Shown here piece by piece: positions 1 to 64,000 of a DNA stretch of 64,000 nucleotides. Under the pieces are notes generated by a model, which ran no database searches, was not told the origin of the DNA, and worked only from the letters and a program-made list of their open reading frames with translations. The DNA is from Akkermansiaceae bacterium (GTDB lineage: Bacteria > Verrucomicrobiota > Verrucomicrobiia > Verrucomicrobiales > Akkermansiaceae). The position numbers and the translations under genes were made by a program. The stretch covers positions 62,001-126,000 of the forward strand of contig CANHPN010000002.1 in NCBI GenBank assembly GCA_947462535.1, in the 5' to 3' direction. Position 1 is the first letter of the stretch. The number at the start of each line of letters is the position of its first letter.

Positions 1-102
1 CCACGCCAGCTCCGAGAAATCAAACGGCGGAATCAAGCCCGCCACCAGCAAACCGCTGACAACCGCCGCCACGATCCGCATCCATCCCGAGCCGTTTCTC
101 AT
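1..102 (-). CDS. lnt: N-terminal fragment, probable apolipoprotein N-acyltransferase
   Basis: Only the first 34 codons lie inside the window; the frame is open to the left edge. The peptide starts with ATG at 102, has two basic residues (Arg2, Arg9), then a hydrophobic helix (about residues 9-25) followed by the text IPPFDFSELAW. A first membrane helix followed by a PPFD-x(4-5)-W pattern is what is usually seen at the N-terminus of Lnt, the inner-membrane enzyme that adds the third acyl chain to lipoproteins. The catalytic nitrilase-like domain is outside the window, so the identification is an inference from this short segment only. Another polytopic membrane protein is possible. Confidence 0.45.
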   Translation of the reverse strand, partial: MRNGSGWMRIVAAVVSGLLVAGLIPPFDFSELAW

Positions 103-148
103 GCAACGAGCATCACCGGACAGCGCCCGTTGGTCCACTGCGAATCCA

Positions 149-604
149 TCATCCCGGGCTTGAAATACCAAGGAATGGCTTTCGCCAGCGCGGGCCCGGG
201 ATTTTCTCCGTGGGCCGCGAGGCGATGTTTCCGGCATGCAGGCAGCCGAGCTCGGTTTCCACGGCCTCGATGAACTTGGAACGCTCCGCCTGAGAAATGA
301 CCTTCTCACTCTCCGCAGCGATCCACTTCGCGGCCGCGCGTTTATTCATGGTGCCCAGCACGACCTCCCGCACAAAGCTCCCGATCGCCGCGCGGTGACG
401 CAGACGGAATGGATCGGGGTCGCCCAAAGACTGCCGCACCGCCGAATAGCGCGCACAAGACCGCCGGTATGCCCAGGCAAACACGTCCCGCAGATACTCG
501 ACGCGGTTCAAATCGTAAACGCCTAGCAGCCCCCCGATATAGTCGTGCGAATCCACATCGACGAACGATAACGGACAAAGGTTGTAACGAATGAGCGGGG
601 CCAA
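149..604 (-). pseudogene. C-terminal remnant of a Fic family protein
   Basis: The 151-residue reading frame contains the motif region FVDVDSHDYIGGLLGVYDLN followed by a helix with RDVFAWAYRRS and a segment SLGDPDPFRLRHR. This resembles the helical C-terminal part of a subgroup of Fic/DOC proteins. The Fic active-site motif HPFx(D/E)GNxxR should lie upstream, but the frame is closed by a stop just before the TTG start. A short stretch reading RLVVARLL in another frame at about 630-660 may be the frameshifted end of the core. I therefore regard it as a broken gene. A Fic enzyme would AMPylate protein targets; this piece cannot do so without the core. Confidence 0.5.
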
Positions 605-660
605 CGGTCATCATTGCCACCTGCCGGGCGACACAGCAACCGAGCCACGACGAGCCGGTT

Positions 661-845
661 GATTACCGGCACTTGCCCGTGGACGCGCGCAAGGATCTTC
701 GCGCGGATGTCACCACCTCTTCCGCCTCTGCGATGAATTCCCCTGCGGCCGCACTTGTATCAACGGGCTGAAGGAAAATCTAGCGGTCCGCAAGGCCTGG
801 CTGGAAAAGAACGCGCCTGCCGGAAACTCACTCGCGCGGCAGCTA
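661..845 (+). pseudogene. Unrecognised coding remnant
   Basis: Two frames on the plus strand look protein-like and join by a one-base shift near 708: first DYRHLPVDARKDLRAD, then a segment containing HHLFRLCDEFPCGR and a helix LKENLAVRKAWLEKNA that runs into the proA 3' end. No start codon, no complete domain and no recognised family. It abuts the Fic remnant, so the 149-845 stretch appears to be a patchwork of decayed genes. Low confidence; it could be chance. Confidence 0.2.
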
Positions 846-2090
846 GCCTTTCACCTGTCCGTTCCCGCGGACGCGGTACTGGTAGCTGGTGAGTTCACGC
901 AAGCCCATCGGACCGCGGGCGTGAAGCTTGTCAGTGGAGATGCCGATTTCCGCGCCGAAGCCGAACTCGCCGCCGTCGGCGAAGCGGGTGGAGACGTTGT
1001 GGAAAACGCAGGCGGAATCCACCTCCCGCATGAACCGTTCGGCTGCCAGATGATCCGTGGTGACGATGACATCGGTGTGGTGCGAGCCGTATTGGTTGAT
1101 GTGGGCGACGGCTTCTTCGAGCGAGCCGACGATTTTGATGGAGAGAATGAGGTCGAGGTATTCGGTGCTCCAGTCTTCCTCTGTGGCGGGAAGGATGTCC
1201 GCGAGATGCTTGCGGGTTTCATCACAACCGCGGAGCTCGACATTCTTCGCGCGCAGGACGGCGGCGACTTTCGGGAGGAACGAATCGGCGATCTCACGGT
1301 GGACGAGCAGGGTTTCCAGCGCGTTGCAGACGCCGCATTTGTGGGTCTTGGAATTCACGGTTAGGGCGACGGCCATCTCCTGGTCCGCGGCGGCATCGGC
1401 GAAGAGATGGCAGATGCCGTCGTAGTGCTTGATCACGGGCATGCGGGCGAGCGAGACGACGGTCTCTATCAAACCCTTGCCGCCGCGCGGGATGATGAGG
1501 TCGAGCCACTTATCCATGCCTGCCAGAACGGCGACGCTCTCACGGTCGGTGAAAGGGATGAGCTGGATCGCGTGCTCGGGCGCGCCGGCTTGGGCGAGGG
1601 CATCCGCGATGGCGACGTTCGAATGAAGCGCCTCGCTGCCGCCGCGGAGGATGGTCGCGTTGCCGGTCTTGAAACACAGCACGGCGGCGTCCGCGGTGAC
1701 GTTCGGTCGGCTTTCGTAAATGATGCCGATGGTGCCGATGGGCACGCGGATCTGCTCGATGTGAATGCCATTAGGACGTTCCCATGCATCCAGAATCTGC
1801 CCGACGGGATCAGGCAGCTTGGCGACCTGGTCGATGCCAGCCGCCATCGCCTCGATGCGTTTCTCATCGAGCATGAGCCGATCGAGCATGGCGCTTGAAA
1901 GTCCTTTTTCCCGTCCCGCTTCGAGATCCTTCGCGTTTGCAGCCAGCAATTCCGGCACCCGCTGGCGTATGGCGGCGGCCATCTCGCGGAGAATCGTGTT
2001 CTTTTCGTCGCTGGAAAGCTGGGCGAGTTTATACGCAGCCGCACGCGCTTGGCGGCCCATTTGATGGATGGTTTCCTGAATGCTGGACAC
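843..2090 (-). CDS. proA: Gamma-glutamyl phosphate reductase
   Basis: A cytoplasmic enzyme of proline biosynthesis: NADPH-dependent reduction of L-glutamyl 5-phosphate to glutamate 5-semialdehyde. The 415-residue length is typical for ProA. It belongs to the aldehyde dehydrogenase superfamily; the nucleotide-binding core includes YESRPNVTADAA (about 125-136) and the catalytic cysteine is Cys255 in GVCNALETLL. The C-terminal GPMGLRELTSYQYRVRGNG is typical of the family. It stands alone: proB is not adjacent. It is divergent from the amino acid ABC transporter, with 96 bases between the two starts. There is no clear ribosome binding site ahead of the ATG. Confidence 0.96.
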   Translation of the reverse strand: MSSIQETIHQMGRQARAAAYKLAQLSSDEKNTILREMAAAIRQRVPELLAANAKDLEAGREKGLSSAMLDRLMLDEKRIEAMAAGIDQVAKLPDPVGQILDAWERPNGIHIEQIRVPIGTIGIIYESRPNVTADAAVLCFKTGNATILRGGSEALHSNVAIADALAQAGAPEHAIQLIPFTDRESVAVLAGMDKWLDLIIPRGGKGLIETVVSLARMPVIKHYDGICHLFADAAADQEMAVALTVNSKTHKCGVCNALETLLVHREIADSFLPKVAAVLRAKNVELRGCDETRKHLADILPATEEDWSTEYLDLILSIKIVGSLEEAVAHINQYGSHHTDVIVTTDHLAAERFMREVDSACVFHNVSTRFADGGEFGFGAEIGISTDKLHARGPMGLRELTSYQYRVRGNGQVKG

Positions 2091-2186
2091 GCGAGGAACC
2101 TATGCCGGAGGGACCCGCACTCAAGGCGCAATTGCCGCCCGTAAAACCGCACTTCCGCTCGGCGCGTTTCAAGCTACCGTCGCGCC

Positions 2187-2990
2187 ATGATTTGCCGCCG
2201 CCGTTTTTTGATCGCCACCGCGTGCGTTTTCGCCGGCTTCGGATGCGGCGGGAGATCCAACAGTTCCGGCAAGGGCGCGGTGCTGCGCGTGGGGATGGAT
2301 CTGAGCTATCCGCCTTTCGAAATGCAGGACAAAACGGGGACTCCGGACGGCGTCAGCGTGAAACTCGCCGAGGCGCTCGCCGCAGATCTCGGGCGGCCAC
2401 TCAAGATCGTGCCGATGGAATTCTCCGGCCTGATTCCCGCACTCAAGACGGGCAACATCGATCTGATTCTCTCATCGATGACCGCCACCGACGAACGCCG
2501 CCAATCGATCGATTTTTCAAATCCATACGCCTTCACCGGCCTCGCGCTGCTGGTGCGGAAGGACTCGGATATCCAGTCGGTCGAGGATTTGAAAAAGCCG
2601 GGCCGCTCGGTCACGGCCAAGGCCGCCACGACCGGCGAGACTTGGGCGATCAAAAATCTACCAGGCGCGAACCGGGTGGTGTTCGAGGACCAGACGGCCT
2701 GCGTGTTAGAAGTCGTGCAGGGCCGGGCGGACGCGTTCATTTACGACCAGCTCAGCATTTACCGGTACGCCGAGGAAAACAAGGCGACCACCCGCGGCTT
2801 GTTGAAGCCGTTCGTCGATGAGTCATGGGCCATCGGCATCGCCAAGGGCAACGACGCTCTGCTCTCACAGGTCAATGCCTTCCTCGACGAGTTTCGCAAG
2901 CAGGACGGCTTCGGGAAACTCGGCGAACGCTATTTGCGGGACGAGAAGAAGTTCCTCGAAGCCTCCGGAATCCCGTTCATCCTGCGCTAA
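2187..2990 (+). CDS. Polar amino acid ABC transporter, substrate-binding lipoprotein
   Basis: A 267-residue family 3 solute-binding protein. The N-terminus has basic residues (MICRRRFL) followed by a hydrophobic stretch ending in GFGC, so Cys20 is a possible lipidation site although the lipobox is not canonical. The mature part shows the family hallmark GMDLSYPPFEM near the start, FSGLIPALKTGNIDLILSSM (ligand lobe) and DQLSIYRYAE. It should capture an amino acid outside the inner membrane and deliver it to the permease encoded next. The stop codon abuts the permease ATG (TAAATG), so the genes are co-transcribed. The amino acid transported cannot be read from the sequence. Confidence 0.92.
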   Translation: MICRRRFLIATACVFAGFGCGGRSNSSGKGAVLRVGMDLSYPPFEMQDKTGTPDGVSVKLAEALAADLGRPLKIVPMEFSGLIPALKTGNIDLILSSMTATDERRQSIDFSNPYAFTGLALLVRKDSDIQSVEDLKKPGRSVTAKAATTGETWAIKNLPGANRVVFEDQTACVLEVVQGRADAFIYDQLSIYRYAEENKATTRGLLKPFVDESWAIGIAKGNDALLSQVNAFLDEFRKQDGFGKLGERYLRDEKKFLEASGIPFILR

Positions 2991-3767
2991 ATGACCCGCC
3001 GCCAGCTGATCGCCAACGTGCTTGTCGCCCTCGCGCTGGTCGCGTTGGCCGGCTGGCTGTTCACGGTGGTGTTCGCGATGTTAGGCACGCGGACGGATTG
3101 GTCGAAGGCGTGGGAATACCGGGAAACCCTGTGGCGCGGCTGGCTGGTCACCTTGCAGATTTCCTTCGCGGCCTTGTTAGGGAGTATCTGCTTCGGGCTG
3201 CTCTTCATGCTCGGCCAGCGCTCGCCGCTGGTGGTGGTGCGCTGGACATGCCGGGCGTTTTTGGAATTCGTGCGCGACACGCCGCTGCTGGTGCATCTGC
3301 TGTTCGGTTATTTCGTGATCTTCGCGCCATTGATCTCGCGGCCGCTCGGCGAGCAGGGATTCGATGACAAGCTGATCATCGGCGTGCTGCTCCTATCCGT
3401 TTTCGAGGGTGCCTACCTCGGCGAAATCCTGCGTGGCGGCGTCGAGAGCATCCCGCGGACGCAGTGGGAATCCGCACGCGCGGTGGGGTTCAGCCCGTTC
3501 CAAGTCTATCGCTATGTGATCTTTCCGCAAGCCTTGCGCCGGGTGCTGCCGGCGATGGCGGGCCTGTTCGTCTCGCTAATCAAGGATTCGTCGCTGCTCA
3601 ACGTCATCGGCGTGGCGGAGTATTTCTATAACACCAAGAATTTCATCTCCCGCTCTTACGCCGGGCTGGAGGGCTACGTGCCGCTGGCGCTGGGCTATTT
3701 GATCCTCACGCTGCCGGTCGCGTGGCTGTCGCACTGGTTGGAAAAACGCTTCCGTCATGAAACTTGA
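2991..3767 (+). CDS. Polar amino acid ABC transporter, permease
   Basis: A 258-residue inner-membrane permease of the HisM/GlnP type. Hydrophobic segments occur at about residues 7-27, 53-75, 83-105, 120-138 and 222-242. The cytoplasmic coupling EAA loop is visible around ESARAVGFSPFQVYRYVIFP. It begins directly after the binding-protein stop codon and overlaps the ATPase gene by 11 bases, so all three are translated from one operon. A long first periplasmic-side segment (about 30-50) lies between the first two helices. Confidence 0.93.
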   Translation: MTRRQLIANVLVALALVALAGWLFTVVFAMLGTRTDWSKAWEYRETLWRGWLVTLQISFAALLGSICFGLLFMLGQRSPLVVVRWTCRAFLEFVRDTPLLVHLLFGYFVIFAPLISRPLGEQGFDDKLIIGVLLLSVFEGAYLGEILRGGVESIPRTQWESARAVGFSPFQVYRYVIFPQALRRVLPAMAGLFVSLIKDSSLLNVIGVAEYFYNTKNFISRSYAGLEGYVPLALGYLILTLPVAWLSHWLEKRFRHET

Positions 3768-4488
3768 AGTCACCAGCCTGACGAAATGTTACGGCAAGAC
3801 CCGCGCGCTCGACGGGCTTTCGCTGGCCGTGGAAAGCTCGCGCGTGCTGGTCCTCATCGGCCCGTCCGGAGGCGGGAAAAGCACGCTGCTGCGCGTGCTC
3901 GGCGGCCTGGAAATCCCCGATGCCGGCACGGTGAAAATCAACGGCGCCCCGCTTCTATCAGACGCCGCGGCGCTCCAAACGTATCGCCGGAAAAACGGGT
4001 TTCTCTTCCAGCAGTTCAACCTCTTTCCCCATCTCACCGCACGGAAGAACATCGCGCTGCCGTTGGAGAAAGTGCTCGGCCACTCGCCCGCCGAAGCGCA
4101 TGAAATGGCGGAACAGGCGCTCGCCCGATTCAGCTTGCTCGACCACGCCGACAAGCTGCCCGCGCAGTTGTCCGGCGGCCAGCAACAGCGCGTCGGCATC
4201 GCCCGTGCGGTGGCACGCCCGCCGGAAATCCTGTTTCTCGACGAACCTACCTCAGCACTCGATCCCGAGATGACCGCGGAGGTGCTGGAACTCATCCAGG
4301 AACTCGCGGAAGCCGGCCAGGACATCATTCTCAGCACCCACGAAATGGGGTTCGCCCGCGCCGTGGCGGATCAGGTCGCGTTCGTGGCGGCGGGGAAAAT
4401 CGAGGAGGTCTCGCCGCCGGCCAGCTTGTTCGGCACGCCGCAATCCGCACTTTGCCAGCGCTTCCTGTCGCGGGTAATGCGGTATTGA
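3757..4488 (+). CDS. Polar amino acid ABC transporter, ATP-binding protein
   Basis: A 243-residue ATPase of the GlnQ/HisP group. Walker A is GPSGGGKS (35-42), the signature is LSGGQQQR, Walker B with the following D-loop reads LFLDEPTSALDPE, and the switch histidine is in STHEMGFA. It powers uptake with the permease and binding protein encoded immediately upstream. The start ATG lies inside the 3' end of the permease gene (11-base overlap). Length and motif order are normal for a polar amino acid transporter ATPase. Confidence 0.95.
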   Translation: MKLEVTSLTKCYGKTRALDGLSLAVESSRVLVLIGPSGGGKSTLLRVLGGLEIPDAGTVKINGAPLLSDAAALQTYRRKNGFLFQQFNLFPHLTARKNIALPLEKVLGHSPAEAHEMAEQALARFSLLDHADKLPAQLSGGQQQRVGIARAVARPPEILFLDEPTSALDPEMTAEVLELIQELAEAGQDIILSTHEMGFARAVADQVAFVAAGKIEEVSPPASLFGTPQSALCQRFLSRVMRY

Positions 4489-4563
4489 GACACGGCAAAT
4501 ATATTAAGTGATGTTTACAATATCCGCTTGCAGGGCCGGGAAATTGGCGTATCAAAAATCTCG

Positions 4564-4740
4564 ATGAAAATAATTCTCCTAATCACGGTTTCCGCTGCGG
4601 CCATGTTTTTCAGTTCCTGCAATACGATGATCGGCCTCGGCCGTGACATGCGGATGGGCGGTGAAGGCTTGGAAAAAACCGCGAACAAGGCCACGGGCGA
4701 CTCCTCTGGTGGCGACACTTCCGGCGCTCCGGTTTACTGA
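4564..4740 (+). CDS. Entericidin-like small lipoprotein
   Basis: A 58-residue peptide when started at ATG 4564; an upstream in-frame start would put 12 hydrophilic residues ahead of the signal peptide, so I prefer the internal ATG. The signal peptide MKIILLITVSAAAMFFSSC ends in a lipobox-like FSSC, and the mature part reads CNTMIGLGRDMRMGGEGLEK, matching the EcnA/EcnB pattern (C-N-T, G-x-G-x-D, GGE). Entericidins are small cell-envelope lipoproteins. There is no paired second copy here. A strong terminator follows immediately. Confidence 0.75.
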   Translation: MKIILLITVSAAAMFFSSCNTMIGLGRDMRMGGEGLEKTANKATGDSSGGDTSGAPVY

Positions 4741-4752
4741 GCCCATTTCAAC

Positions 4753-4794
4753 AAAACGGCGTCCTCTCGCAATTCGCGGGAGGACGCCGTTTTT
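4753..4794. terminator. Rho-independent terminator, bidirectional
   Basis: An 18-base stem with a 5-base loop: AAAACGGCGTCCTCTCGC pairs with GCGGGAGGACGCCGTTTT with one mismatch, and is flanked by A and T runs. It lies between two convergent genes (the small lipoprotein and the minus-strand membrane protein) and can serve both. Confidence 0.9.
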
Positions 4795-4808
4795 GCGTTG
4801 AGAGGAAA

Positions 4809-5414
4809 TCAATACCCGCGCCAGAAGGCGAAAGCGCAGACAAGCGTCGCAATCCCGTAGCCGAGGCCGGCGAGGGAATACAGCGTCCAGCGCTTTTGGT
4901 CGGCGGTCACCCAAGTCACCGCGTCGCGGAAAAGGTAGGGCATGCCGACCCAGAACAGCGAGGCGGTCAGCATGGCGTAGGCGAAAATCGGCACCAGCAG
5001 GCGCGATGAAGGGTCCTTGAGAAATGCAGCTCCCAGCAGCGGCGCGGCGGCCATCAGCCCGAGCAGGCCGAGCGCGCGGACGGCGAGGAAATCCCGCACG
5101 CTGATGCAGACGAGCACCAGCGAGACCGGGACCAGGATTTGCAGAAGCCCCTTGGCGCTGTTGAACTCGCCCAAGTCCATCGTCAGCGCGCTGAGCTTGC
5201 CGAGACCGGTCGGCGCGATGAGCAGCCAGAACCAAGCGAGGCCGATTCCCAACAGAATCTGCCCGATGTTCTGGTTGCGCGGGAATTTCTTTAGGAAATC
5301 CTGCACGGCCGCCGGCTTCGCCAGCATCAGTGCGTGAACGCCGATCAACCAGATAGCCAGCACCAGGCCGGTGGTGAAAAGCGGCAGGAGTTGGTAAGGG
5401 TGCATCGGATCCAT
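4809..5414 (-). CDS. Polytopic membrane protein, unknown function
   Basis: A 201-residue protein, mostly hydrophobic, with about five or six predicted membrane helices (around 12-32, 46-66, 88-104, 110-130, 138-158 and 178-196). Between the first helices is a polar loop with KKFPRNQNIGQ. I do not recognise a family motif. It ends at the shared terminator downstream and is divergent from the pRiA4b-type gene with about 210 bases between the starts, which must hold both promoters. Confidence 0.7.
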   Translation of the reverse strand: MDPMHPYQLLPLFTTGLVLAIWLIGVHALMLAKPAAVQDFLKKFPRNQNIGQILLGIGLAWFWLLIAPTGLGKLSALTMDLGEFNSAKGLLQILVPVSLVLVCISVRDFLAVRALGLLGLMAAAPLLGAAFLKDPSSRLLVPIFAYAMLTASLFWVGMPYLFRDAVTWVTADQKRWTLYSLAGLGYGIATLVCAFAFWRGY

Positions 5415-5624
5415 GCGGCCACCGGACTACGGCGCGGAGCAGGAACATTCAAGCGCCATCTCTCCGACGATTTGTTGGCGGCGGTTCTTTCTTGATGGCG
5501 GAGCACTTCACGCAGTGGAAAGGTCGGCTTCCATTTCTCACTCCGCCACGAACCGCGGCACGCGGGGAAAATCCACAGGAATTCCGATTTGATTTTTTCC
5601 GCGCAGCATCCACAAGCTCGCGGC

Positions 5625-6182
5625 ATGGCGAAGGCAAAGGACGAAAACCGGGTGGTGGTGAAGGTGTTTCTCTACGGAATCCAACCGCAGATTTGGCGAC
5701 GCTTCTCGATTTCTGCGGACATCACATTCATCGAGTTCAGCGACGCGATCCAGTCAGTGATGGGCTGGGATAACAAGAGCCCGCACGAGTTCCGCCATGG
5801 CAAGGGCAAGCGGCTCGTCGACGTGATCGGGCCGATCGGTCTGGAAGACCAGACGGCGGGCGAGTTCCAGGATGAGGCTGTGCTGAAGGTCAAGGATTTC
5901 CTCGGCAAACGCCGACTGCCAATTCGGATTCTCTATCGCTACGATTTCGCCGACGAGTGGATCCACGAGATCGTTTTCGAAAAATGGGCCGCCGGTGAAG
6001 GCGGGCCGGAAGTGCTCGAAGGCGAGCGCGCCTGCCCGCCGGAGGATTTTGGCGGCACCTTCCAATACATGCAGGCGCTGCACGGCGAAATCGAGTGGGC
6101 GCATCCGGGATACGATCCCGAGGCATTCGATCCGAAGGCGGTTAGCTTCGAGCAGAAAAAGGCGGTGAAGAAGCGAAAGTGA
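5625..6182 (+). CDS. Plasmid pRiA4b ORF-3 family protein
   Basis: The ATG at 5625 gives 185 residues; an earlier in-frame start would add 12 residues. The opening VKVFLYGIQPQIWRRF is the hallmark of the pRiA4b ORF-3 family (PF07929), followed by the FIEFSDAIQSVMGWDNKSPH segment and the later motif FADEWIHEIVFEK and YPPED-like text ACPPEDFGGT. Family members are small cytoplasmic proteins of unknown function. The C-terminal tail is rich in lysine. Confidence 0.85.
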   Translation: MAKAKDENRVVVKVFLYGIQPQIWRRFSISADITFIEFSDAIQSVMGWDNKSPHEFRHGKGKRLVDVIGPIGLEDQTAGEFQDEAVLKVKDFLGKRRLPIRILYRYDFADEWIHEIVFEKWAAGEGGPEVLEGERACPPEDFGGTFQYMQALHGEIEWAHPGYDPEAFDPKAVSFEQKKAVKKRK

Positions 6183-6376
6183 AAGAGGCACCGCGATCCG
6201 TGAGTGTGGCCGGATCGCACCGATTTGCTCTTCCGCCCACTCGAGAATCAAACCACCGACGCCCCGGCCCAACGCGCCGAAAAAGCCGCCCTCCGCGCCA
6301 AGTTCACCGCCTACGAGCTTCCCGCCGACCTCGGCGAGAATGATGTTTTCAGCGCGGATACCCGTGCTCGTCAGTC

Positions 6377-7117
6377 TCACGCTCCGATTCCCGCGCACGC
6401 GGCTTTCACTGCGGCCACGTGGGCGGCGACTCTCAGTCGGAGCGGCGCGTGGCTGGGGGTCTCGAAGGTGAAGGAAACGGGGCAGCTCATTTTCGCCAGA
6501 TAGATGGCCTCCGGCCAGCCTTCGGGCAGGTCGGGCTCGGCGGCGTGATAGATCCAGCCGGGCTCGCGCGAGTCGTGACCGTCGATTTCCGGTCCGGCCT
6601 CCGGCGGGAACCACGGGCTCACCGCCTCAAGGATGAGGCGCGCGCGCTGCGGATCATCTTCTCCCAGATTGATCTCATAGAAGTAGAAGCCCGTAGTTTC
6701 CCAGTCCTCGTGCAGGGAAATGAACAGGTCCGGCGTGGGCCGCGCGTCGAGCCAAAGCGCGTGGGCGACGACTTCCAGCGTGGCGCGCTGCCAATAATCG
6801 CGGTTCAGGTCCACCCCACCGGCGTTTTCGCGGGTAACGGCGGCGAGACCGGAGGGATTGAGCGCGGGACAGAGCGACCAATCGACCGCGGGATTGAAAA
6901 AACCCTCGCGCATGAGTTCGAGCAGCGCGAGCGGCCCGGCGGGCTCGTCGCCATGAATCCCGGCTGACAGATAGACGCGCGGCCCGGCACCGGGGCGCTC
7001 CCAGGCTACGAGCGGTCCGCTCTCCAGATCCGCGAGCAGCGTGGGCGTGAATCCCGCCGCTTCCGCCACCTCGCGGAACGCGGTCAGGTAATGCTGCCAA
7101 TCGAATACCTCGCTCAT
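6377..7117 (-). CDS. M14-type zinc carboxypeptidase / succinylglutamate desuccinylase-like protein
   Basis: About 246 residues from ATG 7117 (ATG 7129 is an alternative). Motifs include SAGIHGDEPAGPLALLEL, which supplies the zinc ligands His and Glu (HxxE), then NPSGLAAVTRENAGGVDLNRD with the DxNR substrate-binding pattern, and LHEDWETTGFY, which contributes the third His ligand and the Glu. These are hallmarks of the M14/AstE superfamily. It would hydrolyse an amide or peptide bond in the cytoplasm. The 5' region abuts a decayed dienelactone hydrolase gene, so any longer N-terminus read from that frame is not real. Confidence 0.85.
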   Translation of the reverse strand: MSEVFDWQHYLTAFREVAEAAGFTPTLLADLESGPLVAWERPGAGPRVYLSAGIHGDEPAGPLALLELMREGFFNPAVDWSLCPALNPSGLAAVTRENAGGVDLNRDYWQRATLEVVAHALWLDARPTPDLFISLHEDWETTGFYFYEINLGEDDPQRARLILEAVSPWFPPEAGPEIDGHDSREPGWIYHAAEPDLPEGWPEAIYLAKMSCPVSFTFETPSHAPLRLRVAAHVAAVKAACAGIGA

Positions 7118-7145
7118 CGCCGGAAGCATGCGGACCCTGGATCCA

Positions 7146-7430
7146 TTTGAAAAGCTCGACGAAAAACGACTGAATCGCCACCCATGAGCGGCGGTCGGCG
7201 GCCTCGTTGTAGGCAGCACCCTTGCTGTTGTCATCGCTCGCTTCCTTGTGGGTGAAACTGTGGATGACCCCGCTGTAGAAAACAATCTGCCAGTCCGCCT
7301 TGGCATCGGTCATTTCCTGGTGGAAAGCGGCGAGCTGCCCGGCCGGGCACCTGCTAGTCGCCGCATCGTCATAAACATCGCAGCCCTCCGGAGTCGCGCC
7401 GCCTTGCTGATAGGTGACGGGTTTCTCCAC
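7146..7430 (-). pseudogene. C-terminal remnant of a dienelactone hydrolase family protein
   Basis: The frame contains PAGQLAAFHQEMTDAKADWQ, FYSGVIHSFT with the catalytic His, GAAYNEAADRRSW and SFFVELF, all from the C-terminal third of a dienelactone hydrolase. The nucleophile region (GxCxGG) and the first two thirds are missing and no family-like sequence follows past about 7146, where the frame runs into the next gene. It is a broken gene of alpha/beta hydrolase type. Confidence 0.7.
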
Positions 7431-7581
7431 CAGCTTGGCCTAGACGCTGGTGACGAGGGAGAGAGCGGGAACGAGGGTGTTTCGTAAATTTCACGCACTC
7501 GTGCAAAGACCCGGAATCCGGTTCAGTCAAATTCCTAAATGGCTCTTGGAGGAAGAGCAGACTGAAGTCCTGGACTAGATT

Positions 7582-9075
7582 TTACTCGGCGTCGAACACC
7601 ACGCGGAAGCCGAGGTCGGGGCGGCGGAGCGAGCGGTCTGCGGTCCACTCGCGGGTGAGCGCGTTGCTGCCGGGTTTCAGATAGGAGCCGCCGATGATGA
7701 CCCAGAGTTTCTCGCCTAGCGGGTTGGCCGGATTCGGCGCGGGCTTGGCGGTCCATTCGCAGACCGAGCCCGCCATGCCTAGCAGGCCGGGCGGGGTGCG
7801 GTCGGCGGCTTGGGAAGTGACGGGTGCCCACGGGCCGGGCGGGATCGCGGCGGGGTTTTTCATGTCCATGTGGAGCGCGGCGAACCATTCTTCCTGCGTC
7901 GGCAGGCGGGCTTTTTTCCACTCGGCATAGGCGGCGGCGTCCCACCAATCGACACCGGTAACAGGGGAATCGAGCGTGACGGACTGGTCCCGCCATGTTC
8001 CGTTAGCCTTGGCGGCGGCGAGCAGGGCGGGCCAGTCGGCGGGCTCGTGGGAGGTTTTCCCGGGCATCTGGTCGGCGGGATCGAAGGTGTGCTCGCGGCC
8101 GTCCTTGGCCAGCGTGCCGAGGATTTCGAGAAACCCGGCGTATTGGCCGATGGTGATCTCGTTGGCGGAAATGCGGAAGGCGGGGAGCGTCTCCTCGCCG
8201 CCATCGGGCGTGGGATGTTTGCCGGCGGCGGCAGTGACAGGCTCCGGCAAACTGGCACCGGGGGGGGTGGGCCGAACGGGCGGCTGCATCCGGCTGGCCA
8301 GCACGACAATGCCGATGGCAAGCACCGCGGTGGCGATTGCGATGAGCGCGACGGGTTGCTTTTTCCTAGCAGGAATCCCATGCCGTGTCGGTGTCAACGA
8401 CGAGGCGGGATCCGCGAGCTGGTGCTCGATCTGTATGCAGAAATCGCGGACTTGATCCCAAGTGATCGGGGCTTTGAGGCCCTCGCCACGCATCCAGGCA
8501 CACAAGGTGAGCATGCGGGTGCTGCCAGGATGGTCCTTGGCCGTTAGAGGGACGAGGGCGTTTCCGAGGTGGACGATGTCGCGCGCGGATTGGTCCGGAT
8601 CGCGAGCTCCGGCGATGGCGAGGTTTTGAAGCCGGACGACGCCTTGTTCGTCTTGATAGATGGTATCCAGGTCGAGCGGCGAGGTCGCCTGACCGAGTGC
8701 TTCGAGCTGGAGCTGGGCCTCGGAAACCCGGCGCAGCAAGTTGGTGAGACGGGCGGGGGCTAAAGGTTGCCTCGCGTTCTGCCGTTGCGCGAGGGTGACG
8801 CCGGGCAAGAGTTCGTGGGCATAATAACAGGTGTCCGGCCCGGCGACGGCTTCGTAAACGGAGCCGATCAACGGATGGTCGACCGACGCCTTAGCGCGGA
8901 CATTTGCCAGAAATGCGTCCCGGTGATCGGCCTGATCCGACCGGAGCTCGTCGACCAGGACGACGCGGGAAACGGAAGTCTGCGTCGCAAGCCATGTACA
9001 GAAGACGGCGTTTTCCGCGACGAGTTCCTTGAGTCGGTATTCACCTAGCAGACGGTCTTCAGGGGCGGAATTCAT
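7582..9075 (-). CDS. Pseudokinase - membrane helix - FGE-sulfatase domain protein
   Basis: About 497 residues. The N-terminal part (to about 235) follows the protein kinase layout (LLGEYRLKELVAEN, a hinge-like YYAHELLPGVTL) but the VAIK lysine, the HRD motif and the DFG motif are all replaced, so phosphotransfer is unlikely. A membrane helix (VALIAIATAVLAIGIVVLA) follows, then a Pro-rich linker and a formylglycine-generating-enzyme-like domain with ITIGQYAGFLEI, PVTGVDWWDAAAYAEW, RLPTQEEWFAAL, GNVCEW-like GSVCEW and LGFRVVF. The C-terminal domain should lie in the periplasm. A GTG at 9093 overlaps the stop of the upstream TPR gene (GTGA) and is an alternative start, so the two are probably co-translated. 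Confidence 0.8.
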   Translation of the reverse strand: MNSAPEDRLLGEYRLKELVAENAVFCTWLATQTSVSRVVLVDELRSDQADHRDAFLANVRAKASVDHPLIGSVYEAVAGPDTCYYAHELLPGVTLAQRQNARQPLAPARLTNLLRRVSEAQLQLEALGQATSPLDLDTIYQDEQGVVRLQNLAIAGARDPDQSARDIVHLGNALVPLTAKDHPGSTRMLTLCAWMRGEGLKAPITWDQVRDFCIQIEHQLADPASSLTPTRHGIPARKKQPVALIAIATAVLAIGIVVLASRMQPPVRPTPPGASLPEPVTAAAGKHPTPDGGEETLPAFRISANEITIGQYAGFLEILGTLAKDGREHTFDPADQMPGKTSHEPADWPALLAAAKANGTWRDQSVTLDSPVTGVDWWDAAAYAEWKKARLPTQEEWFAALHMDMKNPAAIPPGPWAPVTSQAADRTPPGLLGMAGSVCEWTAKPAPNPANPLGEKLWVIIGGSYLKPGSNALTREWTADRSLRRPDLGFRVVFDAE

Positions 9076-9089
9076 CGGGCTTGGAGAAA

Positions 9090-10184
9090 TCACTTGATCG
9101 GGAGAGGCGGCAGCAGCGGGAGGTTCGGATCGAAGCCCGGAGGCATCGAGTCCTGGAATTCCGGCTGCAGCGGGTCGCCGGAATTCGCGGCGGGCGAGCG
9201 CGGGATTTTCGCCGCGAGGTCGCGCGGCCAGGCCTGCACGTCGAGGACCTCGCCTTTATAAAGCAGGGAAACGACCTGGCCGTAATAGGTGCGACCGCCG
9301 AACAGATGCTCGGTTTGCCCGTCCTGCGGCGGAATCGCGTAAGTCATCCGCAGGCTTTCCTCGTCGCCAGTCCAATCGAAGGGCATGGTCACCCACTGCT
9401 CGGTGACCCAGGATTTGTCCTCGAGCTGGACGATTTCCCCCTTGGAGGTGCGGTTGAAAAAAGTGACCGAGACCGCGATTTCCGCGACGTCGATTTCCGC
9501 GCCGGGTGCCTTCTGCACCGGGATGGTTAGAATGACGCGCTGACCGGCTTCGTTTTTCGGGTCCTTGAAAATCCGGACGCGGCTGAGAGAGAGCTTGCCG
9601 AGCATGGCGTCCGGTTGCTCGAAACCGTCTCGCAGTTTTCCTGCGGCGAGCGAGTAAAGCGAGCCGGCACCCGAGAGGCCCATTTGGAAAACCTTCTCAA
9701 AGTGCGCGGCGGCGGTGTCGAACACGCCCATCTGCTCATGCACGAGGCCGAGTTCGTAATGCACGCTCGGGTCGCCCGGCGACTGGGAAAGCGCTTCCTC
9801 AAGTTTCACGATGGCGAGTCCCATGTCACCGGCCACGCGCGCTTGGCGGGCTTCGCGGACCATCCGCTCCGACCGCGGATCACCGACTTGCGGCACGGTG
9901 ACGGGCGTCGGGGGCGGCAGCGCGGCGACCTGCGGCTCCACCGGTGGATGGGAGACGATCGGTGACGAGGGTGACTCGGCCTGGGCGGCGGGAACCCGCA
10001 CGGCGATCAATTTCGGAACCTCCTTGATCACCGTCCGCACCTCGTGCGATTCGTCGAACCTCGTCGCAAGCGCCAGCCCCGAGACTAACAACTGTGAGAA
10101 CACCATCAGCGCGAGCGCCCAGCAGGAAATCGCGAAAACAGGCGGACGTCCCGCAAGCGGCGAGTTGGGCTTCTCGGATACCAT
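9090..10184 (-). CDS. Single-pass membrane TPR protein
   Basis: 364 residues from ATG 10184. A membrane helix near the N-terminus (VFAISCWALALMVFSQLLVS) is followed by a Pro-rich linker and TPR-like helices (MVREARQARVAGDMGLAIVK, DPSVHYELGLVHEQMGVFD), then a beta-rich domain containing VILTIPVQKAPG and VSVTFFNRTSKG. The C-terminus is Pro-rich (PLLPPLPIK). No enzymatic motif. It probably scaffolds an envelope complex together with the pseudokinase/FGE-like protein, whose gene overlaps its stop codon. Confidence 0.7.
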   Translation of the reverse strand: MVSEKPNSPLAGRPPVFAISCWALALMVFSQLLVSGLALATRFDESHEVRTVIKEVPKLIAVRVPAAQAESPSSPIVSHPPVEPQVAALPPPTPVTVPQVGDPRSERMVREARQARVAGDMGLAIVKLEEALSQSPGDPSVHYELGLVHEQMGVFDTAAAHFEKVFQMGLSGAGSLYSLAAGKLRDGFEQPDAMLGKLSLSRVRIFKDPKNEAGQRVILTIPVQKAPGAEIDVAEIAVSVTFFNRTSKGEIVQLEDKSWVTEQWVTMPFDWTGDEESLRMTYAIPPQDGQTEHLFGGRTYYGQVVSLLYKGEVLDVQAWPRDLAAKIPRSPAANSGDPLQPEFQDSMPPGFDPNLPLLPPLPIK

Positions 10185-10255
10185 GCGCGGGAAGATGCTG
10201 TCCCGGCGTCCCGTTGTCAATCCGGCGGGCGGAAGCAACGTGGCGTCGGTCCGGC

Positions 10256-11668
10256 TTATGGGAAAATGACTTCCTGACCGGCGGCCGGACCGTGGCCGAA
10301 ACTATCGCCGATGTCCTTGCTGGTGACGAAAAGCATCAGCGAAATGAGGGCGAGGGCGCAAATCGTCTGGAGGATTTCCAGAGGCTTGGCCTTGACCGGG
10401 CGGCCGAAGATTTTCTCCAAAATGGCGAGCGTGATGTGGCCGCCGTCGAGCACCGGGAAGGGCATCATGTTAAGGACGGCGAGGTTGACGTTGAAGAGCA
10501 CCATGAAGGCGAGGATGCGCCGCCAGCCGTCGTCCATTTGCAGGAGCTGGAACTGGAGCTTGCCGATGCCGACCGGGCCGCTCAGGTGGCCGACGCCGAT
10601 GCTGGAATCCGGCGCGGCCACGCTGACGATGGTGGTCCACATCATCCGCAGGCTGTCGCCGACCTGTTTGAAAGGACCGGGATGGACGATGCCTTGATTC
10701 TGATAGGGCGCGCCGTAGAAGCCGAGCCCGAGCATCGGCCCCTTGCCCGCGGGCGACAGCGGGACCACCGGAGTGGCTGTACGCTTGAGGATTTCCGCGC
10801 CGCGCTTGATCTCGATTTCGATGGGGTTCGCGCCGGTTTCCTTGACGAAGGCGACAGCGGATTGGTCGTCGGCGAACTTGCGGCCGTTCATGGAGATGAG
10901 GATGTCGCCCTCCATGAAGCCGGCCTTGTCGGCGGGGCTGCCCTTGACGATGGAGCCGAACTCGATGTGGTCGATTTCCGGACCGATGCCGACCTGGCGC
11001 AAACCGCCGCGCTGGAACCACTTGGTCTTGCGGGTCTCGAACTCGGACACGAGCTTGAGCGGAGCCTCGGCACCCGCGCGCTCGACGGTGAACTCGATTT
11101 GTTGGCCTTTGCTGAGGATGATGTTCTCGGTGATACTGTCGAGCGAACCGGCGAATCCGTCCACCGGGTTGCCGTTGATTTCGATGATTTTGTCACCCGG
11201 AAGAATGCCGGCTTTGGCCGCCGGGCTGCCTTCGGCGACTTCACCGACGATCTGGGTTGGGATGAAATCCTTCGGTTTACCCACGCCGTAAACGGCCAGG
11301 GCGGAGAGCAAGGCGAGCAGCATGGAAAACAACGGACCGGCGAAGGCGACGATGATTTTGTCCAGCGGGGTGATCGGCGGCAGCGGCTTGTCATCCTTGG
11401 TGCCGCCTTCGAGCGCTTCCATCGGTGCCATTTGCGGCAGCGCGACGAAGCCGCCGGCCGGAATCCAGCCGAGCCCGTATTGCACGCCGTTGATTTCTTT
11501 TTTCCAAATCGGCGTGCCGAACCAGATCTGGAAGCGGTCGATCCGCAAGCCGCGCCACTTGGCTGCCAGGAAATGGCCGAGCTCGTGGACGAAGATGATG
11601 ACGTTGAAACTCATCACGACGGCGAAGATGAGCAGGATCACCTGCAAAATGGTGGAGATGGAGGACAT
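10256..11668 (-). CDS. rseP: RIP metalloprotease, site-2 protease family
   Basis: 470 residues, an inner-membrane intramembrane zinc protease. The active site HELGH is at 28-32 in the first helix and the third ligand motif FPVLDGGH is at about 405-412 in the last helices. Two PDZ-like segments lie between (GSPAAKAGILPGDKIIEING and GSPADKAGFMEGDILISMNG). It cleaves anti-sigma factors and residual signal peptides in the membrane. The length is normal for RseP. It is divergent from the outer-membrane barrel gene across about 240 bases. Confidence 0.95.
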   Translation of the reverse strand: MSSISTILQVILLIFAVVMSFNVIIFVHELGHFLAAKWRGLRIDRFQIWFGTPIWKKEINGVQYGLGWIPAGGFVALPQMAPMEALEGGTKDDKPLPPITPLDKIIVAFAGPLFSMLLALLSALAVYGVGKPKDFIPTQIVGEVAEGSPAAKAGILPGDKIIEINGNPVDGFAGSLDSITENIILSKGQQIEFTVERAGAEAPLKLVSEFETRKTKWFQRGGLRQVGIGPEIDHIEFGSIVKGSPADKAGFMEGDILISMNGRKFADDQSAVAFVKETGANPIEIEIKRGAEILKRTATPVVPLSPAGKGPMLGLGFYGAPYQNQGIVHPGPFKQVGDSLRMMWTTIVSVAAPDSSIGVGHLSGPVGIGKLQFQLLQMDDGWRRILAFMVLFNVNLAVLNMMPFPVLDGGHITLAILEKIFGRPVKAKPLEILQTICALALISLMLFVTSKDIGDSFGHGPAAGQEVIFP

Positions 11669-11907
11669 GAATAGGGAAAGAACTTCGGAAAGCTAGCGAA
11701 GCCGGACCTTCCGGCAAGTGGATTAAATTTTCCAAAAAAGTTAGGGACAGATTTGACGCCACTCTCCGCATCCTCATCGTGTCTCACGTGCGATCGCGGC
11801 GGCAAACTGCTCGGACAATGCCCCGACCGGCTATGAATTCCTTAACGCAACTTTTTCGCATTATGGCATTGACGGGAATTTCCGGACCCTGTTTTTTCAC
11901 TTCACCT

Positions 11908-12765
11908 ATGAAACAACTCAAGCCAATCCTCGCTGCCACAATCATCCTCTCATCCGCCGCCTTGGCTGGAGATTTCCTGAAACCCGCCGCCTCCGAAGGC
12001 TCCGGCTTCTTCGCTCCTTTCCAACACATCCACGCCAGCGAAAGCGGAACCCCGTTCGTCCACTCTTTCGGAGTCGAACCCGCCTTCACCGGCCGCGACC
12101 TTTTCCTCGATCAAAGCTACCTCAAAGGCGATGGCTTCACCGAACACGAAACCGAGGTCGAACTCGAATGGGCGTTCACCAAACGCCTTGGTGTAATCAT
12201 CGAGCTCCCATACATTTATGAAGACGAGGAAGGCGTCGCCACCTCCTCCGGCTTCGGCGATCTGGCCATCGTTCCCCGCGCCCTGCTCGTCGAACGCGAG
12301 CGTTTCCTCCTCACCGCCCAAGTGGAAACCGTCATCCCCACCGGCAGCAACACCTTCGGGGGTGACACCGCGATCGCACCCGGCATCGCAACCTGGTTAG
12401 ATCTCGGCAACTGGTTCACCCTGAACTCCCAGATCAGCGTCGAACACGGCTTTGATACCGACGAGACCGAGCTGATTTACGGATTCGCCCTCGTGAAATC
12501 CTTTGGTGAAAACCACGCCGGTCGCCACCACGATCACGGCCACAAACATGTGTCCCACGCCGGGCTGGTCCATCTCCACCTCGAAGTCACCGGCTCCACA
12601 CCGCTCAACGGCCCGGATGAAGGGGATTTCAACGCCGAAGGCCTGGTCGGCATCAGCTACGGCCTGATTCCCGACGTCGACATCCGCCTCGGCTACCTGT
12701 TTCCCCTCACGGCGCCGGAAGATTTCGACTACGGCTTCACCACCGGTCTGATCTTCCATTTCTAA
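11908..12765 (+). CDS. Outer-membrane beta-barrel protein with a His-rich stretch
   Basis: 285 residues from ATG 11908; upstream in-frame starts would bury the signal peptide MKQLKPILAATIILSSAALA. The mature protein is built of alternating amphipathic strands (FTEHETEVELEWAFTKRLGV, TAQVETVIPTGSNTFGG, LTLNSQISVEHGF-like text) and ends in FTTGLIFHF with a terminal Phe, as expected for a BAM-inserted barrel. Around residues 205-226 it carries GRHHDHGHKHVSHAGLVHLH, with eight His residues in a loop, suggesting metal binding. It resembles the general transporter-like barrel proteins found in many phyla. Substrate unknown. Confidence 0.7.
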   Translation: MKQLKPILAATIILSSAALAGDFLKPAASEGSGFFAPFQHIHASESGTPFVHSFGVEPAFTGRDLFLDQSYLKGDGFTEHETEVELEWAFTKRLGVIIELPYIYEDEEGVATSSGFGDLAIVPRALLVERERFLLTAQVETVIPTGSNTFGGDTAIAPGIATWLDLGNWFTLNSQISVEHGFDTDETELIYGFALVKSFGENHAGRHHDHGHKHVSHAGLVHLHLEVTGSTPLNGPDEGDFNAEGLVGISYGLIPDVDIRLGYLFPLTAPEDFDYGFTTGLIFHF

Positions 12766-12790
12766 TGGGTTGCAGCCGATCCTTCGCTCC

Positions 12791-13102
12791 ATGAAAACGC
12801 CATTCATCTCCAACAGTCGCTCGACATTGAAACTCCGCCCATTGTTCACCACCTTGGTCGCGGGGCTCCTCCTCGCATCCTGTTCGAAAACACCGATACC
12901 CACCACAAAAACAACCACCACGCTTTTCAATGGATCCGACCTCAGCGGCTGGTCGCATGTGCTGGTAGGCGAGGAAGTGAAAATGGAAGACGTCTGGAGC
13001 GTGAGGGACGGCGTGCTTGTCTGCAAAGGCACTCCCCTCGGTTATATGGTAAGGCAGGAGCGAGTGATGAATCGGGAACGGGCCTTTGGTAGGATCAGAT
13101 GA
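12791..13102 (+). pseudogene. Truncated DUF1080 (3-keto-disaccharide hydrolase) lipoprotein
   Basis: The ATG at 12791 opens a lipoprotein signal (hydrophobic run ending LLASC), then LFNGSDLSGWSHVLVGEEVK and VWSVRDGVLVCKGTPLGYM, which is the characteristic first strand set of a DUF1080 domain. The domain normally needs about 180 residues; here it is lost after about residue 86 and the frame ends in unrelated text (RQERVMNRERAFG). The break near 13047 coincides with the beginning of a non-coding, foreign-looking stretch, so an insertion or deletion removed the rest. Confidence 0.75.
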
Positions 13103-13534
13103 GTCCCGCGAGAAAACTGCTGAGCGGTTTGGAGTGCCCCCAGTCGTTGGTTTGGTAGGAGGCGGGGGCGTGCGAGCAGGTCTTTGATTTCCTGCCGCCG
13201 GAAGAAGCCGAATTGCTCGACGGTGAGGTGCGGGATGCCGTGGTTTTTCAAGGCCCCGGAAATGGCGGCGGCTCGCTTGTGGGTGCGGATGAGGCATTTC
13301 TCGATTTGCAGTTCCAGGAGGATGCGGGCGGACCTTCTGTCGCCGCCGGGCTGATCGTTTTCCAGCAACCTGAGGTCGAGCTTTACCAACGGCTGGTGTT
13401 TTGAGAGGCAAGCCGCCTTTCTCGTGATGCGGGCCAACCCTGCCGCGAGGGCGCGACATGGAACACGCGAGGGCGCGTGTGCTCCCCTTCGCTCTGCGGG
13501 CCAGCTAGCATGATAGAACCTATCAAGTCCCAGC
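13103..13534. other. Stretch without a recognisable gene
   Basis: About 430 bases between the truncated DUF1080 gene and the next minus-strand gene. Open frames exist on both strands: minus 13042-13437 (includes VEQFGFFRRQEIKDLLAR) and plus 13162-13404 (includes FDFLPPEEAELLDG). Neither shows a family I can name, and both could be chance in GC-rich DNA. The 3' part holds a direct repeat and a hairpin. It may be the relic of an inserted element that broke the DUF1080 gene; no terminal inverted repeats or target duplication were identified. Confidence 0.4.
13445..13486. repeat. Direct repeat and hairpin
   Basis: The 11-mer GCGAGGGCGCG occurs at 13445-13455 and again at 13467-13477. The second copy forms part of an imperfect hairpin in which ACACGCG pairs with CGCGTGT around an AGGG loop (13463-13480). 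It is intergenic and may be a REP-like unit; only one copy is visible here. Confidence 0.4.
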
Positions 13535-14029
13535 TCAGCGGAGGCCGACCGGGGGATCGAGGATTTCCCGCATGACGAAGGCGCGGCGGACTTCTAGCGG
13601 ATCGCGGAGGCGCGCGCGGATGCCTGCGGGAACCTGCACGGCGGACTTCGCCGCGCCTTTGTTTGCGACGCGGGCACGGGTGGCTGCGGCGCCGCCGGTG
13701 GTGGTGGCTTTGGTGTCGCGAATCTGGCGCAGGCGCTCGGCGAGGTCTTGCTGGTGTTTGAGGGCTTTGGCCGTCTCGATGGCGACCGCCTCGTCGTAGC
13801 CGCTTTCCCGCTGGGAGTGGGGAACAACCTGCCGGGTGAGCGGCGGAGGAACGGAAGGCATCGCCGGTTCGCGATAGTCTTCGTCGGGCGCGAAGACGTC
13901 ACCGGGATCGTATTCCTCCTCCTGCTCTCGCTTCTGGTTGGCCTTCGACTCCAGCACGGTTTTCACCAACGAGCCGACTCCTAGCAGGACAAGGACGACG
14001 ATTTGAAGGTTGTCGAAAATCCAATTCAT
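13535..14029 (-). CDS. Single-pass membrane protein, unknown function, in the floA operon
   Basis: A 164-residue protein with one N-terminal helix (IFDNLQIVVLVLLGVGSLVK) followed by a charged coiled segment (ESKANQKREQEEEYDPGD) and a low-complexity Pro/Ala-rich region. Toward the C-terminus is PLEVRRAFVMREILDPPVGL, a short conserved-looking helix that could contact a partner. It is encoded last in the NfeD-NfeD-FloA set, same strand, separated from floA by a two-hairpin repeat, so a role with the flotillin membrane domain is an inference from position. No enzymatic motif. Confidence 0.65.
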   Translation of the reverse strand: MNWIFDNLQIVVLVLLGVGSLVKTVLESKANQKREQEEEYDPGDVFAPDEDYREPAMPSVPPPLTRQVVPHSQRESGYDEAVAIETAKALKHQQDLAERLRQIRDTKATTTGGAAATRARVANKGAAKSAVQVPAGIRARLRDPLEVRRAFVMREILDPPVGLR

Positions 14030-14050
14030 GACTTTTGGGGTTAGGTGGTT

Positions 14051-14102
14051 CAGGAGGCGAGGACGCCTCCTGCAACGGTCTGGAGCGAGATGCTCCAGCC
14101 AC
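14051..14102 (-). repeat. Two-hairpin intergenic repeat, copy A
   Basis: In the plus orientation it has CAGGAGGCG-AGGA-CGCCTCCTG (14051-14072, 9-bp perfect stem), an 8-base spacer, TGGAGC-GAGAT-GCTCCA (14081-14097), then GCCAC. The transcript of the minus strand meets it about six bases after the floA stop codon and before the next gene. Copy B at 29176-29226 has the same layout and orientation, with paired substitutions in the first stem. Confidence 0.75.
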
Positions 14103-14107
14103 TTTCA

Positions 14108-15103
14108 TCAGGTGCCTTCGGGTTTCGAGATGCTGGAGCGCATCTGGGTGTCGGCCTTGACGTTTTCCATTTTGTAGTAATCCATCACTCCAAGACGGCC
14201 GCTGCGGAAGGCTTCGGCGAGTGCGAGCGGCACCTGAGCCTCGGCCTCGACGACCTTGGCTTTCATTTCCGCGACGCGGGCGACCATTTCCTGTTCTAGG
14301 GCGACGGCGGCGGCCCGGCGGATTTCGGCCTGGGCCTGGGCCATGTTTTTGTTCGCCTCGGCTTGCGCTTCCTGGAGCTGGGCTCCGACGTTTTCGCCGA
14401 CATCCACGTCCGCGATGTCGATGGATAGAATTTCGAAAGCGGTGCCGACATCGAGTCCGCGATGCAAGACGACTTTGGAAATCGAATCCGGCGATTCAAG
14501 CACGGTCTTGTAGGTTTCCGCCGAGCCGATGGTGGTGACGATGCCCTCGCCGACGCGGGCGATAATGGTTTCCTCCTTCGCGCCACCGACGAAACGGTCG
14601 AGATTGGTGCGGACGGTGACCCGGGCGCGGACTTTCACTTGGATGCCGTCCTTGGCGACGCCGTCGATGGTGGTGCGGCCGGACGCCGGGTTCGGGCAGT
14701 CGATGACTTTTGGATCGACCGAAGTGCGGACGGCTTCGACCACGCTTTTTCCGGATCCTTTGGTGGCGAGGTCGATCGCGCAGGTGCGGTTCCAATCCAG
14801 GGCGATGCCAGCTTTCTGCGCGGCGATGAGCGCCTGGATGGACGGGATGACATTTCCGCCGGCGAGGAAGTGGGCTTCAATGTCGTTGATGGGGATCTCG
14901 ATGCCGGCTTTCTTTGCGGTGATCCGCGCATCCACCACCATGCCGTAAGGCACCTGGCGGAGACGCATGGCGACGAGCTCGGTGAATCCGACATAGGCTC
15001 CGGCGAGCCAAGCGCGGAGCCAGACGCTGAAGAACGAGAGGATGATGCCGAAAAGCAGTAAGCCTGCGATGGCGATGACGACGAGGATGATGGTGGGAAA
15101 CAT
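14108..15103 (-). CDS. floA: Flotillin-like protein FloA
   Basis: 331 residues, the UPF0365/FloA family. An N-terminal hydrophobic hairpin (about 3-40) anchors it to the inner membrane; the family text [20 protein letters not shown] follows, then the SPFH-like region with [20 protein letters not shown] and [20 protein letters not shown]. The coiled-coil part ([19 protein letters not shown]) promotes oligomers. FloA organises membrane microdomains. It follows two NfeD genes on the same strand, the standard arrangement for flotillins. The leader has no Shine-Dalgarno sequence. Confidence 0.95.
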
Positions 15104-15117
15104 GGTGGTGTATTTGG

Positions 15118-15591
15118 TTAGTTCTTAATGAGAGCGACGATGAGACGAAAATTATCCGCGCCGATGATTTCGAGCGCGGAACCTGCGGGGACCTGGCCGG
15201 ACTGGCAGAAAGCTTCGTAGCGCCGGCCATCGACGCGGACGTAGCCGCTCGGCGAGAGCATGGTGAGCGCCTCGGCGGACTTGCCGACCAAGTTCAAGGC
15301 TTCCTTGCCGAAGGCCGCGCTCACGGCGGTGATTTCGTGAGTGAGAAAGGCGCGTTTGCCTAGCTTGGTTCTCGGCAAAATCCGGAATTCCAGAAAGACC
15401 GCCAGGCCGCCGATCACGAAGGCGGCGATGACCGCGACGATTCCACCGGTGGTTCCGTATTCCAGGAACGCCATGACGCAGCCGCCAAACATCATCAGCG
15501 CGCCGATCGAGCCGAGAATCCCGCCGGGCACGATCACCTCGACCGCGATGAGCAGAATCCCGATGGCAAATAGCAGAATAATCAGCGTCAT
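15118..15591 (-). CDS. Short NfeD-like membrane protein
   Basis: 157 residues: three or four membrane helices (about 2-22, 26-45, 50-75) followed by a C-terminal OB-fold NfeD domain with [20 protein letters not shown] and [16 protein letters not shown]. It lacks the protease domain of the long form. Its ATG overlaps the stop of the long NfeD gene (ATGA), so it is translationally coupled. NfeD proteins interact with flotillins, encoded next downstream. Confidence 0.9.
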
Positions 15592-17015
15592 GACAAAACC
15601 TCCACGATCAGTCCGAACTCCGCAAGCCCGGTGACGATCACCGGCGTGCCCGCCTCGGCAAATCCCATCGCCAGCCGCGCCTCGTAGCGCCTGCCATCGA
15701 TTTCCACCTGCCCGCTTGGGAAAAGCGCGGTGGCGGCAGTGCCGGTCCTGGCGACGAGACCCGCAGCGGCGGGTTCTCCAAGTCCGCCGCCGGCCAGGGC
15801 ACGCGCCACGGGCGGCTCACCCGCGACTGCGGTGTTAAGCACCATGCGGCCCCATAATCCACCGTTAGGAAGATACTTTAACAGCGCGATGAACAGCAAC
15901 ACCGCCAGGACCACCCCGGCCAGCACGTTCACCAAAGGCATCACGAACACGTCGCCTGAAATCGGGATCGGCTCGCGGGGCCACAGGTCCGCCATCGCCC
16001 AAACCAACGAGCCTAACATCAACGCAGCCCCGGACAACGCGAGCAACATCACTCCGGGAAAAAAGAACAGCTCGACAGCCACTAGGATCACACCTAGCAG
16101 GAAGAACAGGATCGGCTCGTGGCCAGAGAAGCCCGCCACGAACTGCCCGAAGAAGACCAACCCGAGCAGAGTGATCCCGGAAATTCCGAACACTCCGAAT
16201 CCTGGGGTTTTGAACTCGATGAACATGCACAGTAATCCGAGCGCAAGCAGCAGGGGCGTGATCCGGGTGAGATACTGCGCGAGCTTTTCAGACCAGGTGA
16301 CTTCGAAACTGTGTACGGAATAATTTCCCGCGCCGTGGAGACGGTCCAACAAGGCTTCAAGGTTGTCGGCGATTCCCGCGCCGAGCAATGGTTGCGGCGG
16401 ATCACCGTAAGTCTTCATGGCCTCCTGCGCGGTTAGGGAAAGCAGTTCACCTTTTTGTTTGATCACCTCGTCCCCGATTTTGAACTCGGAATCGATGTCG
16501 ATCATCGCCGAGATCACCTCGCCGCGGTAACCCTTGCCCTCCGAAACAGAGCGGACTCTGGCTTTGAGATAGCTGACGATTTTGCCGCGCATGGCACCTT
16601 CGATGTCCTGGCCGGTGGCGAGCACGGGAGCGGCGGCGCCGATGATTCCGTCGGGCGAGAAATAGATTTCATCGGTGCCTGCGGAAATGAGCGCGCCGGC
16701 GGAAATGGCCTCGCGGTTGATGTAAGTGATCGTCTTTCCCGGAAATTTCCCGAGCGCCTTGAGCATCTCGAAGGTGACATCTAGGGAGCCGCCCGGGGTC
16801 TCCATGTCGAGCACGACGGTGTCCACTTTTTGCTCGATGGCCTCTTTCAGGGCGCGGCGGAGAATATAGAGTTCGGGTTTTGCGATTGGTTCGCGGAGCG
16901 GAATGACCACGACCTTGGCAGTGGTGGCCTGCGAAACGGATTGATCAGCGGACAAAAGTCCTGTGGACAAAAGCCAGAGGACTCCTGTGACAATGCTGAG
17001 CAATCCACGCTTCAC
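15588..17015 (-). CDS. NfeD family membrane serine protease
   Basis: 475 residues. A signal peptide (1-23) is followed by a ClpP/SppA-type serine protease domain: VVLDMETPGGSLDVTFEML (69-87) and the nucleophile Ser105 in EAISAGALIS. Then come about four or five membrane helices (250-360) and a C-terminal NfeD OB-fold (FPSGQVEIDGRRYEAR). It would cleave membrane-associated protein substrates on the outer side of the inner membrane and act with FloA. The start is GTG with GAGGAG overlapping it, too close to act as a normal ribosome binding site. Confidence 0.92.
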   Translation of the reverse strand: MKRGLLSIVTGVLWLLSTGLLSADQSVSQATTAKVVVIPLREPIAKPELYILRRALKEAIEQKVDTVVLDMETPGGSLDVTFEMLKALGKFPGKTITYINREAISAGALISAGTDEIYFSPDGIIGAAAPVLATGQDIEGAMRGKIVSYLKARVRSVSEGKGYRGEVISAMIDIDSEFKIGDEVIKQKGELLSLTAQEAMKTYGDPPQPLLGAGIADNLEALLDRLHGAGNYSVHSFEVTWSEKLAQYLTRITPLLLALGLLCMFIEFKTPGFGVFGISGITLLGLVFFGQFVAGFSGHEPILFFLLGVILVAVELFFFPGVMLLALSGAALMLGSLVWAMADLWPREPIPISGDVFVMPLVNVLAGVVLAVLLFIALLKYLPNGGLWGRMVLNTAVAGEPPVARALAGGGLGEPAAAGLVARTGTAATALFPSGQVEIDGRRYEARLAMGFAEAGTPVIVTGLAEFGLIVEVLS

Positions 17016-17161
17016 TCCTCAATGTATGCCGGGAAAATAACGTGCGTGCAAGCTCGCTGTCATTGGAAGATGGAGCAAAATTTCCATCCCACCGGTCTGA
17101 TCCAGAGAAACTCTGATATCCGGGAATAATTGTGAATTAGGCCGACCCGGAGTCTCCAAAA

Positions 17162-17446
17162 TCAAGCGGGCTTGTTAGCATCGGCGTTGCGGATCTGGTC
17201 GAAGGTGCCTTCGATGAGTTGCTTGCCTTGCTCGCCGATGTTGTGATAGATGGTGGACATCGTCTGGATCGTGCTGGCGGCGGGTCCGGCGAAGGTGAAC
17301 TCGCAGTTGGTTACCTCGCACTGGTTGAGCGCGAAGGGGCCGTAGCCGAGAACGACGAAACGGCAGTTGGTGAACTCGCAGCCTTCGTATTCATGGAAAT
17401 CGAGAACGACTTCTTCGTTGGCGAACTTATTCTTGGTGATTTTCAT
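17162..17446 (-). CDS. Small pentapeptide-like protein, unknown function
   Basis: 94 residues from ATG 17446 (an upstream in-frame start would add 17 residues). The core has YEGCEFTNCRFVVLGYGPFA followed by NQCEVTNCEFTFAGPAASTI, which looks like one or two turns of a beta-helix with regularly placed Cys, Phe and Asn. The C-terminal half is helical (TIYHNIGEQGKQLIEGTFDQ). Short proteins of this layout exist in several phyla without known function. It stands alone between the nfeD operon and an SDR gene. Confidence 0.65.
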   Translation of the reverse strand: MKITKNKFANEEVVLDFHEYEGCEFTNCRFVVLGYGPFALNQCEVTNCEFTFAGPAASTIQTMSTIYHNIGEQGKQLIEGTFDQIRNADANKPA

Positions 17447-17564
17447 CAAATTATCAGAAGTGGGTATTTGAGGTTTTATGTGTTCATGGACTTCCATGAA
17501 TCAACGAGCGCGGTGATTCAAGACAGTGAGCAAGATTTGTCAAACTGTTTGAATTTTATTCCAA

Positions 17565-18209
17565 TCAGGAAATCCGGCTGTCCAGGTGAAAAACCTGGCC
17601 GGAGGTATGGGGAAGGTCCTCATGAAGGTGACGAATGAATTTCGCAACCGCGTCCGGTGTGTTGAAGCGGCCCAAGTTGTGATCCGCCAGGATTTGAGAT
17701 TTACGCGGTTCGGACACGGCTTGGCTCATTCGCGTTTCCATGAATCCGGGTAGAACGGAGTTGATCCGGATATTCGACGGGCCGTGTCTGGCTGCGAGAT
17801 CGACTGCCAATCCCAGCAACGCCGCCTTGGACGCCGCATAAGCTGCCTGACCGGCGGGCGGGTGAAACGCGGAATAACTCGAAATGAACACGATATGACC
17901 ATGGCCCCACCGGATCATTTCGGGTAGAACCGCGGCCGCGCAATTGGCCGCGCCTTGATAATTCACAGCGAAAACCTCATCCCACTGATTTTCCCGCATG
18001 AGTGCCAATGGAGCATCCCTGACGATTCCGGCAGCGCACACGAGAAGGTCGATCGGACGTGACTTAAAGTAGCTGCGGATCGCATCCGGGTCAGTGACAT
18101 CAAGCTCGCTGCGATCTGGCTCCCCAACGTCCCAGCCGACGTTTGCGAAAACCAATGCTAGTGCTTTTCCCAAACCGCCGCCTGCCCCTGTGATGACCAA
18201 ATGTTTCAC
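17565..18209 (-). CDS. Short-chain dehydrogenase/reductase
   Basis: 214 residues from GTG 18209. The coenzyme motif TGAGGGLGKALAL is at about residues 6-18, the NxAG-type segment is VCAAGIVRDAP, the catalytic Ser is in VFISSYSAFHP and YxxxK is YAASK. The C-terminal part (RINSVLPGFMETRM) is like FabG. An in-frame extension to 18431 would add 74 residues unlike any SDR N-terminus, so I reject it, although it cannot be excluded. The substrate is unknown; the gene has no obvious partner. Confidence 0.82.
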   Translation of the reverse strand: MKHLVITGAGGGLGKALALVFANVGWDVGEPDRSELDVTDPDAIRSYFKSRPIDLLVCAAGIVRDAPLALMRENQWDEVFAVNYQGAANCAAAVLPEMIRWGHGHIVFISSYSAFHPPAGQAAYAASKAALLGLAVDLAARHGPSNIRINSVLPGFMETRMSQAVSEPRKSQILADHNLGRFNTPDAVAKFIRHLHEDLPHTSGQVFHLDSRIS

Positions 18210-18544
18210 GCGCGGCGATGGTGCAACGGTTCGCTCGAATCGCGCAAGCGCTGCTATTTTCAATAACTCGGGAAAAGACTGGGAATAACATCGGAATGAT
18301 TGGGCGGAACCAGCCGACATTTCAAAAATCAGCGATTCATTCCGATGTCGTGCAGCGCCGTACCCAACTTGTTCCTGCCGTGGAACCCTCGTGATGAAGC
18401 TGGGGAACAAACAATTTTCCGGCTTGTTCACACTATGAAGAAGAAGATCTTATAGGTTCAAAAATAAAGAAATCATCAAGAAAATAAGAGCTGGAATGAT
18501 CTTTGTTTTAAACCCAAATCAGGCCTGCGAAAAGATGGCCCTTA

Positions 18545-18583
18545 ACGAAAGAAGCCTCCCTGCAGTGTGCTGGAAGGCTTCGG
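18545..18583 (-). terminator. Terminator after the E2 gene
   Basis: On the minus strand GAAGCCTTCC pairs with GGAGGCTTC (one bulge) across an 11-base loop and is followed by TTTCGTT. It lies about 45 bases after the E2 stop codon. Confidence 0.65.
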
Positions 18584-18627
18584 ATGACAGGGTTGCGAAT
18601 CGTGTCTGTGGAATTGATTCTGGAGGC

Positions 18628-19935
18628 TTAGAGAAGCATCAACGCAGGTTGTTCGATCAGCTTCTTGACTTCTGATAGAAACTGGGCGGCGACAGCGCCA
18701 TCGACGACGCGGTGGTCGCAGGACAGCCCGAGATTCATGCGCAGACCTGGGACGATCTGGCCATTCTTGACGACGGGTTTTTCGAGGGCGGCACCGACGG
18801 ATAGAATGGCGGCTTGCGGTGGATTGACGATGGCGTCGAAGGATTCAATGCCCCACGCACCGAGATTCGAAACGGTGATGGTGCCACCGTCGAATTCATC
18901 GGGCTTGAGCTTCCTGTCCTTGGCCCGGATGGCGAAGTCCTTGACGGCGAGCGAGATGGCGAGAAGCGATTTCGATTCGGCTTGTTTGATCACGGGAGTG
19001 ACCAAGCCGTCCTCGACGGCGATGGCGACCGATAGACCGACGTGTTTGTATTTTACGATGTGATCGCCTGCGAATGAGGAATTGACGGCGGGCACTTTTT
19101 CCGCGGCGTTGATGACGGCTTTGAGGATGAAGTCGTTGACTGAGTATTTGTTGCCGTGTGTTTTTTCCGCCTGTTCGTTCACCTGTGCTCGGAGTGTCAT
19201 GAGAGGTGTTGCATCCACTTCGACGTGCAGATAGAAATGGGGAATGGTGGTCTTTGATGTGAGAAGGCGCGATGCGATGATCTTTCGCATCGGGCTGAGT
19301 TGGACGATCTCGTCGCCTTCCTTAGCTGCTGGAACGATGGCCCGGGCAGCAGGAGTTGCGGCGGTGGTAGACGCAACTGCCTTGGATTTGATAGACGCTG
19401 CGAGTGCTGCGGCGGCCGATGCTTCGGACGAGGGTGCTGTGGTAGGGTTAACAGGTGAGGCGGCAGTGGCCTTGATGTCATTTTTGACGATGCGCCCGGC
19501 GGGGCCCGAACCGGAGATGGTGGAAAGGTCCACACCGAGATCGGCAGCGACCTTGCGGGCAAGTGGCGATGCTTTGATGCGGTCTCCTGTTGCGGCAATG
19601 GATGAGATTGGAGCGGTGAGAGTTGGTGCATGGGCCGTGCTGGCAGGAGCAGGAGCCTCAACGGCGGTTTGATGAGCCGGAGGGTGGGCCGTTTCGGAAT
19701 CTCCGTTGAGGACGGCGAGGATTCCACCGATCGGGGCTTTTTCTCCCTCTTGGATTAGGATCTCGGTGATGATACCGTCATCGAAAGCTTCCATTTCCAT
19801 GGTGGCCTTGTCGGTTTCGATTTCAGCGAGAACGTCGCCGATTTCGACGGAGTCGCCGACCTGTTTGTGCCATTTGATGAGGGTGCCCTCGGTCATGGTA
19901 TCCGAGAGCTTGGGCATTTCGATGTTCACAGACAT
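18628..19935 (-). CDS. pdhC: Pyruvate dehydrogenase complex E2, dihydrolipoamide acetyltransferase
   Basis: 435 residues. Lipoyl domain at 1-78 with Lys43 in EIETDKATMEMEA as the lipoylation site. An Ala/Pro-rich linker follows, then a peripheral subunit-binding domain (about 118-155: SPLARKVAADLGVDL, GPAGRIVKNDI), a second linker and the acyltransferase core ending with DHRVVDGAVAAQFL (catalytic His408). It transfers the acetyl group to CoA. E1alpha and E1beta are encoded upstream on the same strand but separated from it by two lipoprotein genes and a terminator, so it may have its own promoter. No E3 gene lies in the window. Confidence 0.94.
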   Translation of the reverse strand: MSVNIEMPKLSDTMTEGTLIKWHKQVGDSVEIGDVLAEIETDKATMEMEAFDDGIITEILIQEGEKAPIGGILAVLNGDSETAHPPAHQTAVEAPAPASTAHAPTLTAPISSIAATGDRIKASPLARKVAADLGVDLSTISGSGPAGRIVKNDIKATAASPVNPTTAPSSEASAAAALAASIKSKAVASTTAATPAARAIVPAAKEGDEIVQLSPMRKIIASRLLTSKTTIPHFYLHVEVDATPLMTLRAQVNEQAEKTHGNKYSVNDFILKAVINAAEKVPAVNSSFAGDHIVKYKHVGLSVAIAVEDGLVTPVIKQAESKSLLAISLAVKDFAIRAKDRKLKPDEFDGGTITVSNLGAWGIESFDAIVNPPQAAILSVGAALEKPVVKNGQIVPGLRMNLGLSCDHRVVDGAVAAQFLSEVKKLIEQPALMLL

Positions 19936-20008
19936 GATATTGATAGGTGATGGAGTCGGGGTGAGAATGGGAAAATGTCAGGGCATTTCCAGCCTTTTTA
20001 CGGAAACA

Positions 20009-20043
20009 AAAAGCGCGGGGAGTTCAGGACTCCTCCGCGCTTT
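20009..20043 (-). terminator. Rho-independent terminator
   Basis: AAAGCGCGGGGAG pairs with CTCCTCCGCGCTTT around a short loop (TTCAGGA region), with A and T runs on the flanks. It follows the Cys-rich lipoprotein gene and precedes the E2 gene, both on the minus strand. Confidence 0.8.
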
Positions 20044-20065
20044 GAAAAATGGTCAAACCACCGGG

Positions 20066-20491
20066 TTAGGGTTTAACGACAACCGGGCCTAGTGGAAGCG
20101 GTTTCATGGTAGGGATCAGGCCGATGTTCGGGCTGCCGACGGAGCCTTGGGCGCTGGCCAAACGCATGGTCGCTTCCGAAGTGGTGCCGCAGCAATCCTT
20201 TTTCGGGCAGTAGAAGCGGGTGCACTTGTTGCACGGGATGCGAACTTTTTTCGTGACCGTTTTATAACGAGGCACTTTTTCCTCGATGGTTTGGACCATG
20301 CCGCCCTTGCCGCTTTTCGAGTCACCGGGAGTTACCACTTGTTTGGTGATGATGTCGTAGTGGCAAGTTTTCACCTGGTGAGTTTCGGTGCGATAGCCAG
20401 CATTCTGGCCGCCAATGCCGAACATCGAGCAGCATGAGGAAAAGCTGAGGGAAAAGGCGGCAAGGGGAATGAGCAGGAGCAGGTTTTTCAT
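20066..20491 (-). CDS. Cys-rich lipoprotein, unknown function
   Basis: 141 residues. The signal peptide MKNLLLLIPLAAFSLSFSSC has a lipobox FSSC with Cys20. The mature protein has ETHQVKTCHYDIITKQVVTP and a cluster IPCNKCTRFYCPKKDCCG (five Cys in 15 residues) that could bind a metal or form disulfides. The C-terminus is rich in Pro and Gly. It lies between the E1beta and E2 genes on the same strand and ends at its own terminator. No family recognised; the link to pyruvate dehydrogenase is only positional. Confidence 0.75.
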   Translation of the reverse strand: MKNLLLLIPLAAFSLSFSSCCSMFGIGGQNAGYRTETHQVKTCHYDIITKQVVTPGDSKSGKGGMVQTIEEKVPRYKTVTKKVRIPCNKCTRFYCPKKDCCGTTSEATMRLASAQGSVGSPNIGLIPTMKPLPLGPVVVKP

Positions 20492-20525
20492 GGTGACTGG
20501 TGGATTAGGGAAAGTTGAGAGAGAT

Positions 20526-20600
20526 TTACAGGCAGCAGCATGAGGTCAGGCTAAGAGCCAAAACAGAGACGGTGATGATGATGGCGAAACGTGTGAACAT
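20526..20600 (-). CDS. Predicted 24-residue mini-lipoprotein
   Basis: ATG 20600 to TAA 20526 encodes a peptide of 24 residues that is almost only a lipoprotein signal: two charged or polar residues (Thr3, Arg4), a hydrophobic core (FAIIITVSVLALSL) and a lipobox LTSC followed directly by two further Cys and Leu. If processed, the mature product would be a lipidated tetrapeptide. It sits 34 bases upstream of the Cys-rich lipoprotein gene on the same strand. No ribosome binding site is visible; the call rests on the lipobox and is an inference. Confidence 0.5.
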   Translation of the reverse strand: MFTRFAIIITVSVLALSLTSCCCL

Positions 20601-20684
20601 AACGGTTATGCTAGGAACAGGAGCGTGCTTGGCAACCAAAAAGACCGCTCGGTTTTGAGTATCTTTTGAGTTCCGATGTGACGA

Positions 20685-21671
20685 TTAAACCAAGGTCAGG
20701 ACTTTGTCCACGATACGGCGAGGATTCGGAAGTTGTTCATGTTCAATGTGTGGTGAATAAATCGCCGGGGCGTCGATCGAGCAGACGCGCTTGATCGGGG
20801 CGTCGAGATAATCGAAGGCGTGTTCCTGGATCAGCATGGCGACCATTGCGGAAACTCCGCCGAAGGGCTTGGATTCATCGACGAGGACGACGCGGTTGGT
20901 TTTCATCACCGATTTGAGAATGGCATCCTGGTCGAGCGGGCGGATCGAGCGGAGGTCGAGGACTTCGGCGTTGATGCCGTGCTCGGTTTGAAGGATTTCC
21001 GCAGCGGCCAAGGCATGAATGACCGAACGTCCGTGGGCAATGAGCGAGACATCAGAGCCCTCGAGTTTGATGTCGGCGACGCCGAGCGGAATGACGAAAT
21101 CACCTTCCGCCGGGTCCGGAACTTCGCCGGTGGTGCCGTAGAGCAGGGTGTTTTCCATGACATAGACCGGATCGTTATCGCGGATGGCGGCTTTGATCAG
21201 TCCTTTGACATCGGCCGGAGTGGCGGGTGCACAGACTTTCAAGCCGGGAAACGCGGCGAATAATCCTTCTGGAATGTGTGAGTGAGTCGCGCCGACACCG
21301 GTGCCGCCGTTGGCCGGGCCGCGGACGACGATAGGGCAATTGCACAGACCGCCGGACATGTAGCGGACGCAGGCGGCGTTGCTGACGAGTTGGTCGAAGG
21401 CCACGGAATGGAAGGACCAGAACATCAGTTCCATCACCGGGCGGACTCCGAGCATCGAAGCACCGATGCCCATGCCGATGAAGCCGGCTTCGGAAATCGG
21501 CGTATCGACGACGCGCTTGTCGCCCCATTTTTTCCAAAGGCCTTCGGTGACTTTGTAGGCACCGTTGTATTGAGCGACTTCCTCGCCCATCAGGACGACG
21601 TTGGGATCGCGGGCGAGTTCTTCATCAAGGCCTTCACGAAGGGCTTCACGATAGGTGAGAATGCGGGACAT
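20685..21671 (-). CDS. pdhB: Pyruvate dehydrogenase E1 component, beta subunit
   Basis: 328 residues, typical for E1beta. Family hallmarks: EALREGLDEELARDPNVVLM at the start, MGEEVAQYNGAYKVTEGL, the ISEAGFIGMGIGASM segment and the C-terminal transketolase domain with GVADIKLEGSDVSLIAHG and VLDLRSIRPLDQD. Together with E1alpha it forms the alpha2beta2 enzyme that decarboxylates pyruvate with ThDP. It follows E1alpha by 47 bases on the same strand, so they are co-transcribed. Confidence 0.95.
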   Translation of the reverse strand: MSRILTYREALREGLDEELARDPNVVLMGEEVAQYNGAYKVTEGLWKKWGDKRVVDTPISEAGFIGMGIGASMLGVRPVMELMFWSFHSVAFDQLVSNAACVRYMSGGLCNCPIVVRGPANGGTGVGATHSHIPEGLFAAFPGLKVCAPATPADVKGLIKAAIRDNDPVYVMENTLLYGTTGEVPDPAEGDFVIPLGVADIKLEGSDVSLIAHGRSVIHALAAAEILQTEHGINAEVLDLRSIRPLDQDAILKSVMKTNRVVLVDESKPFGGVSAMVAMLIQEHAFDYLDAPIKRVCSIDAPAIYSPHIEHEQLPNPRRIVDKVLTLV

Positions 21672-21718
21672 GGAAAATTGTTGAATGGAGATTGTGAAAA
21701 TGGATGATCAATGAGACT

Positions 21719-22795
21719 TTAGTCATTGAAGAAGTGGCGGCCGATTTTGGATGCCGACGTATCGTGATCGGTTTCCCAGTAAACATCGGTGCTGATATCC
21801 GCGATGGTCGGTGCGGGCGATTCTTCGGCGAATTTCACGGAAGCGGCGGCCTCATCGGCGGCCGCTTTGTTGATGGCGGTGGCGGTTTCCTCGGTCAAAA
21901 CGCCTTCCTCGATGAGACGGCGGCGGAAGACGGCGATGGGATCGTGGTTCTGTTTGTAGTTTTCGATCTCCTCGGGCGTCCGGTATTTCTTGTGATTCGC
22001 GTCCGCGATGCTGTGGCCGTAGTAGCGGTAGGTGTCGATTTCCAGTACCGTCGGCTGGTGCTGTTTGCGGGCGCGCTCCATGGCGATGTGGGTCTTGGCG
22101 CGGACCTCGTAGATGTCCGAACCGTCGATCACGTCCCATTCGATGGCGTAGGCTTCGGCGCGTTGGGCGAGGCAGCCGCTGTAGGCGGAGGAGCGTTTTT
22201 GGGAGGTTCCCATGGAGTAGCCGTTGTTTTCGATGACGTAAACGACGGGGATTCCGAACAGCGCGGCGATGTTCAGCGATTCATGGAAAGCGCCCTGGTT
22301 GACCGCGCCGTCGCCGAGGTAGCAAAGGCAGCAGCCTTCCTTGCCGAGATATTTCAAGCCATAGGCAAGGCCGAGGCCGAGGGGAGTCTGGCCGGCGACA
22401 ATCCCGTGGCCGCCCCAGAAATTCTTGTCGGGAGCGAAGAAATGCATCGAACCGCCTTTGCCTTTCGAGCAGCCGGTTTGTTTGCCATACATTTCCGCCA
22501 TGCACTCGTTCATGCCCATGCCGACGGCCAAGGCGTGGCCGTGGTCGCGATAGGCGGTGATGAAATGGTCGTCCGCGCCGCCGAGGGAAATCGTCCCGAC
22601 GGCCACCGCTTCCTGGCCGATGTAGAGGTGGAGGAAGCCGCCGATTTTTCCGGCTTGGTAGTATTTCAGGCCTGCCTGCTCGAATCTGCGGATTCGAACC
22701 ATTTGCGAGAAGAGCTCGATTTTCCGCTCGGTGGTGAGCGCTTGGTTGATGGGCGAGTTGGCGAAATCGAGTTTGGTGGAACTGGCGCTGGTCAT
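21719..22795 (-). CDS. pdhA: Pyruvate dehydrogenase E1 component, alpha subunit
   Basis: 358 residues. The ThDP motif GDGAVNQGAFHESLN begins at 161; the earlier GHGIVAGQTPLGLGLAYG and the phosphorylation-loop-like YRYYGHSIADANHKKYRTPE are typical of E1alpha. It uses pyruvate to acetylate the lipoyl group of E2. The start follows a short leader after a small membrane protein gene on the same strand. The C-terminus carries an extra tail compared with the core (about residues 325-358). Confidence 0.95.
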   Translation of the reverse strand: MTSASSTKLDFANSPINQALTTERKIELFSQMVRIRRFEQAGLKYYQAGKIGGFLHLYIGQEAVAVGTISLGGADDHFITAYRDHGHALAVGMGMNECMAEMYGKQTGCSKGKGGSMHFFAPDKNFWGGHGIVAGQTPLGLGLAYGLKYLGKEGCCLCYLGDGAVNQGAFHESLNIAALFGIPVVYVIENNGYSMGTSQKRSSAYSGCLAQRAEAYAIEWDVIDGSDIYEVRAKTHIAMERARKQHQPTVLEIDTYRYYGHSIADANHKKYRTPEEIENYKQNHDPIAVFRRRLIEEGVLTEETATAINKAAADEAAASVKFAEESPAPTIADISTDVYWETDHDTSASKIGRHFFND

Positions 22796-22830
22796 GGTGC
22801 GTTGAGAAAATGGGAGACTGGGCGGATCGC

Positions 22831-23394
22831 TTACTTGGTGGCAAGAACGTCGCGTGCCGGAACGAAAAATTTAGGAATCCGGACTTGGGCGACTGCGAAT
22901 ATGGCGGTGAAGAGCAAGTTGGCGGCAGTCAGGTTCCGCAGGAAAACCCAGGAGGGGATTTGGCTGCCGACAGGGCCGACCCAGACGGATTGGTAGAAAC
23001 CTCCGAGATTCTTGGCGTAGAGCGGGTCGGTGATCCAAGCGGCACCGCAGGTGATGAGGTGGAAGGCGAGGGCGGAGGCGGCGGAACCGAGAAGGAGGGT
23101 GGGAAGGCCTTGATTGGAGAGGGATTTGCCAATGAAGAAAATGGCGAGCAGGGCGAGGCTGGTGCTTGCGAAATCGAGTGGGTTGGCGGTGTGGCCGACG
23201 CCGAGCGGGAAAGTCACCGCCCACACGCCGAGCGGAATGGCAAACCCTCGCCAGCCGGGAGCGAGCAGGGCACCGCAGAAAAACAACGCGGCGAGAGGTT
23301 GAAAATTCGGCTGCGACTCGGGCAAGAGGCTTCCCAACACGCGGAATGCGATGATGAGCCCGATGATTAGGCAAAGTGGGAGATAGCGGTGCAT
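22831..23394 (-). CDS. DUF6580-like polytopic membrane protein
   Basis: 187 residues from ATG 23394 (a longer frame to 23514 has a hydrophilic N-terminus unlike a membrane protein). About five helices: around 5-24, 34-52, 75-90, 98-118 and 160-178. Text such as FQPLAALFFCGALL and GLPTLLLGSAASALAFHL resembles the small family DUF6580 of unknown function. It ends 36 bases before the E1alpha start on the same strand and is divergent from the cytidine deaminase-like gene. Confidence 0.7.
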   Translation of the reverse strand: MHRYLPLCLIIGLIIAFRVLGSLLPESQPNFQPLAALFFCGALLAPGWRGFAIPLGVWAVTFPLGVGHTANPLDFASTSLALLAIFFIGKSLSNQGLPTLLLGSAASALAFHLITCGAAWITDPLYAKNLGGFYQSVWVGPVGSQIPSWVFLRNLTAANLLFTAIFAVAQVRIPKFFVPARDVLATK

Positions 23395-23500
23395 GACGGT
23401 CGGAGAATTGTGGATTTTTGGGAGCGCGGCTAGATCAAAATCTTGATTTGAGCGAGGTTTTTTCATGCCCGAGATACCGTGCGATCTGTAGCTTCCAGAG

Positions 23501-23884
23501 ATGGATTGGGACAACCTGGTGAAACCGGCCTGGCAGGCTCGTGAGTCGGCCTACGCGCCGTATTTTAAATTTCCGGTGGGAGCCGCCCTGCTCGCCCTGG
23601 ACGGGAGGATTCTCTCCGGTTGCAACGTGGAGAATATTTCCTATGGCCTTGCCGAACGGGTCGCCATCGGTGCGGCGGTGGCAGCCGGGGTCCGAAAATT
23701 TCTAGCCGTGGCGGTGGTGGCGGACACGGTCGTTCCGACCTCGCCCTGCCGCGGCTGTCGTCAGGTTTTGACGGAGTTCGGTGTGCCGCTGGTCATCCTT
23801 GCGAACCGGAACGAGCGTGTGGAGTTCCTTTTGAAGGAGCTTTTGCTACGGGCGTCGGCAGGAATTCCCGATCGCCAGGAGTGA
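23501..23884 (+). CDS. Cytidine deaminase-like protein lacking one zinc ligand
   Basis: 127 residues, normal length. The substrate motif GCNVENISYG (40-49) and the second zinc motif PCRGCRQVLTEFG (82-94, Cys83 and Cys86) are present. The first zinc motif normally reads T-x-C-A-E-R; here it is YGLAERVAI, so Glu52 is kept but the Cys or His that should precede Ala-Glu is Leu50 and three residues appear deleted. Family knowledge says this residue binds the catalytic zinc, so activity is doubtful or altered. It stands immediately upstream of mnmG with a parS-like site between. Confidence 0.85.
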   Translation: MDWDNLVKPAWQARESAYAPYFKFPVGAALLALDGRILSGCNVENISYGLAERVAIGAAVAAGVRKFLAVAVVADTVVPTSPCRGCRQVLTEFGVPLVILANRNERVEFLLKELLLRASAGIPDRQE

Positions 23885-23887
23885 AAT

Positions 23888-23903
23888 TGTTCCACGTGGA
23901 ACG
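23888..23903. other. parS-like site, 15 of 16 matches
   Basis: The sequence TGTTCCACGTGGAACG differs only in its last base from the perfect 16-bp palindrome TGTTCCACGTGGAACA, a form of the ParB binding site parS (general consensus TGTTNCACGTGNAACA). It lies in the short gap between the deaminase-like gene and mnmG. The ParA and ParB genes are not in the window. Confidence 0.75.
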
Positions 23904-23958
23904 ACGCTTTTTCCGAGCTTGAGCCCCGGCGGGGAATCTCTATCTTGCGCTTCCCGCG

Positions 23959-25848
23959 ATGTTTCGATACCCCAAGTGCTACGATGTGATTGTGATCGGT
24001 GCTGGCCATGCCGGCGTCGAAGCCGCGATGGCGGCCGCCCGCCTCGGTGCTGAGGTGGCCGTGCTGACCCAGAATTTGGACACCATCGGCCAGATGTCGT
24101 GCAATCCGGCAATCGGCGGACTCGCCAAGGGCCATATGGTCCGCGAGATCGACGCTCTCGGTGGAATCATGGGCTTGAACACCGACGCTACCGGCATCCA
24201 GTGGCGGATGTTGAACGCCTCGAAAGGCCCGTCGGTGCGCGCACCCCGGGCGCAATGCGACAAGAAAGCTTACCAGTTCCGGATGAAGCGCGAAATCGAG
24301 GCGATGCCCGGCGTGGAGATTCACCAAGGCAACGTGGCGGACCTCCTGGTGGAGAACGACCGGATCACGGGCGTCACGACCTCGCTCGGAATGCAGATTT
24401 CCGGCAAGTCCGTCATCCTCAGCGCCGGGACTTTCATGGGCGGGCTGATGCACGTCGGCCTGAAAAATGAGAAAGGCGGCCGGATGGGGGACGCGACCTC
24501 GAATGTCTCTGAAGCACTGAAACGCCTCGGCTTCGAGGTCGAGCGTTTCAAAACCGGCACGCCCTGCCGTCTGAATGGCCGCTCCATCGATTTCTCCCGC
24601 TGCGAGCGGCAGGAGGGCGACACGCCCGTGCCGAAGTTCAGTTTCATGGCCAACACCCTGCAAAAAGGGAAAGACGACATCTTCACGCTCAACTCGTGGG
24701 GCGACCCGCTGTTCCACGTGGAACAAATGCCGTGCTGGATCACCTACACCAATCCCACGACCCACGCCATCATCGCCGCGAATCTCCACCAATCGCCGAT
24801 GTATTGCGGAGTGATCGAGGGCGTCGGCCCACGCTACTGCCCGTCGATCGAGGACAAGATCGTGCGCTTTGCAGAAAAGGAACGTCACCAGGTATTCCTC
24901 GAACCGGAAGGCCGTCACACGCTGGAATACTACGTGAACGGCGTTTCCACCTCGCTGCCCTACGAGGTGCAGCTCGAATTCCTGCAATCCATCGTCGGTC
25001 TGGAGAAATGCGAGATTCTTCGCCCCGGCTACGCGGTTGAGTATGATTACTGCCCGCCCACCCAACTTCGATCCACCTTGGAAACCAAGCGGGTGGATGG
25101 CCTTTATTTCGCCGGGCAAATCAACGGCACCTCCGGTTACGAGGAAGCGGCGGGGCAGGGGCTCATCGCCGGAGCGAACGCGGCCCTCAAAGCGCTCGGA
25201 AAACCCGAGTTCATTCTCGGCCGCGACGAAGCCTATCTCGGCGTGATGGTGGACGACCTCGTCACCCGCGGCTGCACCGAGCCTTACCGCATGTTCACGA
25301 GTCGGGCGGAATACCGCTTGCTCCTCCGCCAGGACAACGCCGACATCCGCCTCACCCCGAAAGCCGCGGAAATCGGCCTGGCGAGAGGAGAGCGCGTCCG
25401 CAGGGTGCAGGAAAAACTCGTGGGTCTTGATAAAGCAGAGTCCTTCATTCGTCAGGCGGTGCATGAAGGTGTCAAGCTCGACCAATGGTTCCGCCGCAGT
25501 GAAAACTCATGGGAAACCTTGCCTGAATCGTTGCTCGCGGAGTTCCACCCGGACCTTTGGCCGTTGATCGAGACGAATTTCAAATACGAAGGCCACCTCG
25601 GCCGCCAGCAAATCCAGATCGACCGGATGTCGCGCCAGGAGGGAAAACGGCTACCCGAAGACCTCGATTATAAGACGATCCACGGCCTGAAAAAGGAAGC
25701 TCAAGTCCGTTTCACCGAAATCCGCCCAGCCACCCTCGGCCAAGCCGGCCGCATCCCCGGCATCACCCCTGCAGATCTGGCGATGCTGCTTGTCTGGCTC
25801 GAAAAACTCGGCCGCGAGGAAACTACCGCCGCCGTTGAGGAAGCATGA
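23959..25848 (+). CDS. mnmG: tRNA uridine-5-carboxymethylaminomethyl(34) synthesis enzyme
   Basis: 629 residues, the usual length. The FAD motif [15 protein letters not shown] (9-23) opens the protein. Family signatures include [46 protein letters not shown] and the C-terminal helical segment. With MnmE it installs the cmnm5 group on wobble uridine of tRNAs. A perfect parS-like palindrome lies inside the coding region (24710-24725). The ATG is not preceded by a Shine-Dalgarno sequence. The stop overlaps the start of a decayed phosphotransferase gene (ATGATG). Confidence 0.97.
24710..24725. other. parS-like site, perfect palindrome
   Basis: TGTTCCACGTGGAACA is a perfect 16-bp palindrome matching the chromosomal parS consensus for ParB. 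It is inside mnmG, where it encodes the Leu-Phe-His-Val-Glu-Gln stretch. Chromosomal parS sites typically cluster near the replication origin and are often within or near mnmG (gidA). Confidence 0.8.
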
Positions 25849-26247
25849 TGCCTGAGATCGATCTTCCCATCCGCGCCGCGACGGAAACCGCCGCCGCACA
25901 CGGGGTCATCCCGGACCGCTGCGATATCCTGCAAAATGGCAGCACGCTGGTTCGCCGGCTCTCGGAAACACTGGTCGCCCGGTCCGCACGAGCACCTGGG
26001 CTACAAGCTCAATTTCTGGCAATACGTCACCGCCATCGATTCCGAGGCGGATCCTGCTGCGGCCGGAACGACGCTTCATCACTGTCACGAAATCCTACGG
26101 TCTTTTACCGGTCCGCTTTCAGAGCTCGCCATCCTCACCGAGAGCCTGACCGTAATGGAAACCCTGGCGCGGCGCGGACTTTTCCTCCCGTCCACGCTGC
26201 GGTTGCTGGAGAAATATTCACCGTTGCCGCCGAATGGCAGCAGGTAG
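25845..26247 (+). pseudogene. Frameshifted phosphotransferase-like gene
   Basis: The ATG at 25845 overlaps the mnmG stop codon. The first frame reads LPIRAATETAAAHGVIPDRC and NGSTLVRRLSETLVAR, like the N-terminal lobe of an aminoglycoside-phosphotransferase-fold kinase. The text then continues in another frame from about 25936: GPHEHLGYKLNFWQYVTAID, HHCHEILRSFTGPLSELAIL and LTVMETLARRGLF. The catalytic HGDxxxxN and Asp-phosphate regions are absent. It is a decayed gene, formerly co-transcribed with mnmG. The substrate is unknown. Confidence 0.6.
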
Positions 26248-26501
26248 CGCTTACGGCCTGCGACGCCCAACTGACGGTCGTGCTGGGGACTAATCCGAGC
26301 CAAGCCGAAATGCGGGTGAAGGAATTGCTGGCCGAGCGACTCAAGGAGCGCGCGGGCATCGCCCTGACGGACTCAGCCGATCAGTCTAAGTTTCGTCTCG
26401 TGATCGGGACCGCGGCATCCAACGGCAAAATCAAGGTATTCGCCACCACTCACAAGGAGGTCGCAGCGCTGGGTGCGGACGGACATGTCATTGCGGTGTA
26501 A
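26225..26501 (+). pseudogene. Remnant of a glycosidase-type N-terminal domain
   Basis: The frame reads VAAEWQQVALTACDAQLTVV, VLGTNPSQAEMRVKELLAER, SADQSKFRLVIGTAASNGKI and ALGADGHVIAV, then stops. This is the small alpha/beta domain found before the catalytic barrel of several secreted glycosidases and DUF4838-type proteins (for example the GH67-like N-terminal domain), where LVIGTAASN and the final GHVI are typical. The signal peptide and the catalytic part are missing. The origin as a fragment of a longer gene is an inference. Confidence 0.5.
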
Positions 26502-26658
26502 CCGGGGAAAACGGAGCTATACATCGCGGGTCAAAATGACAGCCCTCGTCAAGCCGACGATGGAATTCGTCTGAAGGATTCTCCGAGACGCCTGTGCTTG
26601 TTGAACACGGTGGTGACGCTGATCTTAAATTGCGCACCCCCCCTATGGAATCGGGCTG

Positions 26659-27474
26659 TCAGCGAGCTGGGGGATTGGCGGGTGGCTCGACGTGCGGGCG
26701 GAGGCGCAAGATGACCTTGGAGTTGAGAGGGGGGAGTTTCTCGCCATCGGCCTGCCACATCCGCAGGCTGTCGGCCTGGTCGTGGACGCCCGGCAGGCAG
26801 AGCAGTTCGTCGCCGAAGGTGGCGATGGAGATCACGTTGCCGGTCTGGTCACAGAGGTAATCGCGCGGGCCTTTATTGTCCCCGTTGAGGACGGAGCCGG
26901 CAAACAGGAAGGTATGGGTTGGAAATTTCTCGCGCTTGGCACCTTCCGCAGGTTGGACTTCCGCTGTGTATCCGCCCTGCTCGGCCTGCGTGATGAAGTC
27001 GCTGATCGGGCGCTCCGTTTCCTTGCCCTTGGCATCCTTGATGAGTAGGAAAACGTCCACCTCGCCTCCTCTGGGCGGTAGCGACACGAAGCGCGTGCCT
27101 TCTCTATCGTACATCGCGGGATGTCCCGGTTTGGCGCGCAGCAGCAACAGGGCGGTGTGGATATGGCTGGGCTTGGCATCGACCGCGATGATCGCCTCGT
27201 GTTCCTTGCTGTCCTTGGTGCAGGCGATGAGTTCGAGCATACCCTTTACCAGGCAGACACGGGCATCGACGTCCACGGACCACTCCTCGACGTTGATTTT
27301 CACGCCGGGGATGACCAGCTTTTCGAGCGTGGCCCTGAGCTCGGGCGACAGCCTTTCCGCTGCCAGCGCCTTCTTGGCGTAGGCTCCCTGCGGATTTCCG
27401 GCAGCCGGATTTTCCTCGGCGGACAGGGCGAGAGTGATGGAAAGGAGGAGGCAGGCGAGGTTGCGAAGGATCAT
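26659..27474 (-). CDS. Secreted YdjY-like domain protein
   Basis: 271 residues from ATG 27474. The signal peptide MILRNLACLLLSITLALSAE is followed by a helical segment and the YdjY-like domain: VEEWSVDVDARVCLVKGMLE, ACTKDSKEHEAIIAVDAKPS, HTALLLLRAKPGHPA and HTFLFAGSVLNGDNKGPRDY. Proteins of this type are common in Verrucomicrobia and Planctomycetes and have no known biochemical function; the domain may be membrane- or surface-associated. It precedes the carbohydrate locus but is separated from it by about 100 bases, on the same strand. Confidence 0.75.
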   Translation of the reverse strand: MILRNLACLLLSITLALSAEENPAAGNPQGAYAKKALAAERLSPELRATLEKLVIPGVKINVEEWSVDVDARVCLVKGMLELIACTKDSKEHEAIIAVDAKPSHIHTALLLLRAKPGHPAMYDREGTRFVSLPPRGGEVDVFLLIKDAKGKETERPISDFITQAEQGGYTAEVQPAEGAKREKFPTHTFLFAGSVLNGDNKGPRDYLCDQTGNVISIATFGDELLCLPGVHDQADSLRMWQADGEKLPPLNSKVILRLRPHVEPPANPPAR

Positions 27475-27576
27475 GGTGGGGAAATTGTTCGCACGTTCCG
27501 GCTTCAAAGGCAAGGCGCTGGGAGGAGGTTGTTGATGCGACCGGGAGCTCCCGACCCTGACAGAAAACCCCGGATG

Positions 27577-29151
27577 TCAGGCGGAAGCCCCTGAATCCAT
27601 CCGCCGGATTCCCAACGGGTTTGCATCCTGAAGCTCAGCAGGTAGGGCGTCGTCCGGGAAGCTCTGCCAGGCGACCGGGCGGCAGAAGCGATAGATCGCC
27701 ATGGTGCCGACGGAGGTGCTGCGTCCATCCGAGGTCGCCGGGAAAGGTCCACCGTGGACCATGCTGTTGCAGACTTCCACGCCGGTGGGAAAGCCGTTGA
27801 AGATGAGGCGGCCGGCGCGGTTCTGGAGGGCTTGGACGAGACTGGCGAGGGCGGCGAGTTCCTCGGTGGTCCCGTGGACGCTGGCGGTGAGCTGGCCTTC
27901 GAGCTTGGGAATGGAGGCTTCGATCTCAGCTAACGACCCGCGCACGATGAGGGTGGCGGGGCCGAACATTTCACCTTGCAGGGCTTCGTCTTTCAGGAAG
28001 TCGGCGATGGAAACCACGAACACTGCGGGCGCGCCCTGGCCGGGGCCGGCTTGGTTAGTGCTGCGGGCGAGAGTTTCCACTCCCGGCGTGGCGGCAAAGG
28101 TGGCGGTCGAGTCAGCGTAGGACTGGCAGATCGACGCGTTGAGCATCATGCCGGGAGCGCCGGCTTGGACGAGCGACTTGAGCTTCGTTAGAAAAGCGTC
28201 GCCCTTTTCTGCAGGCAGGAAGACGAGGCCCGGATTGGTGCAGAACTGGCCGACGCCGAGCGTAAGCGATCCAAAGAATGCTTCCGCCAGCGCTTCCTCG
28301 CCGCGATCGAGCGCGCCGGGAAGAATGACGACCGGGTTGACCGAGCTCATTTCCGCGTAAACGGGGATAGGCTGCGAGCGGCTGTTAGCAGCAGCCATCA
28401 GGGCGGTGCCGCCGGAGCGCGAGCCGGTGAATCCGACCGCCTGGGTGGCCGGATGCTTCACGACCGCCTGGCCGATGTTGCGTCCGCCGCCGTAAAGCAG
28501 CGAGAAAACGCCCTCCGGCATGCCGGTCGCGCGGGCGGCGCGGATCACGGCCGAGGCCACGATTTCCGCGACGCCGGGATGCGAGGCGTGGGCGATGACC
28601 ACCACCGGACAGCCGGCGGCGAGGGCGGAGGCGGTGTCGCCACCTGCCACCGAGAAGGCGAGCGGGAAATTGCTGGCGCAGAAGACGGCCACCGGACCTA
28701 ACGGGCGCAGCATCGAGCGCAGGTCCACTTTCGGGATCGGTTTCCTATCAGGATCGGCGCGCTCGATGCGGGCATCCACCCACGATCCTTCCTCGATCTG
28801 GCTGGCGAACATCCGGAGCTGGCCGGTGGTGCGGCCGGTCTCGCCGCGGAGGCGGGCTTCCGGCAGGCCGGTTTCCAGCTGGCCGCGTTCGACGATGTCC
28901 TCCACCGCCCCCTCGATCTCAGTGGCGATGGCGCGGAGCAAGCCCGCGCGGGCCACCCCTGATAGGACCGAGTAAGCCGGAAAGGCTGCGGCGGCGAGAA
29001 CCATGGCGCGCTCTACTTCCTCCGGGGTTGCGGAACGGCAGGCGGGCTCCAGTAACAGCCCGGTGCCGGGCTGGACGCCGGAGGCGCAGGTTTCAGTGCC
29101 GGTGGAGCGGGAGTAGCCGATGAAGGAGGTGCCGAGGAGTGGAGTGGTCAT
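27577..29151 (-). CDS. Aldehyde dehydrogenase (NADP+), 2,5-dioxovalerate dehydrogenase type
   Basis: 524 residues from ATG 29151. The catalytic Cys lies in LGVGQFCTNPGLVFLP and the general-base Glu in VYAEMSSVNPVVILPG; FTGSRSGGTALM contacts the coenzyme. This form (GQFCTNPG, long C-terminal part) is typical of the subgroup that oxidises alpha-ketoglutaric semialdehyde or short sugar-derived aldehydes. Its gene is the last of a deoxysugar operon and lies 77 bases after the aldolase, with a two-hairpin repeat between them. The likely substrate in this context is lactaldehyde or another cleavage product; this is inference. Confidence 0.85.
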   Translation of the reverse strand: MTTPLLGTSFIGYSRSTGTETCASGVQPGTGLLLEPACRSATPEEVERAMVLAAAAFPAYSVLSGVARAGLLRAIATEIEGAVEDIVERGQLETGLPEARLRGETGRTTGQLRMFASQIEEGSWVDARIERADPDRKPIPKVDLRSMLRPLGPVAVFCASNFPLAFSVAGGDTASALAAGCPVVVIAHASHPGVAEIVASAVIRAARATGMPEGVFSLLYGGGRNIGQAVVKHPATQAVGFTGSRSGGTALMAAANSRSQPIPVYAEMSSVNPVVILPGALDRGEEALAEAFFGSLTLGVGQFCTNPGLVFLPAEKGDAFLTKLKSLVQAGAPGMMLNASICQSYADSTATFAATPGVETLARSTNQAGPGQGAPAVFVVSIADFLKDEALQGEMFGPATLIVRGSLAEIEASIPKLEGQLTASVHGTTEELAALASLVQALQNRAGRLIFNGFPTGVEVCNSMVHGGPFPATSDGRSTSVGTMAIYRFCRPVAWQSFPDDALPAELQDANPLGIRRMDSGASA

Positions 29152-29175
29152 GGGAGTATGGAAGAGAAGAAATAA

Positions 29176-29226
29176 CAGGGGGCGAGACGCCCCCTGCAGG
29201 GTTTGGAGCAGGGATGCTCCAGCCAC
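29176..29226 (-). repeat. Two-hairpin intergenic repeat, copy B
   Basis: In the plus orientation: CAGGGGGCG-AGA-CGCCCCCTG (29176-29196, 9-bp perfect stem), a 7-base spacer, TGGAGCA-GGGA-TGCTCCA (29204-29221), then GCCAC. It follows the stop codon of the DapA-like gene by two bases and precedes the aldehyde dehydrogenase gene. Layout, orientation and position after a stop codon inside an operon are the same as in copy A at 14051-14102. Confidence 0.75.
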
Positions 29227-29228
29227 GG

Positions 29229-30134
29229 TCAGAGTGCCGGCGCGGTGGCCAGGGCTTTCTCGATGATGGCGGTGGCTTCGGCAAGCTCGGCGCCGACGAG
29301 TTCGAGACGCGGCGGGCGGACGCGGTTGTTGCCGAGCTTGCCACCGGTGGCGAGGTTCTGTTGGAGCTTGATGAGCTGGACGAACTTGACGACGGTGTCC
29401 ATGCGGAGCATCGGCAGCATCCAGTGATAGATCGGCATTGCCTCCTCAATACGGCCGGTGGTGCCGAGTTCGAAAAGCTTCACGTTGTAGGCCGGGAAGG
29501 CGTCGCCCACGCCGGTGATCCAGAACTTCGCGCCCATGGCGAAGCCTTCGAGCGCGCAGTCGTCCACGCCCACGCCGAGAACGACACGGTCTCCGCAGAC
29601 TTCGCGGATGCCGGCGATGCGGCGCGCGTCGGTGGAGGATTCTTTGACGGCTTCCACGTTCGGCAGCTCGTCGGCGAGCTCTTTGATGTGGGCCGGGATG
29701 AAGTCGGTTTTGTAGGCGACGGGATTGTTATAAATGATGCATGGCAGGTCGGTGGCACTGATGACGGCGGTCATGTGGGCCTTCATTTCGCGCCAGTCGG
29801 ACGAGTAGAGATAGGGCGGCAGCACCATCAGGCCGCGGCAGCCGTTGTCCTTGGCGGCTTTGGCGAGATCGACGGCTTCCTTGGTAGAAAGCGCGGCGAT
29901 GCCGGGAATGATCGGGGTGTCAGGCAAGGCGGCGACGTAGGTTTTCTGTAACGCGACCTTCTCGTCGAACGACAGCGTGGCACCCTCGCCGAGCGAGCCG
30001 TGGACGACGATGGCGGAGCAGCCGTGCTCGATGAGCCATTGGCCGTGCTCGGCCATGATGCCGTGGTCGATGCTGAGGTCTGCGTTGAACTGGGTCAGTG
30101 TGGCGGGCATGACGCCCTTCCATTGGATACTCAT
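29229..30134 (-). CDS. DapA-family aldolase/dehydratase, probable sugar-acid aldolase
   Basis: 301 residues with the class I aldolase fold of the dihydrodipicolinate synthase/NAL family: GSLGE at 46-50, Tyr135 in IIYNNPVAY and Schiff-base Lys164 in EAVKESSTD. The enzyme should cleave or dehydrate a 2-keto-3-deoxy sugar acid. In the deoxysugar operon it most plausibly cleaves 2-keto-3-deoxyfuconate into pyruvate and lactaldehyde. This role is inferred from neighbours; the sequence alone only shows the family. The start ATG has no ribosome binding site; the stop is followed immediately by repeat copy B. Confidence 0.85.
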   Translation of the reverse strand: MSIQWKGVMPATLTQFNADLSIDHGIMAEHGQWLIEHGCSAIVVHGSLGEGATLSFDEKVALQKTYVAALPDTPIIPGIAALSTKEAVDLAKAAKDNGCRGLMVLPPYLYSSDWREMKAHMTAVISATDLPCIIYNNPVAYKTDFIPAHIKELADELPNVEAVKESSTDARRIAGIREVCGDRVVLGVGVDDCALEGFAMGAKFWITGVGDAFPAYNVKLFELGTTGRIEEAMPIYHWMLPMLRMDTVVKFVQLIKLQQNLATGGKLGNNRVRPPRLELVGAELAEATAIIEKALATAPAL

Positions 30135-30180
30135 AGTGGTGTTGATGTTGGTTAGGAGAAGGTTAAAAACGAACGTGATA

Positions 30181-31908
30181 TTAATTGTTAGATGAAGCCG
30201 GCTTTTGCGGTGTGAGTGCGAAAACCAACATCATGCAGAAGAACAAGGTGTTGAGAAGAAGGCCGACCGAGAAATGCAGGATGGTGGTGATTACCAGGAT
30301 CACGGACAAGGGAATCAGAAACGCCTTCACCCAAAAGCTTCCCCGCGTGTTGAAGGAATGCCCGGGATTTTTTTCCGAAGCGGAAATGACGTGGTTGTAT
30401 AGGAACAACGCGCACAACGACCCGAGGCCGATCGCGCCGAAAAGATACCAGAGCGAGTAGGGTTCGTAGGTATTCCAGAGCACCTGCCGGGCTTGGAATG
30501 AATTCATGCCCAGTTTTTCATGGAAGAACGGCAGCAGATCGGCTTTCGAAATCGCATCCACCTGCGCCTTGTCCAAATTCATTTTATCCACCAGATAGCG
30601 TCGGGCGAGGACCACCTTGTCGCAGTTGTTCTCGTAGTAGTGGCCGGCGATGATCGAGCCGATCGACGCGCCGATGCCGACGGTGAAGTTGGAGTAGCCC
30701 ATGTACTGCCCTTTTTTGCCTTCCGGCGCGATGCGGGACAGGTAGCCCAGATTGCTGGGCGCGGCGGTCATCTCGCCGACTGAATACAAACCGATGCAGA
30801 GGAGGATCCACCAGCCGCTCATCGATCCGGTAAGACAGAAGATCGCGATGATCGTGAAGATAATGCCAGCGATGATGCCGGGGAGCGGCTTGAATTTGCC
30901 GGTGAAATAGCCCGCGACGAAGGCAAAGAGGCTGATTAGAAGCGCGTTGAAATTGAGAATCCACTCCTGAGGGAGATTGCCGTCTTGAACCACGGGCACG
31001 CGCGTCTCGCCAATGATACTTCTGAGGAAATTCGCGGCATCACGCGAGTCCACCCAGTCGTCGATGAAGTTCGGCAGGATATCAAAGAACTGCTGGTTCA
31101 TGAGCCAGAATCCGCAGAAGGCGATGGTGTAGAAAAACAGCCTGGGTTCTAGCAGGCCGCGGACGGAATCCAGCAGCATCCGTCCGGGACCCGGCAGCTC
31201 GATGTCCTTGTGGTGTTTGTGAGCCGGTTCTTCAAAAAAGAACAGCGGGATGAAGTTGAGGGCGATCGCTCCCGAGCAGGCGAGGAAGACGTATTCGTAA
31301 TCGAGGACGCGCAGGTATCCTGCCAGCAACGGTCCGACGAAACCGCCGATGTTGACCATCTGATAGAAAAGCCCCCAGCCGAGGGCGGTGGTTTTCTCGG
31401 TCACCCGGTTGGCGATGAGCCCCTGCACCCCGGGTTTGAAGATGGCCGTGCCCAAGGCGAGGAACAAAAGGCCGAGAGTGAAAATCTCGTAGGCGTGGTC
31501 GGCTTTCAGCGGGCGGGCTTCAGCCAGCGGCATGCCGCAAAGCATCTCAGACAGCGGAACCGTGAACCCCATGATCAGGTAACCGATGATCTTGAGGATC
31601 GTGGACGCCGCGATGTTGACCTTGTAGCCATAACGGTCGGCGAATCCTCCTGAGAGGATGGGCACGAAGGATTGAATCACGAGGGCGAAAGCGAAGATGT
31701 TCCCCTTTTCGATCTGCGTGAGTTCCGGCCCGCCCTTACCTAAGGAATCCACCATGAACACCGGCAGCATCACCCGCACGCCGTAGTAGGCGAAGCGTTC
31801 GATCAACTCCATCCAGTTGCACCACCAGTAGGTACCATCGAACGACTTGAGCTGCGCCATGAACGGCATTGGAGGGTCGCCGGAGGAGGAATCGGATTCT
31901 GGTTTCAT
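30181..31908 (-). CDS. POT/PTR-like MFS transporter
   Basis: 575 residues with about 12-14 membrane helices. The N-terminal motif WMELIERFAYYGVRVMLP resembles the ERFSYYG motif of proton-coupled oligopeptide transporters, and FKPGVQGLIANRV and GYSNFTVGIGAS fit the POT/MFS family. It is embedded between the aldolase and the lactonase genes and is likely to import the sugar, an oligosaccharide or a peptide product. The substrate is not shown by the sequence. A long loop (about 350-400) between helices 7 and 8 is unusual. Confidence 0.8.
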   Translation of the reverse strand: MKPESDSSSGDPPMPFMAQLKSFDGTYWWCNWMELIERFAYYGVRVMLPVFMVDSLGKGGPELTQIEKGNIFAFALVIQSFVPILSGGFADRYGYKVNIAASTILKIIGYLIMGFTVPLSEMLCGMPLAEARPLKADHAYEIFTLGLLFLALGTAIFKPGVQGLIANRVTEKTTALGWGLFYQMVNIGGFVGPLLAGYLRVLDYEYVFLACSGAIALNFIPLFFFEEPAHKHHKDIELPGPGRMLLDSVRGLLEPRLFFYTIAFCGFWLMNQQFFDILPNFIDDWVDSRDAANFLRSIIGETRVPVVQDGNLPQEWILNFNALLISLFAFVAGYFTGKFKPLPGIIAGIIFTIIAIFCLTGSMSGWWILLCIGLYSVGEMTAAPSNLGYLSRIAPEGKKGQYMGYSNFTVGIGASIGSIIAGHYYENNCDKVVLARRYLVDKMNLDKAQVDAISKADLLPFFHEKLGMNSFQARQVLWNTYEPYSLWYLFGAIGLGSLCALFLYNHVISASEKNPGHSFNTRGSFWVKAFLIPLSVILVITTILHFSVGLLLNTLFFCMMLVFALTPQKPASSNN

Positions 31909-31920
31909 GGATCGGGAAAA

Positions 31921-32760
31921 TCAGGAGTTCGGGATTTGATAGACGCGCGCCGCGTTGCCGCCCCAGAAAGCAGCTTGTTCGGCGGGACCCAGGGATTTCG
32001 TGAGCTCGGCGCAGATTTTCGTCCATTCGGCGTGGCTGGAGCGGAGCAGGCAGACCGGCCAGTCGGAGCCGAACATCACGCGTTGCGGGCCGAAGGCTTC
32101 ACACACCGTTTCGAAATACGGTCGTAACAAATCGATGTCCCATTGTTCGCCGCGCACTTCGGTGAGCATTCCGGAGACCTTGCAGCTGACGTTTTTGCGC
32201 TTGGCCAGCTCGTGGATGCCGGCGGCCCACTCGGAGTCGAAGTTTCCGGCTGCGATGCGCGGCTTGGCGATGTGATCGACGACAAACGGCTGGCAGGGAT
32301 GCATGTCCGCGAACCGGATCGTCTGCGGCAGGTGCTTCCAGAAAATCAGGATGTCGTAAACGAGCCCGTATTTAGCGAGATTGCGGATGCCCTCATTGAA
32401 GTCGGGGCGGAGGATGAAGTCGTCGTCCGGCTCGTCATGCACGACGTGGCGCACGCCTGATAACTTCGGGTGCGCGGCGAACTTTTCAAGCCACGGTTCG
32501 CCGCCGTTCTCGCACAGTGGTACCCAGCCGACCACCGCCTTGATGCGCGGGTTGGCCTCGGCGATCGCGAGCAGGAAATCCGTTTCACCGGTCATCTGGC
32601 GGGCTTGGACGGCGACGCTGCCATCGATCCCGGATTCATCGAGCGCGGCGTTGAGATCGGCGGAAAGGAAGTCGCGGCGGATCGCGGCGTGGGCCTCGCC
32701 CATCCAGACGTAGTCGGTGTCGTTGATCGCCCAGAGGTGGTGGTGGCTGTCGATTTTCAT
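31921..32760 (-). CDS. Amidohydrolase-family sugar lactonase (L-fuconolactonase type)
   Basis: 279 residues of the Amidohydro_2 type: MKIDSHHHLW supplies the first metal ligands, YVWMGEAHAAIRRDF and SVAVQARQMTGETDFLL follow, and CKVSGMLTEV and FGSDWPVCLL (with the Asp ligand) complete the barrel. L-fucono- and L-rhamnono-lactonases belong to this group and the operon supports that role: it would open the lactone made by the aldo/keto reductase. The stop overlaps nothing; the gap to the next gene upstream is 8 bases. Confidence 0.85.
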   Translation of the reverse strand: MKIDSHHHLWAINDTDYVWMGEAHAAIRRDFLSADLNAALDESGIDGSVAVQARQMTGETDFLLAIAEANPRIKAVVGWVPLCENGGEPWLEKFAAHPKLSGVRHVVHDEPDDDFILRPDFNEGIRNLAKYGLVYDILIFWKHLPQTIRFADMHPCQPFVVDHIAKPRIAAGNFDSEWAAGIHELAKRKNVSCKVSGMLTEVRGEQWDIDLLRPYFETVCEAFGPQRVMFGSDWPVCLLRSSHAEWTKICAELTKSLGPAEQAAFWGGNAARVYQIPNS

Positions 32761-32768
32761 GCTTCAAA

Positions 32769-33497
32769 TCAGTTCACCTTGCCCCAGACGCGTTCCATTT
32801 CGGCGTAGGCGGCCCGGTCGTGCTGCCGGAGCTCGGCGCGCACGAACGGATAGAAATCATTGTGGTAGAGATAGGCCTCGGTGGCCTCTGCGAAGTATTC
32901 CTTGTGATTGGTGGTGGCGTAGTGCTTCGCCGTCTGGCCGGTGAAGAGCAGGGATTGTTCGTAGATGCCGGCTTTCATCGCGTCCTCGTAGGCCTTGATG
33001 ATCCGCGGTTCGTCGAAGCTGAGGACCTGGTCGTGGTAGGCGTGGGCCAGTTCGTGGAGGATCACGGCGGGATGCTTGAGCATCTGCTGGCGCGAGAGCA
33101 GCTCGGCGGCATTAGGGATGTGGACTTTTTTCAAAAGCCTGGGATCGTAGCCGCGTGTGGTGAGCCAATCGAGGCCGGGATGATACTGCATGTTGCCCAG
33201 CTCCGGATGGGAATGTTCGATGAAGATTTCCAACTTGCGTAGGTCGGCGAGTTGTTTTTCCGGCATGAGGATGGCAAGGCGCTCCAGATGATTGGAAAGC
33301 ATGCTGAGAGAGCGCGTGCCGAGTTCCTTGTATTCGCCGCCAACCAGCCGGGCATCGGCGTGGACCGTCCAGCCATGGACGTCGAGTTTGACGGTTTCCA
33401 CCCAGCCGACTTTTTTGGGTGCGGATTTTTCGGTCTCCGCGACGGCGGCGAAGAGACCGACGAGCAGCAGACAGGGGAGGCCGAGTTTTTTGAACAT
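32769..33497 (-). CDS. Secreted HELAH zinc metallopeptidase-like protein
   Basis: 242 residues. The signal peptide (about 1-20) marks it as exported. The zinc-binding motif HELAH is at 148-152 and the third ligand is probably Glu204 in KEYFAEATEAY, a gluzincin arrangement. The region before the motif (HPELGNMQYHPGLDWLTTRG) contains many His residues. I do not recognise a named family. It lies inside the deoxysugar operon (8 bases from the lactonase gene, 17 from the aldo/keto reductase gene), so its expression should follow the sugar genes. Its substrate may be a protein or glycoprotein. Confidence 0.7.
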   Translation of the reverse strand: MFKKLGLPCLLLVGLFAAVAETEKSAPKKVGWVETVKLDVHGWTVHADARLVGGEYKELGTRSLSMLSNHLERLAILMPEKQLADLRKLEIFIEHSHPELGNMQYHPGLDWLTTRGYDPRLLKKVHIPNAAELLSRQQMLKHPAVILHELAHAYHDQVLSFDEPRIIKAYEDAMKAGIYEQSLLFTGQTAKHYATTNHKEYFAEATEAYLYHNDFYPFVRAELRQHDRAAYAEMERVWGKVN

Positions 33498-33514
33498 GTT
33501 GGATGGATACGCGG

Positions 33515-34480
33515 TTATTTCTCCAATTTTTCGACTCCGGCGTCATAGTTCCATTGTTGGTCCATGACGGGGGCGAGAATTTTTTGCACTTCGGAGAGCA
33601 GGGAAGTGTCGTAGGGCTCGTCATACCACGCTAGATTCCGTTGCAACGAGCTGGTGCGGGCGGTGCTGAACATGGTGGTGTGGAACGGACTTTGCTGGCA
33701 TGCGAACTGGAACGCGAGCTTGGCGATCGAGCCGCCCTGGCGTTCGCAAAACGCGGCGGCTTCGGCGAAAAGGGCGCGTTCCGCGGCGTTGGCGGGATGC
33801 CAGTCGGCAACCTTGCCGCCGGTGAGCAGTCCGCTGGCGAAGGGTGAGGCGTTGATCATGCCGATGTTTTTTTCGCGGCATGGCTCGACGAGTTCGAGCC
33901 CGCGCGTGTCGTTGAGGCAGTAATGATTGTGGGTGAGGATGGCATCGACGGGTGCCTCGGCGACGACCCGGTGCCACAGAGCCAGCGGATAGATGCCGGC
34001 GCTGACCGCACCGATGCGGCCTTCATTTTTGAGTGCCACCAGCGTGGGAAAACCTTCGGCAAAGGCGCTTTCGGTCTGCGCGCCGCCTTGATACTCGAAG
34101 TCGTGGAGATGGACGATGTCGATATGATCGACGCCGAGACGCTGCATGCTTTCCTCAAGCCCGGCGCGGATTCGGGATGACGAGTAATCGAGTTCGTCCG
34201 CGCCGTAGGTGCCGGGTGCGGTGTATTTGCCGGCCTTGGTGGAGAGGTAATAACGGTCGCGCGAAATTCCTTTGAGCGCCTTGCCGAGGACGGTCTCCGC
34301 CACGGTGCCGCCGTAAGCGGGGGCGACGTCGAAGTAGTTGATTCCGGCATCGAGTGCGGCGTGCACGGCGCGGATGCCGTCCGCTTCGTCGATGTCGCGA
34401 AACACCCCGCCAAGCGCGGAGGCTCCGAAGCTGAGGCGGGAGACGTTGAGTTCTGTTTTGCCAAGGATTGCGTAGTCCAT
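33515..34480 (-). CDS. Aldo/keto reductase, probable L-fucose (aldose 1-) dehydrogenase
   Basis: 321 residues, a TIM-barrel AKR with tetrad Asp51, Tyr56 (DVAPAYG), Lys82 (STKAGKY) and His126 (HLHDFEY). Its text resembles the L-galactose/D-threo-aldose 1-dehydrogenase branch, which oxidises aldoses at C1 to lactones. In this operon, next to a lactonase, it would convert L-fucose to L-fucono-1,5-lactone; that is inference from family and context. The gap to the next gene upstream is 3 bases. Confidence 0.85.
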   Translation of the reverse strand: MDYAILGKTELNVSRLSFGASALGGVFRDIDEADGIRAVHAALDAGINYFDVAPAYGGTVAETVLGKALKGISRDRYYLSTKAGKYTAPGTYGADELDYSSSRIRAGLEESMQRLGVDHIDIVHLHDFEYQGGAQTESAFAEGFPTLVALKNEGRIGAVSAGIYPLALWHRVVAEAPVDAILTHNHYCLNDTRGLELVEPCREKNIGMINASPFASGLLTGGKVADWHPANAAERALFAEAAAFCERQGGSIAKLAFQFACQQSPFHTTMFSTARTSSLQRNLAWYDEPYDTSLLSEVQKILAPVMDQQWNYDAGVEKLEK

Positions 34481-34483
34481 AAA

Positions 34484-35542
34484 TCAGGCGGGGTTGGAGA
34501 TCTGCATTTTAAGGATGTTCTCGCCGGAGCCAGCTTCGACGACAGCTTCCGCTAGGTTCTCGAACGGATGAATTTTCGTGATCAGCGGCCGTGGGTCGAT
34601 ACGGCCGGAAACCACCATCTCGATCACGCGCTCGAAGACGTTGGCGAAGCGCCACGAGCCGATGTATTGGAGCTCGCGGGTGAGCAGCGCGTTGGCGGGG
34701 ATCGCCGTGCCATCGGGCAGCGTGCCGACCTGCACCACCGTCGCGCCGGGCGCGCTGAGACGGATCGCCTGGCCGAGCGCTGCTGCGACTCCCGCCGCTT
34801 CAAAGACCACCTCGAAGCCGCCGGGAGCGAGCTTCGCGGCGTCCTCAGCCATCGTCGGGCTTGCTGGATCGAGCGTGCCGGTCGCGCCGTGGTCCTTGGC
34901 GAAGTTCCGTGCGAAGGGCTTGATGTCGGAAACGATTACCTTGCTGGCTCCGAAGGCGACGGCGACTAGCAAAATCATCTGTCCGATGGTGCCGCCGCCG
35001 GTGATGAGCACGGATTTCCCGCCCACTCCGCCGCTGCGCATCACCGCGTGCATCGCGACGCTCATCGGTTCTAGCAGCGCGCCCCATGCGTATTCGAAAC
35101 CATCCGGCAGCGGCCAGCAGTTCGCGGCGGGCGCGGTGACGTATTCGGCATAACAGCCGTTGCTGGGCGGCGTCACGCTGGCGGAGCCGAAATAGACCAT
35201 CTTCGGGCAAAGGTTGTAGCGGCCCTGGCGGCATTGTTTGCAACGGCCGCAGGCGCGCGATGGATCAACCGCGACCCGCGTGCCGATCGCCGGGCCTTCG
35301 ACGCCCTCGCCGTGCGCGACGATTTCACCCGCGAACTCGTGGCCGAGGATGAACGGCCGGGTGGGGATGAAATTGCCGCATTGGCCGTGGGCGTAGTAGT
35401 GGAGGTCGCTGCCGCAAATGCCGGCCGCGCGCACCGCCACCAGCACTTCGCCCGGACCTGGAGCGGGGCGGTCGACTTGTTCTTTGCGGATGTCTTTGGC
35501 CCCGTGGAGAACGAAGGCCGTCATGGTTGCTTTGGCTGACAT
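34484..35542 (-). CDS. Zinc-dependent alcohol dehydrogenase, IdnD-like
   Basis: 352 residues. Catalytic zinc ligands Cys43 (GICGSDLHYY), His68 and Glu69 (GHEFAGEI); structural zinc ligands Cys98, Cys101, Cys104, Cys112 (CGRCKQCRQGRYNLC); NAD(P) motif GGGTIGQM. The closest general match in appearance is L-idonate 5-dehydrogenase/sorbitol dehydrogenase. In the operon it may oxidise a secondary hydroxyl of a sugar acid (for instance 2-keto-3-deoxyfuconate at C4), but the substrate is not determined. ATG 35524 (residue 7) is an alternative start. Confidence 0.88.
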   Translation of the reverse strand: MSAKATMTAFVLHGAKDIRKEQVDRPAPGPGEVLVAVRAAGICGSDLHYYAHGQCGNFIPTRPFILGHEFAGEIVAHGEGVEGPAIGTRVAVDPSRACGRCKQCRQGRYNLCPKMVYFGSASVTPPSNGCYAEYVTAPAANCWPLPDGFEYAWGALLEPMSVAMHAVMRSGGVGGKSVLITGGGTIGQMILLVAVAFGASKVIVSDIKPFARNFAKDHGATGTLDPASPTMAEDAAKLAPGGFEVVFEAAGVAAALGQAIRLSAPGATVVQVGTLPDGTAIPANALLTRELQYIGSWRFANVFERVIEMVVSGRIDPRPLITKIHPFENLAEAVVEAGSGENILKMQISNPA

Positions 35543-35555
35543 GATGTTTTGGCTG

Positions 35556-37247
35556 TTAGCGGAGGAACAGATAGAGCACGCACAACACGGCGAAGAGCAG
35601 CAGCGCGATCACCCGCGGGTCGCTCAAGCCCGTGATTTTTCCCTCGGTCAGCGCCTTCAGCGGACTACCCCAGCAGGCGTTCTCAAGTTGCTCCGCGGGC
35701 GGCGGCGGGCTGAGCAGGCTCACTACGACGTAAGTGACGATGCAAAACACGCACAGGATCGGCCCGGCGAGCATGAACGGGATTCCGAGTCCCTGCACCG
35801 GGTCGGTGACCAGTCCGCCGAAGCCGGCGGCGGGCTTGTCGAGGAAAAGCGCGCCGACGCTTTTCATGTCCATGATGAAATAGACCAGGCCGAGGAAGCA
35901 GCCGATCGCAAAGGTTGTTAGAGCGGCCTTGTTGTTGCCGCGTTTCCAGAAGACTCCCAGGACCAGCACGGTGGTGACCGCGGGGGCGAAGATCATCGGG
36001 ATCTTGTTGATCGCTTCGAAAATGGTGCCGAACTGCCCGCCCTGAGTGGACCAGGCCATCGCCAGCACCATGATGACCCCAGTGCTGATTCGGCCGATTT
36101 TGACCTCCTTGGCATCGCCGAGGTCCGGGTTGATCCGCTTGACGATGTCCACCGAGATCAAGGTCGCGCAGCTGTTGAGCGCGGAGGCGATGGTGCTCAT
36201 GAGTGCGGCCAGCAAGCCGGCCGTTAGAAAGCCCTTGAGGCCGACCGGGATCAGCAGATTGATCATGCTGGGCAGGGTGTTGTTATAGTCGGGAGTGCCG
36301 TCATCGAGCGAGGTGAGCGACATCGCGCCGTTCTTGATCAGGACGGAGGCGATCACACCCGGCAGGACCATGAGGAAGAGCGGGAGGATTTTCAGGAAGC
36401 CGGCGAACAGCGCGCCGTTTTGGCCGTCCTTCTCGCTGCGAGATCCGAGGACGCGTTGCACGATGGTTTGATCCGAGCACCAGTACCAGATGCCCAGCAC
36501 CGGGTAGCCTAGCAGGATGGCGAGCCATGAATAGGGATTGAGATGGCCCTTGGCGTCGAAAATCGAGTGGATCATGCTCAGCTGGTTCGGCTCCAACTGC
36601 GCCTTGAACTCCGCATAACTGTGCACCTTGACCTCGGGGAGATAAAGAATTCCCAACACCGTGAGGAGAACCGCGCCGCCGAGCAGCAGGAAGGTCTGGA
36701 TGGTCTCGGTGACTACCACCGCCTTCAGTCCGCCCAGCACGGTATAGATCACCGTGACGGCGGAAATGATCAGGATCGACCAGATCACCGGGATGCCAAG
36801 GAATGCTTCAAAAAGCTTGGCTCCGGCGAAGAGGCTGATCCCGATGTGAATCAAGAGCGCGCCAAAAATCGCGATCGCCGCGAGGAAGGTGCGGGCGGTG
36901 GGGCTGTAGCGGCGTTCGAGGAATTCCGGCAGCGTCGAAATTCCGCTACGGAAATAGAAGGGCGCGAAGAACAGCGCCAGGGCGATCAAGCAGAACGACG
37001 CCATCCACTCGAAATTGCCCATCACCAGCCCGATGCTGGAGCCGGCGGCGGCCAGACCGACGAGGTGGATCGTCGAGATGTTCGAGGCGAACATCGCGGA
37101 GCCGATCGTGAACCATCCCAGTGATTTGCCGGCGAGGAAATACTCCTTGCTGGTGGCTTGCTTCTTATATCCTGCGAAGACACCGATGGCGGTGATGCCG
37201 ACCAGATAGGCGATGATGATGACCAGATCGAGTATGGAGATGTTCAT
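35556..37247 (-). CDS. Sodium/solute symporter (SSS family)
   Basis: 563 residues with about 14 membrane helices. Typical SSS text includes VGITAIGVFAGYKKQATSKE, FTIGSAMFASNISTIHLVGL, PEFLERRYSPTARTFLA and VTVIYTVLGGLKAVVVTETI. It couples sodium import to uptake of a sugar or similar solute and is the first gene of the deoxysugar operon. Its ATG is about 107 bases from the regulator stop codon, same strand; there may be a promoter between. The substrate is inferred to be the sugar processed by the operon. Confidence 0.9.
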   Translation of the reverse strand: MNISILDLVIIIAYLVGITAIGVFAGYKKQATSKEYFLAGKSLGWFTIGSAMFASNISTIHLVGLAAAGSSIGLVMGNFEWMASFCLIALALFFAPFYFRSGISTLPEFLERRYSPTARTFLAAIAIFGALLIHIGISLFAGAKLFEAFLGIPVIWSILIISAVTVIYTVLGGLKAVVVTETIQTFLLLGGAVLLTVLGILYLPEVKVHSYAEFKAQLEPNQLSMIHSIFDAKGHLNPYSWLAILLGYPVLGIWYWCSDQTIVQRVLGSRSEKDGQNGALFAGFLKILPLFLMVLPGVIASVLIKNGAMSLTSLDDGTPDYNNTLPSMINLLIPVGLKGFLTAGLLAALMSTIASALNSCATLISVDIVKRINPDLGDAKEVKIGRISTGVIMVLAMAWSTQGGQFGTIFEAINKIPMIFAPAVTTVLVLGVFWKRGNNKAALTTFAIGCFLGLVYFIMDMKSVGALFLDKPAAGFGGLVTDPVQGLGIPFMLAGPILCVFCIVTYVVVSLLSPPPPAEQLENACWGSPLKALTEGKITGLSDPRVIALLLFAVLCVLYLFLR

Positions 37248-37353
37248 TCAAGTGAGTTGTCGGTTGCGGCCCGACCCGCGCTCGGCGGTCGGAATCCAGG
37301 CACGGAAAATGACCGAGCCCGCCTCGCTTGGCATGCAACCAAATTGCGGCCGA

Positions 37354-38523
37354 TCAGTCCAAATTGCGAACTGCGGCCGCCTGCTCGCGGAATTGTCGGG
37401 GGCTCATGCCAAAATGCGCGCGGAACGTCCGGAACAGGTGGTTCGGCCGGGTGTAGCCGGTTTTCACCGCGATATCGGTGACGCTCTCCTCGCCGCTTTT
37501 GAGCCGCTGGGCGACTGCCCTGAGCCGGGTGCGGCCCAGCTCTTGATTGATCCCGCGCCCGAGCTCGCGGCGGAACGCTTTCTCGAGCACCCTGCGGTTG
37601 ACTCCCACCGCGGCCGCGACGTCGTCCACCGACAAGGCGCTCGTCGCGAACTGGTCCCAGATGAAGCGCAGCGCGCGGGCGACCCTCAGATCACCCACCG
37701 CCAGGATGTCGGTGCTGCGCCGGGCGGCAATCCCCTTCGGTGGCACCCGCTGAAGTTCGTCCGGCACCTGGCCGCCGTCCATCAGGTGGTCGAGCAAGGC
37801 CGCCGCCTCGTAGGCCAGTCCTTCCAAGTCATGGCGCACGCTGGAAAGCGGCGTGTTGATCGATTCGCAGAGCATCGCGTCGTTGTCCACACCGAGCACG
37901 GCGACCTCGTCGGGCACCACGATGCCGACCTGGTCGCAGGCGGCAATGATGTCCGCCGCCACGCAGTCGTTGTAGCAAAACACGGCGAGCGGTTTCGGCA
38001 GGCGGCCGAGTTCCTCCGAGACGATCCGGCGTCGCGCCGCCCAGTCCTGAGAGCCGTTCGGGCCGATTTCCCAATGGCGGGTCGGCAATTCCGACATCGA
38101 CGCGCCGGCCTCGCTCAATCCTTGCTGGAAACCGTCCCGGCGTTCGCGGTTCGGCACGTCGTTCTGGAATGGCACCCACAGGAAGTGGCGGAATCCCCGC
38201 TCGACAAAATGCCCGGCGGCCAGGCGCCCGATCATGTGATTGTCGGCCTCCACCCGCGGCAGGTCGATGTCCGCGCGGACCAGCGAGATTTCCACTGCCG
38301 GGGCCGGGTTTGCCAGAATGAACTCCGCCAGATCGTTGCGGTTGCCGATGAACGAGAGAATCCCGTCGCCCTGCCAGCCGTGGGGCAGGCTGGCCGTGTA
38401 AATCATGTCGGTCACCAAGTGCCAGCCGTGCTCCCGCGCGTATCGCGCCGCCCCGACGTAAAACCCGTGATGGGTATCGGTCAGTGCCAACAGCACGGAT
38501 TTTTGTTTCTTCGGCGGGGACAT
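37354..38523 (-). CDS. XylR-like transcription regulator (sugar-binding domain + AraC HTH)
   Basis: 389 residues from ATG 38523; longer frames lack family sequence. The N-terminal about 270 residues form a LacI/PBP1-type sugar-sensing domain (VLLALTDTHHGFYVGAARYA, AVFCYNDCVAADIIAACDQ, VAVLGVDNDAMLC). The C-terminal about 110 residues are an AraC/XylS helix-turn-helix pair (LSVDDVAAAVGVNRRVLEK and VTDIAVKTGYTRPNHLFRTF). This is the architecture of XylR and of many sugar-operon activators. It lies upstream of the operon on the same strand and is divergent from the GH95 gene, so it probably controls both. Confidence 0.9.
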   Translation of the reverse strand: MSPPKKQKSVLLALTDTHHGFYVGAARYAREHGWHLVTDMIYTASLPHGWQGDGILSFIGNRNDLAEFILANPAPAVEISLVRADIDLPRVEADNHMIGRLAAGHFVERGFRHFLWVPFQNDVPNRERRDGFQQGLSEAGASMSELPTRHWEIGPNGSQDWAARRRIVSEELGRLPKPLAVFCYNDCVAADIIAACDQVGIVVPDEVAVLGVDNDAMLCESINTPLSSVRHDLEGLAYEAAALLDHLMDGGQVPDELQRVPPKGIAARRSTDILAVGDLRVARALRFIWDQFATSALSVDDVAAAVGVNRRVLEKAFRRELGRGINQELGRTRLRAVAQRLKSGEESVTDIAVKTGYTRPNHLFRTFRAHFGMSPRQFREQAAAVRNLD

Positions 38524-38724
38524 GAAAAAGATCGTTGAGTTGAAAAAACGAACGCCGGGAGCGCGTATGCAGGCGATTGAACGCCACCAACCACCGACTG
38601 GCAATTCGCGAAATGAACCATTTTCCCGCAAAAAGGTATATCCAAGGTAGGCTTCCGCAAGCGCAGCCTCATTCACTGCGCTGAGTTGGCCCTGCCCCCC
38701 CAAATCCACCGCCCGGTAACCACC
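38524..38724. promoter_or_regulatory. Divergent promoter region, regulator / GH95 fucosidase
   Basis: 201 bases between the two divergent starts. No clear operator could be defined by eye. Locally AT-rich text (TTTTCCCGCAAAAAGGTATA) near 38621-38640 is a candidate promoter segment. Binding by the XylR-like regulator is an inference from its position. Confidence 0.4.
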
Positions 38725-41187
38725 ATGCCCAATCACTCTTTCATCCGCTCCGCCGCCGGAGTCAGCCTACTCACCATCATGAACAGCCTCGCCCTTCCCA
38801 TTCCCCTGCCCGTCCCCGAGCGCGGTTTTGTCAGCATCAAGCCCGCCAAAAACTGGGAGGAGGGACTCATCACCGCGAACGGCACCCTCGCCATCAACGC
38901 GCTCAGCCGCCCGCTCGACGAGCGCATCATTTTCAACCACGAGCGCCTGTTCATGCCGATGGGTGCTCCATTCGTGCCGAAGGATCAGTCCGCCCACCTG
39001 CCGGAAATCCGCAAGCTGATCGAGGAAGGGAAATATAAGGAAGCCGAGGTGCTGCAGTTCGAACTCTCCGGCCAGAAGGGCTTCATGTATCCGGACTTTT
39101 ACGTCCCGGCCTTCGATCTAACGATCGACAGCGAGTCCCAAGGCGAGGTGCGCGATTACGCGCGTTCCGTGGATTTTCAAACCGGCGAGGCGGTCGTTCA
39201 CTGGTCCGATGACCGCGGAGCCTTCGAGCGCCGGATGTTCGTTTCCCGCAAGGACGGCGTGGCGGTGATCCAGCTCACCGGCCCGAAACCCGGATCGCTT
39301 TCCTGCAAGCTGAAACTCGATATCCGCGAACCGAGCGATGAGTTCAACGACGACAGCGACATCGCCAAAAAATCCGACGAGATGTTCGAGGAGCACTTCG
39401 GCGACATCAAAAGCGGCGCGGACTCCGGTTCGCTCACCTTCAGCACGCGTTTCCTCAAATCCTATCCACGCAGCATCAAGGCGCTCGAAGGCCGCGCCCG
39501 CGTGGTGACCACCGGCGGCTCCACCGAGCCATCCGCCGACGGCACGCTCGCCATCAAGAATGCCGACATGGCCCTGATTTTCGTGGACATCCGGTTGCTG
39601 ATGGATGCCGGGAAATCCGAACAAGACGCGCTCAAAACGAAACTTGCCGCTGTTTCCACCGACTACGCCGCCCTGTTGAAATCCCACGCCGCCATCCACG
39701 GCGGACTCTTCAACCGCATGAAGCTCGACCTCGGCGGCGGTGCCGACCACCAGAAAACCACCGAGCAGTTGATGGAGGAAAACACCTTTGAAAAAATCAA
39801 CCTCGCGTGGCTGGAGAAACAGTTCGACGCCGGCCGTTATAACATCATCTGCGCCACCGGCGAACTGCCGCCGAACCTCCAAGGCGTGTGGGGCGGCACC
39901 TACGTCCCCGGCTGGGCCAGCGACTACACGCACAACGGCAACGTCCCTTCCGCCATCGCCTCGAACTGCATGGCCAACACGCCGGAGCTGTTGCTGCCAT
40001 ATATCAGTTACATCGAATCCCTCGTTCCCGACATGGAACTCAACGCCAAGCACCTCTTCGGCTGCCGCGGCGTCGTGCTGCCCTCGCGCACCTCCACCCA
40101 CGGTTATAACAACGCACTCGCCGATAGTTTCGCCGGCGGCATGTGGGTGGCCGGAGCACCGTGGGCCGCACATTACTTCTATGACTACTACCTCTACACC
40201 GGCGACGAGAAATTCCTCGCCGAGCGCGCGCTGCCTTACATGGAAAAGGTCGCGTTGTTCTTCGAGGACTTCGTCTATGAAGGACCGGACGGGAAATACA
40301 TCCTCTCGCCCGCCCAGTCGCCCGAGAACTGGCCCGCCGGGTCCGACTCGCAGGCGACCTTCAACGCCACCATGGACGTGGCCGCCGCCAAGGAGTTGTT
40401 AGCAAACACCATCACCGCCTCGCGCAAGCTCGGCAGGAACGCCGACAAGATCCCCGTCTGGGAGAAAATGCTTTCCAAGATGCCGGACTACGCCATCGCG
40501 GAAAACGGCATCATCAAGGAATGGCTCACGCCCAAGCTCGGCAACAACGACGCCCACCGCCACTCGTCCCAGCTCTATCCGCTCTACGACGGCCTTCCCG
40601 ACGAGATCGCCAGCAGCCCGCAACTCCGCAGCGCGTTCATCAAGAGCGTCGAGGACAAACTCGAACGCTACTGGAAGGACAACAAGCGCGGCTTCATGTC
40701 GTTCGGCATCGTTCAACTTGGCCAGGTCTCCGCCAGCCTCGGCCACGGCGAGATCGTCCACCACTGTCTCAAGCATCTGGTCAACGGTTTCTGGCTCAAC
40801 AACCTTGCCTCCATGCACAACCGCCGCTCGCTGTTCAACATGGACATTAGTGGCGGCCAGCCGTCCATCATCATCAAGGCGCTCGCCGATTCCTTCCCCG
40901 GAAAAGTCCGCCTGCTACCCGCGCTGCCGAAAGCCTGGGGCAAAGGCACCATCGAAGGCGTCCTCTGCCGCGGCGGGATCACCATCAACCGCCTGCACTG
41001 GGATGATGGCAAGGTGGAAGTCGAAATGACTACCGACAAAGCCCAGGAAATCACCCTCGTGCTCCCAAGCGTGATCGGCACGATCAAGGCCGAAGGCGCC
41101 ACCGTCGCCGATGGCGCAAACTACAGCGAACGCAAACTCACCCTGCCCGTCGGGAAGAAAGTCTCGCTCTCGATCCAGTTGAAGTGA
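38725..41187 (+). CDS. GH95-type alpha-L-fucosidase, exported
   Basis: 820 residues from ATG 38725. A signal peptide (about 1-26) is followed by the GH95 N-terminal beta-domain (NWEEGLITANGTLAINALSR, RIIFNHERLFMP) and the (alpha/alpha)6 domain. Typical text is STHGYNNALADSFAGGMW, FLAERALPYMEKVALFFEDF, SPAQSPENWPAG, TFNATMDVAAAKELL, IIKEWLTP and AHRHSSQLYPLYDG, with the SPEN Glu as probable general acid. The Asn pair that normally activates water sits in a divergent context (YTHNGNVPSAIA), so catalytic efficiency cannot be assumed. The enzyme would release terminal alpha-1,2-fucose from glycans. Confidence 0.88.
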   Translation: MPNHSFIRSAAGVSLLTIMNSLALPIPLPVPERGFVSIKPAKNWEEGLITANGTLAINALSRPLDERIIFNHERLFMPMGAPFVPKDQSAHLPEIRKLIEEGKYKEAEVLQFELSGQKGFMYPDFYVPAFDLTIDSESQGEVRDYARSVDFQTGEAVVHWSDDRGAFERRMFVSRKDGVAVIQLTGPKPGSLSCKLKLDIREPSDEFNDDSDIAKKSDEMFEEHFGDIKSGADSGSLTFSTRFLKSYPRSIKALEGRARVVTTGGSTEPSADGTLAIKNADMALIFVDIRLLMDAGKSEQDALKTKLAAVSTDYAALLKSHAAIHGGLFNRMKLDLGGGADHQKTTEQLMEENTFEKINLAWLEKQFDAGRYNIICATGELPPNLQGVWGGTYVPGWASDYTHNGNVPSAIASNCMANTPELLLPYISYIESLVPDMELNAKHLFGCRGVVLPSRTSTHGYNNALADSFAGGMWVAGAPWAAHYFYDYYLYTGDEKFLAERALPYMEKVALFFEDFVYEGPDGKYILSPAQSPENWPAGSDSQATFNATMDVAAAKELLANTITASRKLGRNADKIPVWEKMLSKMPDYAIAENGIIKEWLTPKLGNNDAHRHSSQLYPLYDGLPDEIASSPQLRSAFIKSVEDKLERYWKDNKRGFMSFGIVQLGQVSASLGHGEIVHHCLKHLVNGFWLNNLASMHNRRSLFNMDISGGQPSIIIKALADSFPGKVRLLPALPKAWGKGTIEGVLCRGGITINRLHWDDGKVEVEMTTDKAQEITLVLPSVIGTIKAEGATVADGANYSERKLTLPVGKKVSLSIQLK

Positions 41188-41189
41188 AG

Positions 41190-41487
41190 TCCATGCGCGG
41201 TCTTTTTCACCTTCGAGGCGCACTTCGCGGGTTTCCTGCGGGTGAAGCGGATAGAGTAATGCGCCAAGCTCGAGGGATTTGCTAGAAACTGTGTGGATGC
41301 CGAAGCTGGTCGCCTGATCGCGCGGCACCTTGAGGTCGATGATCGGGTTGGCCTGACGGTTCCACCAATCATTCACGCAGAGCGAGTCCCCGCCTTTGAG
41401 AAACGCCACCCGCACCGGAAATTCTGTTTGTTCCGCATGAGCCAGTGGAGCACTCGCAAGAGCAATCAGCCCACCAGGTGGGAGCGC
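41190..41487 (-). pseudogene. N-terminal remnant of a secreted protein
   Basis: On the minus strand the text GGLIALASAPLAHAEQTEFP (a signal-peptide end) runs into VRVAFLKGGDSLCVNDWWNR, NPIIDLKVPRDQ, SFGIHTVSSKSLELGALLYP and REVRLEGEKDRAW, and then enters the GH95 3' end and is lost. A start codon for the signal peptide is not preserved. This N-terminal beta-domain resembles the one preceding PhoD-like phosphatases or phosphoesterases of Verrucomicrobia; identification is weak. It is a truncated gene that now fills the GH95-sulfatase gap. Confidence 0.5.
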
Positions 41488-41521
41488 ATGATTGGTTTCG
41501 TGAAAAGCAGAATAACGGGTG

Positions 41522-42874
41522 TTATTTCGCGGCCGCCTTCAGTTCGTTGAAGCGCTCTCGCATCTCGGCGAGGCGCGCGGCGTGCTGCGGATCGCCGACC
41601 AGGTCGTTTTCCTCGAAGGGATCGGCTTCCACGTGGAAGAGTTGCTCCAGCTTGAAGTTCGGCCAGTAGAAATACTTCCAGTCCTTGCGCACCAGAGCCT
41701 CGGAGGCGGGAATCCTTTCCACGCTGCCGACGGAGGCGTGCTCGTAAAAGAACGCGTCGCGCCAGACAGGTTTTTTCGCTGCTAGATAGAGCGGCGCGAT
41801 GTCGCGGCCCTGCATCGTGGCGGGCGCCTCGATGCCGGTGGCGGCGAGGATGCTCGGCGCGAGATCGACGTTGAGCGTGAAGTCGTCATTGGTGCCGCCG
41901 CGTTTGGACGGCTCCATGCGCGGGTCGCGCACGATGAGCGGCACCCGGATGCTTTCCTGGTGCGGATACCATTTGTCGGCGAGGCCGTGCTCGCCGTGGA
42001 AATAACCGTTGTCGCCGACGAAGATGACGAGCGTGTTGTCGAGCACGCCCTGCTTTTCCAACTCCTCGAGGAGGCGGCCGCAGGTGGCGTCCACCTCGGC
42101 GGCGAGGCGGTAGTAGTTTTTCATCATCTCCTGGTATTTCTCCGGCGTGTCGAAGCGCCAGCGCCAGCGGACGCGGCCCTCGTTTTTCTCGTTGGCGATG
42201 AAGGGCGGCAGCTTGCGGTAGGATTCCTCCGTCGCGGTTTTGGGCAGCGGGATGGCCACGTCCTGATAGAGCGCCATGCTTTCCGGTTGTGGCAGGTACT
42301 GCTTGGGATTGCTGTCCTCGGCGTGGGTGGCGATGAAGGCCAGCGTGAGACAGAACGGCTTGTCCGCGGGCCGCTGCTTGAGGAAATCCAGCGCGTCGTT
42401 CTCGTTCTTCTTGGTGACGTGGATCTGCGTGCCGTCGGGCTCCGTGATCCAGTGCTTGCCGGAATACGACCGGCCGAAGTCGAAGTTCTCTGCCGGAAAC
42501 TTGCCGTTGTGCCACTTGCCGACGTGGCCGACGAAATAATTGTTGGCCCGCAGCAGGCCCGGATAGGTCTCTGCCCACGGGGTTTTAAAAGCCACGAAGC
42601 CCTTGTTTCCGTGTCGCGACATCCATTGTCCGGTGAACAGGCTCGCCCGGCTCACGCCACAGATCGAGGTGGTGACGCAATTTTGGGTGAAGCGGAAACC
42701 GTCGCCCGCGAGGCGGTCGAGGTTGGGCGTTTTCACCGCCGGATTGCCCGCGCAGCCCAGCGTGTCGAAGCGCCAGTCGTCGGCGTAGAGGACCAGGACG
42801 TTGAGAGGTTTCACCGCGCTGGCGGCATGGCCAAAACTCGTTAGGGCAAGGAGGAAGGTGAGGAGTTTTTTCAT
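41522..42874 (-). CDS. Secreted sulfatase, formylglycine motif variant
   Basis: 450 residues, signal peptide 1-19. Metal-binding Asp32/Asp33 in [20 protein letters not shown] and the formylglycine region [15 protein letters not shown]: Cys72-x-Val-x-Arg76. The usual motif is C-x-P/A-x-R, so the third position is Val. Further active-site text is [18 protein letters not shown] and WHNGKFPAE. It removes sulfate esters, here most likely from a sulfated fucose or rhamnose glycan. It lies between the GH95 and GH78 genes; the gap to the GH78 gene is 21 bases on the same strand. Confidence 0.88.
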
Positions 42875-42895
42875 GAATCGCGGGATGGCCTGGGA

Positions 42896-45700
42896 TTATC
42901 GTCCCTTGCTCACCACGAAACGGTAGCGACCGCCGCCAACTTTCACTCGAACCAATGAAGGTCCGGGCGGCAGGGCGGTGACGCCGACGGCCTCGGCGAG
43001 CGGGTGGCCGGATTCGGTGACCACGTCACCCGCAGCGGCGGGCAGCTCGATGGTGGCGGTGGCGTCCTGCGGAATGACGATTTGAAACTCGCTGCCGGTG
43101 GCGGTGACCGACCAGTTCGATTCGACCGGCCCACGGATCGTGCGGTGCGAGGATTTCACCCATTCCAGTCCCTTGGGGATCTGCGGGCGGATGAGGATGC
43201 GGTCGAAGCCGACCGCGTCGTCGGCCGCCTGGATGCCGCCGAGATGGCGGAAGAACCACGCCGAGATCGAGCCGAACATCGGGTGGTTGTGGGAGAAGGT
43301 GTTGTCGCTTTCCTTCCAGGTTTCCCACAAGGTGGTGGCGTCGTTTTCGAGCATCCAGCCCCATGAGGGGAAGGTCTTGCGGACCGCCAGCGCGTAGGCG
43401 AGGTCGTGGCGGCCTCGCTGCGAGAGCTGCTCTAGCAGGAACCGCGTGCCGTAGATGCCGGTGGTGAGGCTGGGGCCGTCCGCAGGCGCGGTGAGTGTGG
43501 CGACGAGGTTTTCAAACGCGGCCTTGCGGTCGGCTTCCGGCACGGCACCGAAACCGAGCGCGAGCAATTGTTCGGATTGTGATCCGTCGCCGATTTTTCC
43601 GGTTTGGGCGTCGAGAAATGTCTTCGCCCATGCGGCGGCGGATTCGTCCGCCATTTTCTCGAAACGCACGGCGTCCTTCTCGCCGCCGATGACGCGCGAG
43701 AGGCGCGCCATGCGGCGGGCGGTGTCGATGAACATCGGCGTGGTGACCACGGGGCCGGCGATCTTCGGCAGCGCCTCGTGATCGCCGAGGCCAGACACGA
43801 CGAGTCCGCCCTTCTCACGCTTGGACGCTTCCAGGTCAAACCAACGGACCGCGGCGGGGAGTTGTTCCTCGATCAGCGATTTGTTTCCGTAGTGCTGATA
43901 GAGCTGCTCCAGCAGAAGCGGATGCGCCATCGCCCAGCCGACGCCGCAATACTGCACTCCGACGAAGGGCGCGGTGTCGGTGAAATTGCCATCCGGGCGG
44001 GCCGCATCGGAAAAGTCACGCACGGTCTTTGCGTAGAACCCGGACATGTCGAAATTCATCAGGAAGGCCTCGCTGGTGACGGCGATATCGCCGCCGTAGC
44101 CGAAGCGCTCGCGGTGCGGGCAGTCGGATTGCACGCTCACGACGTTGTTGCGGAAGGTGTTGCGGGTGATTTTCTGGATGCGGTTCAGGAGCTCGTTCGA
44201 GCAGGAGAAGGTTCCGGCGTCGGGCAGCTCGGAATGCAGCCGGATGCCGCAGATGTCCTCCAGCTTCGGAGTTTCTGGCAAACCGGTGATTTCCATGTAG
44301 CGGAACGCATGGAAGGTGAAATCCGGGCGGTAGGTTTCCCCCTCGCCGCCGCGAGCGATGTAAATGTCCTGCTGCCAGGCGATTTCCGGCGCGCCGGGCC
44401 CGCCGATCGGGTGCTCCTCGCCCTTGTCGTTTTTGCGTTTGCCTTTGATCTGGCCGCACACGCTGGTCATCGGATTGAGCGTGCCATCGGGATACAAGAT
44501 CTCGCCGTAGCGCAGTACGACGCGCGTGCCTGCGGGGGCGTTCAGCTTGATTTCCGGCAGGCCGGTGAAGTTCGTGCCGAAATCCACGATGAACACGCCT
44601 TTGGCAGGCGAGGTGACGGCCACGGCCGGAATCGTTTCGGTGGCGCGCACCGGCGGCATCGCCAGTAGCGGCTTGAGCGGCTCTAACGAAGAATTGGTGA
44701 CGCGCGCCGGCTTCCATGCGGAGGCGTTAAAGCCGGGCTTGTCCCAGCCGGGAATTTCCAAGCGGGCATCGCGTTCCTCCCCGAGGAAGACGCTGTTTCT
44801 AACGGTTGGTCCGCCGGTGGTGCTCCAGCCGGGGCCGGTGGTGACGATGGTGCGGGTGCCGTCCGGGTGCTCTGCGACGAGCAGCGCGATGGCGCGCGGG
44901 CGGCCGGTGGGCACGGTATCGCGGATGTTGCGGCCACCCCACATGCGGAGTGGCAGCGGGTTATACCAACCGTTGCCAAGAGTCAGGCCGAGGCAGTTCG
45001 CTCCTGACGCGAGTTCTCCGGTCACGTCGTGGGTGCGGAACAGGATTCGTTTGTCAAAGGCGGTCCACGGCGGATCGAGCACCTGGTCTTTCAGCGGTTT
45101 GCCGTTGAGGCTGGGCAAGGCGTATCCGAGCCCCGCGAGATGCAGGCGCGCGCGGACGACCGGCTTGGAAAGCGTGAATTCATGCCGCAACAACGGCGCG
45201 GGGTCGGGCTGGTAGAAGTCCTCGTCGCGGGTCGGAAGCGGTTTGCCGTCATCGATCCAGCGCGCGCCCTGCCAGTCGGCGGGGGACTGTGGCACGATTT
45301 CAAGAACGGCGGGATCGCTCCACGCGGACGGTTCGTCGCCCGCGCCCCAACTGCGGACTTTCCAATGATAGTTTCCACCAGGGGCGAGGGGAGTGCCGTT
45401 ATATGCGACAGAAGGCCCGCGTCCGGCGGCCGTCTTGCCCGAGTCCCAGAGGTCGCCGCGATCCTTGGCGAGAAGATCCGCGCTGCTAGAGACGAGGATC
45501 TGCCAGGCCGACTGCGCCTGACCGCGATCCGAGGCTTCGACGCGCCATGACAGGCGCGGAGCGGAGGATGCCGCGAGAGGCTCGTGCAAGCCCTCGCAGC
45601 GGAGGTCCCGTGGAGCCAAAGGGGCGGCATGTGCCAGTGTGGCGGCGGCGAGGGTGAGAAGCAGCGTGCCGATGGATCCGGCTGGTCGGTGTGTGTTCAT
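42896..45700 (-). CDS. GH78 alpha-L-rhamnosidase, exported
   Basis: 934 residues from ATG 45700; the frame open to 46135 has no family sequence upstream. A signal peptide (GTLLLTLAAATLAHAAP) precedes the N-terminal fibronectin-like domain (APRDLRCEGLHEPLAASSAP) and the carbohydrate-binding modules (LRHEFTLSKPVVRARLHLAG). The catalytic (alpha/alpha)6 domain holds QSDCPHRERFGYGGDIAVTS, the region with the catalytic acids of GH78, and WETWKESDNTFSHNHPMFGS. It removes terminal alpha-L-rhamnose. It is the first gene of a pair with the sulfatase. Confidence 0.92.
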   Translation of the reverse strand: MNTHRPAGSIGTLLLTLAAATLAHAAPLAPRDLRCEGLHEPLAASSAPRLSWRVEASDRGQAQSAWQILVSSSADLLAKDRGDLWDSGKTAAGRGPSVAYNGTPLAPGGNYHWKVRSWGAGDEPSAWSDPAVLEIVPQSPADWQGARWIDDGKPLPTRDEDFYQPDPAPLLRHEFTLSKPVVRARLHLAGLGYALPSLNGKPLKDQVLDPPWTAFDKRILFRTHDVTGELASGANCLGLTLGNGWYNPLPLRMWGGRNIRDTVPTGRPRAIALLVAEHPDGTRTIVTTGPGWSTTGGPTVRNSVFLGEERDARLEIPGWDKPGFNASAWKPARVTNSSLEPLKPLLAMPPVRATETIPAVAVTSPAKGVFIVDFGTNFTGLPEIKLNAPAGTRVVLRYGEILYPDGTLNPMTSVCGQIKGKRKNDKGEEHPIGGPGAPEIAWQQDIYIARGGEGETYRPDFTFHAFRYMEITGLPETPKLEDICGIRLHSELPDAGTFSCSNELLNRIQKITRNTFRNNVVSVQSDCPHRERFGYGGDIAVTSEAFLMNFDMSGFYAKTVRDFSDAARPDGNFTDTAPFVGVQYCGVGWAMAHPLLLEQLYQHYGNKSLIEEQLPAAVRWFDLEASKREKGGLVVSGLGDHEALPKIAGPVVTTPMFIDTARRMARLSRVIGGEKDAVRFEKMADESAAAWAKTFLDAQTGKIGDGSQSEQLLALGFGAVPEADRKAAFENLVATLTAPADGPSLTTGIYGTRFLLEQLSQRGRHDLAYALAVRKTFPSWGWMLENDATTLWETWKESDNTFSHNHPMFGSISAWFFRHLGGIQAADDAVGFDRILIRPQIPKGLEWVKSSHRTIRGPVESNWSVTATGSEFQIVIPQDATATIELPAAAGDVVTESGHPLAEAVGVTALPPGPSLVRVKVGGGRYRFVVSKGR

Positions 45701-45889
45701 GTCGGGGTTGGTGCGGAGTGGGTGCATCTCAGTCGGGCGGAAAGTGATCAGGCTATTCAAATGGCGGCGCGTCTGTCTAAGCCGATTTGCGATAATCCAC
45801 GAAATTTCCACGTCAAGGCCGCCCGATTCCCGATCCCGCTTGGAATCGGCTCGTGATCGGTCAAGCTGGGTTCCAGAAACTTCACGACC

Positions 45890-46828
45890 ATGAGAGTGAT
45901 CACCGCCGACCAAGTTCACGCCGCGCTGCGTTTTCCGGATTTCATCGACGCCCTGCACGAATCGTTCGCAGGCCGGCACACCATGCCGCCGCGGCAGGTG
46001 ATGTTGCTGGACGAGGGCTCGGGCAGCCATGATGCCTTCGCGATGCTGCCATCCTGGAATGACGAGGTGATCGCGCTGAAGGCGTTCACGTATTTCCCGG
46101 AAAACCAGCCGCCGCACCGCACCTTGTATTCGCAAATTCTGGTGTTTGACCGTAGCTGCGGCGAGCCGCTGGCGCTGGTCGACGGCGTCAGCGTGACGTG
46201 CTGGCGGACGGCGGGAGTCTCGGCGCTGGCCTCGCGATTTCTTTCCCGAACGGACTCGGAGACGCTTCTTTTGTTAGGCACGGGGAAGCTGGCACCGTTC
46301 CTCATCCGCGCCCATGCGAGTATCCGGCCGCTGAGGAAAGTCCTCGTCTGGGGCCGCTCGCCGGACAAGGCCGGGGCTCTGGCAGAATCGATGGCGGCGG
46401 AAATGCCGGGGTTGGATTTCGAGGTGGTGACGGACCTCCCCGCCGCCTGCGGGCTGGCCGACGTCGTGGTCTGCGCCACCGGCAGCGCCGAAATCCTGGT
46501 GCGCGGGGAATGGATCAAACGCGGCACCCACACGGATTTCATCGGCAACCACCACGCCACCAAGCGCGAGTGCGACACCGCCATGGTGACGCAATCCCGG
46601 GTCTTCGTGGATACGCGTGCCAATTGTTTCAAGGAAGCGGGCGAGATCCTCGTGCCGGTGGCCGAGGGGGTGTTCTCGACGGATCAAGTGGCGGGGGAGT
46701 TGGCCGAACTCTGCCGGGGAAGCGTGCCCGCGCGGCGGAACCCGCAGGAAATCACGCTCTTCAAATCCGTCGGCTGTGCGCTCGGCGACCTGTGCGGGGC
46801 GGTGAGCACTTGGCGCGCTTCGCGGTAA
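45890..46828 (+). CDS. Ornithine cyclodeaminase/mu-crystallin family protein
   Basis: 312 residues. Family text: VITADQVHAALRFPDFIDAL, AMLPSWNDEVIALKAFTYFP, LALVDGVSVTCWRTAGVSAL, the nucleotide-binding LGTGKLAPFLIRAHASI and ATGSAEILVRGEWIKRGTHT. Members are NAD(P)-dependent enzymes (ornithine cyclodeaminase, alanine dehydrogenase, imine reductases), and the exact reaction is not visible here. It is divergent from GH78 with 189 bases between. Confidence 0.85.
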   Translation: MRVITADQVHAALRFPDFIDALHESFAGRHTMPPRQVMLLDEGSGSHDAFAMLPSWNDEVIALKAFTYFPENQPPHRTLYSQILVFDRSCGEPLALVDGVSVTCWRTAGVSALASRFLSRTDSETLLLLGTGKLAPFLIRAHASIRPLRKVLVWGRSPDKAGALAESMAAEMPGLDFEVVTDLPAACGLADVVVCATGSAEILVRGEWIKRGTHTDFIGNHHATKRECDTAMVTQSRVFVDTRANCFKEAGEILVPVAEGVFSTDQVAGELAELCRGSVPARRNPQEITLFKSVGCALGDLCGAVSTWRASR

Positions 46829-46840
46829 GTTCCTCCCGCT

Positions 46841-46972
46841 CCCGTCCCTCTCTATCATCTCAGCGAGGATCCGAACGATAAGCGCGACGTGGCCGACCTG
46901 CATCCGGAGATCGTCTCCCGCCTGAAGGACCGGACCGAGGGTTGGCGGCGCGGTTTATCCGCTGCCAAGTGA
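46841..46972 (+). pseudogene. C-terminal sulfatase remnant (1)
   Basis: The 43-residue tail reads VPLYHLSEDPNDKRDVADLH and PEIVSRLKDRTEGWRRG before a TGA stop. This is the typical C-terminal tail of secreted sulfatases (LYxLxxDPxExxNVA). No upstream sulfatase sequence remains and it lies directly after the ornithine cyclodeaminase-like gene. It ends nine bases before the end of the convergent methyltransferase gene. Confidence 0.75.
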
Positions 46973-46980
46973 GGCCGCCC

Positions 46981-47697
46981 TCACTTTTTCCTGAAGACGA
47001 TCATGTGCTGTCTCGGCAGGGTGCCGATGGTCTCGACGTAGGCGAGTTGCGGGTGCGCAGTCATTTCCTTTTTCACCTGCACCTCGCTCATCTTGTGGAC
47101 TTCCTTGATCGGCACTGCGGGGTCTTCCTTGCGATATTCCACGAAAACCATCCGGCCGCCCGTCTTCAACCCGCTGAGCATGTTGCGGATCATTTCAAAG
47201 GGGAAATCGAACTCATGATAGACATCGACCATGATCATGGTGTCACACGAGCCGGGCGGCAGTTTTGGGTCGGTGTTGGTGCCGAGCACCGGCCTGACCG
47301 TTTCGATTTTGAAGTGCGCCATGCGTTTCATTAGCAGATCGAGCATTTCCTGCTGGATCTCGACGCCGTGGATCACGCCGGTTTTGCCGATCTTGCGGGC
47401 GATCTTCCGACTGATGAATCCGGAGCCGCAGCCGATGTCGGCGACCGCCTCGCCTTCGCGCAGCTCGAGTGCTTCTACCAGCAGGTCGGTGCGCTCCTCG
47501 TCCTCGCGCTGCGGCCGCTCCAGCCAGTCCGCCGCCTGATGGCCCATGACATGGGCGATTTCACGGCCCATGAAAAACTTGCCGATGCCATGGCCGTCAT
47601 GTTCGGTCCGGGTTTCATAAAGCGGTATCGGCTCTTCCGCCCGGGCGGCGGCGATGGGCGCGGCTAAAAGCAGGAGGAGCCAGAGGCGGGGTTTCAT
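46981..47697 (-). CDS. Exported SAM-dependent methyltransferase-like protein
   Basis: 238 residues. The N-terminus is a signal peptide (MKPRLWLLLLLAAPIAAARA) with an AxA cleavage site, so the protein should act in the periplasm or be membrane-bound. The SAM-binding motif GEAVADIGCGSGFISRKIAR (about 81-100), VIHGVEIQQEML and SCDTMIMVDVYHEFDFPFEM are those of a class I methyltransferase. An exported SAM enzyme is unexpected because SAM is cytoplasmic; similar signal-bearing methyltransferases occur in other Gram-negatives with unknown substrate. Its ATG overlaps the stop of a sulfatase remnant (ATGA). Confidence 0.8.
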   Translation of the reverse strand: MKPRLWLLLLLAAPIAAARAEEPIPLYETRTEHDGHGIGKFFMGREIAHVMGHQAADWLERPQREDEERTDLLVEALELREGEAVADIGCGSGFISRKIARKIGKTGVIHGVEIQQEMLDLLMKRMAHFKIETVRPVLGTNTDPKLPPGSCDTMIMVDVYHEFDFPFEMIRNMLSGLKTGGRMVFVEYRKEDPAVPIKEVHKMSEVQVKKEMTAHPQLAYVETIGTLPRQHMIVFRKK

Positions 47698-47870
47698 GGA
47701 ACTTTGCGGTTAGGGGTGTCGACGGTGCCGACGGGGTGCTTGTGGGCGAGGATTTCGGCGTTGCGCTTTTCAGCTTCGTCCTCGAGCCGGGCGACGACGT
47801 CCGGATGAGCGCTGGCGACGCCGGTGGTTTCTCCGGGATCGGTCTTAAGTTTGTAAAGGGTGCCTTGGGC
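47694..47870 (-). pseudogene. C-terminal sulfatase remnant (2)
   Basis: The text GTLYKLKTDPGETTGVASAH and PDVVARLEDEAEKRNAEILA is a sulfatase C-terminal tail ending with KVP. It is cut off at about 47870 and no catalytic part remains. Its stop codon overlaps the methyltransferase start (ATGA), so the original gene was translationally coupled to the methyltransferase. Confidence 0.7.
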
Positions 47871-47966
47871 GACGGTTGCGACCATTCACCCTTTACCGGC
47901 GGCAGCCTCGGATTCTTTCTTTCCGGCAGGGCGAAATCCCCGAAAGCGGCAGTAAAACCAGCCCTG

Positions 47967-48266
47967 ATGATTAGAAACCGTTTTATCTGCTGCATTTCGT
48001 TGGCACTGACGGCGGGAGTCGCTGCGGAACCCCTCGGTTTCAACCGCGACGTCCGGCCTATCCTGTCCAAGACCTGCTACGCCTGCCACGGACCAGACGC
48101 CGCCCACGGCCGCAAGGCCGGGCTGCGACTCGACGTGCGCGAGGACGCTCTCCAAGGCGGCGAGTCGGGGGAAACCGGCCATCATCCCCGCCGCCCCACC
48201 TGCCGAACAAGCCGCCTGGACCCAGCTCGCCTCCATACTCTTCAATCTATCCGAGACGATCACTAG
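47967..48266 (+). pseudogene. Truncated PSCyt1-type (planctomycete cytochrome c) gene
   Basis: ATG 47967 opens a signal peptide (NRFICCISLALTAGVAAEP) followed by FNRDVRPILSKTCYACHGPD and RKAGLRLDVREDALQGGE, which is the start of a PSCyt1 heme-binding domain with CxxCH (CYACH). In complete proteins PSCyt1 precedes DUF1549 and DUF1553 over about 900 residues. Here the family text stops after about residue 70 and the frame ends at 48266. It is a remnant. Confidence 0.75.
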
Positions 48267-48272
48267 AAGATA

Positions 48273-48350
48273 AACCGCAAGCCGCAAAGGTCGCAAAGGG
48301 ACGCAAAGCCACCCGCGATCCAAATTCAAAATCTAAAATTCCAAAAAAGG
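48273..48350. repeat. Low-complexity repeat-like stretch
   Basis: GCAAAGG-type units recur (CCGCAAAGGTCGCAAAGGG, ACGCAAAG) and are followed by ATTCAAAATCTAAAATTCCA, a different A-rich motif. It is non-coding and lies ahead of the oxidoreductase gene. It resembles simple tandem-like sequences often found between genes in this phylum. Confidence 0.4.
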
Positions 48351-48390
48351 ATGGATTGGCGAACCGCGCGGCGTAACACTTGAACAAGCC

Positions 48391-49752
48391 ATGAAGCACT
48401 ATCATTCCATTCAGATCTCCCGCCGTTCGTTCATGCGTCGCACGATGGCGACCGCCGCCGCGACCGGCTTGCCCCTCTGGTTCGTCGAGCGGCAACTGGC
48501 GCACGCTGAGGAAACCGCCGCCCCCGTGAAACCCCTTTCGCCTAACGACCGTCCGGGTTACGCGCTCATCGGCTGCGGCGGCATGGGATCCGGGGACGCG
48601 GGGAATGCCAGGCGTTTCGGCGATCTTCTGGCCGTCTGCGATGTGGACCGCTCGCATGTGGACCGTGCCGTCGGGAGACTCACCCCGGAGGGCAAAAAGC
48701 TCGACACCTATTCGGATTTCCGCAAGCTGCTAGAGCGTGACGACATCCACGCGATCATCAACGGCACGCCGGACCACTGGCACAGCCTGGTCAACATCGC
48801 GGCCGCCAAGGCCGGCAAGGACATCTATTCGGAAAAACCGCTGACGCTCACCATCGACGAAGGCAAGCACGTGGTCCGCGCCGTGCGCCAGCACAAGGTG
48901 GTCCTGCAGACCGGCACCCAGCAGCGCAGCAGCCAGCGCTTCCGCATGGCCTGTGAACTGGTCCGCAACGGCCGGATCGGCAAACTCAAGGAGGTTTCAG
49001 TTTGGCTGCCCGCCGGCCTTCGCGGCGGCCCGTTCGGCCCGCAACCGGTGCCCGCCGGGTTGGACTGGGATTTCTGGCAGGGCCAGGCCGCGGCTGCGGA
49101 ATACCGGCCGGAACGCTGCCACGTCAGCTTCCGCAACTGGTATGATTACTCGGGAGGCACCATGACTGACTGGGGCGCGCACCACATGGACATCGGCTAC
49201 TGGGCTGTCGGCCTGCCCGCCCCAACGCAAATCGAAAGCAAAGCGCTCACCGAGCCGATCCCGGGCGGCTACACTGCGATCAGCGATTACGAGGTGAAAT
49301 TCACCTATCCCAACGGCGTGATCTTCAACGTGCGGACCACCCCGGACGACAGCCCATTCGGCGTGGTGATCAAGGCGGACGGCCAGCGCAACGGCATTCG
49401 CTTCGAGGGCAGTGACGGCTGGATCTGGGTGAACCGCGATGAAATCAAGGCCAACGACCGCGAACTGCTAGCCAAGCCGCTCGCCGACGACGCCGAGCGC
49501 CTCTACTTCAGCAACGACCACATGGGCAATTTCTTCGAATGCATGCGGACCCGCAAGGACCCGGTCTGCGATGTCGAGGTCGGCCACCGCTCGGCCACGG
49601 TCTGTCACCTGGGCGCGATCTCGTTGCGGACCAAGCGCAGCCTGACATGGGATCCGGAAAAGGAATTCTTCACCGGCGAGCACGCGGACGAAGCCAACCG
49701 CCACGTCGCGCGCGAGATGCGCAAGCCCTACGACTACGATTTCGTAGCCTGA
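48391..49752 (+). CDS. Gfo/Idh/MocA family oxidoreductase with Tat signal
   Basis: 453 residues. The N-terminus carries a twin-arginine motif (SRRSFMRRTMATAAATGLPL), so it is exported in folded form with its nucleotide. The Rossmann motif GYALIGCGGMGSGDAGNARR, the typical EKPLTLTIDEGKHVVRAV and the C-terminal domain with DWGAHHMDIGYW (active-site His residues) are present. Family members act on sugar derivatives with bound NAD(P). The role here, possibly with the carbohydrate genes upstream, is inferred. An AT-rich stretch precedes the ATG. Confidence 0.9.
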   Translation: MKHYHSIQISRRSFMRRTMATAAATGLPLWFVERQLAHAEETAAPVKPLSPNDRPGYALIGCGGMGSGDAGNARRFGDLLAVCDVDRSHVDRAVGRLTPEGKKLDTYSDFRKLLERDDIHAIINGTPDHWHSLVNIAAAKAGKDIYSEKPLTLTIDEGKHVVRAVRQHKVVLQTGTQQRSSQRFRMACELVRNGRIGKLKEVSVWLPAGLRGGPFGPQPVPAGLDWDFWQGQAAAAEYRPERCHVSFRNWYDYSGGTMTDWGAHHMDIGYWAVGLPAPTQIESKALTEPIPGGYTAISDYEVKFTYPNGVIFNVRTTPDDSPFGVVIKADGQRNGIRFEGSDGWIWVNRDEIKANDRELLAKPLADDAERLYFSNDHMGNFFECMRTRKDPVCDVEVGHRSATVCHLGAISLRTKRSLTWDPEKEFFTGEHADEANRHVAREMRKPYDYDFVA

Positions 49753-49783
49753 TTTCGTTGGGGCGAAAACTGAATCCATCACC

Positions 49784-51364
49784 ATGATTGTAAGTATATT
49801 CAACGATGTGATAGGCCCCGTGATGCGCGGGCCGTCGAGTTCTCATTGCGCCGCGGCGTTGCGGATCGGCAGGCTGGCGCTTGACCTGATGGATGGGAAT
49901 TTCAAGCAGGTGCTGGTGGAGTTCGACCGCAACGGCTCTCTGCCCAACACGCACGACACCCAAGGCTCGGACATGGGGCTTTTCGGCGGCCTGATGGGCT
50001 GGGACGCGGCCGATCCGCGGCTGCCCGGCTCGCCCCGGGCCTTGCGGGATTCCGGCGTCAGCATCGCCATCGAGACCGTGGATGCCGGCGATCCACATCC
50101 TAACACTTATCGTTTGACGCTGTGCTCAGCCAACGGGACCCACACCATCCATGCCATTTCCACCGGCGGCGGGATGATGGAAGTCATCGAGCTCGATGGC
50201 TTCGGGGTTTCGATGTTCGGCGATTGTTTCGAGACGCTGTTATGGGTTCGTGGGGATGCGGGAAACGTGGTCGCGGCATTGAAAGCCACCATCGGGGAAG
50301 GGGAGGTTCTGCTGCATCAGGCCGATGGCAGGCAGTTGGTCGAGGTCAAGGCCCCGAAATTTGTCAGTAACGGCGTCATCGCCGGCTTGGACGGCATTGA
50401 ATCCGTCAAGCGGCTGGCCCCCGTGCTGCCGGTCTTGTCCCGCACGGACACTCGGGTGCCCTTCGGAACTTGTGCGGAGATGCTTGAGCACGACGCGGGA
50501 CGCGGCACTCCCTTGTGGCGGCTTGCCGTGCAATATGAAATGGCGCGCGGCGGCTTGAGCGAGGCGGAAGTGATCGCGAAAATGCTGGAGATCGTCCGCA
50601 TCCTGAGGAAGTCCATCGCCGAGGGCATCGCGGGAACTCAATACGATGACCGCGTGCTGGGCCACCAGTGCGGCCGTTTCGACGAAATGATGCGAAGCGG
50701 AAGTCTGCTAGATGGGGGCGCGCTGAACCGGATCATTCTTTACGTCACCTCGCTGATGGAGGTGAAGAGCTCGATGGGCGTGATCGTCGCAGCCCCGACG
50801 GCTGGTGCCTGCGCGGCTCTACCCGGCGCGGTGATCGCGATGGCGGAGAGCATGAATCTCGATGAGGAGGCGATGGCCAAGGCCCTGCTCGCCAGCGGCC
50901 TGATCGGCGTATTCATCGCCACGCGCTGGACTTTCGCAGCGGAAGTCGGCGGTTGTCAGGCCGAGGGCGGCTCCGCAGCCAGCATGGCAGGGGCCGCCCT
51001 GGTCACCCTTGCCGGTGGAACCCTCGCGCAATCGGTCGCTGCCGCTTCCATGGCCATGCAAAGCATGATCGGCCTGATCTGCGATCCGATCGCCAACCGG
51101 GTGGAGGCACCCTGCCTCGGCAAGAACGTGATGGCCGCCGCCAACGCCTTGTCCTGCGCGAACATGGCGCTCGCCGGTTACGATCCTGTGATTCCGTTGG
51201 ACGAAGTCATTGAGACCGCGAAACAGGTGGCTAAGCAGATGCCGCGCGAAGTGCGCTGCACCAATCTCGGCGGGCTTTCGATCACTCCCACCGCCATCGC
51301 GTTGGAAGCAAAACTCGCCGCGAAGCGCACCACCAGTTGCGGGAGCGGTTGCGGGTGTGGCTGA
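49784..51364 (+). CDS. L-serine ammonia-lyase, iron-sulfur type, fused beta and alpha domains
   Basis: 526 residues. The N-terminal domain (1 to about 160) starts with SIFNDVIGPVMRGPSSSHCA, which is the serine dehydratase beta domain signature; the C-terminal part (about 200-515) is the alpha domain with SSMGVIVAAPTAGACAALPG, EVGGCQAEGGSAASMAGAAL and PIANRVEAPCLGKNV, which holds Cys for the iron-sulfur cluster. It deaminates serine to pyruvate. An unusual Cys/Gly-rich tail ends the chain (TSCGSGCGCG, three Cys in ten residues). It begins 31 bases after the oxidoreductase gene. Confidence 0.92.
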   Translation: MIVSIFNDVIGPVMRGPSSSHCAAALRIGRLALDLMDGNFKQVLVEFDRNGSLPNTHDTQGSDMGLFGGLMGWDAADPRLPGSPRALRDSGVSIAIETVDAGDPHPNTYRLTLCSANGTHTIHAISTGGGMMEVIELDGFGVSMFGDCFETLLWVRGDAGNVVAALKATIGEGEVLLHQADGRQLVEVKAPKFVSNGVIAGLDGIESVKRLAPVLPVLSRTDTRVPFGTCAEMLEHDAGRGTPLWRLAVQYEMARGGLSEAEVIAKMLEIVRILRKSIAEGIAGTQYDDRVLGHQCGRFDEMMRSGSLLDGGALNRIILYVTSLMEVKSSMGVIVAAPTAGACAALPGAVIAMAESMNLDEEAMAKALLASGLIGVFIATRWTFAAEVGGCQAEGGSAASMAGAALVTLAGGTLAQSVAAASMAMQSMIGLICDPIANRVEAPCLGKNVMAAANALSCANMALAGYDPVIPLDEVIETAKQVAKQMPREVRCTNLGGLSITPTAIALEAKLAAKRTTSCGSGCGCG

Positions 51365-51428
51365 TGAAGCCTCAATTTATCTTATAATCCGCAGTTGGTA
51401 GAAAATCCCAGAATGCCCACGGCTCATC

Positions 51429-51620
51429 GAGCAGAACCCGACCACCTGCTCGCTCAACGCGCTCTCGCTGCTTGCCAGCGGCAAGCGGGATCGTCTCCCG
51501 CTGGTCAGAAAAGAGGCCGAATGGGCGTCCGGTTATTCCACCAGCGCGATGCAAACCTGGTATTACGCCTACATCATCATGCTACTCTCCGAATACAAGA
51601 TCGCGACCGGCGACGCGTCT
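51429..51620 (+). pseudogene. Remnant of a DUF6288-type gene
   Basis: The plus-strand frame reads EQNPTTCSLNALSLLASGKR, RLPLVRKEAEWASGYSTSAM and TWYYAYIIMLLSEYKIATGD and then runs into the 3' end of the convergent DUF1080 gene. This resembles the end of the toroid-type repeat domain of DUF6288 proteins. No start or N-terminal part is present. Confidence 0.55.
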
Positions 51621-52775
51621 CTTCAGTGCCTCCCACTCGGCTTCGGTGGCGGGTCCCAGTTGGTTTTCCATCAGGATCTTCCAGCCGTCCTGCCTTTTCA
51701 CCAGCAGGGCTTCGAGGTGGATATAATCCTTATTGATCAATCCGCCGGGCGTCTGCGAAGTGTAGCAGAAAATGCCGGTTTCGTGCGCGGTCGTGGCGTC
51801 GCCGCAGCGTCTTGAAAACCGGAACTCCACGCTGGCCTTGACCTTGCCGGCGCGGGTATCGGTGAAGTCCTGCTGCCACCGCGCCAGGGCTTTGCTTAGC
51901 GGCTGGCTGGTCTGCTTGCTGCCACTAACAAGCACGCCCTCGGCGTGGCAGGTCGCGGTGTAGGCTTCGAAATCCCCTTCGTTCACCGCGCGGGAAACCA
52001 CGGCCCAGTAAGCGTCGAGCTCCGCGCGGCGGGCCTCGGCACCCGCATCGATGGGAGTGACGCGGAAAGCGCGGATGGCGATCGGCCCGTGGTCGCCTTG
52101 GATGGCGATGGGGCCCTTGCTCGTCTCGCCCTCCAGCGGGGACGAGCGGGTGGGTCCGGTGGTCGTGGCGTTTTCCTGCACCAGTACCCCGTTCACGAGA
52201 ACCTTCGCGAAGGTGGCGTCCGTTAGTTTTTTCCCGGTGTCATCGAAGCGCGGCGCGCGGAACGTGATGTCGAGCGTCTGCCACTCGCCGGGAGCCTTGG
52301 CGGCGTTGGCCTTCGGCGCGGTGCCTTCAAAGCCCTGCTTTCCCTTTGGCCCAGACGGGTCATAGCGTTCATAAATCCCGCCGAGGTCGTCGCAAGCCGC
52401 CTTGGTTTTGCCGAAGCTGTCGAGGATCTGCACCTCGTAGCGGCCCATCAGATAGACGCCCGAGTTCGAGCCCCTGGGGACCATGAACTCAAGCTCGACG
52501 CGGACATCGCCATACTCGTCCTTGGTGATCAGATAGGGAATCCGTGTGTCTTTACTCGCTCCATTGACCACGATCCGGCCCTCGCCGCCGACTTGAAACT
52601 CGCTCTTGTCGGGCACGGCGGCGACCTCCCCCGCCCCGCGCCAATGTTCGACCGGGCGGAACGCGTCGAGAGCGCCGTCGCGCGGCAGGTCCTGCGCGTG
52701 CGCAAGCGCCGGGAAAATAGTTAGGACTGCGGTCGCGGCCACCAGCGGGAGGCGGATCAAGGTGTGGGATTTCAT
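51582..52775 (-). CDS. DUF1080 protein with C-terminal NTF2-like domain
   Basis: 397 residues from ATG 52775. After a signal peptide (IRLPLVAATAVLTIFPALAH) the DUF1080 (3-keto-disaccharide hydrolase-like) domain covers about residues 25-255, with LEFMVPRGSNSGVYLMGRYE and GEWQTLDITFRAPRFDDTGK. The remaining about 120 residues contain YWAVVSRAVNEGDFEAYTAT and SKALARWQQDFTDTRAGKVK, typical of an NTF2/SnoaL-like cone domain. Fusion of the two is uncommon. The DUF1080 family is lectin- or hydrolase-like in carbohydrate metabolism; no catalytic claim is made. The 3' end covers the DUF6288 remnant. Confidence 0.82.
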   Translation of the reverse strand: MKSHTLIRLPLVAATAVLTIFPALAHAQDLPRDGALDAFRPVEHWRGAGEVAAVPDKSEFQVGGEGRIVVNGASKDTRIPYLITKDEYGDVRVELEFMVPRGSNSGVYLMGRYEVQILDSFGKTKAACDDLGGIYERYDPSGPKGKQGFEGTAPKANAAKAPGEWQTLDITFRAPRFDDTGKKLTDATFAKVLVNGVLVQENATTTGPTRSSPLEGETSKGPIAIQGDHGPIAIRAFRVTPIDAGAEARRAELDAYWAVVSRAVNEGDFEAYTATCHAEGVLVSGSKQTSQPLSKALARWQQDFTDTRAGKVKASVEFRFSRRCGDATTAHETGIFCYTSQTPGGLINKDYIHLEALLVKRQDGWKILMENQLGPATEAEWEALKRRVAGRDLVFGE

Positions 52776-52859
52776 GATGTCGGGCGTGGACTGGCCTTTC
52801 GCGTTTCTTCGGCATTTGCTCCCGGCGGTATGCGCCACCTTTGGGGAGGACTTGCCGCT

Positions 52860-54812
52860 TCAGCTCTCGAAGTAGGTGTAGCCTGAAAGTCCCTCGCGGA
52901 AGAGGTCGAGGATCTCGCGGCGCTCTTTCGGCGAGATGCGGCCTTCGGCGACGGCCTTTTCCGCGAAGTTGCGGAAGCGGGTGACGAGTTCCTTGGGATC
53001 GAACTCCACGTAGCTGAGCACGTCGGCCACGGTGTCGCCCTCGACTTCGTGGGTGTAAACCGGTTTGCCCTTTTCCAAGTGCACGCCGACGACGTTGGTG
53101 TCGCCGAGCAGGTTGTGGAGGTCGCCGAGGGTTTCCTGATAGGCTCCGACGAGGAACACGGCGAGGTAGTAGGGCTCGCCTTGTTTGAAATCGTGGAGCG
53201 GGAGGATTTTCGCGACGTCTTCCTTGTCGATGAAGCGGTCGATCTTGCCGTCGCAGTCGCAAGTGATGTCGGCGAGCACGGCGCGGTGGCGGGGCTTTTC
53301 GTCCAAGCGGTGGATCGGCATGACCGGGAAGACCTGGTCGATCGCCCACGAGTCCGGCAGCGATTGGAAGAGCGAGAAGTTGCCGTAGTAGAAATCGACG
53401 AGGGTGGACGACAGCTCGCGGAGGTCTTCCGGGATGTCGTCGAGCTCGGCGATGAGGTTGGAAATGCGGGTGAGGATGTGCCAGAACCAAGCCTCGGCGA
53501 GGCCGCGTTCGCGGAGGGTGGCGGCACCGTAGAAGAACTGGGCGCGCATCTGGTCGCGGTAATACATCGCGTCGTTGAAGCACTCCTGGAGGTTCTTCTT
53601 ATGGATGACCTTGTTGACCTCGATGATGTTCATGAGGTTCTGCGGGGCGTTCTCCGGGATCGGCGGGGCCTCCTCGCTGGTCTGGGCGCTGGTGACGTCG
53701 AGGATGTTAAATACTAACACCGAGTAGTAGGCGACGACCGCGCGGCCGGACTCGGAGATGAGGTTCGGGTGGGCGACGCCGGCCTTGTCGCAAATCTGCG
53801 AGATAACCTCGACGATGTCGGTGCAGTATTCCGCGACCGAGTAGTTGCAGGACGAGTGGAAATTGGTGTGCGAGCCGTCGTAATCGACGGCCATGCCGCC
53901 GCCGATGTCGAGCACGCCCATCGGCGCGCCTTCCTTGACGAGGTCGCAATACATGCGGACGGCCTCGGTGGCACCCTCACGGATGGCGGCGATGTTAGGA
54001 ATCTGCGAGCCCTGGTGGTAGTGCAGCATTTTCAGGCAGCCGATGTAGCCGGCCTCCTTGAGCTGATCGACCACGGCGATGACCTGCGAGGCGTTGAGGC
54101 CGAAGACCGACTTGTCGCCGGCGCTGTCCTGCCAGTGGCCGGAGCCCTTGGTGGAAAGGCGGACGCGGACGCCGAGATTGGGGAGGACGCCGATTTTCCG
54201 CGAGCGTTCGAGGATGAGGTCGAGCTCGCTGGGCATTTCCAGGACGAGCATGACGCGGAGGCCCATTTTCTGAGCCTGGAGGGCGAGGTCGATGAACTCC
54301 TCGTCCTTGTAGCCGTTGCAAACGAGGTAGGCCTCGGGATCGTGCATGTGGGCGAGCGCGGCGATGAGCTCGGGCTTGGAGCCGGCTTCGAGGCCGTAGT
54401 GGTATTTTTTCCCGAATTCGGCGATTTCCTCGATGACTTGGCGCTGCTGGTTGACCTTGATCGGATAGACGCCGCGGTATTCGCCGCGGTATTTGGTTTC
54501 CTTGATCGCCTTGTTGAAAGACTCGTTGATTTCCGCGATGCGGGAGTGGAGGAGATCGCGGAAACGGAGGAGTACGGGCAGGTGGGTGCCGCGGTCGCGG
54601 AGGCCGTCGATGACTTCGAAGAGCGAGACCTCGGCCTGGGCTTCATCGTCTTCGAGACGAACAGTGACATGGCCGCTTTTGTTGACGCCGAAGAAATTAT
54701 GGCCCCAGGTCTCTACGCCGTAGAGCTCGGCGGATTTCTCGGGCGTCCAGGCGTTTTCGGATTTACGCTTGGCTGGCTTGGTCGGTGCAGCGGTGATGGC
54801 AGGAGGAGTCAT
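52860..54812 (-). CDS. speA: Biosynthetic arginine decarboxylase
   Basis: 650 residues, the normal size of SpeA. Pyridoxal phosphate binds Lys119 in GVYPIKVNQQRQVIEEIAEF; HYGLEAGSKPELIAALA follows and the C-terminal part holds ILADITCDCDGKIDRFID-like text (DITCDCDGKIDRF) with the second active-site Cys. It produces agmatine for polyamine synthesis. It is the last gene of the long minus-strand cluster, 26 bases after the TPR gene stop, so it may share its transcript, but a functional link is not indicated. Confidence 0.95.
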   Translation of the reverse strand: MTPPAITAAPTKPAKRKSENAWTPEKSAELYGVETWGHNFFGVNKSGHVTVRLEDDEAQAEVSLFEVIDGLRDRGTHLPVLLRFRDLLHSRIAEINESFNKAIKETKYRGEYRGVYPIKVNQQRQVIEEIAEFGKKYHYGLEAGSKPELIAALAHMHDPEAYLVCNGYKDEEFIDLALQAQKMGLRVMLVLEMPSELDLILERSRKIGVLPNLGVRVRLSTKGSGHWQDSAGDKSVFGLNASQVIAVVDQLKEAGYIGCLKMLHYHQGSQIPNIAAIREGATEAVRMYCDLVKEGAPMGVLDIGGGMAVDYDGSHTNFHSSCNYSVAEYCTDIVEVISQICDKAGVAHPNLISESGRAVVAYYSVLVFNILDVTSAQTSEEAPPIPENAPQNLMNIIEVNKVIHKKNLQECFNDAMYYRDQMRAQFFYGAATLRERGLAEAWFWHILTRISNLIAELDDIPEDLRELSSTLVDFYYGNFSLFQSLPDSWAIDQVFPVMPIHRLDEKPRHRAVLADITCDCDGKIDRFIDKEDVAKILPLHDFKQGEPYYLAVFLVGAYQETLGDLHNLLGDTNVVGVHLEKGKPVYTHEVEGDTVADVLSYVEFDPKELVTRFRNFAEKAVAEGRISPKERREILDLFREGLSGYTYFES

Positions 54813-54838
54813 GGAGAGAGACAGGGGGCTTGGATTCG

Positions 54839-57211
54839 TTAGGGGGCCGGAGGTTTCCAGCCGGGAAACTCGGCCTCGAGTTTCTGGCGGTATTTTTCAG
54901 CTTCGGCGCGGTCGCCTTGTTGCTCAAGCGCCTGAATGAGTTTCCAAAGCGCGAGGGGCTTGAGCTCCTTGTCGTCGTGGAACTCGACGACGATGAGGTA
55001 TTTTCCGGCGGCGGTCTTGGCGTCGCCGGCCGCGAGTTCGAGGTCGCCGACGAGGATATTGAGTCCGGCGCTGGTGTGGCCTTGCGGGTGGAGGGCGAGC
55101 GCCTCGTCGGCCGCCTTGCGGGCTTCCTCGGGGCGCTTGAGCGCAAGCAGCGCGCGGCCTCGGTCGAGCAGTCCGTCGGCTTTCCAGCCGGGGTTGTCCT
55201 CGACGGCGAGCAGGTTGTCAGCCGCGAGGAGTGCGCCCTCGGGATCGGCGGATCCGAGGCGGGCCTTGCCGAGGTAGCGCCAGACTTCCTTGGGAGTTTC
55301 GCGGGGTTCCTCGGGGCTGGAAACCAGGGCGAGCGACTTGGCGGCGGAGGTGTAATCACCGGCGTTGTAGGATTGCATGCCGGACCACTGGATCGCCTGG
55401 TCCGGGATGTCCGCTTCGTATTTCCCCTGGATGGCGAGGTTGATCTCGGCGGCGAGGTTCAAAGGATCCTGGGAGGCGAAGTAGCCGAGAGTTAGAAGGA
55501 GTCCGGCGTGTTTGGCATAAGCATCCGGGCGGAGGGTGCGGGCGGCTTCGAGGTAGGGGACGGCGTCCTTGGCGACGTTGGTTTTCACCAGTCCCCAGCC
55601 GATCCAGTAGTTGGCCTCGGCCTGCAGGTTGTCGCTGAGGTTTTTGACGTTTTTCAGGAGTCCCTGATAGCGGAGAATCATGTCCGGGATGTTGTTCTCT
55701 GCGCGGCGCAGGCGGGCGGACTCGAGCCAGCCGAACGAGTTGAGATCCTCCGGGACGCCGGCGGCGGTCAGGCGGTCGTAATCCGCGATGGCTTTCGCGG
55801 GCTCGGCGCTCTCGGCGTAGGCCTTGGCGCGCTTGGCGATGGCGGAGGGCACCCGGGGGTCGGTGGGATATTTGTTGATGAACTCGCCGAACGAGCGGAT
55901 CGCGCCTTGGGCATCGCCGGCTTCGGAGAGGCACCAGCCGCGCTGATAGAGAAGGCCGGGGCGGTTTTTCTCGCTGATGACGGAGGCGTTGATCTCGCTG
56001 TAAACCTTGGCGGCACCGGCGATGTCCTTGTTCGAGAACAGGGTTTCCGCCTTCATCATGAGGGCGGTGTGGATGCGCGGGTCTAGCGGGCGGGACTTGC
56101 TGTAGAGCTGCAGGAACGCGTCCACCTGGTCGGGCAGGTGACGGCCTTCGATTTGGAAAAAGCAAAGCAACCGGTAGTAGGAGGCCTGGAATGCGGTGTC
56201 CGTCTCGGGCCTGACCAGTTTCTCGACGTCGCGGAAAAGCTGGAGCCCCTCGCTCGGCAGCTTGAGACGCATGTAGGCGCGGCCGGCGATCATCAGGCGA
56301 TCGGCTTCCTTTTCACCGAGTGCCTTGGCGGTGCTGCGGCGGAAGATGTCGATGACCTCGCGGTATTCTTTCTTGGCGAACAAATTGGCCATCAGCGCGG
56401 TCTGGGCGTCCGGGCTGAAATCTTCCATTCCGGGCGTGCGGAGGATGAGCTGGAGGTATTTGTCGGCGATGTCGGTCTTGCCGAGTTTGGTGGCGGTGAG
56501 GGAAGCGTGCAGCGCCGCCTCGCCGCGGATTTTGGCGGAGTGGGGGGTGCGGATGACCTCCTCGAAGAGGGCGAGGGCTTCCTCTCCCTTGCCGGTTTTC
56601 AGTGACAGATGGCCGAGTGCGACCTTCGCCTGGGCCACATACAAGCCGCCGGCGGGGTCCTCGGTGATTTTCCTGAACGCGCTGATGGCTTCGCGGTCGC
56701 GGCCGAGGAGCCGGTAACAGTTTCCCGCGAGGTAGGTGCCGCGCACCCGTTCCTCGGGTTTGGCGGCATTCGCGGCGAAGCGCTCGAACATGGGCGCGGC
56801 GAGGGCGTATTCCGACTTGTTATAATGGTCGGCGGCGAGCGTGTAGGCGGCGGCGGCGGCCCACTTGCCCTTGCCGTAGCGGTTCAACAAGGTGCTGAAG
56901 CAGCGTTTCCCGTCATCGACCTGACCGGACTGGTAGTAGCTGTTTCCCAGGTACCACCAGGCCATCTCGGCGTTCGGATGATTTGGAAACGAGCCGAGGT
57001 AGTCGGCGAAAATCTGCGCGGCCCGCTGGAAATAAGCGAGGCGGCTGTCCTGGGTGGTGCTGGCTTGGGCGGAGTCGTAGAGGTTTTTTCCGCGCAGGAA
57101 GAAATCATTCGAGGCGTCCGGGCTTAGCGCCGGATCGACGGCCTCAGCCCGGGGAATCTGGGCGATCACCGGGCTGGAAACGAGGATGAGAAGTGCGAGC
57201 GCGCGTTTCAA
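54839..57211 (-). CDS. Exported TPR-repeat protein of the ExbBD cluster
   Basis: 790 residues. The signal peptide (MKRALALLILVSSPVIAQ) exports it. The rest is built of TPR-like helix pairs, for example AEMAWWYLGNSYYQSGQVDD, GTYLAGNCYRLLGRDREAIS and NFLADVLLQAGNYWIGWG-like repeats toward the C-terminus. It resembles a long periplasmic scaffold. It directly follows the ExbD gene (43 bases) in the ExbBD cluster, so I infer it assembles with that machine. No enzymatic motif. Confidence 0.75.
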   Translation of the reverse strand: MKRALALLILVSSPVIAQIPRAEAVDPALSPDASNDFFLRGKNLYDSAQASTTQDSRLAYFQRAAQIFADYLGSFPNHPNAEMAWWYLGNSYYQSGQVDDGKRCFSTLLNRYGKGKWAAAAAYTLAADHYNKSEYALAAPMFERFAANAAKPEERVRGTYLAGNCYRLLGRDREAISAFRKITEDPAGGLYVAQAKVALGHLSLKTGKGEEALALFEEVIRTPHSAKIRGEAALHASLTATKLGKTDIADKYLQLILRTPGMEDFSPDAQTALMANLFAKKEYREVIDIFRRSTAKALGEKEADRLMIAGRAYMRLKLPSEGLQLFRDVEKLVRPETDTAFQASYYRLLCFFQIEGRHLPDQVDAFLQLYSKSRPLDPRIHTALMMKAETLFSNKDIAGAAKVYSEINASVISEKNRPGLLYQRGWCLSEAGDAQGAIRSFGEFINKYPTDPRVPSAIAKRAKAYAESAEPAKAIADYDRLTAAGVPEDLNSFGWLESARLRRAENNIPDMILRYQGLLKNVKNLSDNLQAEANYWIGWGLVKTNVAKDAVPYLEAARTLRPDAYAKHAGLLLTLGYFASQDPLNLAAEINLAIQGKYEADIPDQAIQWSGMQSYNAGDYTSAAKSLALVSSPEEPRETPKEVWRYLGKARLGSADPEGALLAADNLLAVEDNPGWKADGLLDRGRALLALKRPEEARKAADEALALHPQGHTSAGLNILVGDLELAAGDAKTAAGKYLIVVEFHDDKELKPLALWKLIQALEQQGDRAEAEKYRQKLEAEFPGWKPPAP

Positions 57212-57254
57212 GATGCGGGGAGCGTTGTCCGTTTGAGGGCGTTTTCCAAGTGAG

Positions 57255-57674
57255 TCACTTGGTGGGTTCCGGGCGTTGTGTTGCGAAGGAAATGTTCCAA
57301 ATCCCGGCTTTCTGGCAGGTGTCGATCACTTCGACGATGCGTTGGTAGGCGACGCCGCCGTCGCCGCGGATCCGCACGGGCTGGTTCTTGAACTGTTTGG
57401 CGATGGTGGAAAGCTTGTCGAACAACTGCTGCCGGTCCACGGCGAGGCTCTCGACGCGGATCACTCCGTCGGCGAGCACGTTGATGATGATTTCCCCGCG
57501 CACGCGTTCGGGTTCCGCGCCTTCCTGGGCGGTGGGGACGGAGACGTTGAGCTCGGTCTCGGATTTGCTGAACTGCCAGCTGATGATGAAAAAGCTCAGC
57601 AGCAACAGCAGGATGTCGATCATCGGTGCCAACTGGATGGCAATCGCTGGTGGCTGGCGATTGGAGAATTTCAT
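57255..57674 (-). CDS. ExbD/TolR family protein (1)
   Basis: 139 residues: one N-terminal membrane helix with the conserved Asp in QLAPMIDILLLLLSFFI (about 16-32) and a periplasmic domain with GVIRVESLAVDRQQLFDKLS and PVRIRGDGGVAYQRIVEVID. The Asp is the proton-path residue of ExbD. It is preceded by an ExbB gene with 11 bases between (stop to start), forming a pair. The short weak GGG before the start is a poor ribosome site. Confidence 0.9.
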   Translation of the reverse strand: MKFSNRQPPAIAIQLAPMIDILLLLLSFFIISWQFSKSETELNVSVPTAQEGAEPERVRGEIIINVLADGVIRVESLAVDRQQLFDKLSTIAKQFKNQPVRIRGDGGVAYQRIVEVIDTCQKAGIWNISFATQRPEPTK

Positions 57675-57685
57675 CCCTTTTTCAG

Positions 57686-58519
57686 TTAGATTCCGTGAAG
57701 GTCGGGACGCTCGGCGGAGAGCGGGGAGGCGACGGGCATGGCGTAGTCCTCGCGGGTTCGCTGCGCCGGATTGGCGTAGGACTTGGCGGGCTGGTGCTCG
57801 AGCTGCGCCTGGAGAAGGATGACGAAGTGGGTGCAGGCGGCTTCGAGTTCCGAGACGTATTTATGCACCCGGCCGCGGAAGATCGAGTAGAAGGCGAGTG
57901 CCGGAATGCTGATGGCGAGCCCGCCAGCGGTGGCAATGAGCGCTTTGGAAACGCCCTCGGCCAGGCCCATCTCACGCACGCCCTGGACCTGGCCGGAGTA
58001 GATCTGCATGAAGGCCTCGATCATCCCGAACACGGTTCCTAGCAGGCCGACCATCGGGGCGATCGCGCCGATGTCTGCGAGGTAGGTGATGCGGGAGGTG
58101 AGCGTGCCGGCTTGGTGGGAGCCCTCGGTCTGGGCGATTTCACGGATGTTTTCAAACGCGGTGCCCGGATTGGCGGCCATGAAATCGAAGGTCTTCTGGG
58201 TGACGCGGGCCATGCACTCGTTGCGGCGGTGGCTGAGGGATGTCAGCCCGAGGAAGTCGCGCTTGTGGATCATCGACTCGACGCTGTTCATGAACCGGTC
58301 GCTTACGATGGCATTGCGGCGGATGGTGAGGAGGAAGATGAGGATCAACAGGACGGTGATGACCGACATCACGCCGAGCGGGTACATCATGATGCCGCCC
58401 TTCGCGAGGATTTCGAGGAAGTTCATTTCCTGGTCTGGCGGGACCGGAGATTCCGCAGCGGCGGAGGCGACGAGTGCGGAGAGTAAAAAAACCGCGACTG
58501 AAAAATGGCAGCACTTCAT
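57686..58519 (-). CDS. MotA/TolQ/ExbB proton channel family protein (1)
   Basis: 277 residues. After an N-terminal signal or anchor (VAVFLLSALVASAAAESP) come three membrane helices (about 34-56, 150-175 and 190-215). TYLADIGAIAPMVGLLGTVF and GLAEGVSKALIATAGGLAIS are the ExbB/TolQ signatures with the conserved Thr. It pairs with the following ExbD gene. The C-terminal tail (after about 235) is rich in Pro and Arg. Confidence 0.92.
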   Translation of the reverse strand: MKCCHFSVAVFLLSALVASAAAESPVPPDQEMNFLEILAKGGIMMYPLGVMSVITVLLILIFLLTIRRNAIVSDRFMNSVESMIHKRDFLGLTSLSHRRNECMARVTQKTFDFMAANPGTAFENIREIAQTEGSHQAGTLTSRITYLADIGAIAPMVGLLGTVFGMIEAFMQIYSGQVQGVREMGLAEGVSKALIATAGGLAISIPALAFYSIFRGRVHKYVSELEAACTHFVILLQAQLEHQPAKSYANPAQRTREDYAMPVASPLSAERPDLHGI

Positions 58520-58645
58520 GAAGATGACGGGAGTTTATCGATGCGTGGAGCGAACGCAAGCCCGGGAGGGCCTGAGTCCGTATTACGCGGGGAATTTCGC
58601 GCTCCTTGCATTGTCGGAGCAACTCCGTGGATCCGGGGGAGGCCC

Positions 58646-60187
58646 TCAGATGCCTGTTCTCCCCTTGGATCCGCCGCCGGTGGAGTTGAGGAAGCGGTAA
58701 TAGACTTCGAGCATCAGGATGCAGAGGGTGTTACGATAAACCGCATTTCCGGGAGATTGGCCGTGACCGACGAACTTGGGAGCTTTCCATGAACCATCCG
58801 GGTTCTGGTTGTTGAGGAGCTGGTCGCGGAAGAGGTCGTTGTAGAACTTCCAATAGCTTCCGCCCGCCTGCATCATGGCTTGGGAGGCGTAATAATGGCT
58901 GTAAAGATCGGAGTCCTCGGTATTCCAATCCAGTTTGAAGTTTTCCTTGATGTATTTGACGCCGTTGCGGGCCTCGGAAGACTTGCCCTTGTCCCACATC
59001 TGGAAGCAAAGGGCACCCACGCCGGTCAGTCCGAAAACCTTACCCCGGCTGCCCGGGCCGTTATAACCAAAGCCACCGTTTTCGTTCTGGCACTTGGCCA
59101 AGTAGTCGAGACCTTTGCGGACGGCGGGAGTCATCCCCTTGTATTTGATGTTGGTGTGGCTGCACGCCTTGAGGGCCTGGAGCTGCCAGCCGACGACCGA
59201 GCTGTCGGTGTGGGCACCATCCTCCTTAGAATACCCGTAAGCCCAGCCGCCGTTCTTGTGCTGGCTGTCGATAATAAGCTGGCCGGCTTTTTCGGTCACC
59301 TCCATGAGGTTGGGGACATCAACTTTGAGTTCCTTGCAAAAGGTGGCGGCCTCGCCCAGGGCGTAGGTTGCGATGCCGTGCTCGTAGGGGGTGGTCTGGC
59401 TCATAGGAAGACTGCCCAAAACGCCGTTGTTATTCATGCCGACATTGACCAGATAGACGATGGCCTTCATGCAGGACTCGCCGAATTCCTCGGACACCGG
59501 GGTCTCGCAGTGGCCGAAGTAGGCGAGAAGCGCCAGACCGGTCATGGCGGACTTTTGGGGACCCCAAGAGCCGTCGGGATTCTGATTGGCTTTCAGCCAG
59601 CGGAGACCTTTCACGACGGCCTCGTCGCAGGCCGGGGTGCCGCCGTTTTCCGTGAGGCGGGCGAGCCTGTCCTCCTTGGAGCAACGCTTGCGCATGGTTT
59701 CCGGGATCAGGCCGAAGAGCTTGCCCACGCCGGCACCCATACCGACTCCGCCGCCGGTTCCATTGCCTTTGCCGAATCCGGCACCGCTGCCGGCACCGCC
59801 CAAGCCGCCGGACATGCCGCCGCCACTGAGCGAGCTGAGAGTGGACATTTCACCGAAGCTGTCGCCCTGCTCGGGGATGGCGTAGGATGACGACGCGCCT
59901 TCGGCGAAGACGCGCTTGGAATTGGTCGTCGGGGTGATCTGCGCCCGCTTTTTCTGCTGCACCTTGTGCTCGGCACCACGCTCGCCGCCGCCACCGCCGG
60001 GCGGCATGAAATCAACTTTTTTCTCAGGCTCCTGGATGATCTGGAAGACCCAGAACCCGCCGATCACCAGCAGGACGGCGTGAAACAGGGCCGCGATCAT
60101 GAGCGAGCCGCCGCCGATCTTCGCCCAGAACCCCTGCTTTCTTTTCTCAAGGTGGATGAGATTTCCCTCGTTGTCGTAAATGTCCAT
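58646..60187 (-). CDS. Membrane-anchored prenyltransferase/squalene-oxidase-repeat protein, putative ExbBD transducer
   Basis: 513 residues. The N-terminus is TonB-like: a short cytoplasmic segment (1-26), a membrane helix (27-51, GSLMIAALFHAVLLVIGGFW) and then a charged, Gly-rich linker (FMPPGGGGGERGAE, then GSGAGFGKGNGTGGGVG). The remaining about 330 residues (190-510) are repeats of the terpenoid-cyclase alpha-toroid type: GLRWLKANQNPDGSWGPQKS, DSQHKNGGWAYGYSKEDGAH, YLAKCQNENGGFGYNGPGSR, LLNNQNPDGSWKAPKFVG. The catalytic DxDD of cyclases is absent, so the toroid is likely a binding or sensing domain. It lies between two ExbBD sets; that it transmits their energy is inference. Confidence 0.8.
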   Translation of the reverse strand: MDIYDNEGNLIHLEKRKQGFWAKIGGGSLMIAALFHAVLLVIGGFWVFQIIQEPEKKVDFMPPGGGGGERGAEHKVQQKKRAQITPTTNSKRVFAEGASSSYAIPEQGDSFGEMSTLSSLSGGGMSGGLGGAGSGAGFGKGNGTGGGVGMGAGVGKLFGLIPETMRKRCSKEDRLARLTENGGTPACDEAVVKGLRWLKANQNPDGSWGPQKSAMTGLALLAYFGHCETPVSEEFGESCMKAIVYLVNVGMNNNGVLGSLPMSQTTPYEHGIATYALGEAATFCKELKVDVPNLMEVTEKAGQLIIDSQHKNGGWAYGYSKEDGAHTDSSVVGWQLQALKACSHTNIKYKGMTPAVRKGLDYLAKCQNENGGFGYNGPGSRGKVFGLTGVGALCFQMWDKGKSSEARNGVKYIKENFKLDWNTEDSDLYSHYYASQAMMQAGGSYWKFYNDLFRDQLLNNQNPDGSWKAPKFVGHGQSPGNAVYRNTLCILMLEVYYRFLNSTGGGSKGRTGI

Positions 60188-60226
60188 GTTGGCGGTGGGT
60201 GGGTCGTTCAGGCTGACGGGCGGAGA

Positions 60227-60685
60227 TCACTCCGAGCTTCCGGCTTGAAAGCTGACGTTTGAAATTTTCGCGCGGCTCAGGGCATCGAGAACGTCAACCA
60301 CCCTTTCATAGCGCGCAAGGTCGTTTGCATAAATAGTCACAAGCACTTCGGATTTCGCGGCGTCGCTGCTTTCGCGCAGTTGGTTCAGGTTGCTGGCGAA
60401 TTCGGGCAGCAACTTGGCTTCCGGGGTGTCGAGCGGATCGTCATTGAGATAGACCTGGCCGTCATCCTCGACGCGGACTGCGATTTCATCCGGCGTGACG
60501 ATTCCCTCCTTGAGTTCGACGGTGCCGGGAAGCTTGGTGACGTGGGCGTTTTCCACCTGGATATCGCTGGCCTGGACGATGAAGAAGAGCAGGATGACAA
60601 AGACCACGTCGATCATCGGCGCGATCTGGAAGCCCAAGTTGACTTCGGCGTTGGCCTTCCGGCGGTGACGGCGGTTTCGGTTCAT
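60227..60685 (-). CDS. ExbD/TolR family protein (2)
   Basis: 152 residues from ATG 60685. A basic leader (MNRNRRHRRKANAEVNLG) precedes the membrane helix with the conserved Asp in QIAPMIDVVFVILLFFIVQA; the periplasmic domain has VTKLPGTVELKEGIVTPDEI and LARYERVVDVLDALSRAKIS. It follows another ExbD gene with only 7 bases between stop and start, so it is co-translated. It may be a heteromeric partner. Confidence 0.9.
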   Translation of the reverse strand: MNRNRRHRRKANAEVNLGFQIAPMIDVVFVILLFFIVQASDIQVENAHVTKLPGTVELKEGIVTPDEIAVRVEDDGQVYLNDDPLDTPEAKLLPEFASNLNQLRESSDAAKSEVLVTIYANDLARYERVVDVLDALSRAKISNVSFQAGSSE

Positions 60686-60692
60686 GGGCGGG

Positions 60693-61127
60693 TCACTTGT
60701 TGGAAGAGGCGAAGGCGATGTCGGCGATGCCGGCCTCACCGATGAGGTTCATGATCCGCTGGATCTCGCCGGCGGGCACCGCGGCGTCGCCACGGACCAC
60801 GATGCGGAGCCGTTCGTCGCGCTTGCGGCTTTCCTGAAGGACGGGGACGACGTCCGACCAGTTGTCGTAAGTCCGGTCGTCCACGACGAGGGTCCCCTTG
60901 TTAGACGCGGCGTCGAAACGGAGGTTCACCGCCATTTCGTGCTTGGCCATCTCGGGTTCGCGCGTCTTGGCGTTGGGAGAAACGGGCAGGACGATGTTCT
61001 TGTCCACCTTGAGCACCTCGGCGGAGGTGATCATGACGAAGAACACGAGCAGCACGAGCAGCACGTCGATCATCGGAGCGATCTGGAACTCAGGTTCCCC
61101 GTCTCCACCACCACCACCACCGGCCAT
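60693..61127 (-). CDS. ExbD/TolR family protein (3)
   Basis: 144 residues. After a Gly-rich start (MAGGGGGGDGEPEF) comes the membrane helix QIAPMIDVLLVLLVFFVMIT with the conserved Asp, and a periplasmic domain with KGTLVVDDRTYDNWSDVVPV and GEIQRIMNLIGEAGIADIAF. It is preceded by an ExbB gene with 45 bases between. Confidence 0.9.
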   Translation of the reverse strand: MAGGGGGGDGEPEFQIAPMIDVLLVLLVFFVMITSAEVLKVDKNIVLPVSPNAKTREPEMAKHEMAVNLRFDAASNKGTLVVDDRTYDNWSDVVPVLQESRKRDERLRIVVRGDAAVPAGEIQRIMNLIGEAGIADIAFASSNK

Positions 61128-61172
61128 AGGATCAGTTAATTAAAGGGTTGTTAAAATGAGGCGGAGCGGGGC

Positions 61173-61952
61173 TCAGCCCTCGGGGGCTTGGACCCAGTTC
61201 GGCAGGGCCGCGTAGGTTTCCTCCTGGCCGACGTCGGCGTCCCTAAGGTAGTCGTAAGGCGCATTGCGGAAAAGGTGTTCGGTCTCTTCATGGAGATGAT
61301 GGATCGCTCCTTGCAGCTTGTTGCGCAGGAAATAGAAGGCCATGAACGCCGGGATGGCGACAAGCAGACCGGCGGCGGTGGCGACGAGCACCTCGCCGAT
61401 GTGGCCTGCCAGCTCACCCACGCCGCTGGAAAGTCCGGCGGAGCCGAGACTGCCGAAGGCTCCCTTCATCCCGCCGACGGTTCCGAGTAGTCCGATCATC
61501 GGTGCGCAGACCCCGATCACCGAAAGATAGTTGATGCGGGTTTGGAGGGTGGAGCTGATTTTTTCCACGGTGGAATAAAGCGCGTCTTCGGTGGCTTCCT
61601 TGCCGTAGCCGACGGAACCGAGACCGGCGCGCATCACCTCGGCGAAGGGGCTGAAGCTCGCTTTCATCGCTTGATAGGCCCCCACGTAGTCGCCGGAGCG
61701 GAAAAGGTCCTGGGCGATGGTGACATCTTCCTGCGGCATCATCTTCTTGCTGTTGGTCCGTAACCAGATGTCGATGATCAGCCAGACCATCCCGATGGAG
61801 AAAAGCAGCAAGAGGTGCATGACCCAACCGCCTTCGAGGTAGGTGTCGATGAGGGTCTTTTTGGTGGCGCCGGGTTTGGCAGCAGCTCCGAAAGCGGTCA
61901 TCGGAAGCAACACGAGAGCGGCGTAGACGCCCTTTTGGATGGTGTTTTTCAT
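61173..61952 (-). CDS. MotA/TolQ/ExbB proton channel family protein (2)
   Basis: 259 residues from ATG 61952. Signal or anchor helix (GVYAALVLLPMTAFGAA), then membrane helices at about 37-57, 140-162 and 178-200. TRINYLSVIGVCAPMIGLLG and GLSSGVGELAGHIGEVLVAT-AAG are ExbB-type signatures. It is followed by two ExbD genes. The C-terminus ends in EETYAALPNWVQAPEG, which differs from the first copy. Confidence 0.92.
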   Translation of the reverse strand: MKNTIQKGVYAALVLLPMTAFGAAAKPGATKKTLIDTYLEGGWVMHLLLLFSIGMVWLIIDIWLRTNSKKMMPQEDVTIAQDLFRSGDYVGAYQAMKASFSPFAEVMRAGLGSVGYGKEATEDALYSTVEKISSTLQTRINYLSVIGVCAPMIGLLGTVGGMKGAFGSLGSAGLSSGVGELAGHIGEVLVATAAGLLVAIPAFMAFYFLRNKLQGAIHHLHEETEHLFRNAPYDYLRDADVGQEETYAALPNWVQAPEG

Positions 61953-61996
61953 GGTGTTTGTAATGTGATTTTGATGGAGAAAAAGAGAGGCGCAAA

Positions 61997-62875
61997 TCAT
62001 TTCAGGCTTTCAAGGCGTTTGGCGGCTTCGACGGCGACCGAGGTTCCGGCCGCTTCCCGGGCTGAGGATTCGAGAAGCGCGACGGCCTCCTCGCGGCGTC
62101 CGAGAGTGACGAGGAATTCCGCCGCCTTGAGCTCGGCGACGCTGTTGAGGATCATGCCGCCCGCCGGATAGAGACAGGGAACCATGAGATAGGCTTCGAG
62201 GGCGTCGGCGTTCTGTCGGGCGGCCTTGACCGGGTCCGCGTCTCGCTTGAGCCCGGCGAGCAGGTTCCCGCGGTAGAAGGATGCGTAGGCGCAGACATCG
62301 GCAGGCAGGTTATCCGTGGTGAGATCACGCAGGGCGACCTCGCGGTCGGCGGCGCTGGTGGACGAAGGAAGGAGCAGGGCCTTGCCGAGCGAGACGAACG
62401 GATCGATGCCTTGGGCGGGTGTGGCGTCGGAAATTTCCTTGCCGATCTCGGCGCACTTGGCGGTATTGCCACTTGCCGCGTAAGCGACGAGCGCGGCGCG
62501 GGCGGCGTCCAGCCAGAAATTCCCGGGAATTTTGGCGGTGATGCGTTGCGAGGCGACAAGCGGTTCCAATAGCTTGAGCGCGTCGCCCGGTTTGCCCATC
62601 AGCAGCAGGGCGATCCCCGGATTGAGTTCGGCGGGCTTGTCACCGAACACGTGGTCGGCCGAGGCGAGTGGAAAAGACTGTCCGGGATTGAAGCCCTCGG
62701 CGGCGGCGGTGATAGTGAGCTTGTCAACTTGCAGCGCCACAGAGGAAATAGGGACCGAGCGCCCGTTCTGGAAGACGATGCGGATTGGTTCCGCTGCGCC
62801 TGCCCGTGACAGTGGCAGGGTGGTGGCCGCGCATGCCAGCAGGGCTGTCCGCAATGTGTGCGAGGGATGCATCAT
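61997..62875 (-). CDS. Exported helical-repeat protein of the ExbBD cluster
   Basis: 292 residues. A signal peptide (LRTALLACAATTLPLSRAGA) precedes a small beta-segment (IRIVFQNGRSVPISSVALQV) and TPR-like helices (GIALLLMGKPGDALKLLEPL, FLVTLGRREEAVALLESSAR). The last about 40 residues form a final helix pair. It is separated from the preceding TPR gene by 12 bases and from the ExbB gene by 44, all on the same strand. Function unknown; it likely belongs to the same envelope complex. Confidence 0.7.
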   Translation of the reverse strand: MMHPSHTLRTALLACAATTLPLSRAGAAEPIRIVFQNGRSVPISSVALQVDKLTITAAAEGFNPGQSFPLASADHVFGDKPAELNPGIALLLMGKPGDALKLLEPLVASQRITAKIPGNFWLDAARAALVAYAASGNTAKCAEIGKEISDATPAQGIDPFVSLGKALLLPSSTSAADREVALRDLTTDNLPADVCAYASFYRGNLLAGLKRDADPVKAARQNADALEAYLMVPCLYPAGGMILNSVAELKAAEFLVTLGRREEAVALLESSAREAAGTSVAVEAAKRLESLK

Positions 62876-62887
62876 GGGTTTGGAAAA

Positions 62888-64000
62888 TTATTTGGCTAAC
62901 TCCACGGCCTTCTTGGCGCGCGCGGTGTTCTTGAGTTTCGGGTTGGTGGCGAGTGCCTTGAGCGTCTCGTCGGCGAGGGTGGTGTTGCCGAGTTCGGTCG
63001 CGACTTCATAGGCCTGCCAGTAAGCCTCGGCACAGACATCGGGCGTGCTCTGATAGGCGATATAGACCCGCTGGTAAGTGGCGTAGGCCTTCTTGAGCAA
63101 CTCGGCCTTGGCTTCCTCACCCGCAGCCTTCTCCGCCTGCGTGCGGTGGATCCGGGCAAGAATGAGATAGGCTTTTCCGGCGGATTCGCCGCGGAACATC
63201 TTGTCGCCGATGATTTCGAGCGCGAGCTTCTCGGCGGGCTCGAACCGGCCGAGCGCGGCGAGCGCCTCGAGCTTCCCGAGCGTGGTTTCCTTGAAGCGGG
63301 ACATCCCGGGATTGGTGTCCAGGGCGGTTTCGAAAATCTTGAGCGCTTCCTCCGGTTGCTTGCGCGCCATCGCGACGTAGCCCATTCCGACTGGTCCGGC
63401 GTCGGCGAACATGCCGTCCTTGTAGCGCTCGACGAGCCGCCTGAACATGGCTTCCGCCTCGTCCAGCATGGCGAGCTTGAGAAGGATGTCGCCGGAGACG
63501 GACAGCAGCGCCGGGCTCAGGACCGACGGATCCTTGGCGTTGATGGTGGCGATGCCTTTCAGATAGAGATCCGAGCGGTCGGCCCGTCTCAGTAATTGGG
63601 CGAGCCGGGCGCGGGCATAGTAGAGGCGGGCGTTAGTGGTGGCGTTTTCCTGACCGGCGATCGCCTTGTTGAGGATATCGACGAGCTGCTTGTCCAAGGC
63701 GTCGATATCGACCTCCGTCGCCTTCTTGCGCGGAACGAGGGTTTTCACCAGCTCGTCGATGAGGAACTCGACCTGCTCTGCGGACGGGTTGGCGATCCGT
63801 GCCCTGAGGGCGTTGGCGAGCATTTCCGCCGCTTCCGCGCCCTTGCCGTCGCGGGCTTTCATTTTGGCGACCCACGAGGCGGAAAGCAGCGCCAGCGCGC
63901 TGTCCGGCTTGCGTTGGAGGAACTCGCTGTGGAGCGCGGCGATGCCGGCGTTGTCCTTGCTGCCCGAGAGCATCGTGGTGGCGCTATCCAGCGCGTATTG
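62888..64000 (-). CDS. TPR-repeat protein, 5' end outside the window
   Basis: The frame is open at the right edge (text QYALDSATTMLSGSKDNAGI), so the true start is beyond 64000. The visible about 370 residues are TPR-like repeats: ALLSASWVAKMKARDGKGAE, ALDTNPGMSRFKETTLGKLE, LLKKAYATYQRVYIAYQSTP. It is the first visible gene of the ExbBD cluster; the two small TPR genes and the 790-residue TPR protein suggest a repeat-rich scaffold. Confidence 0.75.
   Translation of the reverse strand, partial: QYALDSATTMLSGSKDNAGIAALHSEFLQRKPDSALALLSASWVAKMKARDGKGAEAAEMLANALRARIANPSAEQVEFLIDELVKTLVPRKKATEVDIDALDKQLVDILNKAIAGQENATTNARLYYARARLAQLLRRADRSDLYLKGIATINAKDPSVLSPALLSVSGDILLKLAMLDEAEAMFRRLVERYKDGMFADAGPVGMGYVAMARKQPEEALKIFETALDTNPGMSRFKETTLGKLEALAALGRFEPAEKLALEIIGDKMFRGESAGKAYLILARIHRTQAEKAAGEEAKAELLKKAYATYQRVYIAYQSTPDVCAEAYWQAYEVATELGNTTLADETLKALATNPKLKNTARAKKAVELAK

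Follow-up and report, generated by a model that had tools for sequence, protein, structure and literature searches.

An apparently exported SAM-dependent methyltransferase family and its recent association with sulfatases in one lineage

Background

In bacteria, SAM-dependent reactions are generally regarded as confined to the cytoplasm. METTL7A and METTL7B (TMT1A/B), class I methyltransferases of a size similar to the protein considered here and likewise provided with an N-terminal hydrophobic segment, are eukaryotic membrane-anchored thiol methyltransferases that face the cytosol; the likeness is one of description alone. The same holds for the methyltransferases secreted by Mycobacterium tuberculosis, which reportedly work within the host cell, where SAM is present. 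Reviews mention these secreted enzymes, which are also bacterial methyltransferases that leave the cell and are described as acting on host chromatin. Nothing on a bacterial exported SAM methyltransferase of the present kind was found in the open-access literature, which is weak evidence of absence, and PMC6515984 and PMC7603352, in the portions consulted, are not about such an enzyme.

Among the solved structures listed the closest match is 3DH0, a SAM-dependent methyltransferase from Aquifex aeolicus, which has its fold in common with the methyltransferase described here (MT) across 190 residues and is also the best sequence-profile match to it (E 1.4e-27). The two proteins differ, however, in that they share 17% identity and the profile match starts at residue 11 of the 219 in 3DH0, which leaves little space for a signal peptide; the title of the entry assigns no substrate. 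The Methyltransf_31 and Methyltransf_25 families are generic class I domains and are uninformative with regard to substrate or export. The second relevant group comprises the PF00884 sulfatases, from which two gene remnants beside the MT descend. Intact copies in a sister genome match PF00884, whereas those described here are without the catalytic domain, and a C-terminal MT domain on a sulfatase is found here only in the sister.

The window (the whole stretch of 64,000 nucleotides that was analysed) derives from an Akkermansiaceae genome and was compared principally with locus L003 of a same-genus genome (G001:C76, contig CAMDLP010000076.1), hereafter the sister, whose MT is 89% identical to that of the window. 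The durable finding appears, from sequence, to be an uncharacterised and apparently exported family of SAM methyltransferases that has been recruited twice into fusions with signal-bearing glycan enzymes; its coupling to a sulfatase is a recent event in one lineage. Taken as a whole, we consider it probable that the MT is an extracytoplasmic class I SAM-dependent methyltransferase with the history of deletion and fusion proposed below. The features concerned are as follows.

41522..42874, minus strand: intact sulfatase of the same locus, sister counterpart at L003 9665-11011
45890..46828, plus strand: intact gene of the ornithine cyclodeaminase / mu-crystallin (OCD) family, syntenic in the sister (92% at the amino acid level)
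46829..46972, plus strand: tail B, what is left of the C-terminus of a convergent sulfatase; in comparison with the sister about 1.25 kb is absent, the gene start included
46981..47697, minus strand: MT, apparently an exported class I SAM-dependent methyltransferase of 238 amino acids, with a Sec signal peptide predicted for approximately the first 20 residues
47694..47885, minus strand: tail A, C-terminal remnant of the upstream sulfatase, a 63-codon ORF; about 1.16 kb absent relative to the sister
47868..47875: junction of the sulfatase A deletion, where about 8 bases align to both sister flanks
about 47968..48148, plus strand: N-terminal remnant of a PSCyt1/PSCyt2/PSD1 gene, intact in the sister (L003 2274-4604)

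Results and discussion

Deletion scars around the methyltransferase gene

A preliminary description of the window had placed the MT between two sulfatase C-terminal tails, at essentially the positions listed above, and homology to the sister confirms both. Tail B, which lies convergently beyond the MT, is homologous to the intact convergent sulfatase B of the sister (L003 6693-8066) from approximately position 46836-46838 to its stop codon (86% at the amino acid level over 44 residues, E 1e-22). Tail A matches the sister's sulfatase A from about position 47875 downwards (84% over 50 residues, E 2e-25), and its TGA overlaps the ATG of the MT to give ATGA, as had been described. Pfam matches to the tails are weak (Sulfatase_C in tail A at E 0.0076, under the cut-off; no match in tail B), and neither of these C-terminal frames, which comprise 47 and 63 residues, matches the PF00884 catalytic domain. 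Since the tails are too short to be placed securely by Pfam, their identification rests on the sister genome; on this homology they are remnants of sulfatases, with little room for chance.

In comparison with the sister, the window is missing approximately 1254 nt between the stop codon of the OCD gene and tail B, and approximately 1161 nt that begin at the sulfatase A start codon and end close to the C-terminus of that protein. Still present are the sequence formerly upstream of sulfatase A and an N-terminal part of the adjacent PSCyt1/PSCyt2/PSD1 gene (planctomycete-type cytochrome c); the latter, as a third component of this scar, was absent from the preliminary description. The dN/dS values of the tails (0.43 over 47 codons for tail A, 0.29 over 39 codons for tail B) derive from few changes and are not in themselves evidence of relaxed selection. 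PF00884 has 22 matches in the window genome, 21 of them over the cut-off and some representing two pieces of one gene. The best match to sulfatase A is 53% identical (24 of 29 first-look candidates scored), and sulfatase B has no match at E <= 1e-100 among the 22 of 34 first-look candidates that were scored. Loss of the two sulfatases is thus likelier than relocation, because no close copy of either was found among these candidates from the window genome. The surroundings (window positions 38686-52838) provide a glycan-degradation setting, with genes for GH95, a sulfatase, an alpha-L-rhamnosidase, a GFO/IDH/MocA oxidoreductase and a 3-keto-disaccharide hydrolase.

Fusions of the methyltransferase to other enzymes

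The gene order in L003 is DUF1501, PSCyt1/PSCyt2/PSD1, sulfatase A-MT fusion, convergent sulfatase B, OCD-family gene and third sulfatase. Sulfatase A is intact in this locus and is joined in frame to the MT; this is the intact sulfatase followed by the same methyltransferase that the preliminary description had proposed seeking in relatives, found in the form of a fusion. The sister is without 68 nt that are present in the window and that comprise the end of sulfatase A, its stop codon and the greater part of the MT signal peptide. As the frames of sulfatase A and the MT overlap by ATGA, a loss of 68 nt (3n+2) joins them, giving a single open frame of 659 amino acids from L003 4705 (a start picked by eye) with matches to Sulfatase (E 9e-53) and Methyltransf_31 (E 9e-13). 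The signal of the MT itself is gone from this protein and the signal-like sequence at the N-terminus of the sulfatase is kept. The fusion would be the derived state, because in each of the three nearest other relatives (L004, L005 and L006) the MT is a separate protein that bears a signal of its own. The orthologue in L006 (5983-6708) is that of Chthoniobacter flavus Ellin428. It had been claimed that the sulfatase-methyltransferase coupling must have been functional before the decay: the arrangement is indeed intact in the sister, with one sulfatase fused, and the fusion protein is open and constrained, but that the coupling was functional we can only infer.

A second fusion is found in another genome of the genus (G069; L123 7974-9476, G069:C85), in which a signal-like N-terminus is followed by a PF06439 3-keto-disaccharide hydrolase domain and then by an MT 60% identical to that of the window, in a protein of 501 amino acids. 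Each fusion is represented by one assembly. The tree pairs the MT of the sister with that of the window (100/96) and not with that of G069, which forms a long row under an open fork near the window's group.

We suggest that in the ancestor of both species the MT would have been the last gene of a sulfatase-MT pair overlapping by ATGA, convergent with the second sulfatase and part of a locus for glycan degradation. The bodies of both sulfatases would then have been lost from the window species through two deletions, leaving the MT with its own signal peptide, a leader ORF of 63 codons and the upstream region of the former operon, under continued purifying selection. In the sister, the 68-nt deletion would have joined sulfatase A to the MT, whose domain would then exit the cytoplasm on the sulfatase signal. 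The mature domain may bind SAM outside the cytoplasm and methylate a small molecule or glycan product there. The two loci would thus provide a clear case of one ancestral arrangement with two sister outcomes, deletion and fusion.

A probable C-terminal remnant of an alpha-L-rhamnosidase occurs at L003 9451-9651 (53% over 70 residues, E 2e-15), and the same gene is intact in the window (ORF 42896-46135, minus strand); each sister seems to have lost a different portion of this glycan locus. The sister genome also encodes a second, partial MT fragment (L120 6792-7010, G001:C20; 77% over 73 residues), which lies immediately 5' of a further PSCyt1/PSD1-DUF1501 pair. L003 is labelled Akkermansia muciniphila and L004 (G083) Prosthecobacter debontii, yet they belong to one genus and at least one of these public labels is wrong.

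Conservation and fold of the methyltransferase

The window MT matches Methyltransf_31 at E 3.5e-13, with Methyltransf_31 and Methyltransf_25 both above their gathering scores, and is present in a single copy in the window genome at E <= 0.001, save for one 29% partial match. SAM motif I (DxGxGxG) is conserved across the family, D87, G89 and G93 being present in 84 of 84 aligned sequences and G91 in 83, and an acidic residue (D/E113) follows strand 2 in all 84. Many polar residues beyond this motif are invariant in alignment A1, which holds 59 of the 84 sequences, namely D158, Y160, H161, E162, E187, E191, H201, Q207, E211, Q230 and H231. AlphaFold2 models of the MT reached a pLDDT of 93.4 with a 47-row alignment and 94.7 with the 59-row alignment. 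The nearest solved structure to the MT model among the matches listed is 3DH0 (Z 26.2, 1.8 Å over the 190 residues; next Z 19.8), and the 59-row model gave a Z of 26.6 for 3DH0 versus 19.9 for the next structure. The modelled fold is that of a Rossmann-like class I methyltransferase, which does not give the substrate. Both motif and modelled fold place the window protein among the class I SAM-dependent methyltransferases, and methyl transfer is predicted.

In the comparison of window and sister, the mature part of the MT has a dN/dS of 0.188 (220 codons); two intact neighbours, the OCD gene and the third sulfatase, give 0.198 and 0.190. The MT thus did not share in the decay of its neighbours, its dN/dS being close to that of intact ones.

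No SAM supply is known outside the bacterial cytoplasm, and the structural matches include SpnF and RdmB, which, partly on the strength of their entry titles, we take to be proteins of the methyltransferase fold that do not methylate. The MT could accordingly be an exported protein of another kind, whose class I fold binds a ligand, SAM or otherwise, in the service of sensing, scavenging or chemistry other than methylation. We regard this as quite unlikely in view of the many invariant polar residues beside the SAM motif, as would be expected of an active site.

More specific assignments were also considered. Arsenite methyltransferase (ArsM) has conserved arsenic-binding cysteines; no column of the family alignment contains more than 15 cysteines in 84 sequences, and the ArsM NCBIfam models score far under their cut-offs. 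The equivalogs UbiE/MenG, PCMT, CbiT and UbiG were likewise rejected, as the best 25 of 62 NCBIfam models (E <= 0.1) were all under their curated cut-offs.

Export signals across the family

The N-terminus of the window MT reads MKPRLWLLLLLAAPIAAARA, followed by EE after a cleavage site placed by eye. Its parts, MKPR-LWLLLLLAAPIA-AARA, correspond by eye to the charged n-region, the h-region and the small residues that precede cleavage in a Sec signal. An N-terminal hydrophobic segment over the hydropathy threshold is present in 83 of 86 members, the three exceptions being the sister fusion, a fragment at a contig edge (L045) and L059, which scores 1.96 against the threshold of 2.0; four plasmid-borne members also have such a segment. 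Signal peptides were called by hydropathy and by eye, and by eye these segments resemble signal peptides, signal anchors or lipobox sequences. None of the controls from three families taken as cytosolic exceeded the threshold (0/8, 0/7 and 0/4), whereas ETF-QO did so in 4 of 8 sequences, probably through an N-terminal beta strand. The exported SAM enzyme of the preliminary description is thus well supported at the level of sequence, both by the family-wide N-terminal signals and by the two fusions that place the domain behind signal-bearing enzymes.

It is highly unlikely that the hydrophobic N-terminus is a mere membrane anchor with the catalytic domain facing the cytoplasm. Such an arrangement would suit a second, same-genus subgroup of MTs (e.g. 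L089 and L096-L102), in which the hydrophobic N-terminus is longer, has no obvious cleavage site and is often followed, by eye, by a proline-rich linker; these proteins are possibly membrane-anchored. Apart from L022, L034 and L047, every scored row has Lys or Arg ahead of the hydrophobic segment, and under the positive-inside rule such N-terminal charge favours an outside location. A lipobox-like motif in two members (L060 and L173) and the position of the domain in the two fusions also argue against a cytoplasmic orientation.

An extracytoplasmic location of the MT would have wider consequences. It is possible, although we propose it only tentatively, that several phyla carry SAM-dependent methylation outside the cytoplasm, which would imply an extracytoplasmic supply of SAM, and that the enzyme has been fused at least twice to exported glycan-degrading enzymes as bifunctional proteins. 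A conserved and apparently exported family with an intact SAM site, which has outlasted both the decay of its neighbours and the loss of its own signal, makes extracytoplasmic methylation directly testable, and the two fusions offer concrete proteins in which the partner domain limits where the enzyme works.

Gene neighbourhoods and the sulfatase link

The preliminary description had suggested a methylation coupled to sulfated glycans. A sulfatase occurs within 2.5 kb of the MT in 2 of 77 loci, and is adjacent only in the sister; in the other locus (L039) an unrelated sulfatase lies 1.3 kb away. The 77 loci are those with an MT ORF; they count the contig of L004 and L124 twice, include three plasmids with an identical MT, and in 58 cases extend for at least 2.5 kb on both sides. 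The count used 14 chosen reference sulfatases together with an HMM, replacing an initial set that contained non-sulfatase ORFs and gave false hits through an ABC transporter, as in L008. BLAST with the initial set found no sulfatase in the short flanks (<=1.5 kb a side) of L088-L110, of which G018 (L088) was covered again in the recount. This neighbourhood count rules out a general sulfatase coupling of the family. The preliminary description had itself taken intact orthologues without a sulfatase neighbour as evidence against its reading, and nearly all relatives are of this kind.

The locus nevertheless also contains GH95, alpha-L-rhamnosidase and another sulfatase, and the MT has sulfatase A as its fusion partner in the sister and a 3-keto-disaccharide hydrolase in G069. 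These features would be consistent with a working sulfatase partner that methylates sulfated or freshly desulfated glycan fragments outside the cytoplasm and has kept this activity after sulfatase loss, a proposal that we consider unlikely given the rarity of neighbouring sulfatases and the fact that the MT is constrained though both sulfatases have been lost. Moreover, orthologues of sulfatase A with 80-81% identity are found in three same-genus genomes, and in one of these, G002 (L205), the orthologue is one of four sulfatases in an array that has no MT of this family; approximately 4.5 kb downstream is a distinct methyltransferase-like ORF, 21% identical to the window MT. A 65% identical orthologue in G064 (L206) has, by eye, no MT beside it. 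Since the family usually has no sulfatase neighbour, a sulfated glycan is not its general substrate. Most likely, the MT works outside the cytoplasm in a sulfatase-independent role, and its entry into a sulfatase operon was a recent event in a single lineage.

The 84 loci compared, many of which have short flanks, show no gene neighbour common to the whole family, and the substrate cannot therefore be inferred from context. The largest neighbour family is present in 8 of 84 loci, gammaproteobacterial by label, its member in L055 being a family III CoA-transferase. The second occurs in 7 of 84, with PrmA (ribosomal protein L11 methyltransferase) as its member in L006. In L006, L008, L009, L014, L015, L028 and L063 a gene of this second family lies 3' of the MT in the same orientation, at a distance of 4 to 686 nt.

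Distribution and phylogeny

A pattern-based scan of 84,980 species genomes yielded 62 MT loci, with labels that include Verrucomicrobia, Planctomycetes, Armatimonadetes and Gammaproteobacteria, among others. The distribution of the family is patchy: of the 73 genomes of the genus, 34 contain a member at E <= 1e-40, a close orthologue (E <= 1e-70) is present in 6 of the 73, the window's included, and in a sample of the phylum at least 20 of 288 genomes have an MT at E <= 1e-40, a lower bound obtained with at most 10 candidates scored per genome. In the tree, the window MT groups with Chthoniobacter-labelled sequences and with L003, L004 (G083) and L088 (G018) of its own genus. A separate cluster of twelve rows, which is fully supported, contains eleven further sequences from the genus; this split makes transfer or an old duplication likely. 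One member (L104 859-2241, G034) has a C-terminal extension of about 210 residues, for which no Pfam match was found at E <= 0.001.

Five plasmid records also match the MT, those from Comamonas, Delftia, an uncultured host and Geminocystis at 50-52% and that from Methylosinus at 29%. As a clue to substrate the plasmid context was set aside, because the neighbours differ and only a metallophosphoesterase is near the MT in the third IncP record. An identical MT protein with an export signal is encoded on three IncP conjugative plasmids (L209 9890-10618, L210 8890-9618 and L212 8890-9618). It lies in L210 and L212 between an upstream cluster of solute ABC transporter and phosphodiesterase or phosphatase genes and an IS1071 transposase gene. 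In L209 its neighbours are a metallophosphoesterase gene on one side and a Tn3-family transposase gene on the other.
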